In this document: positions 1 through 53,985 of the stretch, piece by piece
Numbering within the stretch: position 1 is the stretch's first letter
Layout of the letters: each line of letters starts with the position of its first letter
Assembly (NCBI GenBank): GCA_014653835.1
Contig: JACWDY010000007.1
Coordinates: 1-53,985 of the forward strand
DNA from: Pelagibacterales bacterium SAG-MED28
Lineage (GTDB): Bacteria > Pseudomonadota > Alphaproteobacteria > Pelagibacterales > Pelagibacteraceae
DNA length: 53,985 nt
Direction: 5' to 3'
Position numbers and translations under genes: made by a program
Notes under the pieces: generated by a model
Told to the model about the DNA's origin: nothing
The model's input: only the letters and a program-made list of their open reading frames with translations
Databases searched by the model: none

Positions 1-1
1 T

Positions 2-127
2 AAAAAGGAAGAACCAAAAGCTGAAGCTAAAAAGGAAGAACCAAAAGCTGAAGCTAAAAAGGAAGAACCAAAAGCTGAAGCTAAAAAGGAAGAACCAAAA
101 GCTGAAGCTAAAAAGGAAGAACCAAAA
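2..127 (+). repeat. 27-bp in-frame tandem repeat
   Basis: A 27-bp unit beginning AAAAAGGAAGAACCA and ending GCTGAAGCT repeats from bases 2, 29, 56 and 83, with a partial fifth copy from 110. The copies look identical at nucleotide level, suggesting recent expansion or ongoing homogenisation. The array may extend to the left of the window. Confidence 0.95.
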
Positions 128-139
128 GATAAAAAATAA
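2..139 (+). CDS. C-terminal tail of the gene upstream of trmD (partial; rpsP or rimM)
   Basis: Only the last 45 codons and the stop are inside the window, in frame from base 2. They encode four full copies and one partial copy of the nine-residue unit KKEEPKAEA, ending DKK. No folded domain is visible. The conserved order rpsP-rimM-trmD-rplS makes this either RimM (by position) or ribosomal protein S16 (by composition, since alphaproteobacterial S16 often carries Lys/Glu/Ala-rich tails). The stop lies 10 bp before trmD, consistent with one operon. Which gene it is cannot be decided from this tail. Confidence 0.7.
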   Translation, partial: KKEEPKAEAKKEEPKAEAKKEEPKAEAKKEEPKAEAKKEEPKDKK

Positions 140-149
140 GGTTTAAAAA

Positions 150-851
150 ATGCTCGAAGTACAAATATTTACTTTGTATCCGGATTTATATCCTGGGTTG
201 TTAGATGCAGGTATATATAAAAAAGCTAAGGAACAACAAAAGTGGAGTCTCAAAATTGTAGATATAAGAGACTATGCTTTTGATAATAATCGGACAGTTG
301 ATGACACCCCTTTTGGTGGTGGAAGTGGCATGTTATTAAAACCAGATGTTGTAGCAGCTGCTTTAGATAAAAACATAAAATCAAAAGAAAAAATAATTTA
401 TTTATCTCCTAAAGGAAAAAGATTAGATCAAAATAAGGTAAAGCTTCTTAGTAAACTAAAAAAAATAAATATATTATGTGGCCATTTTGAAGGTATAGAT
501 CAAAGACTTTTAGAGACACGAAATATTGAAGAATATAGTATTGGAGATTTTATCTTATCAGGGGGTGAGAGTGCATCATTTGTATTTGTAGACGCTCTGG
601 TAAGACTATTGCCAGGTGTTTTAGGAAATATTAACTCTATCAAAGAAGAAAGTTTTGATAATAATCTTTTGGAGTACCCTCAATACACTAAACCAAGAGA
701 TTGGGAGGGTAAAAAAGTACCAGAAGTCTTATTTTCCGGTGATCATGCTAAAATTAAGGGGTGGCGTTTATCTCAATCTGAGGCTATAACACGTCGCCAG
801 AGACCCGATCTTTGGAAAAAATATTTAGATAAGAAAAATGAAAAACATTGA
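150..851 (+). CDS. trmD: tRNA (guanine37-N1)-methyltransferase TrmD
   Basis: TrmD methylates N1 of G37 next to the anticodon of tRNAs reading CNN codons, using SAM, and so prevents +1 frameshifting. The 233-residue length is normal. The trefoil-knot SAM site is visible as [12 protein letters not shown] and [12 protein letters not shown], and the early signature [16 protein letters not shown] is intact. The ATG at 150 follows the upstream stop by 10 bp. The 3' end overlaps rplS by 14 bp, so translation is probably coupled. Its position between the upstream tail gene and rplS is the usual trmD operon order. Confidence 0.97.
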
Positions 852-1344
852 AGACATAAATAAAGCAGCAATTCAAAAAATCACTGCTAACAAGAAAATC
901 ACAGATTTTTCTCCAGGAGACACCATTAAAGTTGGAGTAAAGATTGTCGAAGGTAAGAGAGAACGAATTCAATACTTCGAAGGTGTTTGTATTGCAAAAA
1001 AAAATAGAGATTTAAACTCGTCTTTTACCGTAAGAAAAATATCTTTTGGAGAAGGAGTAGAAAGAACTTTTGCTTTATATAGTCCAAATGTAGACACGAT
1101 TAAGGTAATAAGATCAGGAAAAGTTAGAAGAGCTAAACTTTATTATCTTAGAGATAGAAAAGGAAAATCAGCTCGAATTGCTGAAAAGATTAAGAAAAAA
1201 ATTGGTGTGGATGTATCCGTTAAGCCTGAGGAAACAAAAAAGATTGTTGAACCTGTTAAAGTTGAAGAAAGTTCTGATAATAAAAAAAAAGAAGCTTCGT
1301 CTGAAGAAGTAAAAGTTGAAAAATCAACAAACGAAAAAAAATAA
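838..1344 (+). CDS. rplS: 50S ribosomal protein L19 with lysine/glutamate-rich C-terminal extension
   Basis: L19 sits at the 30S-50S interface of the ribosome. The first ~115 residues are the conserved fold, including [22 protein letters not shown] and FEGVCI, with [14 protein letters not shown] and [13 protein letters not shown] further on. Residues ~125-168 are an added low-complexity Lys/Glu/Val/Ser tail; the usual protein is about 115-130 residues. It starts inside trmD. The charged tail resembles extensions on the gene upstream of trmD and on L21 in this window, a lineage trait rather than a fusion. Confidence 0.96.
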
Positions 1345-1353
1345 AAATTTTTA

Positions 1354-2751
1354 ATGTCAAAAACACTATATGATAAGATATGGGAGAACCATCTTGTTAA
1401 CGAACAAGAGGATGGAACTTGTTTAATTTATGTCGACCGTCATTTGGTACATGAGGTTACAAGTCCCCAAGCTTTTGAGGGTTTAAGATTAAATAATAGA
1501 AAAGTAAGAAGACCAGAGTTAACCCTAGCAGTGCCAGATCATAATGTTCCAACTACTGACCGTTCAAAAGGAATAGATGATGAACAATCAAGAATTCAAG
1601 TTGAAACTTTAAGAAATAATTGTAAGGAATTTGGCGTAAAACTTTTTGACGTAAATGATAAAAGACAAGGCATAGTTCACATTATCGGTCCAGAGCAAGG
1701 ATTTACTCAACCAGGTACAGTAATAGTTTGTGGTGATAGTCATACAGCAACTCACGGTGCCTTTGGAGCTTTAGCATTTGGAATAGGAACTTCAGAAGTA
1801 GAACATGTTTTGGCTACTCAAACTTTAATTCAAAAAAAATCAAAAAATTTAAGAATAAATGTTACTGGATCATTGCCAAAAGGTGTTACGGCAAAAGATG
1901 TAATTTTAAAGATAATTGGAACAATAGGCACTGCCGGCGGGACAGGTTACGTGATTGAATTTGCTGGAGAAGTAATTAAAGGTTTAAGCATGGAAGAGAG
2001 GATGACCGTTTGTAATATGACAATTGAAGCTGGAGCAAGAGCAGGTTTAATCGCACCAGACGAAAAAACTTTAAAGTATTTAAAAGGAAAAAAAATGTCT
2101 CCAAAAGGAGAAACTTGGAATAAAGCAGTTAACTTTATGAAGTCCTTGTATTCTGACGATGGCTGCAAGTTTGACAAAGAAATAAATATTGACGGCAGTG
2201 AAATTGAGCCATTAGTCACTTGGGGAACTTCGCCACAAGATGTTTCTCCAATTACAGGTGTTGTGCCAGATCCTGAAAAAGAAAAAAATGCAGATAGAAA
2301 AATGGCAATGAAAAGGTCACTAGAGTATATGGGTTTAGAGGCTAATACAAAAATCTCTGAGATTAAAATTGATAAAATATTTATTGGAAGTTGTACTAAT
2401 GGAAGAATTGAGGATTTAAGAGTTGCGGCAGAACTTTTAAAGGGTAAGAAAGTTGCTGGAAATGTGAGCGCTATGGTAGTACCCGGTTCGGGACTAGTGA
2501 AAGCACAAGCCGAGGAAGAGGGTTTAGATAAAATTTTTATCAATGCGGGTTTTGAATGGAGAGAGCCAGGATGCTCTATGTGTTTAGGCATGAATCCTGA
2601 TCAATTAAAACCTAAAGAAAGATGCGCTTCAACATCAAACAGAAATTTCGAGGGCAGACAAGGAAGAGGAGGAAGAACTCATCTAGTCAGTCCGGGTATG
2701 GCTATCGCAGCCGCGGTAACTGGTCGTTTAACCGATGTAAGAAAGATTTAA
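1354..2751 (+). CDS. leuC: 3-isopropylmalate dehydratase large subunit
   Basis: LeuC and LeuD form the [4Fe-4S] isomerase converting 2-isopropylmalate to 3-isopropylmalate in leucine synthesis. The aconitase-family signatures are clear: [21 protein letters not shown] near the middle, [14 protein letters not shown] and [13 protein letters not shown], which supply the three cluster cysteines. At 465 residues it is full length. It starts 9 bp after rplS, and leuD begins 2 bp after its stop, with leuB and asd following, so leuCDB-asd reads as one unit. Confidence 0.97.
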
Positions 2752-2753
2752 CA

Positions 2754-3362
2754 ATGGAAAAATTTACAGAATTAAAGTCTATTCCATCATATTTATCTTT
2801 ACAAAATATTGATACAGATATGATTATTCCAAAACAATTTCTTAAAACAATAAAAAGAACCGGTTTAGGAAAAAGTCTATTTTATGAAATGAGATATGAT
2901 GAAAATGGAAAAATTAATGGAGAATTTATTCTAAATAGAGATCCCTATAATAAATCTAAAATACTTATAGCTGGTAAAAATTTTGGCTGCGGTTCCTCAA
3001 GAGAGCACGCTCCATGGGCTTTATCAGACTTTGGAATTAAATGTATTATAAGCTCAAGTTTTGCTGACATATTTTATAATAACTGTTTTAAAAACGGTAT
3101 CCTACCCATTAAAATTGATGAACAGATAGCCATTGAATTATCAGAATACTCTAAGCGAAAAGAAGAAATAGAAATAAATCTACAAAATCAAGAAATTAAG
3201 TTTGGAAATAAAATCCAAAAGTTTGAAATAGATCAGTTTAAAAAAAAATGTTTAATCGAAGGATTAGATGATATTGCCTTATCGATGGAAAAAATAAGTA
3301 AAATTGATAATTTTGAAAAAAAATTAACCTATGATCGACCTTGGTTGCTAATTAATGATTAA
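2754..3362 (+). CDS. leuD: 3-isopropylmalate dehydratase small subunit
   Basis: This is the swivel-domain partner of LeuC. I place the start at the ATG at 2754 ([14 protein letters not shown]), giving 202 residues. The open frame extends upstream to 2622, but those 44 codons are an out-of-frame reading of the LeuC end and match no known LeuD N-terminus. Signatures include [16 protein letters not shown] and [17 protein letters not shown]. The C-terminus overlaps leuB by 8 bp. Confidence 0.96.
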
Positions 3363-4461
3363 AGTAAAAGATAGAAAACTTTTACTTCTTCCAGGAGACG
3401 GAATAGGGCCAGAGGTAATGGGTGAAGTAAAAAAGATTATTGAATGGTTTAATAAAAATAAATCTTTAGATTTCAAGATCGAAGAGGATTTAGTTGGAGG
3501 AGCTTCATACGATAAACATAAAAACCCCATTACTGATGAAGTTTTTTATAAAGCTCTAGAGAGTGAAGCTGTCATTTTAGGTGCTGTTGGAGGACCAAAA
3601 TATGATAATTTAGAATTTTCTAAAAGACCAGAAAGAGCTCTTCTTAAGTTAAGAAAAGAATTAAAATTATTTGCTAATTTACGTCCTGCGATATGTTTTA
3701 AACAATTAGTCGATGCATCTTCGCTTAAACCAGAAATAATATCTGGATTAGATATCATGATTGTAAGAGAGTTAACCGGAGGAATTTATTTTGGTGAACC
3801 ACGAGGAATTGAGCCAATTGAAAATAACGAACGTAAAGGAATTAACACTCATACCTATACAACAAGTGAAATTCAAAGAGTGGCAAGAGTTGCATTTGAT
3901 TTGGCTAAAAAAAGAAAAAATAAAGTAACATCATGTGAAAAATCTAATGTTATGGAAGCTGGAGTATTATGGAGAGAAGAAGTTCAAGCACTAAAAGATA
4001 AAGAGTATTCAAAAATTGAATTAAGTCATATGCTCGCAGATAACTGCGCAATGCAACTATTAAGAAATCCAAAGCAATTTGATGTAATAGTTACTGATAA
4101 TTTATTTGGAGATATTCTTTCAGACGAAGCTGCTATGTTAACTGGCTCCTTGGGTCTGTTACCATCAGCCTCGCTTGGTGCAAAAGATAAAAATGGCAAA
4201 ATCAGATCAATGTATGAACCCGTACATGGTTCAGCACCAGATATTGCTGGAAAAAATATAGCTAATCCAATAGCAACAATTTTAAGTTTGGCTATGGCTT
4301 TAAAATATTCTCTTGATTTGGATAAAGAGGCAAATCAACTTGAGAAAGCAGTTCAAAGTGTTTTAGACGATGGTTTGAGAACAAAAGACATTATGTCCAA
4401 AAATATGAAAGAGGTTAACACTTCTGATATGGGTAATGCAATTATAGCAAAATTAAAATAA
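3355..4461 (+). CDS. leuB: 3-isopropylmalate dehydrogenase
   Basis: LeuB oxidatively decarboxylates 3-isopropylmalate to 2-oxoisocaproate with NAD+. The 368-residue length is typical. Visible motifs are [13 protein letters not shown] at the N-terminus, the substrate-binding [14 protein letters not shown], and the metal/NAD segment [15 protein letters not shown] followed by [13 protein letters not shown]. The start ATG lies inside the end of leuD, giving tight coupling in leuCDB. Confidence 0.97.
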
Positions 4462-4471
4462 ACTAATCATT

Positions 4472-5464
4472 ATGAATTTTGCAATAATCGGGGCATCTGG
4501 AAACGTTGGAAGAAAAACTATTGAAATTTTAGAGAAGTCTAAAATTTCATTTCAAGAGTTATTTTTGGTTGCGTCTAAAAAAAGTGCTGGAAAAAAAATT
4601 AGATTTAGAAAAAAAGAAATTGTAATAGAGAATTTAGAAAATTATGATTTTTCAAAGGCGCAAATTACTTTTTTTGCAGCAGGAAGCCAAATAGCCAAAG
4701 AGTGGGCGCCTAAAGCTGCTGAAAAAACTATTGTTATTGATAATTCCAGTTACTTTAGAATGCAAAAAGAAGTTCCTTTAGTGGTTCCCGAGGTTAATGC
4801 TGACGACTTAGATAAACATAAAAATATTATTTCAAACCCCAATTGTTCGACAATGCAGATGGTTCTCGCGCTTAAACCTCTTCATGACGAGTATAAAATT
4901 AATAGAGTTGTAGTATCAACCTACCAAGCTGTGTCAGGTGCGGGAAAAGCTCCTATGGATGAACTTTTTGATCAAACAAAAGATTTTTTGAATAAAAAAG
5001 AAATAAATTCACAAAATTTCACTAAACAGATTGCTTTCAACTTAATTCCTCATATCGATGTCTTTGATAAAGATGGATATACTAAAGAAGAATTAAAAAT
5101 GACTAATGAAACCAAAAAAATATTAGATGAAGATATCAATGTTACGGCAACATGTGTTAGGGTCCCCGTTAAAACTGGACACTCAGAGTCCATTAATATT
5201 GAATTTGATAATCTTTATGATTTTGAAAATATTATCAAACTTTTAAATAATGCTCCTGGATGTAAAGTTTTGGACGAAAGAAAAGATGGAGGCTATATGA
5301 CCCCAATTGAAGCTGAAGGAGATTATACAACCTATATTTCAAGAATTAGGAAAGATAATTCTAATGTTAAAGCGATAAATATTTGGGTTGTATCTGATAA
5401 CTTATTAAAAGGCGCTGCTTTAAATAGTGTACAAATTGCAGAGCATTTAGTGAAAAAACTATAA
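4472..5464 (+). CDS. asd: aspartate-semialdehyde dehydrogenase
   Basis: Asd reduces aspartyl-4-phosphate to aspartate semialdehyde with NADPH, feeding lysine/diaminopimelate, threonine and methionine synthesis. The Rossmann motif IIGASGNVGRKTIEIL opens the protein. The catalytic cysteine is Cys125 in SNPNCSTMQM, and the active-site His lies in RVPVKTGHSESI. At 330 residues it is full length. It follows leuB by 10 bp. Its products feed the lysA and metX branches encoded elsewhere in this window. Confidence 0.97.
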   Translation: MNFAIIGASGNVGRKTIEILEKSKISFQELFLVASKKSAGKKIRFRKKEIVIENLENYDFSKAQITFFAAGSQIAKEWAPKAAEKTIVIDNSSYFRMQKEVPLVVPEVNADDLDKHKNIISNPNCSTMQMVLALKPLHDEYKINRVVVSTYQAVSGAGKAPMDELFDQTKDFLNKKEINSQNFTKQIAFNLIPHIDVFDKDGYTKEELKMTNETKKILDEDINVTATCVRVPVKTGHSESINIEFDNLYDFENIIKLLNNAPGCKVLDERKDGGYMTPIEAEGDYTTYISRIRKDNSNVKAINIWVVSDNLLKGAALNSVQIAEHLVKKL

Positions 5465-5484
5465 GTTTAGTTTATAAAATATTT

Positions 5485-5871
5485 ATGCAAGATAAAAATA
5501 ATCCTTTAAGTCCTCATCTTCAAATTTATAAGTGGCAAATATCCTCTTTGCTTTCTATTACTCACAGGATAGTTGGAGTTATAAATATATTAGCAATAAC
5601 AATAATTTGTTTTTTTAGTTTATCATTGCTACTTGGTGCAGAAAGTTACGAGTTTATTCACAATCTCTTTAAAAGTTTCCTTGGAAAATTCATAGTAGTA
5701 AGTATTTGTTGGACATTCAGCTTTCATATTTTAAATGAATTAAGACATTTACTCTGGGATCTTGGATATGGTTTTGATTTAAAAGTTGCAAGGGTAACAG
5801 GTGTACTAGCTTTGATAGGATCATTTATTCTTACAATTTTATTTTATCTAGTAGGAAAAAATATTTTTTAA
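5485..5871 (+). CDS. sdhC: succinate dehydrogenase cytochrome b556 subunit
   Basis: This is the membrane anchor of complex II, binding ubiquinone and heme b with SdhD. It has 128 residues and three hydrophobic spans. The family signature NPLSPHLQIYKWQISSLLSI leads into THRIVG, where Ser/Arg positions contribute to the quinone site. His81 and His88 in SFHILNELRHLLWDLG match the conserved heme-ligand region of SdhC. It is the first gene of sdhCDAB and is separated from sdhD by 1 bp. Confidence 0.95.
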   Translation: MQDKNNPLSPHLQIYKWQISSLLSITHRIVGVINILAITIICFFSLSLLLGAESYEFIHNLFKSFLGKFIVVSICWTFSFHILNELRHLLWDLGYGFDLKVARVTGVLALIGSFILTILFYLVGKNIF

Positions 5872-5872
5872 T

Positions 5873-6199
5873 ATGCACGCTTCAACAAAAAAATGGTTAT
5901 TTACAAAAATAAGTTCATTTATTCTTATTCCTTTTATGATTTGGTTTATTATAAATTTTGTCTCTATTTATGAGAATGATTATCAAGAAGTTGTTTTTTT
6001 CTTTACGCAACAACCAACAAAAATTCTATTTCTTATGTTTATCGTTATAGCGTTCTTTTTTTCAGCTTTAACGATCAGCGAGATATTTGAAGATTATATA
6101 AGGAACGAAAAAATCAAAAATGTCGCAAATAAACTATTGAATATATTTGCTATACTTATTCCTATATTAACTATTATTGGAATATATAATTTATCATAA
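5873..6199 (+). CDS. sdhD: succinate dehydrogenase membrane anchor subunit, divergent
   Basis: The second small anchor of complex II has 108 residues with three predicted spans (about 13-31, 50-68 and 86-106). Identity rests on position between sdhC and sdhA, size, and the conserved EDY (residues 73-75) aligning with the TDY/EDY quinone-site tyrosine motif. In E. coli the heme-ligand histidine is 11 residues before the Asp of that motif; here that position is Phe63, and the nearby glycine is Thr67. The only histidine in the protein is His2. The stop overlaps the sdhA start by 1 bp. Confidence 0.9.
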
Positions 6200-7974
6200 T
6201 GAGTACATATAAAATTATAGATCACGAATACGATGTTGTTGTACTAGGTGCAGGTGGGTCTGGTTTAAGAGCAGCTGTAGGTTTATCTGAAGCCGGTTTA
6301 AAAACTGCATGCATATCTAAAGTTTTTCCAACAAGAAGTCACACTTCAGCTGCCCAAGGTGGTATTTCAGCTGCTTTAGGAAACATGGGAGAAGATGATT
6401 GGAGATGGCACATGTATGATACTGTAAAAGGCTCTGACTGGTTAGGTGACCAAGACGCAATAGAATATTTATGTAAAGAAGCGCCCAGAGCAGTCGTAGA
6501 ATTAGAGAGATATGGTGTTCCATTTAGTAGAACAGATGACGGAAAAATTTATCAAAGACCTTTTGGAGGAATGACAAAAAATTATGGAAATGGGACTGCT
6601 CAAAGAACATGTGCTGCAGCTGATAGAACCGGTCATGCGATTTTACACACTTTATATGGTCAAGCTTTAAAACATAATACAGAATTTTTTATTGAGTATT
6701 TCGCATTAGATCTAATTATGAAAAATGGGGAATGTAAAGGTGTTATTGCTTGGAATTTAACAGATGGAACAATTCACAGATTTAGATCTCAGATAACAAT
6801 AATTGCAACAGGAGGTTATGGAAAAGTTTACTACTCCGCAACGTCTGCTCATACTTGTACTGGAGATGGTAATGCCATGGTATTAAGAGCAGGTTTACCT
6901 TTACAGGATATGGAATTTGTTCAGTTTCATCCAACAGGTATTTATGGTGTAGGATGTTTAATAACCGAAGGAGCTAGAGGTGAAGGCGGTTTCTTAGTGA
7001 ATGGAAAAGGTGAACGATTCATGGAGCGTTATGCTCCAAATGCAAAAGATTTAGCCTCAAGAGATGTAGTAAGTAGATCAATGGAGATGGAAATTAATGA
7101 AGGTAGAGGCGTAGGTAAAGACAAAGACCATATAAGTTTACATTTAGATCATTTGGATAAAGAAGTTTTAGATGAAAGGCTTCCAGGAATAACAGAAGCA
7201 GCGAAAACTTTTGCAAACGTAGATATAAATAAAGAACCAATACCAGTAGTACCTACCGTTCATTATAATATGGGTGGAATTCCAACCAATTATAAAGCTG
7301 AAGTTTTGACTTTAAATGGTTCTGAAAAAACAGTACCAGGCTTAATGGCGATCGGAGAAGCTGCATGTGTATCAGTTCATGGAGCTAATAGATTAGGTTC
7401 AAACTCATTAATTGACCTAGTTGTGTTTGGAAGAGCAGCTGCTAAAAGAGCGGCAGAGCTTGTAAAACCAGGCTCAGCGCATGAGGAAGTATCTAATTCT
7501 GAAACGGATAAGTGTTTAGATAGATTTGATAAAATTAGAAACTCAACGGGCTCTACAAAAACATCTGAATTAAGGTTAAAGATGCAAAAAACAATGCAAT
7601 CTAAATGTGCTGTATTTAGAACTGAAAAAACTCTTAAAGAGGGTGTGGACCAAATTAGAAAACCTTATGAAGGAATGGAAGATATTTCGGTCAAAGATAA
7701 GTCTTTATTATTTAATACTGATTTAGTTGAAACATTGGAGTTTGATAATTTAATAAGACAAGCTCTGACTACTATGGACTCAGCTTACAGCAGAAAAGAA
7801 AGCAGAGGAGCTCATGCTAGAGAAGATTTTAATAAAAGAGATGATAAAAACTTTATGAAGCACACGTTAGCTTGGCAAAGTGATAAAAGAGTTGAAATAA
7901 AATATAGAGATGTTCATTCTAGAACACTAACTAATGATGTTCAATACTTTCCCCCAAAGGAAAGAGTCTATTAA
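6199..7974 (+). CDS. sdhA: succinate dehydrogenase flavoprotein subunit
   Basis: SdhA oxidises succinate to fumarate and passes electrons to SdhB. The FAD dinucleotide motif [13 protein letters not shown] is at residues ~14-26. His48 in [12 protein letters not shown] is the covalent FAD attachment site. Substrate-site segments QFHPTGIYG and [19 protein letters not shown] are intact. At 591 residues it is full length, with the C-terminal domain present. It overlaps sdhD by 1 bp and precedes sdhB by 2 bp. Confidence 0.98.
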
Positions 7975-7976
7975 AT

Positions 7977-8753
7977 ATGGTTCAATTTAACTTACCGCAA
8001 AATTCAAAAATAGAAATCGGTAAGCATTATCAAGATAAGACAAATTCTAAAAATATTAAAAAAGTAAATATATATAGATGGGATCCATCTACAGGACAAA
8101 ATCCAAGAGTAGATACTTTCGAAGTCGATATGGATAATTGTGGTCCAAAAGTTTTAGATATTTTGTTTAAAATAAAAAATGAAATTGATCCGTCGCTCAC
8201 ATTCAGAAGGTCCTGCGCTCATGGCGTTTGCGGATCTTGTGCTATGAATATCGATGGAGTAAACACTTTAGCATGTATTAAATCACATACAGACATCAAT
8301 GGTGATTTAAATGTTTATCCACTCCCTCATCTGAAAGTGGTGAAAGATTTGATCGGAGATTTAACTACGCTTTATAAACAATATGAATCAATTAAACCAT
8401 GGTTAGAGACTGAACAAACTGGGGAAGAAAAAACAGAATTACAACAATCTCAAAGAGATAGAGAAAAATTAGACGGATACTACGAGTGTATTCTTTGTGC
8501 ATGTTGCTCTACCTCTTGCCCGAGCTATTGGTGGAATGGGGACAAGTATTTAGGCCCAGCAGTTTTATTGCAAGCTTATCGTTGGATTCAAGATAGCAGA
8601 GACGGAGATAAAAAAGAAAGATTAAAAAAGGTAGCAGATGAGTTAAAATTGTATCGTTGTCATACTATTATGAATTGCACTAATTCTTGTCCAAAAGGAT
8701 TGAATCCCGCAAAAGCCATTGGTTCAATCAAAAAAATGCTTGCAACCAGTTAA
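7977..8753 (+). CDS. sdhB: succinate dehydrogenase iron-sulfur subunit
   Basis: SdhB carries the three clusters linking FAD to ubiquinone. The [2Fe-2S] ligands lie in [16 protein letters not shown] and the following LAC. The [4Fe-4S] and [3Fe-4S] ligands lie in [16 protein letters not shown] and [17 protein letters not shown]. The 258-residue length is typical. It ends 23 bp before the chosen mmsA start, so the whole set from sdhC to mdh may be cotranscribed. Confidence 0.98.
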
Positions 8754-8776
8754 AACCTTATTTATTCAATACCTTC

Positions 8777-10270
8777 ATGAAAACTATCGAACACTTTGTT
8801 GACGGTAAATCGTTCAGCGGTAAGTCGAAAAGAACTGGAAAAGTATTTAACCCTGCTACAGGCGAGCAAAGTGCTGAGGTAAAACTTGCAACTACTGAAG
8901 ATGTAAATGCTGCAGTAGAAAATGCTCAAAAAGCATTTGAGTCGTGGTCTAACAAACCACCTCTTCATAGAGCAAGGGTTATGTTTAAATTTAAAGAACT
9001 AATTGAAAAAAATTCAGATGAACTTACAAGAATTATAGTTGCTGAGCATGGAAAAGTTTACGAGGACGCAAGAGGCTCATTAACTAGAGGTTTAGAAGTT
9101 GTAGAGTATGCTTGTGGTATTCCACAAATGCTTAAAGGCGAGTTTACAGAAAATGTTGGATCAAATGTCGATAGTTGGTCTATTCGTCAGCCTCTTGGTG
9201 TTTGTGCAGGAATTACGCCTTTTAACTTTCCAGCGATGGTTCCTATGTGGATGTTTCCTATGGCTATTGCATGCGGAAATACATTTATCTTAAAACCATC
9301 TGAAAAAGATCCATCTTGTTCAATGAGATTAGCGGAGCTTTTAAAGGAAGCCGGTCTTCCAGATGGAGTTTTTAACGTCGTTAATGGAGATAAAGAATCA
9401 GTTGACGCTCTTATAAATAATAAAGACGTTGTGGCAATGAGTTTTGTTGGTTCTACACCAATAGCTAAATATATTTACGAAAATTGCGCAAAAAATGAAA
9501 AAAGAGTTCAAGCTCTTGGTGGAGCTAAAAACCATTGTGTAGTAATGCCTGATTGTGATCTTGATCAAGCAGTCAATGGGTTAATGGGCGCCGCATATGG
9601 TTCAGCCGGCGAGAGATGTATGGCTCAATCAGTTGCAGTAGCCGTAGGTGGAATTGGGGATAGCTTGGTTAAGTCGTTAGCAAAAAAAGTTGAATTATTG
9701 AAAGTCGGTCCCGGCATGGACAAACAATCTGAAATGGGGCCATTGGTTACAAAAGAACATTTAGCAAAGGTTAAAAGTTATGTAGATATTGGCGAGAAAG
9801 AAGGTGCAAAATTAGTTGTGGATGGAAGAAATTTTAAACTACAAGGATATGAAAACGGTTACTACATCGGTGGATGCCTTTTTGATCATGTAAAAAAAGA
9901 TATGCGGATTTACAAAGAAGAGATCTTTGGACCTGTTTTATCAGTAATTAGAGCAAAAGATTTTGATGAAGCATTACAATTAGTCAACGATCACGAATTT
10001 GGAAATGGTGTTAGCATATTTACTAGAGATGGGGATTCAGGAAGAACATTCTCAAATAAAGCAAAAATTGGAATGGTGGGAATAAACATACCTATACCAG
10101 TACCAATGGCATTTCATAGTTTTGGAGGATGGAAAAGATCTTTATTTGGAGATCAACATATGCATGGTCCTGAAGGAGTAAGATTTTATACAAAATTAAA
10201 AACTATTACATCAAGATGGCCTTCAGGTTTGAGATCTGATCCGGAATTTGTGATGCCAACAATGAAATAA
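8777..10270 (+). CDS. mmsA: CoA-acylating methylmalonate-semialdehyde dehydrogenase
   Basis: This enzyme converts (methyl)malonate semialdehyde with CoA and NAD+ to propionyl- or acetyl-CoA and CO2. I choose the ATG at 8777 (MKTIEHFVDGKSF), giving 497 residues, the family norm; the frame is open back to 8687 but that stretch lies over sdhB. Catalytic Cys281 is in GSAGERCMAQSVAV. The usual aldehyde dehydrogenase glutamate is absent (QALGGAKNH), as is diagnostic of this CoA-dependent family. Between sdhB and mdh, it could feed valine, beta-alanine or hydroxypropionate carbon into the TCA cycle; which substrate is inference. Confidence 0.94.
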   Translation: MKTIEHFVDGKSFSGKSKRTGKVFNPATGEQSAEVKLATTEDVNAAVENAQKAFESWSNKPPLHRARVMFKFKELIEKNSDELTRIIVAEHGKVYEDARGSLTRGLEVVEYACGIPQMLKGEFTENVGSNVDSWSIRQPLGVCAGITPFNFPAMVPMWMFPMAIACGNTFILKPSEKDPSCSMRLAELLKEAGLPDGVFNVVNGDKESVDALINNKDVVAMSFVGSTPIAKYIYENCAKNEKRVQALGGAKNHCVVMPDCDLDQAVNGLMGAAYGSAGERCMAQSVAVAVGGIGDSLVKSLAKKVELLKVGPGMDKQSEMGPLVTKEHLAKVKSYVDIGEKEGAKLVVDGRNFKLQGYENGYYIGGCLFDHVKKDMRIYKEEIFGPVLSVIRAKDFDEALQLVNDHEFGNGVSIFTRDGDSGRTFSNKAKIGMVGINIPIPVPMAFHSFGGWKRSLFGDQHMHGPEGVRFYTKLKTITSRWPSGLRSDPEFVMPTMK

Positions 10271-10285
10271 TAAAATAGAAAAAAA

Positions 10286-11242
10286 ATGAAAAAAAAAATT
10301 ACACTTATTGGAGCTGGTCAAATTGGAGGTACTTTAGCTCATCTTATTGCTCTAAAAGATTTAGCCGATGTTGTTTTATTTGATGTTGCGGCAGGAATAG
10401 CCAAAGGAAAAGCTTTAGACATAGCTCAATCATCTCCTGTTAATGGATTTAATGTCAATTTATCAGGTACAGACGATTACGAGGATACAAAAAATTCTGA
10501 TGTAATAATTATTACTGCCGGCGTTCCTAGAAAACCGGGGATGACTAGAGATGATTTGTTAGGTATAAATCTTAAAATTATCAAAGAAGTCGCAGAAGGA
10601 ATTAAAAACACTTCACCTAATGCTTTTGTAATATGTATTACAAACCCATTAGATGTAATTGTTATGGCGTTACAAAAATATTCAAGTTTACCAAAAAATA
10701 AAGTCATAGGAATGGCTGGTATATTAGACTCTTCAAGATTTATTTATTTTTTGTCTCAAGAATTAAAAGTCCCTGTAGATAAAATAAAGTCATTTGTTCT
10801 AGGCGGACATGGAGATAGCATGGTTGCGATGTTAGGTTCGACCGAGGTTGATGGACAAAAAATTACTGACCTTATAAAAGAAGGTAAAATTTCTAAAGAA
10901 AGATTAGACCAAATAGTAGATAGAACTAAAAAAGGTGGAGCAGAAATTGTTAAATATTTGGAAAAAGGATCAGCATTTTACGCGCCAGCCGCTTCAGGTG
11001 TAGAAATGGCTGAATGTTATCTTAAAGACTTAAAGAAACAGTTGCCTTGCGCAGCTCACTTGGATGGAGAGTATGGCACGAAAGATATATATGCAGGAGT
11101 TCCAGTAATTATTGGATCTGGGGGAGTTGAAAAAATTGTCGAATTGCAATTATCATCAGACGAAAAAGAAAATTTTAAAAAATCTGTAGATTCTGTAAGA
11201 GATTTATTTAATGCAGCAAAAAAAATTGATACTTCACTTTAA
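10286..11242 (+). CDS. mdh: malate dehydrogenase (LDH-like type)
   Basis: Mdh interconverts malate and oxaloacetate with NAD+. The NAD-binding GAGQIGG is at residues 9-15. The mobile active-site loop [15 protein letters not shown] carries the substrate arginines, and the catalytic histidine is in [12 protein letters not shown]. The 318-residue size fits the LDH-like MDH of alphaproteobacteria. Its 3' end overlaps the convergent methyltransferase gene by 4 bp. In related genomes mdh often directly precedes sucC; here two accessory genes lie between them. Confidence 0.97.
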
Positions 11243-12048
11243 TCAATTTTTTTTAAAACAATTCTTCTACCCATACAAAAAATATTTGGAAATAATTTTA
11301 CAATAACCTTGTCAATTGTATGAAGAATATTTAAAAAAAATCTATTCATTGGTATACACCTAGTTTTTGAAGTAACACCACCAGAATTCAAAAAAATTAA
11401 GCATTCTGCAAATTTTTCGTACTCCAAATTGTATAACTGTCCTAAATTTTCTTGAAATTTTTTTTTATCATCAAAAATTAAATGGGGAACAGCAATATTC
11501 CCATGCCATGCATTTTTTTCATCACTTTTTGCAATTTTTTCATCCCACACATTCAAAGTAAAATCAAAACCTTCATGTTTCATAATCATTGTTACTAATT
11601 GAAATGCTATTGAACAATAAGACTCAAATATTATTAATTTACCATTTTTTTTTAAAATTCGATTCATTTCTTTAAAGAATTTGACTGGGTATGGAATATG
11701 ATGGATCATATTTGAGGCAATAACATAATTGAAACTTTCTTTTTCAAAGCCAGTACTTTGAGCATCTATATTTTTAAAATCTAAATGTTTATCATCACCT
11801 AAATCTGTTAATTTTAAGTTTTTGTTTTTGATAAAATCTTTTGCGAAACCCGCTCCCGAACCGACTTCTATACCTTCATCTTCATCATCAATGAAATTAT
11901 TCATCCAAGAAAATCTTTTTTCCAGAAGGAATTTAACATTAGGGTATTTTGCAGAATAATATAAATCTCTGGCTATTTTAGTATCGGCTATAAAATTCAT
12001 CTTATTTTCATTACTAGAAAATTGAATTTTTTTAAAAATCTTAAACAT
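11239..12048 (-). CDS. class I SAM-dependent methyltransferase
   Basis: This 269-residue protein has a Rossmann-type methyltransferase core: motif [15 protein letters not shown], then [24 protein letters not shown] (motif IV with the HHIP signature common in small-molecule and glycan methyltransferases), then [13 protein letters not shown]. The C-terminal ~100 residues are not recognisable. The substrate is unknown. It is transcribed against its neighbours mdh and the GT-C-like gene, and both lie within the TCA block. The pairing with a GT-C-like protein suggests surface glycan or lipid modification, which is inference. Confidence 0.8.
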
Positions 12049-12114
12049 TAGAATAGGTATATAAATTTAAAATAATTAGTGATAAGTTTATATTATTAAT
12101 TTTCATCTCTAAAC

Positions 12115-13695
12115 ATGTTTTTAAAAAAAGAAAATTTATTTACAGAAATAACAGTATTATTATTAATTTTAATATATGCTTACTTTATTAATTGGCAAAG
12201 CGGGAATATTGGAGTATTGCCAATAGACTCTTTTGGTTTTCTTGATACTGGATATAGCATCATTAACGGACATCTGCCTATAAGAGATTTCTGGATTTTT
12301 ACAGGATTACTAGTTGACTATATGGAAGCGGCATTTCTTTATATCTTTGGGAATAATTGGAACAGTCATCTAGCACACAGTTCCTTTATGAATATTTTAG
12401 CTACAGCAGGTTTCTACTTATTTTTAAAAGAATACAATTTAAAATTTTCTTATATTGTTTTTTACAGCTTATGTTTTGCTACATTATGTTATCCAGTGAG
12501 CGGTACTCCTTTCGCATATTTACATGCTTACATTTTTTCATTATTAGCAACTTTTAATCTACTAATCGCTATAAAAAAAAGAAATAAATTTTTATGGTAT
12601 TTATTTCCGTATATATGTTTTTTTGCATTTCTTTCTATGCAAACCCCAACATCATATATTTTAATAATTTTATCTATTTTATTAATATTTCATTTTATTA
12701 AAAAAAAGGAACCTGAAGAATTAAAATTTTTTATATTAGGTTTCATCTCTAGTACCTTATTATTTTTGTTATTTTTATATTTTACACAAACTCCTATAAT
12801 TAATTTTATTTACCAATATATCCTATTCCCCTTAACAATTGGAGAGGCTAGGATTGTAAGTGAAGATACAGCTTACATAAGCTTGATTGATCAGTTTAAT
12901 TTAAAAAGGTTATTTGGAGAATTCAAGTTTATACATATTTTTCTTTTACCTTTAATTTTTCTTTCAATTAAAACATTTAAGAAAAACAATAGAGATTTAA
13001 ACATTTTAAACATTATAATAATTTTTTCAGTGTTAGCTTTTTTTTTCAATCAACTTATTACAGCAAATCAAATTTATATATTTAGTTTAATTCCTATTTT
13101 AGCATCTGTTATTCATTTAAACCTAGATAATTTAAAAAAAGATCCAAAAATATTTTATTTAATATTTTTTATAGTTTTGTTTGCAACTACAAAATTTCAT
13201 TTACGATTTAATGTTGATAGAAAATTTCATGAACTTGAAAATATTGATAAAAATAAATCGATCAACGCAAATAAAATTAATAAAAATTTTCAAAATTTAA
13301 GATGGATAAGTAAATTTGAGGATCCTAAAAATGAATTATTTGTTATAGAAAAAGCTTTGAAAGTTATTAATGATGATGAAAGAAAGAAATCTTTAATAAC
13401 TCACTATCAATTCGTCTCAACTATTCTAGGTAAACCAATGAACGTTTTAAATAGATGGTATCTATGGGATAATAATACTCATCCAACTGAAAATCATAGA
13501 TATTTTGAATTCTATAAATCGTTGATAAATAAAAATATAATAAAGAATAACGTAGAGGTAATTTACCTTTTAGGTCAAAAAAATGAGATAAAATTTGAAA
13601 AAATTAAAAATTACTTTACCGATATGTGCTTTGAGAATAAAATAATAATACAAGATAGATTTTCTTCGCATAAATTGATTAATTGTAATAAATAA
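12115..13695 (+). CDS. polytopic membrane protein, GT-C glycosyltransferase-like
   Basis: This 526-residue protein has roughly 9-11 hydrophobic spans over residues ~10-365, then a soluble C-terminal domain of about 160 residues. After the first span, IDSFGFLDTGYSIINGH followed by LPIRDFWIFTG resembles the first periplasmic loop of GT-C transferases (acidic residue, then a G..P.RDF motif) that use polyprenyl-linked sugars. I do not recognise a specific family. The 66-bp gap to the divergent methyltransferase must hold both promoters. sucC follows 8 bp downstream, so suc transcription may read through this gene. Confidence 0.75.
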   Translation: MFLKKENLFTEITVLLLILIYAYFINWQSGNIGVLPIDSFGFLDTGYSIINGHLPIRDFWIFTGLLVDYMEAAFLYIFGNNWNSHLAHSSFMNILATAGFYLFLKEYNLKFSYIVFYSLCFATLCYPVSGTPFAYLHAYIFSLLATFNLLIAIKKRNKFLWYLFPYICFFAFLSMQTPTSYILIILSILLIFHFIKKKEPEELKFFILGFISSTLLFLLFLYFTQTPIINFIYQYILFPLTIGEARIVSEDTAYISLIDQFNLKRLFGEFKFIHIFLLPLIFLSIKTFKKNNRDLNILNIIIIFSVLAFFFNQLITANQIYIFSLIPILASVIHLNLDNLKKDPKIFYLIFFIVLFATTKFHLRFNVDRKFHELENIDKNKSINANKINKNFQNLRWISKFEDPKNELFVIEKALKVINDDERKKSLITHYQFVSTILGKPMNVLNRWYLWDNNTHPTENHRYFEFYKSLINKNIIKNNVEVIYLLGQKNEIKFEKIKNYFTDMCFENKIIIQDRFSSHKLINCNK

Positions 13696-13703
13696 ATTTA
13701 AAA

Positions 13704-14867
13704 ATGAATATTCATGAACATCAAGCTAAGGAAATTTTAAAAGAATTTGGCGCTCCAGTTTCAAAAGGAATAGTCATTTTTTCAATTAATGAGATTAGTA
13801 AAAAAATTTCAAATTTAAAAAGTGGTGAATTTGTACTAAAAGCCCAAATCCATGCTGGTGGTAGAGGAAAAGCTGGAGGAGTTAAATTAATAAAAAATAT
13901 CTCTGATCTAGAAAAAGAAGCAAAACTAATGATGGGCAAGATTCTTGTCACTCATCAAACTGGACCAGAGGGAAAAAAAGTTAAAAGACTTTATATTGAA
14001 GAGGCTTCAGATATTGCTAAAGAATTTTATTTATCTTGCTTAATTGATAGAGAGTCATCCAAAATAGCCTTTATAAGCAGTACCGAAGGAGGAATGGATA
14101 TAGAAAAAGTTGCTTCCGAGACTCCTAATAAGATAATTACAAATAAAATAGATCTTCGAAATGAGGGCCTCAATTCAGAAGAGATTGAAAAAATAATCTC
14201 AATTTTTAAACTCAATGAAAAGCAAAAAATTATTGCTTCAAAGCTTATAAAATCTCTTTATGATATTATAATAAAAAAAGATGCAAGTTTAATAGAGATC
14301 AATCCTTTGATTATTACAAAATCTGACGAGTTGATCTGCCTTGACGCAAAAATGAATTTTGATGATAACGCAATTTTTCGTAGACCAGAAATATTAGAAC
14401 TTAGAGATTTAAATGAGGAAGATCCTGCAGAGATTGAGGCTAGTAAACATGATCTAGCATATATTAAACTTAATGGTTCAATAGGATGTATGGTGAACGG
14501 AGCCGGCTTAGCCATGGCGACTATGGATATAATTAAACTCTATGGAAGGGAGCCTGCAAACTTTCTAGATGTAGGTGGCGGAGCTACAAAAGAAAAAGTA
14601 GCTGCAGCTTTTAAACTAATTTTATCAGATAAAAATGTGAAAGGCATTTTAATAAATATTTTTGGTGGAATAATGAGGTGTGATGTGCTTGCTCAAGGAG
14701 TTCTAGACGCTGCTAAAGAAATTAATCTTTCTGTACCTTTAGTTGTTAGATTAGCCGGAACAAATTTTAAAGAAGGAAAGGAAATATTAGATAAATCAAA
14801 TATAAAAATATTATCTGCATTTGATTTAAATGATGCAGCTAAAAAAATTATTGAGGCGATACAATAA
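13704..14867 (+). CDS. sucC: succinyl-CoA synthetase beta subunit
   Basis: SucC with SucD makes succinate and ATP or GTP from succinyl-CoA. The N-terminal ATP-grasp fold opens [19 protein letters not shown], with [17 protein letters not shown] next. The CoA-ligase domain shows [12 protein letters not shown] and [11 protein letters not shown], with [13 protein letters not shown] further on. The 387-residue length is normal. The gene starts 8 bp after the membrane protein and shares one base with sucD. Confidence 0.98.
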
Positions 14868-15742
14868 TGTCAATTTTAGTAGATAAAAATACTAAATTAA
14901 TCTGCCAAGGTTTTACTGGTACGCACGGAACATTTCATTCGGAACAAGCTTTAAAATATGGAACAAAATTAGTTGGCGGTGTTACTCCAAAAAAAGGTGG
15001 TCAAAAACATCTGAACTTACCTGTTTTTAATACTGTTCAAGAAGCAAAAGAAAAAACATCTGCAGACGCTACGATGATTTACGTACCACCAAAATTTGCG
15101 GGTGAAGCAATTATTGAGGCTATAGAGGCAAAGATGCACTTAATTGTTTGTATTACTGAGGGTATACCCGTTTTAGATATGCTTCGGGTAAAACAAGTTT
15201 TAAATAAAAGTAGCTCAAGATTAATTGGCCCTAATTGCCCTGGCATCATTACACCAGACGAATGTAAAATTGGAATTATGCCAGGAAATATTCATAAGAA
15301 AGGAACAGTCGGTATAGTTTCAAGATCTGGAACATTGACTTATGAAGCTGTAGCTCAGACTTCTGCAAATGGTATAGGTCAGTCAACCTGTATTGGAATT
15401 GGTGGAGACCCAATTAATGGAACAAATTTTATTGACTGTTTAGAGCTTTTTTTAAAAGATGAGGAAACTAAATCAATAGTCATGATAGGTGAGATAGGAG
15501 GGTCAGCAGAGGAAGAGGCTGCAGAATTTCTAAAGAAAGAAAAAATCAAAAAACCTATGGTCGGTTTTATAGCAGGATTAACAGCGCCTCCAGGAAGAAG
15601 AATGGGACATGCCGGTGCAATAATTTCAGGGGGCAAAGGAGGTGCAGAAGATAAAATAGAAGTAATGAAATCTGCAGGTATTACTATTTCAAAATCACCA
15701 GCTGACATAGGTAAGACACTTTATCAAAAACTTAATGGTTGA
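14867..15742 (+). CDS. sucD: succinyl-CoA synthetase alpha subunit
   Basis: The alpha subunit binds CoA and carries the transient phosphohistidine. The CoA-binding Rossmann start is [16 protein letters not shown]. The phosphorylated histidine is in [18 protein letters not shown]. At 291 residues it is complete. The start overlaps the sucC stop by one base. The following 32-bp gap before sucA is AT-only in character with a weak ATTTAT/ATAAAT dyad, too weak to call a terminator. Confidence 0.98.
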
Positions 15743-15774
15743 TTTTTAATTATTTATGTTAGAATAAATTTTTA

Positions 15775-18669
15775 ATGTCGTCTTCAAACAATAATACAAT
15801 TTATAAAAAAACATCCTTTTTAGCAGGAAATAATTCAGAATTTATCAATGAGTTTTATGCTGATTTTATTACAGATCCTAATTCGCTACCTGAGAGTTGG
15901 AGAAAGTTTTTTGAAGGATTAAGTGACGATGAAAAGTTGGTATACGATAATTTAAGAGGGCCGAGCTGGTCTCCTGTTAAAAAAATAAAAAAATCAAAAG
16001 TTAAATTAAATGATAAATTTCAATCTGAAGAAATTTCTAAAGATTTAAATTCAGAGTCAATTAAACAAGCATCAAAAGACTCTGTAAGAGCCATCATGCT
16101 TGTAAGGGCTTATAGAATAAGAGGACATTTAATTGCAAATTTAGATCCATTATCTATCCAAAAAAAAGAGGAGCATCCAGAACTTAAGCCAGAAAGTTAT
16201 GGATTTACAAAAATTGATTACAATAGAAAGATTTTTTTGGATGGTGTTCTTGGCCTCCAGTATGCTGATTTAAATCAGATTTTAAAAATTCTAAGAAAAA
16301 CCTATTGCTCAAATATAGGATACGAATTTATGCATATGGGTGATCCCGATGAAAAAGCTTGGATTAGAGATAGAATTGAAGGTCCTGAGAAAAATATATC
16401 TTTCACGGAAAATGGCAAAAGAGCAATTTTAAATAAGATTGTTCAAGCCGAAGGGTTTGAAAAATATTTACATGTAAAATTTGTCGGTACAAAGAGATTT
16501 GGTTTGGACGGAGGAGAGTCTTTAATTCCTGCCTTAGAGCAAATAATTAAAAGAGGTGGAAATTTAGGAGCAAAAGAGATTAAAATAGGCATGCCTCATC
16601 GAGGCAGGCTAAATGTTTTGGCAAATGTAATGGGTAAACCATTTAAAGCTATTTTTAGTGAATTTTTTGGCAAGTCCTCAAATCCTAATAAAGATATTGA
16701 AGGTGACGTAAAATATCATTTAGGTGCTTCATCAAACCGAGAATTTGATGGGAACTCAGTGCACATAAGTTTGACAGATAATCCGTCACATCTCGAAGCG
16801 GTAAATCCAGTTGTTCTTGGTCAAGTACGAGCAAAACAATTTTTTCATAAGGATAGAGAGAGAAAAAAAGTTATCCCTGTTTTAATGCATGGAGACGCAG
16901 CATTTGCGGGTCAAGGAATTGTTGCTGAATGTTTTGCTATGTCAGGTCTCCCTGGCCATAATATTGGAGGAACGATACACATAATTGTAAATAATCAAAT
17001 TGGTTTTACAACAGCACCAAGGTTTGCAAGATCTTCACCGTACCCTTCTGATGTTGCAAAAATTGCTCAAGCCCCAATATTTCATGTTAACGGAGACGAT
17101 CCCGAAGCAGTAGTTCACTGCGCAAAAGTGGCAACAGAATATAGGCAAAAATTTAATAGAGATGTTGTTATTGACATGGTCTGCTATAGAAGATTTGGAC
17201 ACAATGAAGGTGATGAACCGTCATTTACTCAACCTATCATGTATAAAAAAATCAAGTCTCATCCAACAACTCTTAGTATTTATGGAAAAAAATTAAGTAA
17301 TGAAGGTTTGTCTAGTGAAGCAGAGATAAAAAAGGAAAAATCAAATTTTAAAGTTTTCCTTGAGAATGAGTACGAAATATCTAAAAATTATAAGTCAGAA
17401 CTAACCTGGTTTGAGGGTGCTTGGTCAAGATTTAAACCCGGCCTAGGAAAAGATAAAAGAGGAGTAAGTGGAGTAGATAAAAATAAATTAGTTGAAATTG
17501 GCAGAAAAATTAACAGCGTACCAAATAATTTTAATTTACATAAAACACTAAAGAAAATATTAGATTTAAGAACAAAAGTTTTAGATGAAGGCAAAGCTAT
17601 TGATTGGTCGACTGCCGAAAGTTTAGCTTTTGGAACTCTACTCACAGAGGGTTTTTCAGTAAGATTATCCGGACAGGATTCTGGTAGGGGAACTTTTAGC
17701 CAAAGACATGCTGTGCTTAGAAATCAGGAAAGTCATGAAAGATATATACCTTTAAATAATTTATCGAATAGTCAAAAAAAGTTTGAAATTATTGATAGTT
17801 TATTATCTGAATTAGCAGTTTTGGGATTTGAATTCGGGTACTCTTTATCTGAACCAGAAACTCTTGTTTTATGGGAAGCACAATTTGGAGATTTTGCTAA
17901 TGGTGCTCAAATTATTATAGATCAATTTATTTCCTCAGGAGAGTCAAAATGGGGAAGAGCTAGTGGTTTAGTAATGTTGTTGCCCCACGGTTATGAAGGC
18001 CAGGGACCAGAGCATTCATCTGCAAGGTTAGAAAGATTTTTACAATTATGTGCAGGAGAAAATATCCAAGTTGTAAATTGCACAACACCATCAAATTATT
18101 TTCATGTTTTAAGACGACAGATGCACAGGAAATTTAGAAAACCATTAATTATTATGACACCTAAATCTTTGTTAAGACACAAAAAATGTGTTTCAAACAT
18201 TATCGAATTTTCAAAGAAAAGTACTTTTCATAGAGTTCTTGAAGATGATGCTTATTCAAAAGTTAATAATTTATTAGAGCTTAAAAAAAGAGATGATAAA
18301 ATTAAGAAAGTAGTTATGTGTTCTGGTAAAATCTATTTTGATTTGGTTGAGGCAAGAGAAAAATATAAAAACGATAGAGTGACCTTTGTTAGAATTGAAC
18401 AACTTTATCCGTTTCCAGCTAAAACTTTAGCAAATATTTTAAAAAGATATACCAATGCTAAGTTTATTTGGTGTCAGGAAGAGCCTAAGAACATGGGAGC
18501 CTGGAATACAGTTAGAAATTATATAGATCGGACTTTAGAAATTGTTAATTTTGGTGATAAATCAGTAAAATATGTTGGTAGAAAAGCATCATCGTCAACT
18601 GCGACTGGAAATTTAAACAAACACCTTGCACAACAAAAAGAAATATTAGAAAAGATACTAAGAGATTAA
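15775..18669 (+). CDS. sucA: 2-oxoglutarate dehydrogenase E1 component
   Basis: The thiamine-dependent E1 decarboxylates 2-oxoglutarate and transfers succinyl to the lipoyl arm of SucB. At 964 residues it is full length. The N-terminal E2-binding helix is visible as INEFYADFITDPNSLPESW. Core segments include GMPHRGRLNVLANVMGKP, HGDAAFAGQGIVAE, and VINM-type Mg/ThDP contacts in IVNNQIGFTT and RRFGHNEGDEP. The C-terminal half retains GRGTFSQRHAVL and LPHGYEGQGPEHSSARLERF. sucB follows immediately at the next base. Confidence 0.98.
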   Translation: MSSSNNNTIYKKTSFLAGNNSEFINEFYADFITDPNSLPESWRKFFEGLSDDEKLVYDNLRGPSWSPVKKIKKSKVKLNDKFQSEEISKDLNSESIKQASKDSVRAIMLVRAYRIRGHLIANLDPLSIQKKEEHPELKPESYGFTKIDYNRKIFLDGVLGLQYADLNQILKILRKTYCSNIGYEFMHMGDPDEKAWIRDRIEGPEKNISFTENGKRAILNKIVQAEGFEKYLHVKFVGTKRFGLDGGESLIPALEQIIKRGGNLGAKEIKIGMPHRGRLNVLANVMGKPFKAIFSEFFGKSSNPNKDIEGDVKYHLGASSNREFDGNSVHISLTDNPSHLEAVNPVVLGQVRAKQFFHKDRERKKVIPVLMHGDAAFAGQGIVAECFAMSGLPGHNIGGTIHIIVNNQIGFTTAPRFARSSPYPSDVAKIAQAPIFHVNGDDPEAVVHCAKVATEYRQKFNRDVVIDMVCYRRFGHNEGDEPSFTQPIMYKKIKSHPTTLSIYGKKLSNEGLSSEAEIKKEKSNFKVFLENEYEISKNYKSELTWFEGAWSRFKPGLGKDKRGVSGVDKNKLVEIGRKINSVPNNFNLHKTLKKILDLRTKVLDEGKAIDWSTAESLAFGTLLTEGFSVRLSGQDSGRGTFSQRHAVLRNQESHERYIPLNNLSNSQKKFEIIDSLLSELAVLGFEFGYSLSEPETLVLWEAQFGDFANGAQIIIDQFISSGESKWGRASGLVMLLPHGYEGQGPEHSSARLERFLQLCAGENIQVVNCTTPSNYFHVLRRQMHRKFRKPLIIMTPKSLLRHKKCVSNIIEFSKKSTFHRVLEDDAYSKVNNLLELKKRDDKIKKVVMCSGKIYFDLVEAREKYKNDRVTFVRIEQLYPFPAKTLANILKRYTNAKFIWCQEEPKNMGAWNTVRNYIDRTLEIVNFGDKSVKYVGRKASSSTATGNLNKHLAQQKEILEKILRD

Positions 18670-19986
18670 ATGTCAGAAAAAATTACAGTCCCAACACTAG
18701 GAGAGTCGGTTACAGAAGCTACGGTTTCGAAGTGGCTTAAATCTCAAGGCGAAAAGGTTTCTGCTGATGAACCACTTGTAGAACTAGAGACAGATAAAGT
18801 TAATGTTGAAGTGCCTTCACCAATAAGTGGAGTTTTAGGAAATATAACGGTTAAAGAAGGAGAAACTGTTAACGTGGGTTCTTTATTAGGTACAGTAGAC
18901 AGTTCGGGCACAAGTAAAGACAGTAGTATTAATGAAGTAAATAATTATAGCCCCCCTAAAAAAGAAAAAGAAAAAGAAAGAGTTCAACCAAAAGTTTTTG
19001 AAGAAGAAAAAATTATAAAACCAAAAAAAATAAAAGTAAAAAAATCAGAAGAATTAACTCTCAAATTAGAGGATGAAGAGCCATTAATTTTAGAACAAAT
19101 TCATGAAGAAAAAGAAATACGAAAAGTTGAAAAACAAATTTCTCCAGCAGCAAGAAAATTAGCTAACGAAACAAAAGTAGATTTAAGCAACGTTGAGGGA
19201 TCAGGAAAAAATGGTGTTATTTTAAAAGAGGATATAATGGCCTTAATGGGATCTAAACCTGCTCCATCTGAAAGAAAAATTAAATACGGCCCTGAAGAGA
19301 GAGTTAAGATGACAAGGTTGAGACTAACGATTGCAAAAAGATTAAAAGAAGCACAGGAAAACGCTGCTATGCTTACAACATTCAACGAAGTTGATATGAG
19401 CGAAGTAATGTCTATGAGAAGCCAGTATAAAGAGGAATTTCAAAATAAATATCAGGTAAAGCTTGGTTTTATGTCTTTTTTTGTAAAAGCTTGCGTGATA
19501 GGTCTAAAAAATTATCCAGCAATAAATGCCGAAATTCAAGGAGAGGAAATTATTTATAAAAATTATTACAATATTAGTATAGCGGTAGGAACAGATAGGG
19601 GTTTAGTAGTTCCTGTTCTAAGAGAAACTGACGAGATGTCATTTTCTGATATTGAAAAAAACATTGGTGATCTCGGTCAAAAAGCACGAGATGGCAAAAT
19701 TACTATTGAAGATTTACAAGGTGGAACATTTACAATTACAAATGGAGGGATTTATGGATCAATGCTTTCGACACCAATACTAAATCCACCTCAATCTGCT
19801 GTTTTAGGAATGCATAATATTATACAAAGACCAGTTGTTGTAGATGGAAACGTAGAGGTAAGACCAATTATGTACCTTGCTTTGTCCTACGATCATAGAA
19901 TAATTGACGGCAAAGAAGCTGTATCTTTTTTAAAAATAGTTAAAGAGTCTTTAGAACAACCAAAAAGACTTTTCTTAAATATATAA
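18670..19986 (+). CDS. sucB: 2-oxoglutarate dehydrogenase E2, dihydrolipoyl succinyltransferase
   Basis: E2 is the core of the 2-oxoglutarate dehydrogenase complex. Domains in order: a single lipoyl domain (~1-75) with lipoyl-lysine in [11 protein letters not shown]; a long Lys/Glu-rich linker (~85-155); a peripheral subunit-binding domain ([19 protein letters not shown]); and the catalytic domain from ~205, ending with the active-site motif [16 protein letters not shown]. The linker is charged rather than the Ala/Pro linker of E. coli. It abuts sucA and precedes lpd by 2 bp. Confidence 0.97.
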
Positions 19987-19988
19987 CA

Positions 19989-21395
19989 ATGGATAATAAT
20001 TTTGATTTAGTAGTTATTGGAGGTGGACCAGGTGGCTATGTTTGCGCAATTAGAGCAGCTCAATTGGGATTAAAAGCAGCTTGCGTAGAATCAAGAGGAG
20101 CTCTAGGTGGAACATGTCTTAATGTAGGGTGCATACCATCGAAAAGCTTACTGAATCTATCTGAAAATTTTCACAAAGCTCAAAAAGATTTTAATCAGCA
20201 AGGAATTGAAATTGAAGGAATAAAATTAAATATTGAAAAAATGATGTCTAACAAAAATAAATCCATTCAAGTTTTAACTAAAGGAGTGGAATTTTTGTTT
20301 AAAAAAAATAAAGTCACTTACTTTAAAGGTAAAGGAGTACTTTTTTCAAAAAATGATATTGTTGTTTATGAAAGCAACAATAAAAGAACTAATATTAAAG
20401 CAAAAAATATTGTAATAGCCACTGGATCTGACGTAGCATCTCTACCAGGTGTTAACATTGATGAAAAAAATATAGTTTCCTCAACTGGTGCTTTATCTTT
20501 TGAAAAAGTTCCAAAAAAACTTGCAATTATTGGAGGAGGATACATTGGATTGGAAATGGGTTCAGTTTGGTCAAGACTTGGATCAGAAGTAACAGTTATA
20601 GAATACTTAGAATTTATAACCCCAGGAATGGATAGAGAAATTTCAAATGAATTTCAGAAAATACTAACCAAGCAAGGAATCAAATTTAAAATGGGGTCAA
20701 AAGTCGACTCGGTTAAAAATAAAGGCAGTTTAGTTTCAATAAAATATACTAATGTTAAGAGTGCAAAAGAGGAAACCGTAGAGGTGGATAAAGTTTTAGT
20801 TTCAGTTGGAAGAAAACCTTATACTGAAGGTTTAAATTTAACCAAAGTGGGAGTTAAAAAAGATAATAAGGGTCGGATAGAAGTTAACAATAAATTACAA
20901 ACCTCAATAAATAACATTTACGCGATTGGCGATGTTATTAAAGGTCCGATGCTAGCTCATAAAGCGGAGGAAGAAGGCATAGCTGTTGCAGAGATATTAG
21001 CTGGTCAAGCAGGTCATGTTAATTACGATGTAATTCCTGGGGTAGTGTACACTTCTCCAGAGGTAGCTACAGTTGGACAAACTGAGGAACAATTAAAAGA
21101 AAAAAATGCGTCTTATAAAGTTGGAAAATTCCCGTTTCTTGCAAACTCAAGAGCAAAAGTAAATAATGAAACAGATGGATTCGTTAAAATTTTAGCAGAT
21201 AGTAAAACAGATAAAGTTCTAGGAGTTCATATTATCGGACCTCATTGTGGTGATATGATTGCCGAGATGGCTCTAGCAATGGAGTTTGGTGCAAGCTCTG
21301 AAGATATAGCAAGAACCTGCCACGCGCATCCAACTCACACAGAAGCAATTAAAGAAGCTGCTTTAGCTGTTGATAAAAGACCAATTCATTTTTAA
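19989..21395 (+). CDS. lpdA: dihydrolipoamide dehydrogenase (E3)
   Basis: E3 reoxidises the dihydrolipoyl group and makes NADH. The FAD site VIGGGPGGYVCAIRAAQ is followed by the redox disulfide GGTCLNVGCIPSK. The NAD site is AIIGGGYIGLEMGSVWSRLG, and the C-terminal active-site base is in CHAHPTHTEAIKEAAL. At 468 residues it is complete. Directly after sucB, it is presumably the E3 of the 2-oxoglutarate complex, though it could also serve other lipoamide enzymes. Confidence 0.98.
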   Translation: MDNNFDLVVIGGGPGGYVCAIRAAQLGLKAACVESRGALGGTCLNVGCIPSKSLLNLSENFHKAQKDFNQQGIEIEGIKLNIEKMMSNKNKSIQVLTKGVEFLFKKNKVTYFKGKGVLFSKNDIVVYESNNKRTNIKAKNIVIATGSDVASLPGVNIDEKNIVSSTGALSFEKVPKKLAIIGGGYIGLEMGSVWSRLGSEVTVIEYLEFITPGMDREISNEFQKILTKQGIKFKMGSKVDSVKNKGSLVSIKYTNVKSAKEETVEVDKVLVSVGRKPYTEGLNLTKVGVKKDNKGRIEVNNKLQTSINNIYAIGDVIKGPMLAHKAEEEGIAVAEILAGQAGHVNYDVIPGVVYTSPEVATVGQTEEQLKEKNASYKVGKFPFLANSRAKVNNETDGFVKILADSKTDKVLGVHIIGPHCGDMIAEMALAMEFGASSEDIARTCHAHPTHTEAIKEAALAVDKRPIHF

Positions 21396-21423
21396 ATAAA
21401 TAAAATTCAACTACTATTAGTGC

Positions 21424-23373
21424 ATGAAAGCACAAGTGCTGTTACCCAAAATATTTAATTTTCCGTTTACATATAACAGTACTCAAAATTCACTAAAAAC
21501 TGGGGATTTTGTAGAAGTACCATTTGGTAAAAAAAAAGAAATTGGAGTTGTATGGCCTGGAAAAATTTCAGATTTAAAAAATATTAAAATTAAAAATATA
21601 AATAAAAAAATTAATAACTATTCCTTAGGCCAAGAGTTAATAGATTTTATGAACTGGTTTGCAATATACAATATGATGCCCCTTGGACTTGTTTTAAAAA
21701 TGTCTATTGGAAACAACCTTAGCCTTATTAGAAAGTACGATAAAGATTTCGAACATACGCAAAAAAAGGTAAAAAGATTTGAGTTAAATGAAGAGCAGAA
21801 AAAAGCATTGAAGTTCCTAAATTTCAAAAATGATAAATTTGATGTATCTGTTTTGCAAGGAACAACTGGTTCAGGAAAAACTCTTGTGTACTTTGAGAGA
21901 ATTAAAAAAATTATAAATAAGAAAAAACAAGCATTAGTTTTATTGCCAGAGATTTTTTTAACTAACGAATTTAAGTCAAGGTTTATCGATTTTTTTGGCT
22001 TTGAACCTGCTATATGGCATTCAAAAATAACTCCTAAAAATAAACGAATAATCTGGAAAGGCATCATCAGCAATAAAATTAAATTGGTTGTGGGAGCTAG
22101 ATCTTCATTATTATTACCTTTTAAAAATCTCGGAGTCATTATTGTCGATGAGGAACATGATACATCTTATAAACAAGATGAGGGAGTTATTTATCATGCA
22201 AGAGATATGGCAATCTCAAGAGCCTCTTTTGAAAAAATACCCATACATTTAATTACCTCTATACCTTCAGTTGAAACTTTTAATAATATTAAAAATAAAA
22301 AATTTAGACACTTTAATATTTTAAAAAGATATAATGATTATCCTTTACCAAAAACCAAAATTATTAATTTAAACATTAAAAAGATTAAAAACTGTTTTAT
22401 TTCAGAAGAGACCATAGAATTAGTCAAAGACTTTTTAAATAGAAATGAACAAGTTCTATTTTTTTTAAATAGAAGAGGATATGCGCCTTATTTAATTTGT
22501 AGAAAATGTGGCTATAAACAAATCTGTTCCAATTGTTCAATGTTTTTAACTTTTCATAAAACTAAAAACAAAGCCATTTGCCACCACTGTTCACTTGAAA
22601 AAGAAATTTCTAGAAGCTGTAACGAAAGTGAAATTTGTGATTTTGTAATGTATGGGCCAGGTGTAGAAAAAATATTTGAGGAAGTATCTAAAATTTTTCC
22701 TGGTAACAAAGTTGAAATTTTTTCCAGTGATTACATGAAAAAGAAAGATCAAACTAAATCTTTATTTAATAGAATTACAAATAATAAAGTGGATATTTTG
22801 ATTGGAACCCAAATGATTTCGAAAGGGTTTAATTTCCCGAAATTAAATTGCATAGTAGTAATTGATGCAGATTTTTCTGGTAGAGGTTATGACTTACGAA
22901 CTACAGAAAAGAATATTCAACTGTATCATCAATTAAGTGGAAGAGCTGGAAGATTTAGTACAGAGTCATTAATTGTCTATCAAACTTTATCACCCGAAGA
23001 TGTCACATTAAACGAAATTATAAAAAATAATTCGGAAGAGCTTTTAAAAAAGGAAATTAAATTAAGAGAGAAAAATTTATTACCTCCATTTTCAAGATTA
23101 ATTGCTATTATTATTTCTGCAAATTCACATTCTTTAAGTCTAGATGGAGCTAGAGAAATAAAAAAACATTTAAAAAAGATTAGTGAAATAGAGGTTTTGG
23201 GTCCGGTTGACTCACCATTATTAAAGATAAAGAAAAAATTTAGATCTAGGTTATTAATTAGATTTAGTGGGAAAAGTCTTATACAAAAAAAAATCACAAA
23301 ACTTCTAAATACCTTGAAAATATCAAGTAAAATTAAACTCACAGTTGATGTTGATCCAGTTAATTTTGGATAA
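21424..23373 (+). CDS. priA: primosomal replication restart protein PriA, divergent
   Basis: PriA recognises stalled forks and reloads the replisome. The 649-residue protein is shorter than the ~730-residue E. coli enzyme. Walker A is LQGTTGSGKTLVY (residues 145-156) and Walker B is VIIVDEEHDTSYKQ. Motifs V and VI are IGTQMISKGFNFP and LSGRAGRF. Two features are unusual: the family motif III GSATPSLE reads ITSIPSVE (~277-284), and of eight zinc-ligand cysteines the last is displaced (Cys399, Ser402, Cys405). It follows lpdA by 28 bp, and an 81-bp gap separates it from atpH. Confidence 0.93.
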   Translation: MKAQVLLPKIFNFPFTYNSTQNSLKTGDFVEVPFGKKKEIGVVWPGKISDLKNIKIKNINKKINNYSLGQELIDFMNWFAIYNMMPLGLVLKMSIGNNLSLIRKYDKDFEHTQKKVKRFELNEEQKKALKFLNFKNDKFDVSVLQGTTGSGKTLVYFERIKKIINKKKQALVLLPEIFLTNEFKSRFIDFFGFEPAIWHSKITPKNKRIIWKGIISNKIKLVVGARSSLLLPFKNLGVIIVDEEHDTSYKQDEGVIYHARDMAISRASFEKIPIHLITSIPSVETFNNIKNKKFRHFNILKRYNDYPLPKTKIINLNIKKIKNCFISEETIELVKDFLNRNEQVLFFLNRRGYAPYLICRKCGYKQICSNCSMFLTFHKTKNKAICHHCSLEKEISRSCNESEICDFVMYGPGVEKIFEEVSKIFPGNKVEIFSSDYMKKKDQTKSLFNRITNNKVDILIGTQMISKGFNFPKLNCIVVIDADFSGRGYDLRTTEKNIQLYHQLSGRAGRFSTESLIVYQTLSPEDVTLNEIIKNNSEELLKKEIKLREKNLLPPFSRLIAIIISANSHSLSLDGAREIKKHLKKISEIEVLGPVDSPLLKIKKKFRSRLLIRFSGKSLIQKKITKLLNTLKISSKIKLTVDVDPVNFG

Positions 23374-23454
23374 TCATCAAATTGCTAACTTGATCAACAT
23401 ATTTTCTTATGCTACGACACCATCATTATTTCACTAAAATTCTAATAACAAAAA

Positions 23455-24012
23455 ATGAGCGCAAATAAATCTTTCTCTACGGAAACTTCAGAAAGATATT
23501 CTCGTGCCCTATTTGAAGTGACTAAAGAAGCAGGTGATTTAGACAAAACAGAAACCGACATCAAAATTTTTAAGTTTGTTTTAGAAAATAGTCTGGAATT
23601 AAAGAATTTTTTTAGTAATCCTACTCAAAGTATTAATAATCACAATAATGTTAACGATTTATTATCTAAAAAATTTAGTTTCTCAAAAAATTTAAAAAAT
23701 TTTTTTTCTCTTTTGATAGAAAAAAGAAGAATATTTTTCGTATCAAAAATTATAGACAGTTTTTTAAAATTATGTTCAAAAAAAAGAGGCGAAGTAAAAG
23801 CTTCTTTAATTTCATCTAAAGAATTATCTGAGTCAGAATTAGAGAGCATAAGTAAAGATTTATCATCCTCAATGGGGTCGATAATAAAATTTGATTATAA
23901 AATTGATAAAGAATTAATTGGAGGATTAAAATTGCAACTTGGAAGTTTTATGATTGATACATCTATAAAAAATAAATTAAAAAAATTTGAACAACAAATG
24001 ATAGAAAATTAA
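23455..24012 (+). CDS. atpH: F1Fo ATP synthase delta subunit
   Basis: The delta subunit joins the F1 head to the peripheral stalk. The family start is visible in [22 protein letters not shown], and the C-terminal segment [20 protein letters not shown] is the conserved end. At 185 residues it is normal. As first gene of atpHAGDC it follows an 81-bp gap, one of the larger gaps here, that probably holds the operon promoter. I could not find a convincing -35/-10 pair there. Fo genes are not adjacent, as is usual in alphaproteobacteria. Confidence 0.95.
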
Positions 24013-24013
24013 T

Positions 24014-25534
24014 ATGTCTATAAATCCATCGGAAGTCACAAAATTACTTAAAGACCAAATTAAAAATTTTGGAGAAAAAGCTGAAATTTCTGAAATTGGA
24101 AAAGTTTTATCCGTTGGTGATGGTATTGCTCGTGTTTACGGATTAGACAACGTTCAAGCAGGAGAAATGGTAGAATTTGATGATGGATCAAAAGGAATGG
24201 CGTTAAATTTAGAAAACGACAATGTAGGAGTTGTTATTTTTGGAGATGATAGAAAAATTAAAGAGGGTGATACTGTAAAAAGAACTAATGCAATTGTAGA
24301 TGTCCCCGTTGGTAAAGAACTTTTAGGTAGAGTTGTTGATGGACTTGGAAATCCAATTGATGGCAAAGGACCAATTTCATCTAAAGAAAGAAAAAGAGTT
24401 GAGGTAAAAGCTCCAGGTATAATCCCTAGGCAGTCTGTAAGCGAACCTATGCAGACAGGTTTGAAATCGATAGATTCTCTCATACCAGTTGGAAGAGGAC
24501 AAAGAGAATTAATCATAGGTGATAGGCAAACAGGCAAAACTGCAGTTGCGATCGATGCTATTATAAATCAGAAAAAAATAAACGAGTCCTCAGATGAAAA
24601 GAAAAAATTATATTGTGTATATGTAGCAATAGGTCAAAAACGTTCAACGGTTGCACAAATTACAAAAACTTTAGAAGAAGCGGGAGCATTAAAATACACA
24701 ACGATAGTTGCTGCCACAGCATCTGACTCTGCCCCTCTTCAGTTTCTTGCTCCATATACTGGTTGTACAATTGGTGAATATTTTAGAGATAATGGTATGC
24801 ATGCATTAATAGTGTATGACGATTTATCAAAACAAGCTGTAGCTTACAGACAAATGTCATTATTACTAAGAAGACCTCCAGGAAGGGAAGCATATCCTGG
24901 TGATGTTTTTTATTTACACAGTAGATTGTTAGAAAGATCTGCAAAGTTAAGTGATGCTAATGGCGGAGGCTCTCTAACCGCTTTACCAATCATTGAAACA
25001 CAAGCCGGAGACGTTTCTGCTTATATTCCTACTAACGTCATATCAATCACTGATGGACAAATATTTTTAGAAACTGAACTTTTTAATCAAGGAATTCGCC
25101 CAGCAGTAAATGTTGGTCTATCGGTGTCACGTGTAGGATCTGCAGCTCAAACTAAAGCTATGAAAAAAGTAGCGGGATCTATTAAACTAGAACTTGCGCA
25201 GTACAGAGAAATGGCTGCATTTGCACAATTTGGATCAGACTTAGACGCATCTACACAGCAATTGTTAAATCGTGGAGCTAAATTAACAGAACTTCTAAAA
25301 CAGGATCAATATTCTCCAATGACAGTGGCAGAGCAAGTCATATCAGTTTTTACCGGAGTAAAAGGTTTTTTAGATGATGTGGATTTAGGTAAAATTAAAA
25401 AATTTGAGAAAGATATAATTGAAAAAATTAAATCTGACAAACCAGAAATAATTGATTCTATTCAAAGTTCAGGAAAAATTGATGAAGGTACTGAAAAATT
25501 ACTAACGCAAGTTATTGAGGAGCATAAAAAATAG
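24014..25534 (+). CDS. atpA: F1 ATP synthase alpha subunit
   Basis: The alpha subunit is the regulatory nucleotide-binding subunit of F1. The P-loop is [13 protein letters not shown]. The family C-terminal signature is seen in [24 protein letters not shown] (in parts) and the [21 protein letters not shown] region. At 506 residues it is full length. It starts 1 bp after atpH and is followed by atpG after 3 bp. Confidence 0.98.
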
Positions 25535-25537
25535 AAA

Positions 25538-27836
<2,299 letters not shown>

Positions 27837-27837
<1 letters not shown>

Positions 27838-28226
27838 TGTCTGATAAATTCACAGTAGAAATTATAACTCCTGACCAATCAATTTTAAAATCTGAAGCAA
27901 GTGAGGTAACCATACCCTCATACGAAGGCCAAATGGGCATCCTTAAAGACCATATTCCTTTAATAACTTTTTTAAGACCGGGACTTATATTAATTAAAAA
28001 CCAGGATGAGAATAAATTTTATGTAGAAGAAGGTACGGTAGAGTTTTCAAATAATAATCTTTTAATTTTAACCTCGACAGCAAAAGATTTAAAAAATTTT
28101 GACAAGAGTTTAATAAATAATTTATTGGAACAAGCAGAAAAAAAACTTCAAGACAATAATTCGACAGATAAGGAAAAATATATCATTTCCTACCAAATCG
28201 ATACATTAAAAGAAATTAATCGATAA
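27837..28226 (+). CDS. atpC: F1 ATP synthase epsilon subunit
   Basis: Epsilon is the central-stalk subunit that also restrains ATP hydrolysis. The N-terminal beta-sandwich signature VEIITPDQSILKSEASEVTI leads to PSYEGQMGILKDHIPLIT. The C-terminal helical part is present (to residue 129). It overlaps atpD by one base and the convergent rppH by 11 bp, so no terminator fits between the two transcription units. Confidence 0.96.
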
Positions 28227-28686
28227 CTTGGTTAATTTCTTTAAGAAGATTTAAATACAGTTCTTTTTTAAAATCTACGATTACGTCAGGCAAATCATTA
28301 GGATTTATCCACTTCCAATCGATAAATTCTGGGTGCTGAGTATCTAAATTTATTTCATCATCTTTCCCTAAGAACTTAGTTATAAACCACTTTTGTCTTT
28401 GACCTCTAAATTTACCTCTCCAAATAATCCCAACCAAATTTTTTGGTAATTCATATTGATACATATTTTGTATTTCTTTTAAAATTTTTATATTTTTTAT
28501 ACTTGTTTCTTCAATTAACTCTCTTCTCATTGCAGTAATAAAGTCTTCTCCTTTATCAACACCACCTTGAGGCATTTGCCACTTATCACCTGGATTGTCC
28601 TTTCTTTTACCAACAAATACTTGATTATCATTATTTAAAACAATTATCCCTACACCAGTTCGCATCGGTAGTTGATTGTTAGCCAT
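28216..28686 (-). CDS. rppH: RNA pyrophosphohydrolase (Nudix)
   Basis: RppH removes pyrophosphate from mRNA 5' ends to start decay. The 156-residue protein has its Nudix box at residues 41-63 (G-X5-E-X7-REL-X-EE), with the usual Gly near the end replaced by Ser62. The start RTGVGIIVLNNDNQVFVGKR and KWQMPQGGVDKGE match the RppH/NudH subfamily. It is last in the long minus-strand operon, 3 bp after ctpA, and its 3' end overlaps atpC. Confidence 0.93.
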   Translation of the reverse strand: MANNQLPMRTGVGIIVLNNDNQVFVGKRKDNPGDKWQMPQGGVDKGEDFITAMRRELIEETSIKNIKILKEIQNMYQYELPKNLVGIIWRGKFRGQRQKWFITKFLGKDDEINLDTQHPEFIDWKWINPNDLPDVIVDFKKELYLNLLKEINQVID

Positions 28687-28689
28687 AAT

Positions 28690-29826
28690 TTAAGAATTGA
28701 AAAGTTTAATTGCGTAATTTAGCTGATTATCTTTTTCAGAGTTAATTTTAAAATCATTACCAACTTCTTCAACTAAAATGTCAGGAGTAACACCTACCTC
28801 TGAAATAGACTTTCCAGACGGGAGATAATATTTAGAAATTGTTAATCTCATACCCCCTCCATTCCTTAAAGGTATTATTGATTGAACAGAACCTTTTCCA
28901 TATGAATTTTCACCAAGAATAATTGCTCTTTTATGATCTTTTAAAGCTCCTGCAAAAATCTCTGATGCAGACGCAGAACCATTATTAATTAAAACGACGA
29001 TTGGCTTACCTTTAATTTCATCTCCTTTTCTAGCAAAAAACTTTCTAGTTTCAGAAATTTTACGTCCTTTAGTCGATACGATTTCCCCATCATCTAAGAA
29101 AAAGTCAGTTATATTTATTGCTTGGGTTAGTAGACCGCCGGGATTATTTCTTAGATCTATGACATAACCTTTGATTTTAAAATTTTTTTCAAATTTTTTT
29201 ACAGATTTTAAAAATTGGTTGTCACTATTCTCATTAAATGATTTTAATCTAATGTATCCAATATTATTTTCATCACTAATTGTTTTAGAACTTACTGATT
29301 GGACCTCAATTATCTTTCTTATTATTTTAAATTCTAGAGGTTTTTTTACATTTTTTCTCCTAACCGTAAGATCTATTGAAGTGCCAATGGGCCCTCTCAT
29401 CAATTTGACTGCTTCCATCAAAGATTTACCTTGCACTTGTTCTTTGCCAATTTTAACGATGTAGTCACCAGCCTTAATTCCAGCTCGTTCTGCAGGAGTA
29501 CCATCTATTGGCGAGATTACTTTGACGACTCCAGCTTCCATTCCAATTTCAATACCCAACCCTCCAAATTCTCCGCTGGTATCTGTTTGCATTTCTTTAA
29601 ATAGCTCAGGACTCATATATGCAGAGTAAGGGTCAAGTGATTGTAAAACGCCATTAATTGCTGAATCCATCATCTCAGCTTGATTTACATCATCAACATA
29701 ATCCTTTTTTATGTTTTCTAAAACTTCTCCAAAGAGATCGATTTTTTCATATAGGTCATTTTTTGAAAAAACAGAGGTACTAATAAAAGTAAATATCAAT
29801 ATTGGTAAAAAAATAATTTTTTTCAT
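28690..29826 (-). CDS. ctpA: carboxy-terminal processing protease, S41 family
   Basis: This is a periplasmic serine protease with an N-terminal signal peptide (MKKIIFLPILIFTFISTSVFS). I take the ATG at 29826 (378 residues) rather than the open frame back to 29862, because it gives a clean signal sequence and a 4-bp ATGA overlap with rsfS. A PDZ domain (GGLGIEIGMEAGVVKV on to RAGIKAGDYIVKIG) precedes the S41 core, with Ser in NGSASASEIFAGAL and Lys in GENSYGKGSVQ. CtpA-type proteases trim periplasmic and cell-wall proteins; the target here is unknown. Confidence 0.94.
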   Translation of the reverse strand: MKKIIFLPILIFTFISTSVFSKNDLYEKIDLFGEVLENIKKDYVDDVNQAEMMDSAINGVLQSLDPYSAYMSPELFKEMQTDTSGEFGGLGIEIGMEAGVVKVISPIDGTPAERAGIKAGDYIVKIGKEQVQGKSLMEAVKLMRGPIGTSIDLTVRRKNVKKPLEFKIIRKIIEVQSVSSKTISDENNIGYIRLKSFNENSDNQFLKSVKKFEKNFKIKGYVIDLRNNPGGLLTQAINITDFFLDDGEIVSTKGRKISETRKFFARKGDEIKGKPIVVLINNGSASASEIFAGALKDHKRAIILGENSYGKGSVQSIIPLRNGGGMRLTISKYYLPSGKSISEVGVTPDILVEEVGNDFKINSEKDNQLNYAIKLFNS

Positions 29827-30170
29827 ATCATCGCTTTCTGTTTTGGAATTTCTTCTGACCACATCTTCTCCAAATCGTAAAATTCTCTTTTTTCTGGATG
29901 AAATAAATGGACAATTACATCATGCGCATCAACCAATTTCCAATCTGCACTATCTTTTCCCTCTATTCGGCAATCGTCCATACCAAGCTTTTTTAATTCA
30001 CTTACAAGAATTTCTGATAGAGATTGAAGATGTCTAGACGAAGTTCCAGAAGCAACAACCATGTAGTCTGCGATATAAGATTTATTTTTTAAATTTATAG
30101 AAGTAATACTTTGAGCTTTGTTGTTATCAAGAATTTTTTCAATATTTTTTTTTATTTCTGCTACTTCCAT
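29823..30170 (-). CDS. rsfS: ribosomal silencing factor RsfS
   Basis: RsfS binds L14 and blocks subunit joining under nutrient limitation. The 115-residue protein carries the family core KSYIADYMVVASGTSSRHLQ and DWKLVDAHDVIVHLFHPEKR. It sits between nadD (7 bp upstream) and ctpA (4-bp overlap). In many relatives rlmH follows rsfS; it is not found here. Confidence 0.96.
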   Translation of the reverse strand: MEVAEIKKNIEKILDNNKAQSITSINLKNKSYIADYMVVASGTSSRHLQSLSEILVSELKKLGMDDCRIEGKDSADWKLVDAHDVIVHLFHPEKREFYDLEKMWSEEIPKQKAMI

Positions 30171-30177
30171 TAATAGT

Positions 30178-30708
30178 TCAAATGAGCTTTTTTCTTAATT
30201 TAGTTGATGAAATTACTATAGGTCTATTTTTGATAAAAGTAATTTTATTTTTATAGTATTTAGTCACAGTTGATTTACTACCTTTTCTATCATATCCTTT
30301 TCTAGAAAAAACAATTAATTTTGTTAATTTAACTATTTTTTTCCAGTCTTTCCACTTGTGAAAATTTATTAAATTATCTGCTCCAATAATAAAGTAGATA
30401 TTTTTAAGTTTTTTTCTATTAATCAAATAATTTATTATATTTATGCTTCTTGAAGAATTTACTCTTTTGTCTAAGTGTATAACTTGAATTTTTTTAATAC
30501 CTTTAGCTAGGTTTTTGGCTTTTTTTAATCTTTGAGAAAGAGAATAGTAAGGATTATTTTTAAAAGGATTTTTTTTTGTTACAATCCAAAATACTTTACT
30601 AAGCTTGAACTTTTTTATTGCAATTTTTGTTATTGCAATATGCCCTCTGTGAGCGGGATCAAAAGTACCTCCTACTAATCCAATGGTTTTATTCGGTGCT
30701 TTAACCAT
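30178..30708 (-). CDS. nadD: nicotinate-nucleotide adenylyltransferase
   Basis: NadD adenylates nicotinate mononucleotide in NAD synthesis. The nucleotidyltransferase signatures are GLVGGTFDPAHRGHIAI near the N-terminus (HxGH form) and ISSTKLRKKLI at the C-terminus, which truncates directly after the ISST.LR motif. At 176 residues it is shorter than E. coli NadD (~213). It lies 3 bp after proA and 7 bp before rsfS. Confidence 0.94.
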   Translation of the reverse strand: MVKAPNKTIGLVGGTFDPAHRGHIAITKIAIKKFKLSKVFWIVTKKNPFKNNPYYSLSQRLKKAKNLAKGIKKIQVIHLDKRVNSSRSINIINYLINRKKLKNIYFIIGADNLINFHKWKDWKKIVKLTKLIVFSRKGYDRKGSKSTVTKYYKNKITFIKNRPIVISSTKLRKKLI

Positions 30709-30711
30709 TAG

Positions 30712-31953
30712 CTATGGTCTAATAATTCCATTTCCAGAAACTAAATATTTGTAAGATGTTAATTGATTTATCCCAACAGGTCCTCTTGGCGGAAGTTTAT
30801 TAGTAGAGATTCCAATTTCTCCACCAAAACCAAATTCTCCTCCATCTGCAAATTGAGTCGATACATTATGCATTGCGATTGAACTGTTCACTCCATTTAA
30901 AAAAATCTTAGCATTTTTTTTATTATTGGTAATAATGCTGTCCGTATGCATTGTTCCATATTTTAAAATATGATTAACACCTTCTTTGACATTCTTTACA
31001 GTTTTAATCGATATTATCGAGTCTAAATATTCTGTTCTCCAATCTTTTTCCTTTGCCAACTTAAGTTTACCATTAAATAATTTATTAATTTTACTATCTA
31101 CTCTTACTTCGCATCCTGAGTCTACAAGAGAATTAATTATTTCTTTTGCGTGAGTGTTAATAGCCTTTTCATCAATTAATAATGTTTCAACTGCACCACA
31201 TATACTAGTTCTTCTCATTTTAGCATTAATAATTATTTTTCTTGCAGAATTAAGATTGGCTGTTTTGTCAACAAATATGTGACATAGCCCTTCAAGGTGG
31301 CCTATTACATGAACGTTTGAAAACTTTTGAACTTTACCTACTAATCCTTTCCCACCTCTTGGCACTATAACATCAATGTAGTCACTCATTTTTGATAATA
31401 AATTATCTACAATTTTTCTATTTTTATTTTCAATAAATTGCACACAATTCTTGTTAATATTATTTTTTTTTAAAGCATCTCTAAAAAGATTAGCCAAAAT
31501 TTTATTTGAATTAAATGCTTCTGAACCACCTCGTAAAATTGAGCAGTTACCTGATTTAAGACACAGAGCTGCAACATCTGCAGTTACATTTGGTCTACTC
31601 TCGTAAATAACTCCAATTACTCCAATCGGCGTTGATATTTTTTTAATTTTTAACTTATTTGGTCTTTGCCATTGTTCAATGACTCTACCGATTGGATCTT
31701 TAAACTTTGTGATTTCACTTATTGAATATCTTATTCCATCAATACGTTTGTCATTAAGAATTAATCTATCTACAAGATGTTTTCTTTTAACGTTTTTAAC
31801 ATCTTTTTGATTTTCTTGAATAATTCTTTTTTTATTTTTAAGCAAATATTTATTATAGTCCTCTAAAACTTTTTTAATTTTAAAATGTTTAATAGATTTT
31901 AAATCCTCAAAAGCTTTTCTAGCTTTTTTCCCAATGGTTTCTAAATAGTTCAT
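30712..31953 (-). CDS. proA: gamma-glutamyl phosphate reductase
   Basis: ProA reduces glutamyl-5-phosphate to glutamate semialdehyde in proline synthesis. Signatures are IGVIGVIYESRPNVTADVAA, LRGGSEAFNSN and the active-site Cys region MRRTSICGAVETLLID. The end shows FGFGGEIGISTNKLPPRGPV. At 413 residues it is full length. It starts at the base next to the proB stop. Confidence 0.97.
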   Translation of the reverse strand: MNYLETIGKKARKAFEDLKSIKHFKIKKVLEDYNKYLLKNKKRIIQENQKDVKNVKRKHLVDRLILNDKRIDGIRYSISEITKFKDPIGRVIEQWQRPNKLKIKKISTPIGVIGVIYESRPNVTADVAALCLKSGNCSILRGGSEAFNSNKILANLFRDALKKNNINKNCVQFIENKNRKIVDNLLSKMSDYIDVIVPRGGKGLVGKVQKFSNVHVIGHLEGLCHIFVDKTANLNSARKIIINAKMRRTSICGAVETLLIDEKAINTHAKEIINSLVDSGCEVRVDSKINKLFNGKLKLAKEKDWRTEYLDSIISIKTVKNVKEGVNHILKYGTMHTDSIITNNKKNAKIFLNGVNSSIAMHNVSTQFADGGEFGFGGEIGISTNKLPPRGPVGINQLTSYKYLVSGNGIIRP

Positions 31954-34048
<2,095 letters not shown>

Positions 34049-34056
34049 TTATAGAT

Positions 34057-34311
34057 TTAATTAGGGATAACAGAAACAAATGTTCTGTTTAATTTAGATT
34101 TTTTGAATTTTACTTTACCTTTAACTAAGGAAAATATGGAATGATCTTTACCCATACCTACATTATCACCTGGGTGTATTTTAGTGCCTCTTTGTCTTAC
34201 GATTATGTTTCCAGGTATAACCAGCTGATCACCGTACTTTTTAACCCCAAGACGTCTGCCTTTACTATCTCGGCCGTTTTTCGATGATCCACCTGCTTTT
34301 TTTGTTGCCAT
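34057..34311 (-). CDS. rpmA: 50S ribosomal protein L27
   Basis: L27 reaches the peptidyl-transferase centre with its N-terminus. The sequence starts [20 protein letters not shown], the standard form without an N-terminal prepeptide. At 84 residues it is typical. It lies 9 bp after rplU. Confidence 0.98.
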
Positions 34312-34320
34312 TAGAATTTC

Positions 34321-34728
34321 CTATTTTTTAGTAACTTTCTTTTTTTCTACTGTATCTTTTTTAACAGTTTTTTTTGTTACATCAATTTTTGCTTCATCTA
34401 TTACTTTTCCATCTTTAGACATAATTTTCGTAATCTGTATTTTAGAATGTCTTTGTCTGTGTCCATTTTTCTTTCGAGAATGTTTTCTTCTTCTCTTGTG
34501 AAAAATTAAAACTGTTCGATCTTTTACATTGTCAAGAAGTTTAGCTTCTACAGTCGCTCCATCAATACTTGGGCTACCAATTTCAGTATTTTTATCGTCA
34601 TTTAAAAGTAAAACATTTTTAAATTTTATTGTTTCACCAACTTTGGCATTTAGTTTTTCTATTTCTAATATTTTACTAGCCGAAACTTTGTATTGTTTTC
34701 CACCAGTTTCTATAATCGCAAATGACAT
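34321..34728 (-). CDS. rplU: 50S ribosomal protein L21 with lysine-rich C-terminal extension
   Basis: L21 binds 23S rRNA in the 50S subunit. The conserved part (1-~103) shows FAIIETGGKQYKVSASKIL and HKRRRKHSRKKNGHRQ. Residues ~104-135 are an extra Lys/Thr/Val tail. It is first in the operon leading to rppH and has a good promoter 27 bp upstream of the ATG. Confidence 0.97.
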   Translation of the reverse strand: MSFAIIETGGKQYKVSASKILEIEKLNAKVGETIKFKNVLLLNDDKNTEIGSPSIDGATVEAKLLDNVKDRTVLIFHKRRRKHSRKKNGHRQRHSKIQITKIMSKDGKVIDEAKIDVTKKTVKKDTVEKKKVTKK

Positions 34729-34754
34729 AATTTCTCGCTTTTTTGTTTGAGGGC

Positions 34755-34782
34755 AATATAGCTCTCAAAATTATCAAGTCAA
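34755..34782 (-). promoter_or_regulatory. Promoter of the rplU-rpmA-obgE operon
   Basis: On the minus strand there is a -35 TTGACT (34777-34782), a 16-bp spacer, and a -10 TATATT (34755-34760), each five of six to the sigma70 consensus. Transcription would begin around 34747-34749, leaving a leader of about 20 nt before the rplU ATG. This is one of the best promoter matches in the window. Confidence 0.75.
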
Positions 34783-34792
34783 GATCATTGAA

Positions 34793-35554
34793 CTAAAAAT
34801 TGTCTTTAAGATCCCTTAATTTGCTGAATATTTCTAGATCTGAAGCTTCCATCAAATTTAGCTGTTTTTTTACATCAAGATCATCATACCTTAAAAATAT
34901 ATTTGTTTTAATCTCATCAGCTACAGTAGTCGGAAGAGTAGGTTTTCTATTTTTAATTTTTTTAGCAATGTTTTCTTTTTTCATTATCAAATATTTATTA
35001 TTAGGATTAAATTTAATGCAGAATTCTAAATTTTTTTGAGTATATTCATGTCCACAGTAGATTTTAGTATTTTCAGGTAGACTTTTAATTCTATTTAAAG
35101 AGTTAAACATTTGCTCGTTTGTTCCTTCAAATACTCTTCCACATCCTAAAGAAAATAAAGTATCTCCAGTAAAAATAATGTTTTCCTCTTTTAAATAAAA
35201 AGCAATATGACCTTTTGTGTGGCCTGGAATAAATAAAGTTGCAAAATTTAAACTTCCTATTTTAAATTCTTGACCGTCTACCAATAATTTATCTAAACCT
35301 GGTATTCTCTCCTTATCACCATTAAATCCAAATATTTTTGCATTATATTTATTTTTAAGTTGTTCATTGCCACCGATATGATCATAGTGGTGATGTGTGT
35401 TCAGTATGTAATCTAATTTTTTATAATTTTGATTTATAACCTTATCACAGGTAGAAAATTCTGATGGATCGATTATAGCTACAGTGTTTGTTTCTTTATC
35501 ACAAATTAAATAACTATAGTTATCATTCAAACAAGGGATAATATTTATAATCAT
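34793..35554 (-). CDS. gloB: hydroxyacylglutathione hydrolase (glyoxalase II)
   Basis: GloB hydrolyses S-lactoylglutathione to lactate and glutathione in methylglyoxal detoxification. The metallo-beta-lactamase metal motif is THHHYDHIGG, with the further ligands in FIPGHTKGHIAFYL, FTGDTLFSLGCGRVFEG and YCGHEYTQKNLEF. At 253 residues it is typical. It begins 1 bp after metW, so it lies under the metX riboswitch; the functional link is not obvious. Confidence 0.95.
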   Translation of the reverse strand: MIINIIPCLNDNYSYLICDKETNTVAIIDPSEFSTCDKVINQNYKKLDYILNTHHHYDHIGGNEQLKNKYNAKIFGFNGDKERIPGLDKLLVDGQEFKIGSLNFATLFIPGHTKGHIAFYLKEENIIFTGDTLFSLGCGRVFEGTNEQMFNSLNRIKSLPENTKIYCGHEYTQKNLEFCIKFNPNNKYLIMKKENIAKKIKNRKPTLPTTVADEIKTNIFLRYDDLDVKKQLNLMEASDLEIFSKLRDLKDNF

Positions 35555-35555
35555 T

Positions 35556-36149
35556 TTATCCTATTAAAAATACTCCAAGTTTAGAAAAAAGATTTTTCAC
35601 CTCTAAATTATTTTTTTTTATTAGCGAAATCTTATTTTCATTTACTCCAATTACTTTTTTAATCGTGATATTTTGATCTTCACAATAATTGAAAAGATCT
35701 TTAATTGTACACATATGTAAATTAGGAGTATTAAACCATGTATTTGGCAATGTCTTTGTAACAGGCATTTTACCAAAAAATAATAAGCTTGTTCTCACTT
35801 TCCAGTAACCAAAGTTTGGTATTGAAACAATTACAGATTTACCAATCCTTAATAATTCTCTTAAAACTTTATCTGGTTGGTAAAATGCTTGAAGAGTTTG
35901 ACTTAAAACCACGTAATCAAAAGATTGTTTTGGAAACTGATAAAGTTCTGACTCAGCATTTCCTTGAATTACAGGTAATCCTTTATAAATACATTCTTGG
36001 ACATTATTTTGATTAAGCTCTAGTCCTCTAACTTCAATATTTTTTTCTTTAACCAAAAAGTCCATTAGTGCACCATCCCCGCAACCAACATCAAGGACTC
36101 TCGTATTATTAGGCAATAAATCTGCAATTACTTTAAATTCTTTTTTCAT
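35556..36149 (-). CDS. metW: MetW methyltransferase-fold protein
   Basis: MetW is a partner of MetX in methionine synthesis in many proteobacteria. The 197-residue methyltransferase fold has motif I RVLDVGCGDGALMDFL, then VRGLELNQNNVQ and SFDYVVLSQTLQAFYQPDKVL. The conserved SIPNFGYWKVR and KTLPNTWFNTPNLHMCT segments are family-specific. It overlaps metX by 4 bp (ATGA), so the two are translationally coupled. Confidence 0.96.
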   Translation of the reverse strand: MKKEFKVIADLLPNNTRVLDVGCGDGALMDFLVKEKNIEVRGLELNQNNVQECIYKGLPVIQGNAESELYQFPKQSFDYVVLSQTLQAFYQPDKVLRELLRIGKSVIVSIPNFGYWKVRTSLLFFGKMPVTKTLPNTWFNTPNLHMCTIKDLFNYCEDQNITIKKVIGVNENKISLIKKNNLEVKNLFSKLGVFLIG

Positions 36150-37273
36150 CTTTTAAATTTTTCGTACATTGAGTCTACAAAACCTTTTAATGTTTTCAAA
36201 AACTCAGTTTCATTTACTAAAAAAGAGTCATGACCTTTATCAGTAACAATTTCTGAATAAGAAACATCTGCCCCAGAGGCGTTTAGCGCTATAACAATAT
36301 CTTTATTTTCTTTGGTTGTATAAAGCCAATCGGAAGAAAAAGAGATAACTAAAAATTTTGTCTTTTGACTCTTAAAAGCCTCAGTAAGACCACCTTTGAA
36401 TTGTTTAGTTAGATCAAAATAATCCATCGCTCGAGTAATATATAATATAGAGTTAGCATCAAATCTTTCAACGAAAGAACTGCCTTGATGTCTTAAATAA
36501 CTTTCAACCTGAAAATCCGCATTGAAACTAAATTCGTAATCTGCCTTTTCTTGAAGTTTTCTGCCAAATTTTTCCTGCATTCCTTGCTCTGATAAATAAC
36601 TTATATGACCGACCATTCTTGCAACCGAGAGTCCATTTTTTGGTTGAGTATTCTTTAAAAAGTATTTACCTTTATCCCAAACAGGATCAGCCATTATTGC
36701 TTGACGAGCTAATTCATTCAATGCAATATTTTGTGCACTATGACTTACACTACAAGCAATGGGAATTGCTGAAAAAGTTTTGTTAGGAAAAGTTGCACAA
36801 AATTGTAATAATTGCATTCCCCCCATAGAACCACCTGTAGCACATAAAAGTTTTTCTATTCCAAGGTGATCAAGGAGGGACTCCTGAGCTCTAACAATAT
36901 CTTTAATTGTAATAACTGGAAAATCTAATCCATAGGGATGATTGGTCTCTTTATTTAATTCACTTGGTCCCCAAGATCCCATACAACCACCAATAACATT
37001 AGCGCAAATTACAAAATACTTATCCGTATCGATTGCTTTACCTGGTCCAACAGCTGAAACCCACCAACCCTCTTTTTTTGTAACAGGGTTAGTGCCCGCA
37101 ACAAATTGATCTCCTGTTAAAGCGTGAAAAACTAAAATAGCATTATCTTTATTCTTATTAAGCTTCCCATAAGTTTCATAGGCTAGGGGGAAATCTTTGA
37201 TAGTTTTCCCACAGTCAAGTTTTAAAGGCTTGGTAACAGTAATCTTATTTATATTCTCAGTTTTTTTATTCAT
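36146..37273 (-). CDS. metX: homoserine O-acyltransferase MetX
   Basis: MetX acylates homoserine, committing it to methionine. This alpha/beta hydrolase has nucleophile Ser149 in ATGGSMGGMQLLQF, and the Asp and His of the triad in SFSSDWLYTT and DKGHDSFLVN. At 375 residues it is complete. Whether acetyl- or succinyl-CoA is used cannot be read here. The start ATG is only 2 bp past the U-run of an intrinsic terminator, with no Shine-Dalgarno, and a SAM-II riboswitch lies just upstream. Confidence 0.96.
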   Translation of the reverse strand: MNKKTENINKITVTKPLKLDCGKTIKDFPLAYETYGKLNKNKDNAILVFHALTGDQFVAGTNPVTKKEGWWVSAVGPGKAIDTDKYFVICANVIGGCMGSWGPSELNKETNHPYGLDFPVITIKDIVRAQESLLDHLGIEKLLCATGGSMGGMQLLQFCATFPNKTFSAIPIACSVSHSAQNIALNELARQAIMADPVWDKGKYFLKNTQPKNGLSVARMVGHISYLSEQGMQEKFGRKLQEKADYEFSFNADFQVESYLRHQGSSFVERFDANSILYITRAMDYFDLTKQFKGGLTEAFKSQKTKFLVISFSSDWLYTTKENKDIVIALNASGADVSYSEIVTDKGHDSFLVNETEFLKTLKGFVDSMYEKFKR

Positions 37274-37275
37274 CC

Positions 37276-37301
37276 AAAAAAAAAGCCCAGCTAAACTGGG
37301 C
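37276..37301 (-). terminator. Intrinsic terminator between the SAM-II aptamer and metX
   Basis: On the minus strand GCCCAG (37296-37301) pairs with CUGGGC (37285-37290) around a 5-nt loop (37291-37295), followed by nine U (37276-37284). The metX ATG starts 2 nt later. It can only act as a leader attenuator for metX-metW-gloB. Confidence 0.88.
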
Positions 37302-37306
37302 GTTCT

Positions 37307-37358
37307 CCCTTTTTAGCTAAATTTATTATGCGCTTGCAATATGGTTAAATCAGCGCGA
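37307..37358 (-). promoter_or_regulatory. SAM-II riboswitch controlling metX
   Basis: The minus strand matches the SAM-II consensus nearly base for base: UCGCGCUGAUUUAACC (37358-37343), AUUGCAAGCGC, an A/U-rich joining segment, and AGCUAAAAAGGG (37318-37307). P1 is GCGCU with AGCGC, and the AACC of the loop can pair with the 3' AGGG to make the H-type pseudoknot. SAM-II aptamers are known upstream of metA/metX in alphaproteobacteria. High SAM should reduce metX expression. Confidence 0.95.
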
Positions 37359-37362
37359 TATC

Positions 37363-37391
37363 TATTTACTAGATCATCACAAACTTGTCAA
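37363..37391 (-). promoter_or_regulatory. Putative metX promoter
   Basis: On the minus strand a perfect -35 TTGACA (37386-37391) and a 17-bp spacer precede a weak -10 TAAATA (37363-37368). A start about 6-7 nt downstream would put the 5' end right at the SAM-II aptamer. The spacing supports it; the -10 is poor. Confidence 0.55.
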
Positions 37392-37451
37392 TTTTATATA
37401 CGATAAAGAATTATAGAAAAACATCGCCAATTTATATATTAAATATTAATA

Positions 37452-38534
37452 ATGAGATTACCAAAACCTAAAAGAATTGTAGCCGAAAAGTACGTAGCTG
37501 GTCTTAGCCTTTTTAAACAAAAAGTTGCTAAAACAAAATTATCAGCAAATGAGTCAGCTTTAGGACCTAGCCCAAAAGCTATTAAAGAATATTTAAAAGT
37601 TTCAAAAAACTTTAAAAGGTACCCAGATTCAGATGGCACTTTTTTGAGAAAAATCCTCTCAAAAAAATTTAAGTTAGATGTAAGTAGAATAATATTAGGA
37701 TCTGGGTCAGATCAAATTTTTGAATTAGTTTGTAAAGCATTTCTTGAAAAAGGAGATGAGGTTATTGTACCAAAATATAGTTTTATAATTTATAGAATTT
37801 ACAGCAAAATAAATGGAGCAAAAATTATTTATTCAAAAGAGGATAACTATAAAATTTCAGTAAAAGATATTTTAAAAAATGTTACTAGAAAAACAAAGAT
37901 TGTATTTTTAGCAAATCCTAACAATCCAACAGGGACGTATATTGATAAAAAACAATTGATCATCTTAAGAAGAAAATTAAGAAGTGATATTTTATTAGTC
38001 GTTGATGATGCTTACTATGAGTATGTAAAATCTAAAGATTATGCCCCAGGATTAAATTTATTTTCTAATTTTAAAAATGTAGTTATAACTAGAACGTTTT
38101 CAAAAATTTATGGATTAGCTGGATTAAGAGTAGGGTGGGGCTATGCTTCTAAAGATATAATTAATACTTTAAATAGAATAAAACCTCCATTTAATGTTGG
38201 TCGGCCAGCTTTATTTGCAGCATCAGCAGCAATAAGAGACAGCGCTTGGTTAAATAAAGAGATTAAACATGTAAATAAATGGAATGAAATATTATTTAAA
38301 GAGTTTAATAAAATGAAAATTATAAAAAACAAAAGTTTCACTAATTTCATATTAATTAATTTTGATAAATTAAAAATCAAATCCCATAAAGTTTTTCAGT
38401 TATTAGCAAACTCAGGAATACTTGTAAGAAAAATGGATGTTTATGGAATCAAAAATTCATTAAGAGTAACAATCGGAAAAAGTACGGAAAATAAGAAACT
38501 TATTTTTAGAATGCGAAGAATATTAAATGTTTGA
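37452..38534 (+). CDS. hisC: histidinol-phosphate aminotransferase family protein
   Basis: This is a PLP-dependent class I/II aminotransferase of 360 residues. PLP-lysine is in VITRTFSKIYGLAGLRVGWG, with SANESALGPSPKA at the N-terminus and FLANPNNPTGTYI in the centre. It sits 7 bp overlapped with a prephenate dehydrogenase and away from any his genes, so it may act mainly as an aromatic aminotransferase, or serve both histidine and Tyr/Phe synthesis; the sequence alone does not settle this. It is divergent from metX. Confidence 0.9.
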   Translation: MRLPKPKRIVAEKYVAGLSLFKQKVAKTKLSANESALGPSPKAIKEYLKVSKNFKRYPDSDGTFLRKILSKKFKLDVSRIILGSGSDQIFELVCKAFLEKGDEVIVPKYSFIIYRIYSKINGAKIIYSKEDNYKISVKDILKNVTRKTKIVFLANPNNPTGTYIDKKQLIILRRKLRSDILLVVDDAYYEYVKSKDYAPGLNLFSNFKNVVITRTFSKIYGLAGLRVGWGYASKDIINTLNRIKPPFNVGRPALFAASAAIRDSAWLNKEIKHVNKWNEILFKEFNKMKIIKNKSFTNFILINFDKLKIKSHKVFQLLANSGILVRKMDVYGIKNSLRVTIGKSTENKKLIFRMRRILNV

Positions 38535-39423
38535 TAAAATAACTGTAATTGGATGTGGTTTAATTGGTTCTTCTATTCTTAGAGTAATAGAAAAAAAAAA
38601 TATAGCTAATGAGATTAATGCTTACGATAAATCAAAAGAGGTCAGTTCTTACCTTGCTAAAAATTTTGAATTCAAAATTTGCAACAATATTACAGAGGCG
38701 GTAAATAATGCTGATCTAGTAATTATTTCTTCCCCTTTAAGCAGCTACAAAGAGATATTATCTCAAATTCAATCTCATCTTAAAAAAGGATCAATTTTAA
38801 CTGATACAGGTTCAGCTAAAAAAGAAATTAATAAAATAATTAAAGATTCTAATCTTTCTGACGTAACTTGGATTGCTTCTCATCCAATAGCTGGAACAGA
38901 ATACAGTGGTCCCCAATCTGGTTTTGCAGAATTATTTGAAAAAAAGTGGTGTATTCTTTCAGCTGACGAAAATACTGATAAAAAAGAAATTACCAAACTA
39001 GAGAAATTTTGGGAGGATTTAGGTAGTAAAATAAAAGTCATGTCTTTCGAGCATCATGATTATGTTTTATCCTTAACCAGTCACTTACCACACGTTGTAG
39101 CATATAGTATCGTGAAAACAGCGATTAGTGATGATAATAAATTTAAAGACGATGTCATTCAATACAGTGCTGGAGGATTAAGAGATTTTACACGAATAGC
39201 AGCTTCAGACCCTTTAATGTGGAAAGATATTTTTATTGATAATAGTGAAAATATTCTAAAAGTATTAGATAACTATTCAAAAAATCTTTATGAAATTAAA
39301 AGTGCTATTAAAAATAAAGACAGTAAAAAACTTCTAGAAATTTTTTCATCTACTAGGAAAGTTAGAAAAGAAATTATTGAAGCCGGTCAGGATACTGAAA
39401 AACCAGGATTTGGCAGGAAGTAA
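38527..39423 (+). CDS. tyrC: prephenate/arogenate dehydrogenase
   Basis: This enzyme oxidatively decarboxylates prephenate (or arogenate) towards tyrosine. The NAD motif is VIGCGLIGSSILR; TDTGSAKKEI, SHPIAGTEYSGPQSGFAELF and LTSHLPHVVAYSIV are typical TyrA segments, with the catalytic His in the last. No chorismate mutase or ACT domain is present in its 298 residues. It overlaps hisC by 8 bp and ends 1 bp from the convergent plsC. Confidence 0.93.
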   Translation: MFDKITVIGCGLIGSSILRVIEKKNIANEINAYDKSKEVSSYLAKNFEFKICNNITEAVNNADLVIISSPLSSYKEILSQIQSHLKKGSILTDTGSAKKEINKIIKDSNLSDVTWIASHPIAGTEYSGPQSGFAELFEKKWCILSADENTDKKEITKLEKFWEDLGSKIKVMSFEHHDYVLSLTSHLPHVVAYSIVKTAISDDNKFKDDVIQYSAGGLRDFTRIAASDPLMWKDIFIDNSENILKVLDNYSKNLYEIKSAIKNKDSKKLLEIFSSTRKVRKEIIEAGQDTEKPGFGRK

Positions 39424-39424
39424 G

Positions 39425-40132
39425 TTAAATAAATTTTTTATTTTCCAAATATATTTTATCTTCTACTTCTTTTAGAAAATCATTTTTTTCTTTACCAGGC
39501 AATATAGGCTCTAAAAAAGAAATATGAATATCACCTGAAAATTTCATAAAACTATTTTTAGGCCACACTTTACCAGTATTCAGTGCTACTGGTATACATG
39601 GAAGACCAAGAGAATCATAAATTCTTCCAATTCCTTTTTTAAAGGGAGGTTGTTCACCAAATTTTACTCTAGTTCCTTGTGGAAAAATTAGAAGAGGTCT
39701 GTTTTGCTCTTCAATTTTCTTTTTGATTTTATCAAAAAAACTTAAATTTTCTTTGGTAGTAGTTTCTCTAACTATTTCAATTGACCCAATTTTTTTTAGA
39801 TACCATCCAAACAATGGGATTTTCAGTAACTCTTTTTTTAAGATAAAAATAGGAGAGTCCAACGGTATTTGAAGAGCAAAAGTCTCAAACATTGATTGAT
39901 GTGCAGAAGCAACAAAAAAATTATTTACTTTTTTCAGATTTTCTAAACCGTGAAAAACTACGTTTGTATTAAGAATTATTTTTAAGATAATAACTATATA
40001 TTTTGCACTAACCCTGCCGAAAAATAATGTATATTTTGCAGGAAGCAACAAAGTTGGAATAGCCAGAATAAATATTAAAATTAAGCCTGAAAATAAAAAG
40101 ATATTAAATACTAAAGATTTTAAAAACTGCAT
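39425..40132 (-). CDS. plsC: 1-acyl-sn-glycerol-3-phosphate acyltransferase
   Basis: PlsC acylates lysophosphatidate to phosphatidate at the inner membrane. There are N-terminal hydrophobic spans (~7-30 and ~42-55). The acyltransferase motif I is HQSMFE (His78-Glu83), an HX4E variant of HX4D, and motif III is FPQGTR (150-155) instead of FPEGTR. At 235 residues the length is normal. It shares one base with lysA and is last in argH-lipoprotein-lysA-plsC. Confidence 0.9.
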   Translation of the reverse strand: MQFLKSLVFNIFLFSGLILIFILAIPTLLLPAKYTLFFGRVSAKYIVIILKIILNTNVVFHGLENLKKVNNFFVASAHQSMFETFALQIPLDSPIFILKKELLKIPLFGWYLKKIGSIEIVRETTTKENLSFFDKIKKKIEEQNRPLLIFPQGTRVKFGEQPPFKKGIGRIYDSLGLPCIPVALNTGKVWPKNSFMKFSGDIHISFLEPILPGKEKNDFLKEVEDKIYLENKKFI

Positions 40133-41361
40133 TAAGAGTTAATTAATTTAAGCAAGTCTTGTTTTTTTCTAATATATTTTATTTTATTTTTATTAACTAA
40201 AAGTTCGGCAATAAGTGGTCTCGAATTATAATTAGAGGATAAAGAGGAACCATATGCTCCTACATTAGTGATTGCCACAAAATCATTTTCACTCATTTTT
40301 TGATAATTTTTATAGCTACCAAATTTACATGTGCTTTCACATATCGGGCCAACAAATTCTATTGTTCCTTTTAATTTTGATTTTGATTTTCTAATAGGAA
40401 TAATTTTGTGAACTGCATCGTATAGCGCTGGTCTCATAAAGTCATTCATTCCTGCATCTATGATAATAAAGTCCTTCTTTGCCCCTTTTTTTATATATTG
40501 AATTTTACTTAAGAGTATTCCTGTGTCTCCGACAATAGATCTTCCGGGTTCAAAAATTATTTTACATTTCAATTTTTTTGCAAGTTTATTAACTGAGTCT
40601 GAGTATTTTTTTAGATTAATTGGTTTGTCTTTTTCATTATATCGTATCCCAAACCCACCGCCTAAATCTAAAAATTTAAGATCAATTTTAAGTTCTTTTA
40701 TTAAATTAGACATTACATTTAACATTTTTTTATAAGGAACATCGCTTAATATCTGACTACCTATGTGCACGCTTAAGGCATCCAAATTAATATTTTTGTA
40801 TTTTTTTATGGATTTATGAAAAGATTTAAAATTCTTTATTGATAAACCAAATTTATTCTCGGCTTTACCCGTAGATATTTTTTGGTGAGTTTTTGCGTCA
40901 ATGTTCGGGTTTAGACGAAATCCTATTGAGACTTTCTTTCTTAACTTTTTCGCAATTTTATCAATAAGTTTTGCCTCACTTTCAGACTCGCAATTGATAA
41001 GTAAAATTTTTTTATTAATCGCAATTCTTAATTCATCTTCATTTTTACCAACGCCAGAAAAGACAACCTTATTTGGTTTAATACCCGCTTTTAAGGCTTT
41101 TAATAACTCGCCTCCAGAAACTACATCTGTTCCAGCACCTAATTTCCCTAAAGTTTTTAAAATGGAAACATTACTATTTGATTTAGCAGCAAAACAAATA
41201 AGAGGATTTGTTTTTTTGAAAACTTTCTTAAATTTTAAGAAGTTATTTATAATCTGATTTTCAGAGTAAAGATAAAAGGGAGTTTTGTTCCGTTTTAAAA
41301 TATTATTAATTGATAATTTTTCAATAAATAAATTTTTACCAACATATTTTAAATTTTGCAT
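40132..41361 (-). CDS. lysA: diaminopimelate decarboxylase
   Basis: LysA makes lysine from meso-diaminopimelate. This PLP fold III enzyme shows CFAAKSNSNVSILKTLGKLG (PLP-lysine region), SGGELLKALKAG, HIGSQI, the phosphate loop LDLGGGFGI and EPGRSIVGDTGILL. The dimer-contributed PICESTCKFG and NVGAYGSSLSSNYNSRP complete the site. At 409 residues it is full length. A small lipoprotein gene lies 4 bp upstream. Confidence 0.97.
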   Translation of the reverse strand: MQNLKYVGKNLFIEKLSINNILKRNKTPFYLYSENQIINNFLKFKKVFKKTNPLICFAAKSNSNVSILKTLGKLGAGTDVVSGGELLKALKAGIKPNKVVFSGVGKNEDELRIAINKKILLINCESESEAKLIDKIAKKLRKKVSIGFRLNPNIDAKTHQKISTGKAENKFGLSIKNFKSFHKSIKKYKNINLDALSVHIGSQILSDVPYKKMLNVMSNLIKELKIDLKFLDLGGGFGIRYNEKDKPINLKKYSDSVNKLAKKLKCKIIFEPGRSIVGDTGILLSKIQYIKKGAKKDFIIIDAGMNDFMRPALYDAVHKIIPIRKSKSKLKGTIEFVGPICESTCKFGSYKNYQKMSENDFVAITNVGAYGSSLSSNYNSRPLIAELLVNKNKIKYIRKKQDLLKLINS

Positions 41362-41365
41362 TTTA

Positions 41366-41476
41366 TTATAAAATTATTTTTATATGGTTTAATTTACCTT
41401 GATATTTAGGTTCAGATTTTTTTCCGCAACTTATCAAAACAAAAATTACTAGAAAAAAAAAGGCTACTAATTTCAT
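41366..41476 (-). CDS. small LptM/YifL-type lipoprotein
   Basis: A 36-residue reading frame fills the gap between argH and lysA. It has a charged start (MK), a hydrophobic stretch (LVAFFFLVIFVLI), the lipobox LISC at ~14-17, then GKKSEPKYQGK. Its ATG overlaps the argH stop as ATGA, and its stop is 4 bp before lysA. Small lipoproteins before lysA are a known proteobacterial arrangement; LptM assists LPS-transport assembly. The mature LptM motif (CG.KGPL) is only loosely kept, so function is uncertain but the gene looks real. Confidence 0.8.
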   Translation of the reverse strand: MKLVAFFFLVIFVLISCGKKSEPKYQGKLNHIKIIL

Positions 41477-42855
41477 TTAGCTTCCTTTTTATATTTTTTA
41501 ATCATTGATTTAACATTACTTTCAGAAGTTCCTCCGTATGATTTTTTTAAATTCATTGAATTTTTAACATCAAACACTTTTAAAACACTTTTATCTAAAT
41601 CTTTGTAGATTTTTTTTATTTCTTCTAAAGTTAAATCAGTTAGCATTTTTTTATTTTTTTCTGCAAAATTAACTAATTTAGATGAGATAGCATACGACTC
41701 TCTAAAAGATAACTTTTTTACTTTAACAAGATAATCGGCAAAATCAGTTGCAGTAGTATAGCCCTTGTTAGCCATCAAAAGCATAATTCCTTTATTAGGT
41801 TTAACAGAATTAATTAACTCAGCACTTAAAGTTAAGGTATTTTTTAAAGTATCATGCCCATCAAATACTAATTCTTTATCATCCTGCATGTCTTTAAAAT
41901 AAGACATTGGAAGACCTTTCATAATTGTTAGCATCGCGTTTAATTTACCGTAATTTATTCCAACTTTTCCTCTTATCAATTCTGCAGGATCCGGATTCTT
42001 TTTTTGGGGCATAATAGACGAACCAGTAAGCATGCTGTCATTGAATGAAATTAAATTAAAAGCATCTGAATTATAAATTATAAAATCTTCTGCTAATCTT
42101 GATAGATGCATCGCACAAACTGCAGAAGCATATAAAAAGTCGATAGCAAAATCTCTATCTGAAACAGCATCTATTGAATTAGCCGTTGGTCTTTTAAATC
42201 CAAGTTTTTTAGAAGTATAATTTCTGTCTATTTTATACGATGTTCCTGACAACGCAGCAGATCCCAACGGACACTCATCTAAAAGTTTTATATTATTTTC
42301 AAATCTATTTTTATCTCTTTTAAGCATCTCATAATAAGATAAAAGATAGTGAGCAAATGAGATTGGCTGAGCATTTTTTAAATGAGTTAAGCCTGGCATA
42401 ACAGTATCAGTATTTTTTTCGGCTTTTTTAATTATATTTTTCATCACTAAAGTAATATCTTTTAATATTTCTCTAGATGCATTTTTAATCCATAATTTAA
42501 AATCTGTTACTACTTGGTCATTTCTAGATCTTGCAGTGTGAAGAAACCCAGCAGAAGGACCTATAATCTCAAACAATTTTTTTTCGACGTTTAAATGAAT
42601 ATCCTCAAATTTATCTTTAAATTCAAAGTTTCCTTTATCTATAAGAGATTTGATTTTTTTAAGTCCATTGATTATTTTTGTCCCATCTTTGCTATTGATA
42701 ATTTTTTGCTTTGTTAGCATTTGAGTATGCACAATAGACGCAGCTATATCTTGTTCATAAAGTCTTTTATCAATATGAACAGAAGACCCTATCTTTTGAA
42801 AAGATAGAGACGTTTTATTTTCAAATCTGTTAGACCAAATTGTTTTATTTTTCAT
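41473..42855 (-). CDS. argH: argininosuccinate lyase
   Basis: ArgH splits argininosuccinate into arginine and fumarate. Signatures include LHTARSRNDQVVTDFKLW, MPGLTHLKNAQPISFAHYLL and the superfamily motif LTGSSIMPQKKNPDPAELIR. At 460 residues it is complete. It is first in the minus-strand unit argH-lipoprotein-lysA-plsC and divergent from the TlpA-like gene across a 30-bp gap. Confidence 0.98.
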   Translation of the reverse strand: MKNKTIWSNRFENKTSLSFQKIGSSVHIDKRLYEQDIAASIVHTQMLTKQKIINSKDGTKIINGLKKIKSLIDKGNFEFKDKFEDIHLNVEKKLFEIIGPSAGFLHTARSRNDQVVTDFKLWIKNASREILKDITLVMKNIIKKAEKNTDTVMPGLTHLKNAQPISFAHYLLSYYEMLKRDKNRFENNIKLLDECPLGSAALSGTSYKIDRNYTSKKLGFKRPTANSIDAVSDRDFAIDFLYASAVCAMHLSRLAEDFIIYNSDAFNLISFNDSMLTGSSIMPQKKNPDPAELIRGKVGINYGKLNAMLTIMKGLPMSYFKDMQDDKELVFDGHDTLKNTLTLSAELINSVKPNKGIMLLMANKGYTTATDFADYLVKVKKLSFRESYAISSKLVNFAEKNKKMLTDLTLEEIKKIYKDLDKSVLKVFDVKNSMNLKKSYGGTSESNVKSMIKKYKKEAK

Positions 42856-42885
42856 TTTACTGTGTTAATTCTAATTTAAATTAAT

Positions 42886-43413
42886 ATGAAAATTAGTAAA
42901 TCTTTTAAAATCTATATACACATAATCCTTCTATTTCTCCTGACTCAAAATCTTAATACAGCAGAAGATTTTTCCAAAAATATCATTATTCATGGAAAAC
43001 CGACTAAAATTACAGAATTAAAGTTTAAAGATTCTGATCTTCAAGACGTGGATTTAACTAACAAAAAAGGCAACATCATGATCATAAATTTTTGGGCGAC
43101 TTGGTGTGCACCTTGTAAAAGGGAAATGCCCTCACTAGAAAAATTAACTAATTTATATCCTCAAGTAAAAGTCTATGCAATTAATATGGAAAGACCTAAT
43201 AAACTTAAAGTAAGAGATTTTTTTAGAAGCATTAATGTTGCAAGTTTAGACCCTTATTATGATCCAGAACTTAAACTTGTAAAACAATTTAAAATGCGAG
43301 GACTTCCTACCAGTATTTTAATTGATAAAAATGGCGATGAATTTGGTAGAGTTATTGGTGAAGTAGATTTTGTAAGCGAAGAATTTATTAAATTAATAAA
43401 AAAATATATTTAG
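42886..43413 (+). CDS. tlpA: TlpA/ResA-type periplasmic thioredoxin
   Basis: This 175-residue protein is membrane-tethered or secreted (hydrophobic 10-20) with a thioredoxin fold. The redox site is WATWCAPC (Cys74, Cys77) and the cis-proline is in MRGLPTSILID. Such proteins reduce periplasmic disulfides, for example during cytochrome c maturation. The gene sits divergent from argH, a frequent alphaproteobacterial arrangement. It ends in a 4-bp overlap with the convergent HIG1-like gene. Confidence 0.92.
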   Translation: MKISKSFKIYIHIILLFLLTQNLNTAEDFSKNIIIHGKPTKITELKFKDSDLQDVDLTNKKGNIMIINFWATWCAPCKREMPSLEKLTNLYPQVKVYAINMERPNKLKVRDFFRSINVASLDPYYDPELKLVKQFKMRGLPTSILIDKNGDEFGRVIGEVDFVSEEFIKLIKKYI

Positions 43414-43610
43414 TTCTTAAAAAAATAAGCCAGTAGTACTAAAACAATAATTGCAATAAATTGTAACAGGACACGTAATTGCATCAATTTATTAGAATAT
43501 TTTTTGCTAGTACTTCCGCCTTTAAATAAAGTATAAATACCCATTACTAAAACTATGGCAACAGCTCCTAATAAAATAAAACCTATAAAATTAAATAAAA
43601 ATTCTGACAT
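43410..43610 (-). CDS. HIG1-like twin-transmembrane protein
   Basis: The 66-residue protein has two spans (about 5-27 and 46-63) joined by a basic loop that includes GGSTSKKYSNKLMQLRVLLQ. This layout matches the HIG1_N family (RMLRQ-like core, here LMQLRVLLQ), whose mitochondrial members assemble or tune cytochrome oxidase. In alphaproteobacteria it is an uncharacterised twin-TM protein. Its start is 19 bp from the divergent esterase. Confidence 0.85.
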   Translation of the reverse strand: MSEFLFNFIGFILLGAVAIVLVMGIYTLFKGGSTSKKYSNKLMQLRVLLQFIAIIVLVLLAYFFKN

Positions 43611-43629
43611 ATTTTTTTAATTAACTATC

Positions 43630-44286
43630 ATGACCTATTCATTAAATACAATTGTTTTAGACCCTGCATCAAAGAATAAACCTAAAAATGCTGTAATACT
43701 TTGCCACGGATATGGAGGTGATGGAAAAGATATATCAATACTAGCAACTTATTGGCGAGCTCATTTACCCGATACAATCTTTATTTGTCCAGATGCTCCA
43801 GAAAAATGTGCTGCGAGTCCATCTGGTTTTCAGTGGTTTGACCTTATGGATCAAACACCTGAACAAGTTTTAGCTAAATCATTAGTCGCTGAAAATAAAT
43901 TAAATAAACTTATAGATGAAGTAAAAGAAAAAAATAATTTAACAGCTGGTCAGATTATTATTGGAGGGTTTAGTCAAGGTTGCATGATAACCTTACAGAC
44001 TGGCCTAAAAAGAAAAGACTCAATTAATTCTATAGTTGGTTATTCTGGAAGAATAATAGATACAGATCACCTTTCTAAAAATATCAACTCTAGACCTAAT
44101 ATTATCTTAATGCATGGAGACATTGATCAAGTTGTTTCTATTGACTCTTTATTAGAGGCAAAAGAATTTTTTGGAAAAAATAATTACGAAATTCAAACAA
44201 ATATATTTAAAAACTGTGAACATCGTATACCTACCGAGGGTTCTAGTTTAGGTCTACAATTTATAAAAAAACATTTTAATTCATAA
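43630..44286 (+). CDS. alpha/beta hydrolase, phospholipase/carboxylesterase family
   Basis: The 218-residue protein is a cytosolic esterase of the acyl-protein thioesterase type. It shows AVILCHGYGGDGKDIS (oxyanion region), the nucleophile elbow IIGGFSQGCMITLQTGL, the acid in LMHGDIDQVVSIDSL, and His in NCEHRIPTEG. The physiological ester is unknown. It is followed by the HNH gene after 61 bp. Confidence 0.9.
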   Translation: MTYSLNTIVLDPASKNKPKNAVILCHGYGGDGKDISILATYWRAHLPDTIFICPDAPEKCAASPSGFQWFDLMDQTPEQVLAKSLVAENKLNKLIDEVKEKNNLTAGQIIIGGFSQGCMITLQTGLKRKDSINSIVGYSGRIIDTDHLSKNINSRPNIILMHGDIDQVVSIDSLLEAKEFFGKNNYEIQTNIFKNCEHRIPTEGSSLGLQFIKKHFNS

Positions 44287-44317
44287 GCATTATAAGTGTA
44301 ACATAATTATAACTTGA

Positions 44318-44323
44318 TATAAT
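44318..44323 (+). promoter_or_regulatory. -10 element upstream of the HNH nuclease gene
   Basis: A perfect TATAAT lies 24 bp before the ATG in the 61-bp gap after the esterase. No good -35 is seen 16-18 bp upstream, and an extended TG is not correctly spaced. In such AT-rich DNA a hexamer match can arise by chance. Confidence 0.4.
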
Positions 44324-44347
44324 TTTTCGTATCAGTTAGCTTAAGAC

Positions 44348-44917
44348 ATGATTATTTCTTCTGTAGACAAAGTTCCTTTAGAAAAATGCCCAGCGTTAGT
44401 ATTGAACGCTGACTTTAGACCGTTAAGTTATTATCCTTTATCTATTTGGTGTTGGCAAGATGCAGTGAAATCGGTTTTTTTAGATCGTGTGAGTATAGTA
44501 TCGAATTATAAAAGAAAAATTAGAAGTCCTTCATTTGAAATGAATTTACCAAGTGTTATTGCTCTTAAAAATTTTATTCAACCTTCAAAAAATCCTAACT
44601 TTACAAGATTCAATGTTTTTTTAAGAGATAAATTTGCTTGTCAGTATTGTGGAGATAGAAAGGATTTAACCTTTGATCATTTGTTACCAAAATCAAGAGG
44701 AGGCCTAACAGATTGGAATAATGTTGTAACAGCTTGTTCAAGCTGTAATGTAAAAAAAGGTGGAAAATTATACAAAGATTGCGATCTTAAATTAGCTAGT
44801 AAACCCTACGCCCCAACAGTGGAAGACTTACATAGAAACGGGAGAAATTTTCCTCCTAACTTCCTTCACGAAAGTTGGATGGATTATTTATATTGGGATA
44901 TCGAGTTAGAACCTTAA
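44348..44917 (+). CDS. HNH endonuclease
   Basis: The 189-residue protein has a C-terminal HNH/zinc fold: Cys98-X2-Cys101 in FACQYCGDRKDLTFDHLLPKS (in part), the catalytic Asp110-His111, Asn124/125 in DWNNVVTAC, then Cys130-X2-Cys133. The N-terminal half (PALVLNADFRPLSYYPLSIW) is typical of a chromosomal HNH family conserved in alphaproteobacteria. There is no adjacent mobile-element or toxin partner, so a housekeeping role is more likely than a selfish one. It ends next to the convergent coq7. Confidence 0.9.
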   Translation: MIISSVDKVPLEKCPALVLNADFRPLSYYPLSIWCWQDAVKSVFLDRVSIVSNYKRKIRSPSFEMNLPSVIALKNFIQPSKNPNFTRFNVFLRDKFACQYCGDRKDLTFDHLLPKSRGGLTDWNNVVTACSSCNVKKGGKLYKDCDLKLASKPYAPTVEDLHRNGRNFPPNFLHESWMDYLYWDIELEP

Positions 44918-45451
44918 TTATATTTTCTCTGAAATCGTTATTGCAATTCTTGAGGAAGTTTTAATAATCTTATCTAAAACTCCAAACAAACCTTTTTTTG
45001 TAGCGCCGTTATCGTATGCAATTTCTTTATGATCGAGTTCGTCTTGTCTAAATTTTTCAATTTTCTTTTTTAATTCCTTTTCATCTTCACCAAGTTTATA
45101 AGTTTGATCTTTGTAATGCCCATCTATTACTTCTTCTACTGAGGCAGTACAAAGCATAGCTGCTTTCTCACCCAGCATTGCAGTCCCAAATCCAAGTGTG
45201 ACACCCATTAAGTCCCATAACGGCAATAATTTTGTTGGTTTTATATTTCTTTTTTTAATTTCATTGTCAAAATATTCGTAGTGTTCCTTCTCGTGTTCTT
45301 TCATATCCTCAATTTTCTTCTTTAAAAATTCATCTTGTTTAAATGTTTTTAAAGCAAGAAGTTGACCTTCGTAGATTTTAATAGCTCCACGTTCACCAGC
45401 ATGATCAACTCGAATAATTTCTTCTAAAGTTTTCTTATTAGTTCTTTCCAT
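44918..45451 (-). CDS. coq7: demethoxyubiquinone hydroxylase Coq7
   Basis: Coq7 carries out the last hydroxylation in ubiquinone synthesis. The di-iron ligands are seen in RVDHAGERGAIKIYEGQL, KEHEKEHYEYF, SVEEVIDGHYKDQ and QDELDHKEIAYD. The 177-residue length is typical of bacterial Coq7. Its start overlaps dsbB by 14 bp. The quinone it makes serves the SdhCD complex and DsbB. Confidence 0.96.
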   Translation of the reverse strand: MERTNKKTLEEIIRVDHAGERGAIKIYEGQLLALKTFKQDEFLKKKIEDMKEHEKEHYEYFDNEIKKRNIKPTKLLPLWDLMGVTLGFGTAMLGEKAAMLCTASVEEVIDGHYKDQTYKLGEDEKELKKKIEKFRQDELDHKEIAYDNGATKKGLFGVLDKIIKTSSRIAITISEKI

Positions 45452-45917
45452 AATTTTTTACAATTTTAATTATAATACCACTAAGAATAATAGATATAAT
45501 TGTATTTATTGTAGCAAGAGAAAGTCCAAATAACCTAAAAGTTACGTCTTTGCAGCTTACTACCGTTGAATTTTTAAGCTGATTAAGCAGTTCATCCTTC
45601 GATAAATTTTTACTATTACCTAAATCACACACTAAAGATTCGCTAAAAAAACCTTGTTCAATTCCAAAATGATAAAAAGAAACTACAGCACCAAATATAA
45701 AGAATAACAGAACTACACTTAATAAAATTTTTTCATATTTATTTAATATAAAGACCAAGGAAATAAGTATTACAGCAGCAAGATAGGGTAATCTTTCAAT
45801 TATGCATAAATTGCATGGTTTGTGACCAAGCACATATTGAATAAAGTAAGCAATTGATAAGGAAAGAAAACTAAATACTAAAACACCATTTAAGATAAAC
45901 TTGTTACTTGAATTCAT
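45438..45917 (-). CDS. dsbB: disulfide bond formation protein DsbB
   Basis: DsbB reoxidises DsbA and passes electrons to ubiquinone. The 159-residue protein has four spans. The first periplasmic pair is in GHKPCNLCIIERLPY, with the quinone-proximal Arg. The second pair is split over FSESLVCDLG and STVVSCKDVTF. It overlaps yqaA-type and coq7 genes on both sides. No DsbA is encoded in the window. Confidence 0.93.
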   Translation of the reverse strand: MNSSNKFILNGVLVFSFLSLSIAYFIQYVLGHKPCNLCIIERLPYLAAVILISLVFILNKYEKILLSVVLLFFIFGAVVSFYHFGIEQGFFSESLVCDLGNSKNLSKDELLNQLKNSTVVSCKDVTFRLFGLSLATINTIISIILSGIIIKIVKNYGKN

Positions 45918-46513
45918 TTAACAAAGATTATGTATAAGACAGCTGCTAATATTACAATAAATATTCCAGTTATGGTAAACCATAACGCACCTTTTTTTTC
46001 TATAAAAACACCAAACTTTTTACCAAATAAATGAGTTAAATAAGAAACTAAGAAAAATCTGAGCCCTCTAGTAAATAAACAAATAAAAAAGAAAACAGGT
46101 AAATTAAAACCAATAACACCACTTGTTATAGTAAATACTTTAAATGGAAGTGGAGTAAATCCTGCTAAAAACATTATACCTAACCAGGCTAAAAAACCTC
46201 CACGAGTTAACATTTTATCCTGCATTTCAAAAACTTTTTCCTCATAACCGTAAAACTCTATAATCACCATAGATGCATCCAAGAAAAAAACTCCCAGCAT
46301 ATAACCGAACAATCCTCCAAGGACAGAGCCTACTGTTGCAATTAAAAAAATCTTTAAATAATCTTCCCTCTTAGCAACCACCATTGGAATAATCATCAAA
46401 TCTGGTGGAACAGGAAAAAAGAAACTTTCGATAAAGGCTACAAAACCAAGCAAGGCCTTAGAGAATTTATGCCTAGCAAGCTCTACGCATCTATCGTATA
46501 ATTTTTTTAACAT
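45914..46513 (-). CDS. YqaA family (SNARE-associated/VTT-like) membrane protein
   Basis: I place the start at the ATG at 46513 (MLKKLYDRC, 199 residues); a GTG at 46528 would add five residues. The sequence has four to five spans and the DedA/VTT-like features FIESFFFPVPPDLMIIPM and GGLFGYMLGVFF, then AGFTPLPFKVFTITSGVIG. YqaA proteins are DedA relatives of uncertain role, possibly lipid flipping. It overlaps dsbB by 4 bp (ATGA). The start codon overlaps the divergent small ORF at CATG. Confidence 0.88.
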   Translation of the reverse strand: MLKKLYDRCVELARHKFSKALLGFVAFIESFFFPVPPDLMIIPMVVAKREDYLKIFLIATVGSVLGGLFGYMLGVFFLDASMVIIEFYGYEEKVFEMQDKMLTRGGFLAWLGIMFLAGFTPLPFKVFTITSGVIGFNLPVFFFICLFTRGLRFFLVSYLTHLFGKKFGVFIEKKGALWFTITGIFIVILAAVLYIIFVK

Positions 46514-46697
46514 GAATTTAAAATGCACAATTCTCAGGTACCTAGCAAGTTTAATATTATCGACCGTCGCTATTTATGCGATCGTAATAGTTGCAGGAAT
46601 CTTTGGAGCAGATTATGGATTTTCTTCGGCTGATATATTCATTATTTGGATTCTCATGGCAATTTTGATAAATCAATCTGTAACTTTTAAAAAATAA
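46512..46697 (+). CDS. small two-TM membrane protein, unknown
   Basis: The 61-residue frame has two hydrophobic spans (~9-31 and ~38-56) around a short loop, GADYGFSSADIF. I do not recognise it. It fills the ~170 bp between yqaA and the winged-helix gene, and its stop is directly followed by that gene's ATG, suggesting one transcript. Against it, the ATG overlaps the divergent yqaA start codon, leaving no room for a leader. It would have to be expressed from a start inside yqaA. Confidence 0.5.
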   Translation: MNLKCTILRYLASLILSTVAIYAIVIVAGIFGADYGFSSADIFIIWILMAILINQSVTFKK

Positions 46698-47747
46698 ATG
46701 TCCAAACCTATAGATTCAAAAACAGTAACAATTTTTAATCATTTAAAAAGGAAACCAAATTTAGAGACTAAAGAGATTATAAGTTTAAATTCTTCTGAAG
46801 TTTATGATGTTTTAAATAGAAACTCTAATGAAACTGTTAATTATTGGTTTAAGTTGCAACAAGCATGGTGCAATAATGCTTATAATACCTTTAAAGACTA
46901 TGACAGTTATCTAGTTTTAATTTATTTAGTAAATGAGATTTTTAAAAAACTTTCTGATCGTTTCCAGTATTTAACTTATCAAGAATTTTATGACAAAACT
47001 GAACTTTTAATTGATAAAATAAACTTAATAGAAATTTCAAAAGATTTAAATATACCAAAAGAAACAATAAGAAGAAAAGTAAACTTTCTTCAAGAACAGA
47101 ACATCATATTTAGAAAAGGAAAATCAATTTACTTTAATAGAAAACTTACTGATGCTCAAAGACCTGCTAATACAAAAAAGATTATGTCAGTATTTTTAGA
47201 AAAATCAGGTCAAATATTAGCCAAAGAAGATTGGTTTGGGAGAGCATTTAAAAGAGATGAGATTGAAGGATTTATAGATAAACATTTTACAATATGTTGG
47301 CAGCACTGGTTTAGATTACAAATACCATTTTTAGTGAGACATAGATTTTTTTACGGTGATCTAGAAACCTGGAATGTTTGGGGAGCAATAGGTATCTCTC
47401 AATTTACAGATTACAACAAACAAGTTCAAAATAGAATTATTGAGGATCCTAGATCTTACGCAGATCTATACTTACATCTTTTAAGACATACTCCAAAAAA
47501 TGGAATTAATGCATCCTCAATTTCTGAAATATCACATATTCCAAGAGCAACAGTCATTAGAAAATTAAAAACCCTTTTAAAGCAAAAGCTAGTAATGAAA
47601 AATAAAAAACTTGAATATATGCTTTTACCTTCGCCCAAAAACATCAAATCTTTTGAACAAAATTATATGCACAATCAAAAATACAAAGCAAATTTTGTGA
47701 CAACAATTTTTGATTTGATGAAAAACTCTACGTTTAAAATAGATTAA
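46698..47747 (+). CDS. unknown protein with two winged-helix-like repeats
   Basis: I do not recognise this 349-residue protein as a named family. It looks internally duplicated. Residues ~48-148 (NYWFKLQQAW... then EISKDLNIPKETIRRKVNFL, then a wing IIFRKGKSIYF) match ~202-308 (QHWFRLQIPF... SEISHIPRATVIRKLKTLL, LVMKNKKLEYM). Each half ends in a helix-turn-helix plus wing like those of MarR/GntR-type proteins, so DNA binding is likely. No effector domain is seen. It directly follows the two-TM ORF and is followed by a BASS transporter after 17 bp. Confidence 0.8.
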   Translation: MSKPIDSKTVTIFNHLKRKPNLETKEIISLNSSEVYDVLNRNSNETVNYWFKLQQAWCNNAYNTFKDYDSYLVLIYLVNEIFKKLSDRFQYLTYQEFYDKTELLIDKINLIEISKDLNIPKETIRRKVNFLQEQNIIFRKGKSIYFNRKLTDAQRPANTKKIMSVFLEKSGQILAKEDWFGRAFKRDEIEGFIDKHFTICWQHWFRLQIPFLVRHRFFYGDLETWNVWGAIGISQFTDYNKQVQNRIIEDPRSYADLYLHLLRHTPKNGINASSISEISHIPRATVIRKLKTLLKQKLVMKNKKLEYMLLPSPKNIKSFEQNYMHNQKYKANFVTTIFDLMKNSTFKID

Positions 47748-47764
47748 AAAATCAGGCAAAAAAA

Positions 47765-48610
47765 ATGGAAATAGCAAAAACGATAGCTCCATTGTGTTTA
47801 GCTATTATAATGTTCGGATTAGGTCTTGGTTTAACTATTTCAGATTTCACTAGAGTTATAAAAAATCCAAGAGACTTTTTCGTTGGTTTTATCTGTCAGG
47901 TTATTTTACTTCCGATTATAGCTTTTCTACTAATACAAATTATTTCACTTCCTATTGAAATAGCTATGGGGGTCATGATAATTGCAGCAGCTCCAGGAGG
48001 TGTAACCTCAAATATTTTGACTAAATTCGCAGGTGGTGATGTTGCTTTATCAGTTAGTTTAACAGCAATTGTAAGTTTATTATCTGTTTTAATAGTTCCA
48101 TTGATTGTTTTCAATTCTGCAGATTTTTTAGGCGTAGAAATTAGAAAGGAAATATCAATGCTAAATATAGCTATGAAAATGTTTTTTGTAGTAACTGTTC
48201 CAGTTATATTTGGAATGATTGTTAGAAGTTTTATGACCGATTTTATTGTTTCGAAAACTCTTATAATCCAAAGACTGTCAGTAATTTTATTCTTAGTTGT
48301 ATTTATTTCAATTTGGATAGAGGAATGGGATAGAATTGTTTCTTTTATTACTAGAGCAGGTTTTATAGCTTTCATTTTAAATATGACAATGATTTTTGTA
48401 GGATATTATGTGGCTAAATTCTTTACTTCAGGTGTTGCACAAAGAAAATGTATTTCTTTAGAGTGCGGCTTACAAAACGGAACTTTAGCAGTAGTAGTAG
48501 CTACCCAATTATTTAAAGATATTGTATATATGGTTCCTACTGCAGCATATGCTTTGATCATGTTTACAACATCTATATTTTTTGTTCTCATAGTAAGAAA
48601 AATCAATTAG
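47765..48610 (+). CDS. bile acid:sodium symporter (BASS) family transporter
   Basis: A polytopic 281-residue protein with about nine spans. The BASS signatures include FGLGLGLTISDFTRV at the N-terminus and APGGVTSNILTKFAGGDVAL for the first crossover, then SLECGLQNGTLAVVVATQLF for the second. BASS transporters take up organic anions with Na+ (known cargos include pyruvate, pantoate and bile salts); the cargo here cannot be inferred. It ends 14 bp before tRNA-Leu. Confidence 0.92.
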   Translation: MEIAKTIAPLCLAIIMFGLGLGLTISDFTRVIKNPRDFFVGFICQVILLPIIAFLLIQIISLPIEIAMGVMIIAAAPGGVTSNILTKFAGGDVALSVSLTAIVSLLSVLIVPLIVFNSADFLGVEIRKEISMLNIAMKMFFVVTVPVIFGMIVRSFMTDFIVSKTLIIQRLSVILFLVVFISIWIEEWDRIVSFITRAGFIAFILNMTMIFVGYYVAKFFTSGVAQRKCISLECGLQNGTLAVVVATQLFKDIVYMVPTAAYALIMFTTSIFFVLIVRKIN

Positions 48611-48624
48611 ATTATTATTAAAAA

Positions 48625-48711
48625 GGGCGAATGGTGGAACTGGTAGACGCGCCGGACTCAAAATCCGGTGGTAGCAATACCTTGAGAGTTCGAGTCTCTC
48701 TTCGCCCACCA
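48625..48711 (+). tRNA. tRNA-Leu (anticodon CAA)
   Basis: The acceptor GGGCGAA (48625-48631) pairs with UUCGCCC (48701-48707), followed by A and an encoded CCA (48709-48711). The anticodon arm CCGGA/UCCGG encloses CUCAAAA, giving anticodon CAA (48659-48661), which reads UUG. A long class II variable arm and GUUCGAGUC T-loop are present. It lies 14 bp after the BASS gene and 4 bp before the next ATG. Confidence 0.98.
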
Positions 48712-48715
48712 CATT

Positions 48716-50386
48716 ATGGAAATAGGTAAACTAAATAGTCTTGTAGAATTATATTTTAAAAAATGTGAAGAAGTTGACAATAAAAAACCATTTTTAAAGT
48801 GGCTTAAACCTGAGAAATCTACTTACAATTGGGGAGACATTAAAGAAAGAGTTTTTAAATTATCTCATAAAATAAAATCCTTAATTAATGAAGGTGATAG
48901 ATGTTTAATTTTATCTGAGAATAGACCTTACTGGTTAATGGTTGATCTTGCCGTTATGAATGCTGGCGGTATATCAGTTCCAATTTTTACTACTTATTCT
49001 AAAAATGATTATGAATATATTTTAAATGATTGCAGACCTTCTTTAATAATTGTTTCTAATCAAGATCAATTTAAAAAAATAGAAAATTATATTAATTCAG
49101 ACCAGAAGATTATTTCATTTGAAGAAATTGATAGAGAAAGTTTTCTTATTAAAGATATTTTAGAAGAAAAGTACGAAGAAAAAATTAATAATGATTTAAA
49201 AAGGAATATGCCTGCTTGTATAATTTATACATCAGGTACATCTGGTAACCCAAAAGGTGTGGTTTTAAGTCATGGAGGAATTTTGTCTAATTGTGAGGGA
49301 GCAATTGAATTGCTTCAACCTTTAGTTAAAAAAAAGGATCCAGTTTTTTTAACATGGTTACCCCTTTCACATTCTTACGAACACACAGTGCAATTCATAC
49401 AAATTATTGTAGGTGCAAAAGTTTATTATGCAGAAAGTTTAGAAAAATTAATTTCAAACATGAGTATTGCAAAACCAACTATCATGACTGCTGTACCAAG
49501 ATTTTATCAAAATCTTTTTATCAAGATAAATATGAATTTTGAAAAACAAAAAGGGTTGAAAAAACTATTAATTAATAAAACTTTGGAGCTAGGAAAAAAA
49601 ATACTTAAAAAAGAGGAATTAAGTTTTTTAGATAAATTCATTAATTTAATTTGTAACGTTTTAGTTAGAAGAAAAATAAGAAAACAGTTTGGAGGAAATC
49701 TTCAAACTTTTGTATCAGGAGGAGGGGCCCTCGATCAAAATATAGGAGAATTCCTGAATGCTATTGGACTGCCAACCCTACAAGGTTACGGTCTTACGGA
49801 GGCATCTCCCGTAGTGAGTTGTAATTTACCTAATCTGGTGAAAGTCGAAACTGTTGGACCTCCATTTCGAACCAATACAGTGAAGATCGCTGAAGACGGT
49901 GAAATTTTGATTAAAGGTGAAAATGTGATGTTAGGCTATTGGAATTTAAAAGAGGAAACAGCAAAAGTTATAAAAGAAGGATGGTTACATACAGGTGACA
50001 TTGGTGAGTTTGATCAGAATAATTATTTAAAAATAACAGATAGAAAAAAAGATATTATTGTAAATTTAGGTGGGGATAATATTTCACCAAGTAAAATTGA
50101 AAATATTTTATGTTTAAATGAATTTATTAAACAATCTTTTGTTTATGGAGATAAAAAAAATTATTTAGTAGCAATTGTTGTAACTGATAAAGAATTTAAT
50201 AAAGAAAAAATTAAACTTATAATTGAAAATATAAATAAAACCTTAACTTTAATAGAAAAAATTAAAAAATTTGTTTTAATTGACAAAGAATTTACAATTG
50301 AAAATGGAATGTTAACACCAACTTTAAAGTTAAAAAGAAAAGAAATAATTAAAAATTATAAACAACAATTAGAAAATCTTTATTAA
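48716..50386 (+). CDS. AMP-dependent long-chain acyl-CoA synthetase
   Basis: This ANL-family ligase (556 residues) activates a carboxylate to acyl-AMP and then acyl-CoA. The AMP motif is IIYTSGTSGNPKGVVLSHGG; LQGYGLTEASPVVSCN, GWLHTGDIGEFD and the hinge ITDRKKDIIVNLGGDNISPSKIE (in part) follow. The N-terminal layout fits long-chain FadD-type enzymes (COG1022). Chain-length preference is not readable. It starts 4 nt after the tRNA-Leu CCA, so its mRNA 5' end is likely made by tRNA processing. No terminator follows within 100 bp. Confidence 0.92.
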   Translation: MEIGKLNSLVELYFKKCEEVDNKKPFLKWLKPEKSTYNWGDIKERVFKLSHKIKSLINEGDRCLILSENRPYWLMVDLAVMNAGGISVPIFTTYSKNDYEYILNDCRPSLIIVSNQDQFKKIENYINSDQKIISFEEIDRESFLIKDILEEKYEEKINNDLKRNMPACIIYTSGTSGNPKGVVLSHGGILSNCEGAIELLQPLVKKKDPVFLTWLPLSHSYEHTVQFIQIIVGAKVYYAESLEKLISNMSIAKPTIMTAVPRFYQNLFIKINMNFEKQKGLKKLLINKTLELGKKILKKEELSFLDKFINLICNVLVRRKIRKQFGGNLQTFVSGGGALDQNIGEFLNAIGLPTLQGYGLTEASPVVSCNLPNLVKVETVGPPFRTNTVKIAEDGEILIKGENVMLGYWNLKEETAKVIKEGWLHTGDIGEFDQNNYLKITDRKKDIIVNLGGDNISPSKIENILCLNEFIKQSFVYGDKKNYLVAIVVTDKEFNKEKIKLIIENINKTLTLIEKIKKFVLIDKEFTIENGMLTPTLKLKRKEIIKNYKQQLENLY

Positions 50387-50516
50387 ATTAAGAAATATAA
50401 TTAAATAATTTGCTTAAAAAAACATTGATATTACTAACTTTTTTAAAATTTAATAAAAATTTTAATAATTAATAAAAAATTTAAATTTTGAATCGATTTT
50501 ACAAATTAATTTATGT

Positions 50517-50576
50517 TTGACATGAATCTCTAATTAATTAATGTATTAATTAACAAACGAATCATTAAGATTTGTT
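50517..50576 (+). promoter_or_regulatory. Promoter/operator-like region of the polybasic mini-gene
   Basis: The 209 bp between the acyl-CoA synthetase and the mini-gene hold no gene. They contain a perfect -35 TTGACA (50517-50522) and a weak -10 (TAATGT, 16-bp spacing). A perfect 20-bp inverted repeat TTAATTAAT-GT-ATTAATTAA (50534-50553) overlaps the -10. Further on, AACAAA (50552-50557) and TTTGTT (50571-50576) could form a leader hairpin. Confidence 0.5.
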
Positions 50577-50595
50577 TACTAACCAGGGAGAAAAG

Positions 50596-50670
50596 ATGGC
50601 TAAAAGAAGAAAAAAAGCTAAAAAGAAAACTAAAAAGAAAGCTAAAAAAAGAAGAAGAAAAAGACGATAG
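50596..50670 (+). CDS. 24-residue Lys/Arg-rich peptide
   Basis: The frame reads MAKRRKKAKKKTKKK then AKKRRRKRR and stops at TAG (50668-50670). Apart from Met, three Ala and one Thr, every residue is Lys or Arg. A strong Shine-Dalgarno AGGGAG (50585-50590) is correctly spaced, unusual among the genes here. A promoter-like region lies upstream and an intrinsic terminator begins 15 bp downstream, so it forms a complete monocistronic unit. It is likely a nucleic-acid-binding peptide (RNA, DNA or ribosome); function is unknown. The Lys/Arg codons alone would not be persuasive, but the flanking signals are. Confidence 0.8.
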   Translation: MAKRRKKAKKKTKKKAKKRRRKRR

Positions 50671-50684
50671 TTTTCTCTTTAACT

Positions 50685-50722
50685 AAACGCCCTTTTTAAT
50701 TTTTTAAAGAGGGCGTTTTTTT
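50685..50722 (+). terminator. Intrinsic terminator after the polybasic mini-gene
   Basis: AAACGCCCU (50685-50693) pairs perfectly with AGGGCGUUU (50710-50718) around an AU-rich loop, and a T-run (50716-50722) follows. It ends the mini-gene transcript and abuts the stop of the convergent carD gene. In the opposite direction the T-run is poor, so it is mainly a plus-strand terminator. Confidence 0.88.
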
Positions 50723-51386
50723 ATTCTGCGTTTTCAGAAATATTCGTTCTACCTAAAGCTTTGTCCATTTTTTTTTGCGCTTCTTCAGAACTTGTTTTTA
50801 GAACCGCTTCAAACTCTGATTTTAATCTTTCATAAGCTTTCTCAAATAATTGTCGCTCCGAATAAGATTGATCAGCAATAATATCTGTATTTTTGTTTAG
50901 ATCTTTCACAACCTCTGCTAATTCATAGATTTTACCAGAATTGATTTTTTGATCATATTCTTGAGCTCTTCTACTCCACATTGTTCTCTTAATCTTTGGT
51001 TTTGTTTTTAAAATCGACACACATTTGTTGATTTGATTAATAGAAGAAATTGGTCTTAATTTAGATTGCTGATTTATTGGAACCGTTAAGGTCAATTTTT
51101 CCTTTTCAACTAATATTTTATAAAACTGAATATCTATTTCACCTATCTTAGCTTTCTCTATCGCAGTTATTTTACCTACACCGTGTTTTGGATAAACTAT
51201 ATAATCTTTTAAATTATAAATTTTTTTCTCAGTAGGTTGTTTTTTTATTTTCTTAATTTCTGGTTTTTCATCAGGACCAGGGATGGTGCTTTTTTTAACT
51301 GAGGATTTTAAAGAAGATTTAACTTTTCCCAATAATTTTACTTTCTTAACTTTTTTTACTTTTTTGACTTTTTTCTTTTTTGGCAT
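50721..51386 (-). CDS. carD: CarD family transcription regulator
   Basis: CarD-type proteins bind the RNA polymerase beta subunit and stabilise open complexes. The RNAP-interacting domain (~58-125) shows DYIVYPKHGVGKITAIEKAK, and the helical C-terminal DNA-binding half has MWSRRAQEYDQKINSG and YSERQLFEKAYERLKSE. The first ~55 residues are a Lys/Val/Ser extension with the repeat KKV in KKKKVKKVKKVKKVK. At 221 residues it is longer than the ~165-residue core for this reason. It is 6 bp downstream of fdxA. Confidence 0.92.
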   Translation of the reverse strand: MPKKKKVKKVKKVKKVKLLGKVKSSLKSSVKKSTIPGPDEKPEIKKIKKQPTEKKIYNLKDYIVYPKHGVGKITAIEKAKIGEIDIQFYKILVEKEKLTLTVPINQQSKLRPISSINQINKCVSILKTKPKIKRTMWSRRAQEYDQKINSGKIYELAEVVKDLNKNTDIIADQSYSERQLFEKAYERLKSEFEAVLKTSSEEAQKKMDKALGRTNISENAE

Positions 51387-51392
51387 ATTTAT

Positions 51393-51734
51393 TTATTTTC
51401 CAGGTTTCTCAGAAAAGTATTTATCATACTTATCCTTAATATTTCGAAATTTCTCATGTTCTTTCATTGGCTCTTTTTTTTTAGAAATATTAGGCCATAT
51501 TGCAGAAAACTTTTTGTTAATCAATAACCATTTATCCATATCTTTTACACTGTCATCTGTATCTGCTTTTATTGCATCTATTGGACACTCTGGTTCGCAA
51601 ACACCACAGTCAATACATTCATCAGGATTAATTGTTAAAAAATTTTCACCCTCGTAAAAGCAATCTACAGGACATACTTCTACGCAATCCGTAAGTTTAC
51701 ATTTTATACACTCATCTTTTACAATATATGTCAT
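51393..51734 (-). CDS. fdxA: 7Fe ferredoxin FdxA
   Basis: This 113-residue ferredoxin has cysteine motifs [17 protein letters not shown] (Cys9, 12, 17, 21, 25) and [12 protein letters not shown] (Cys40, 43, 46, 50), fitting the [3Fe-4S][4Fe-4S] FdxA type. The C-terminal ~55 residues are the usual extension. The fdxA-carD order with a helicase upstream is standard in alphaproteobacteria. It overlaps the TerB-like gene by 4 bp. Confidence 0.95.
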
Positions 51735-52120
51735 TTACTATTTATTAATTTAAGTTTTATTTCTGCACATTCTTTATCTGGGAAATATATTAAACCACAA
51801 ATTCTTCGCATTAGATTAGACTCGTATTGATCAACAGTATTATCTGAAATAATAACTTTCCAAAGATGTTCAATAATATCTTTTTTTATTTCAATAGAAT
51901 TTTCTTTAATAATATTTGTATAATTTAATAATTGATTTGAATTATTTTCTATTTCTTCAGCTTTCTTCAAAACTTCATTCGCATCATCATTTTTTAAATA
52001 AGAGTTTATGAAATCTTTGATTAAATCTTTCTCATGATTAGAATAAATTTCGTCGATATTTGCAGCATGCACAAGCAATGCAGAAATTCCAATTACATTA
52101 TCTTTATTTAATTTATTCAT
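51731..52120 (-). CDS. TerB-like tellurite-resistance-family protein
   Basis: The 129-residue all-helical protein resembles the TerB family (COG4103 type), with [22 protein letters not shown] near the N-terminus and [19 protein letters not shown], the second acidic helix pair, near the C-terminus. The acidic positions suit divalent-metal binding. No other ter gene is present. It sits between helicase (adjacent) and fdxA (4-bp overlap), where many relatives have an S4-domain RNA-binding protein. Assignment is by pattern only. Confidence 0.7.
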
Positions 52121-53985
52121 TTATTTTAAATCTAAAGAAAGAAGCTTATTAAATGGATTTTCTTTTTTGTCAAACCGTATTATTTTCTCTTTTTTCTTTT
52201 TTTCTCCTTTAAAAATATAAGTATCGACAGTTTTATCCTTTTTGTAATTCATATAAGTCATTAATTTATAAAAATTCTCTTTAGAACAACCCAACAAGTT
52301 CATCATTTCAGCGTTTATTTTAAATTTTTTATCCTTAGTATTATCTATAATTTTTAAGAATAATTTTTCAAGAATATCTATTCTTACAAAAAATTCTCTA
52401 AATTTTTCAAAACCACAGAGTAAATAAAAATTTTTATCTAAATTATTACCAATTAAAAAATTTAATCCTGATCTAGGTATTTTATTCACACTTGAGAGAT
52501 TATGAAATACTTTCCATAAAGCAATTCTAAATTCTACAGCTTTAGGTTTGAGCATTTTGGGAAGGTAAATATGGTACCTACCTATTTTTACTCCCATACC
52601 CCACAATTTCTTCCTTTCCTCTGTAGGGATTGATTTTACAATTTTATCTATTTCACTCCTTTTAATTACTCCATTATTTTCGTAAAGCTGAAAAACTAAA
52701 CCTCTTAAATATTGATTAGCAACTTTATATTTTGTTAATTTTACTAAATCTCCCAATACTTCATTTATGTAATTAGTTAGCCATTTAGCCAGGAATTTGC
52801 TTAATTTAGATTTTGACTCTTTGCTTAACGATTCATCTGCAATTATATCAATATCAGGATTTAAATAATCATTACCTTTCTTCAATCTAGCAATTGGATT
52901 ATTTTTCCAAATTATTTTACTTTCACTATCTATTTCTATTTCAACAGAGGTTAAAATTTCTTCAACTCTTTTGACAAGCTCTTTTTCAACTCCTTTTCTA
53001 GCTGCTTTTTTGATTGACTTTATATCGGTATCAAGAGTTTTGGATGTAACTTCAATTAAAAATTTTAAACCTTTTAATTCACCTATTAATTGTCCATCAA
53101 TATGTATCTTATTTTCATCATTAATTTCTGTATTTAAAACAAGATCTTGTTTTAAACCTCTAGAAAGAATGCTTATTTTTTTATCAATAAAACTTTTTGT
53201 TAATTCATCGTGTAATTTATCTGATAACTTATCCTCTATACTTTTAGTAAGCTGAACCCAATAATCCGAGTTTTCTAGCCAATTCTTTTTATTAGCAACA
53301 TAGGACCAAGTTCTTACATTAGAAAGTCTATGAGATAATAAGTCTACATTTCCATGATCTCTCTCTAAACCCTTAAGTTGTTCTTTCATAAAAACACTCG
53401 GTATTCTCTTCTTTCGCGTCGTTAAAAATTGAAACACTTTATCAATCACATTTATGTGTTGACCATAGGCTTTCTTCTCAAAGTCTGGAATTTGACAGCA
53501 TTCCCATAATAATTCCAAATTTTTATGATATATAATATTATTTGTACCTTTTTTTAGAAAAAACCTTAGAACACTCTCATCTAACGAGTCATTTGTTCTT
53601 AAAAGATTTTTTTGAGTTGGTTTGAGTTCAAGTGAAGCAATCAATTTATCAGGATTTTCAAAATCTAACTTTGAATTTCTCCAATAAATTGTTCTAGTGT
53701 CAGGTAATTGATGCTTTTCAATTTTTTCTATTTCATCTGAATTTAAAGTTTCACAATCTCCCGTTGTTCCAAAACTTCCATCATTCTTATATCTACCAGC
53801 ACGGCCTGCAATTTGAGACATTTCGATTAAATTTAGTCTTCTTGTTTTTTTTCCGTCAAATTTTTTTAAATTTGAAAAGTAAATTTCATTAATATCCATA
53901 TTTAAACCCATACCAATTGCATCTGTGGCAATTAAATAATCAATATCGCCAGATTGATATAAACCAACTTGAGAGTTTCTGGTTT
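52121..53985 (-). CDS. SF2 helicase, SUV3/MgpS-like (C-terminal part)
   Basis: The gene runs off the right edge; the frame is open from the last base, so the ATG at 53911 is an internal methionine. The visible 5' part gives helicase motifs V (YLIATDAIGMGLNM) and VI (QIAGRAGR), followed by ~570 residues of helical C-terminal domain ending in a Lys-rich segment. This fits the alphaproteobacterial SUV3-like helicase beside fdxA-carD. Motifs I-IV lie outside the window. Substrate (RNA or DNA) is not settled. Confidence 0.88.
   Translation of the reverse strand, partial: TRNSQVGLYQSGDIDYLIATDAIGMGLNMDINEIYFSNLKKFDGKKTRRLNLIEMSQIAGRAGRYKNDGSFGTTGDCETLNSDEIEKIEKHQLPDTRTIYWRNSKLDFENPDKLIASLELKPTQKNLLRTNDSLDESVLRFFLKKGTNNIIYHKNLELLWECCQIPDFEKKAYGQHINVIDKVFQFLTTRKKRIPSVFMKEQLKGLERDHGNVDLLSHRLSNVRTWSYVANKKNWLENSDYWVQLTKSIEDKLSDKLHDELTKSFIDKKISILSRGLKQDLVLNTEINDENKIHIDGQLIGELKGLKFLIEVTSKTLDTDIKSIKKAARKGVEKELVKRVEEILTSVEIEIDSESKIIWKNNPIARLKKGNDYLNPDIDIIADESLSKESKSKLSKFLAKWLTNYINEVLGDLVKLTKYKVANQYLRGLVFQLYENNGVIKRSEIDKIVKSIPTEERKKLWGMGVKIGRYHIYLPKMLKPKAVEFRIALWKVFHNLSSVNKIPRSGLNFLIGNNLDKNFYLLCGFEKFREFFVRIDILEKLFLKIIDNTKDKKFKINAEMMNLLGCSKENFYKLMTYMNYKKDKTVDTYIFKGEKKKKEKIIRFDKKENPFNKLLSLDLK

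Follow-up and report, generated by a model that had tools for sequence, protein, structure and literature searches.

We found that the SAR11 bacteria examined carry, next to carD, a gene for a short peptide made almost entirely of Lys and Arg, and that this gene is a real, conserved, coding unit. Judging from its sequence, we estimate a probability of about 0.6 that the peptide is a minimal nucleoid polycation resembling the tail of histone H1, perhaps coordinated with HU. Few bacterial groups in the ocean are as abundant as SAR11. The peptide gene looks common to the order, and none of the family libraries searched contains a match to it. The starting point was a 53,985-nucleotide stretch of contig JACWDY010000007.1 from Pelagibacterales bacterium SAG-MED28, hereafter called the window.

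A conserved coding unit facing carD

The unit lies on the forward strand and begins with the –35 hexamer TTGACA (50517–50522). A candidate –10 (TAATGT, 50539–50544) follows after a 16-nt spacer; it is a weak match (3/6) and is absent among the computed promoter hits of the window. Transcription probably starts near 50551. The Shine-Dalgarno (SD) sequence GGGAG (50586–50590) precedes the peptide gene (50596–50670, with its ATG at 50596 and its stop codon at 50668–50670), which in translation reads MAKRRKKAKKKTKKKAKKRRRKRR, with Lys or Arg at 19 of 24 residues. An intrinsic terminator occupies 50685–50722 with a stem of 15 pairs (50685–50718) and then a T run, and the stop codon of carD falls inside this T run. 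The convergent neighbor carD itself is on the reverse strand (50721–51386; Pfam CarD_TRCF_RID, 2.7e-12; CarD_C, 4.3e-20). A first-pass annotation of this DNA had described the –35, SD, 24-codon frame, and terminator as one unit with no same-strand gene directly 3′ of it, and we could locate each of these parts and saw only the terminator and then carD downstream. Its statement that SDs are scarce in this genome also held; in a rough survey using longest-ATG starts, of 50 window ORFs with 120 aa or more, 3 had the 4-base core and 0 the 5-base core. Terminator-like sites between 42000 and 53985 numbered 9, against 3.4 expected.

Searched directly as a protein, the peptide matched 29 of the 147 family genomes (E ≤ 10). 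This yield was low owing to the short, low-complexity query, and we got round the problem by anchoring the search on carD. For this we looked at 142 SAR11 loci, 122 from Pelagibacteraceae and 20 from the sister family (f2), and set aside two at contig ends (L097 and L161). The Pelagibacteraceae genomes were those with a CarD match (116/147), of which 111 were used (G014, G046, G047, G054, and G060 were left out), and eleven extra loci from group g4 joined this set; the 31 genomes of 147 without a CarD match are outside the locus counts. The sister-family sample was 20 of 40 genomes with a CarD match. Results from this showed a Lys/Arg-rich frame converging on carD in all 140 SAR11 loci with room for it. 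Where a locus had room, the frame was on the strand opposite carD, at a distance of 46–70 nt in Pelagibacteraceae and of 34–41 nt in f2 (19/19 loci). The SD core and a stem-loop with a T run are likewise present in 140/140 loci, and TTGAC is kept in 138/138, the two others being too short upstream. Among named contigs the frame was found in 48/48 SAR11 loci with room, a count that leaves out L197 and L236 (no room) and includes some genomes of the first set.

As a comparison, we looked at carD loci from elsewhere in the Alphaproteobacteria, where 28 of 121 genomes with a CarD match provided loci. None of 58 non-SAR11 carD loci had the peptide frame (0/30 among named contigs and 0/28 in the class sample; the sets may overlap). 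Two non-SAR11 loci had small basic ORFs at a distance above 1.1 kb, which were not counted. A search with an 85-aa form of the peptide gave zero matches in 133 alphaproteobacterial genomes and is uninformative as evidence of absence. The first-pass annotation had suggested looking for the peptide in relatives and had named loss of the frame or SD, or frame-breaking indels, as signs against a coding gene. No such loss was seen, and only one locus of 140 (L110) has a changed A-run length, which shifts the final codons of the frame.

To compare codons we used close pairs within groups. Single-base codon differences were synonymous in 259 of 382 cases (0.68), where 0.18–0.25 would be expected, and K↔R exchanges made up 81 of the 123 replacements. 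By group, the synonymous and nonsynonymous counts were 104/22 in f2, 30/4 in g2, 47/31 in g4, 41/34 in g5, and 21/24 in g1; the signal is therefore weaker in g1, which is the window's genus. These counts omit L110 and 60 multi-base codon differences, and since the pairs are not independent they give a direction and not a test statistic. The 120 Pelagibacteraceae frames use codons for K, R, A, T, P, G, S, V, and M only, and D, E, N, and Q codons number zero in them, even though AAA becomes GAA by one A-to-G change. The frame is maintained for positive charge.

Peptide length and likeness to histone H1-type proteins

Peptide length varies among groups, with 21–24 aa in g1, 20–23 in g2, 19–23 in g3, 20–35 in g4, and 20–32 in g5, and longer forms of 31–38 aa in g9, 34–58 in g12, and 40–99 in f2. 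The range within Pelagibacteraceae is 19–58 aa and the window peptide has 24 aa. Repeats of the histone H1 type, rich in A, P, and K, are seen in the genus g12 and in all 19 sister-family loci that had room. The long forms hold AAPKKKRKAAKRKPAKKK-type repeats, which resemble the tail of AlgP, and those of the sister family sit at the same carD locus behind the same promoter box. Short and long forms are likely to share descent, and we infer that the short form arose by reduction of the long one, and not the other way round. A peptide of such low complexity should be disordered. The long f2 forms (L142–L160) open with a segment that is less basic (MEELKVIFAKA, MEDLKIIFAAA) and missing from the short forms, and in many of these genes another phase also contains a long open frame.

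Database searches assigned the peptide to no family. Low complexity of the query weakens these searches, which gave 0 Pfam families for the window peptide and four longer forms, one chance-level hit (E 0.76) and nothing else in NCBIfam, no credible match in PHROGs, and 0 matches up to E 10 in a phmmer search of the PDB, which has little power with a query of this kind. A 75-nt frame falls under the usual limits of gene callers and trypsin would cut the peptide after nearly every residue, which together may explain why the family has no name. A literature search at the level of titles and listings found no paper on a 24-aa SAR11 peptide. The available text on SAR11 strain HIMB5 describes at least three unnamed short ORFs (PMC6429828), and the peptide gene may be among them. 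Neither carD nor lysine is mentioned in the available part of PMC2704228.

The closest likeness is to AlgP and PhaF of Pseudomonas and Hc2 of Chlamydia, which likewise have low-complexity Lys-rich repeats of variable number (PMC9239181, PMC2848022, as far as the available text goes), and the AlgP tail has itself been compared with histone H1 (PMC9239181). The f2 (40–99 aa) and g12 (34–58 aa) forms match the K/A/P composition of these proteins and contain K/A/P tandem repeats. By contrast, the window peptide consists of K/R with A and T and has no proline and no folded domain. It is far shorter than AlgP, which extends to residue 352, or Hc2 (165–237 aa), and no curated H1-like profile in Pfam or NCBIfam matched it.

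The CGAATC box and its GANTC site

Between TTGAC and the SD, the only invariant block apart from TTGAC itself is CGAATC (50558–50563 in the window), which is present in 100% of the 140 loci and is followed by A in 99%. Columns around it are mostly 40–80% conserved, with a few spacer columns at 80–88%. The box lies 38–42 nt below the first T of TTGAC in the 138 loci where TTGAC was seen, and it is probably positioned just below the transcription start. The leader can fold into a 5′ hairpin, which in the window spans 50555–50577 (AAACGAATC-ATTAA-GATTTGTTT). Among 98 unique SAR11 leaders, the stems have 6–12 bp, every z is below –1 (mean –3.95), and CGAATC is in or beside the 5′ arm in 98/98. The G of the box is paired in 84 of these leaders and its partner is U (T) in 38 of the 84; because G–U pairing suits a DNA dyad less well, the hairpin is probably a feature of the RNA. 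The CGA is mostly unpaired in g5, g7, g9, and g12 and is nonetheless invariant there, which suggests that the box has a second role that depends on its sequence.

The first-pass annotation had placed a perfect 20-bp inverted repeat over the –10 and proposed it as a repressor or autoregulatory site. The AT-rich repeat is present at 50534–50553 on the forward strand, but its 9-bp arms flank a GT center that is not palindromic, and the regulatory proposal failed because the repeat is not conserved. Altered versions occur in a few close relatives, in many loci of this AT-rich DNA the best inverted repeats of at least 9 bp are at other upstream positions, and the conserved element is the CGAATC just below. 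The pattern CGAATCAN{0,8}TGATTYG was found only at the peptide gene, in 2/12 genomes, and therefore marks no regulon.

A similar box appears upstream of HU. In 6/12 genomes the best-scoring HU gene has CGA[A/T]TC exactly 39 nt below TTGAY; the carriers are two f2, two g9, one g5, and one g12 genome (L273, L274, L275, L281, L283, and L284). The box is missing in the other 6/12 genomes read, three from g1 (the window's genus), one from g2, and two from g4. The pattern TTGACN{33,37}CGAATC gave 13 matches in ten genomes, against 18 with the reversed-pattern control. These were the peptide gene in each of the ten, the HU upstream region in two f2 genomes, and one site elsewhere. In six genomes TTGAYN{33,37}ACGAWTC gave 10 matches (12 with the reversed control), which were four peptide genes, four HU genes, and two sites elsewhere, of which one was antisense within an ORF and the other overlapped the start of an ORF; the peptide genes of G003 and G005 were missed since they read GCGAATC. 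Match totals are thus not above those of the reversed controls, and it is the concentration on two promoters that is striking. A limitation of this comparison is that TTGAY...CGAWTC was chosen after the peptide gene and f2 were known; the ten HU promoters outside f2 therefore make the fairer test, and of these four were positive. A further 23 HU-family (PF00216) regions had no common box. By eye the HU leaders have no hairpin, and therefore box and hairpin are separable. In four lineages the promoter box is common to the peptide gene and the best-scoring HU gene.

The GAATC within the box is a GANTC site, the target of CcrM. Such sites are scarce in the window (92 against 149 expected from base composition), and three of them lie within the 74 bases of 50490–50563, compared with about one per 590 bases window-wide. 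GcrA (PF07750) is encoded in 12/12 SAR11 genomes. So is the RAMA domain (PF18755), with one copy having an internal stop; this is a domain of CcrM-type enzymes and is not proof of CcrM. The available text of PMC3973325 states that SAR11 has a CcrM homologue. According to the part of PMC9516812 available, 99.86% of GANTC sites are fully methylated in cultured Pelagibacter NP1, and in sea samples GANTC methylation is lower and unmethylated sites are often intergenic. Genes regulated by CcrM and GcrA would be expected to have a conserved GANTC in the promoter region in a genome encoding both proteins. The peptide gene has the site at near-fixed spacing in 140/140 loci, and GcrA, RAMA, and the stated CcrM homologue (PMC3973325) cover the two proteins. 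In this it is like the Caulobacter promoters of mipZ, podJ, and ctrA P1, where GANTC is conserved in the promoter region (PMC3667746, available text) and the SAR11 genome likewise has GcrA and a RAMA-domain protein; it differs in that its GANTC is probably just below the start and in a hairpin arm. GcrA genes themselves had GANTC within 130 bases above their start in only 1/5 promoters.

Possible roles of the peptide

A nucleic-acid-condensing peptide was the first candidate named at the first pass, and it is the best supported, given the H1-tail-like forms of f2 and the box shared with HU. As a nucleoid polycation, the peptide would bind DNA, and perhaps RNA too, by charge and would compact or neutralize the nucleoid alongside HU. 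It may be produced in quantity from a short mRNA with the 5′ hairpin and the terminator at its ends, the hairpin stabilizing the message, and by analogy with other alphaproteobacterial GANTC promoters its transcription could be timed by CcrM methylation and GcrA. Against this reading, the HU box is missing in 6/12 genomes, the window's genus included. If the peptide does act on the nucleoid, it would mark how small an H1-type DNA condenser can be in nature and offer a handle on chromosome packing and its timing in very small, streamlined cells, and the GANTC site would tie CcrM methylation to SAR11 nucleoid genes in a direct way that can be tested.

A more specific version is possible and we put it forward tentatively. 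Here an H1-like chromatin protein would have been cut down to about the shortest polycation that can still work, a gene-encoded, polyamine-like counter-ion for the nucleoid with 19–24 aa in several genera. It would be expressed at a fixed stage of the cell cycle, in some lineages together with HU, with CcrM methylation at the start site gating the promoters. If this is true, such a gene is easily overlooked, as trypsin destroys the peptide and gene callers tend to skip the frame. The class of H1-like polycations is known; what is new is how small the peptide is, how widely it occurs in the order, and that it has a GANTC box in common with HU.

The ribosomal mini-proteins eL41 and bTHX are also about 25 residues long and highly basic. 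A similar association of the SAR11 peptide with the ribosome or rRNA would fit its 24 residues, nearly all K or R, and the clear SD and –35, which suggest high output. By contrast, a range of 19–99 aa with repeat expansion is unlike a fixed ribosomal site, the promoter box is common with HU, no ribosomal gene adjoins the peptide gene, and there is no sequence match to eL41 or bTHX or to a solved protein of this type in the PDB, which with so low-powered a search is a weak test. We therefore regard a ribosomal role as unlikely. That the peptide is a partner of CarD, the two acting with the basic CarD tail on transcription initiation at AT-rich promoters, seems quite unlikely to us. The peptide gene adjoins carD in each locus examined and none of the non-SAR11 loci examined has it, but since carD was the anchor this adjacency is partly by design, and synteny in streamlined genomes can be passive. 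The genes are convergent and not co-transcribed. SAR11 CarD does have a Lys-rich tail at its N terminus, which, among the proteins listed, is missing from many CarD proteins of other Alphaproteobacteria. In Myxococcus CarD, with its HMGA-like domain, a basic disordered tail is likewise tied to a CarD-family module, and such a tail, even that of H1, suffices for function (PMC8156234, available text); the SAR11 tail, however, is N-terminal, and the peptide has its own convergent gene and lacks the RGRP AT-hook.

A leader peptide that responds to Lys/Arg, or a non-coding small RNA in which the frame is incidental, would account for a short K/R frame ahead of a terminator and for the 5′ hairpin. 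We consider this highly improbable. Downstream are the terminator and convergent carD and no regulated same-strand gene, so that the leader peptide, already graded as less likely at the first pass, found no support, and codons show selection with the frame kept over 19–99 aa. Rfam gave no family at gathering score except tRNA elsewhere, and the sub-threshold hits in this region were confined in 12/12 cases to the 3′ part and terminator, which also disfavors a small RNA.

Several minor features of the carD neighborhood were also seen. On the carD strand, the preceding genes are fdxA and, adjoining it, a TerB-domain gene (Pfam PF05099; 51731–52120, reverse strand), together with a long frame that is, by eye, presumably helicase-like. 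Among the tails listed, the Lys-rich N-terminal tail of SAR11 CarD is short in the window, and g4 and f2 have longer ones. Of the 28 CarD proteins from other Alphaproteobacteria, many have no such tail and some, for example L163, L166, L167, and L186, have one. The carD match of L030 (genome G027) has an in-frame TAA, and contig C6 of G030 (9.6 kb) carries two carD matches in opposite orientation, perhaps an assembly artefact.
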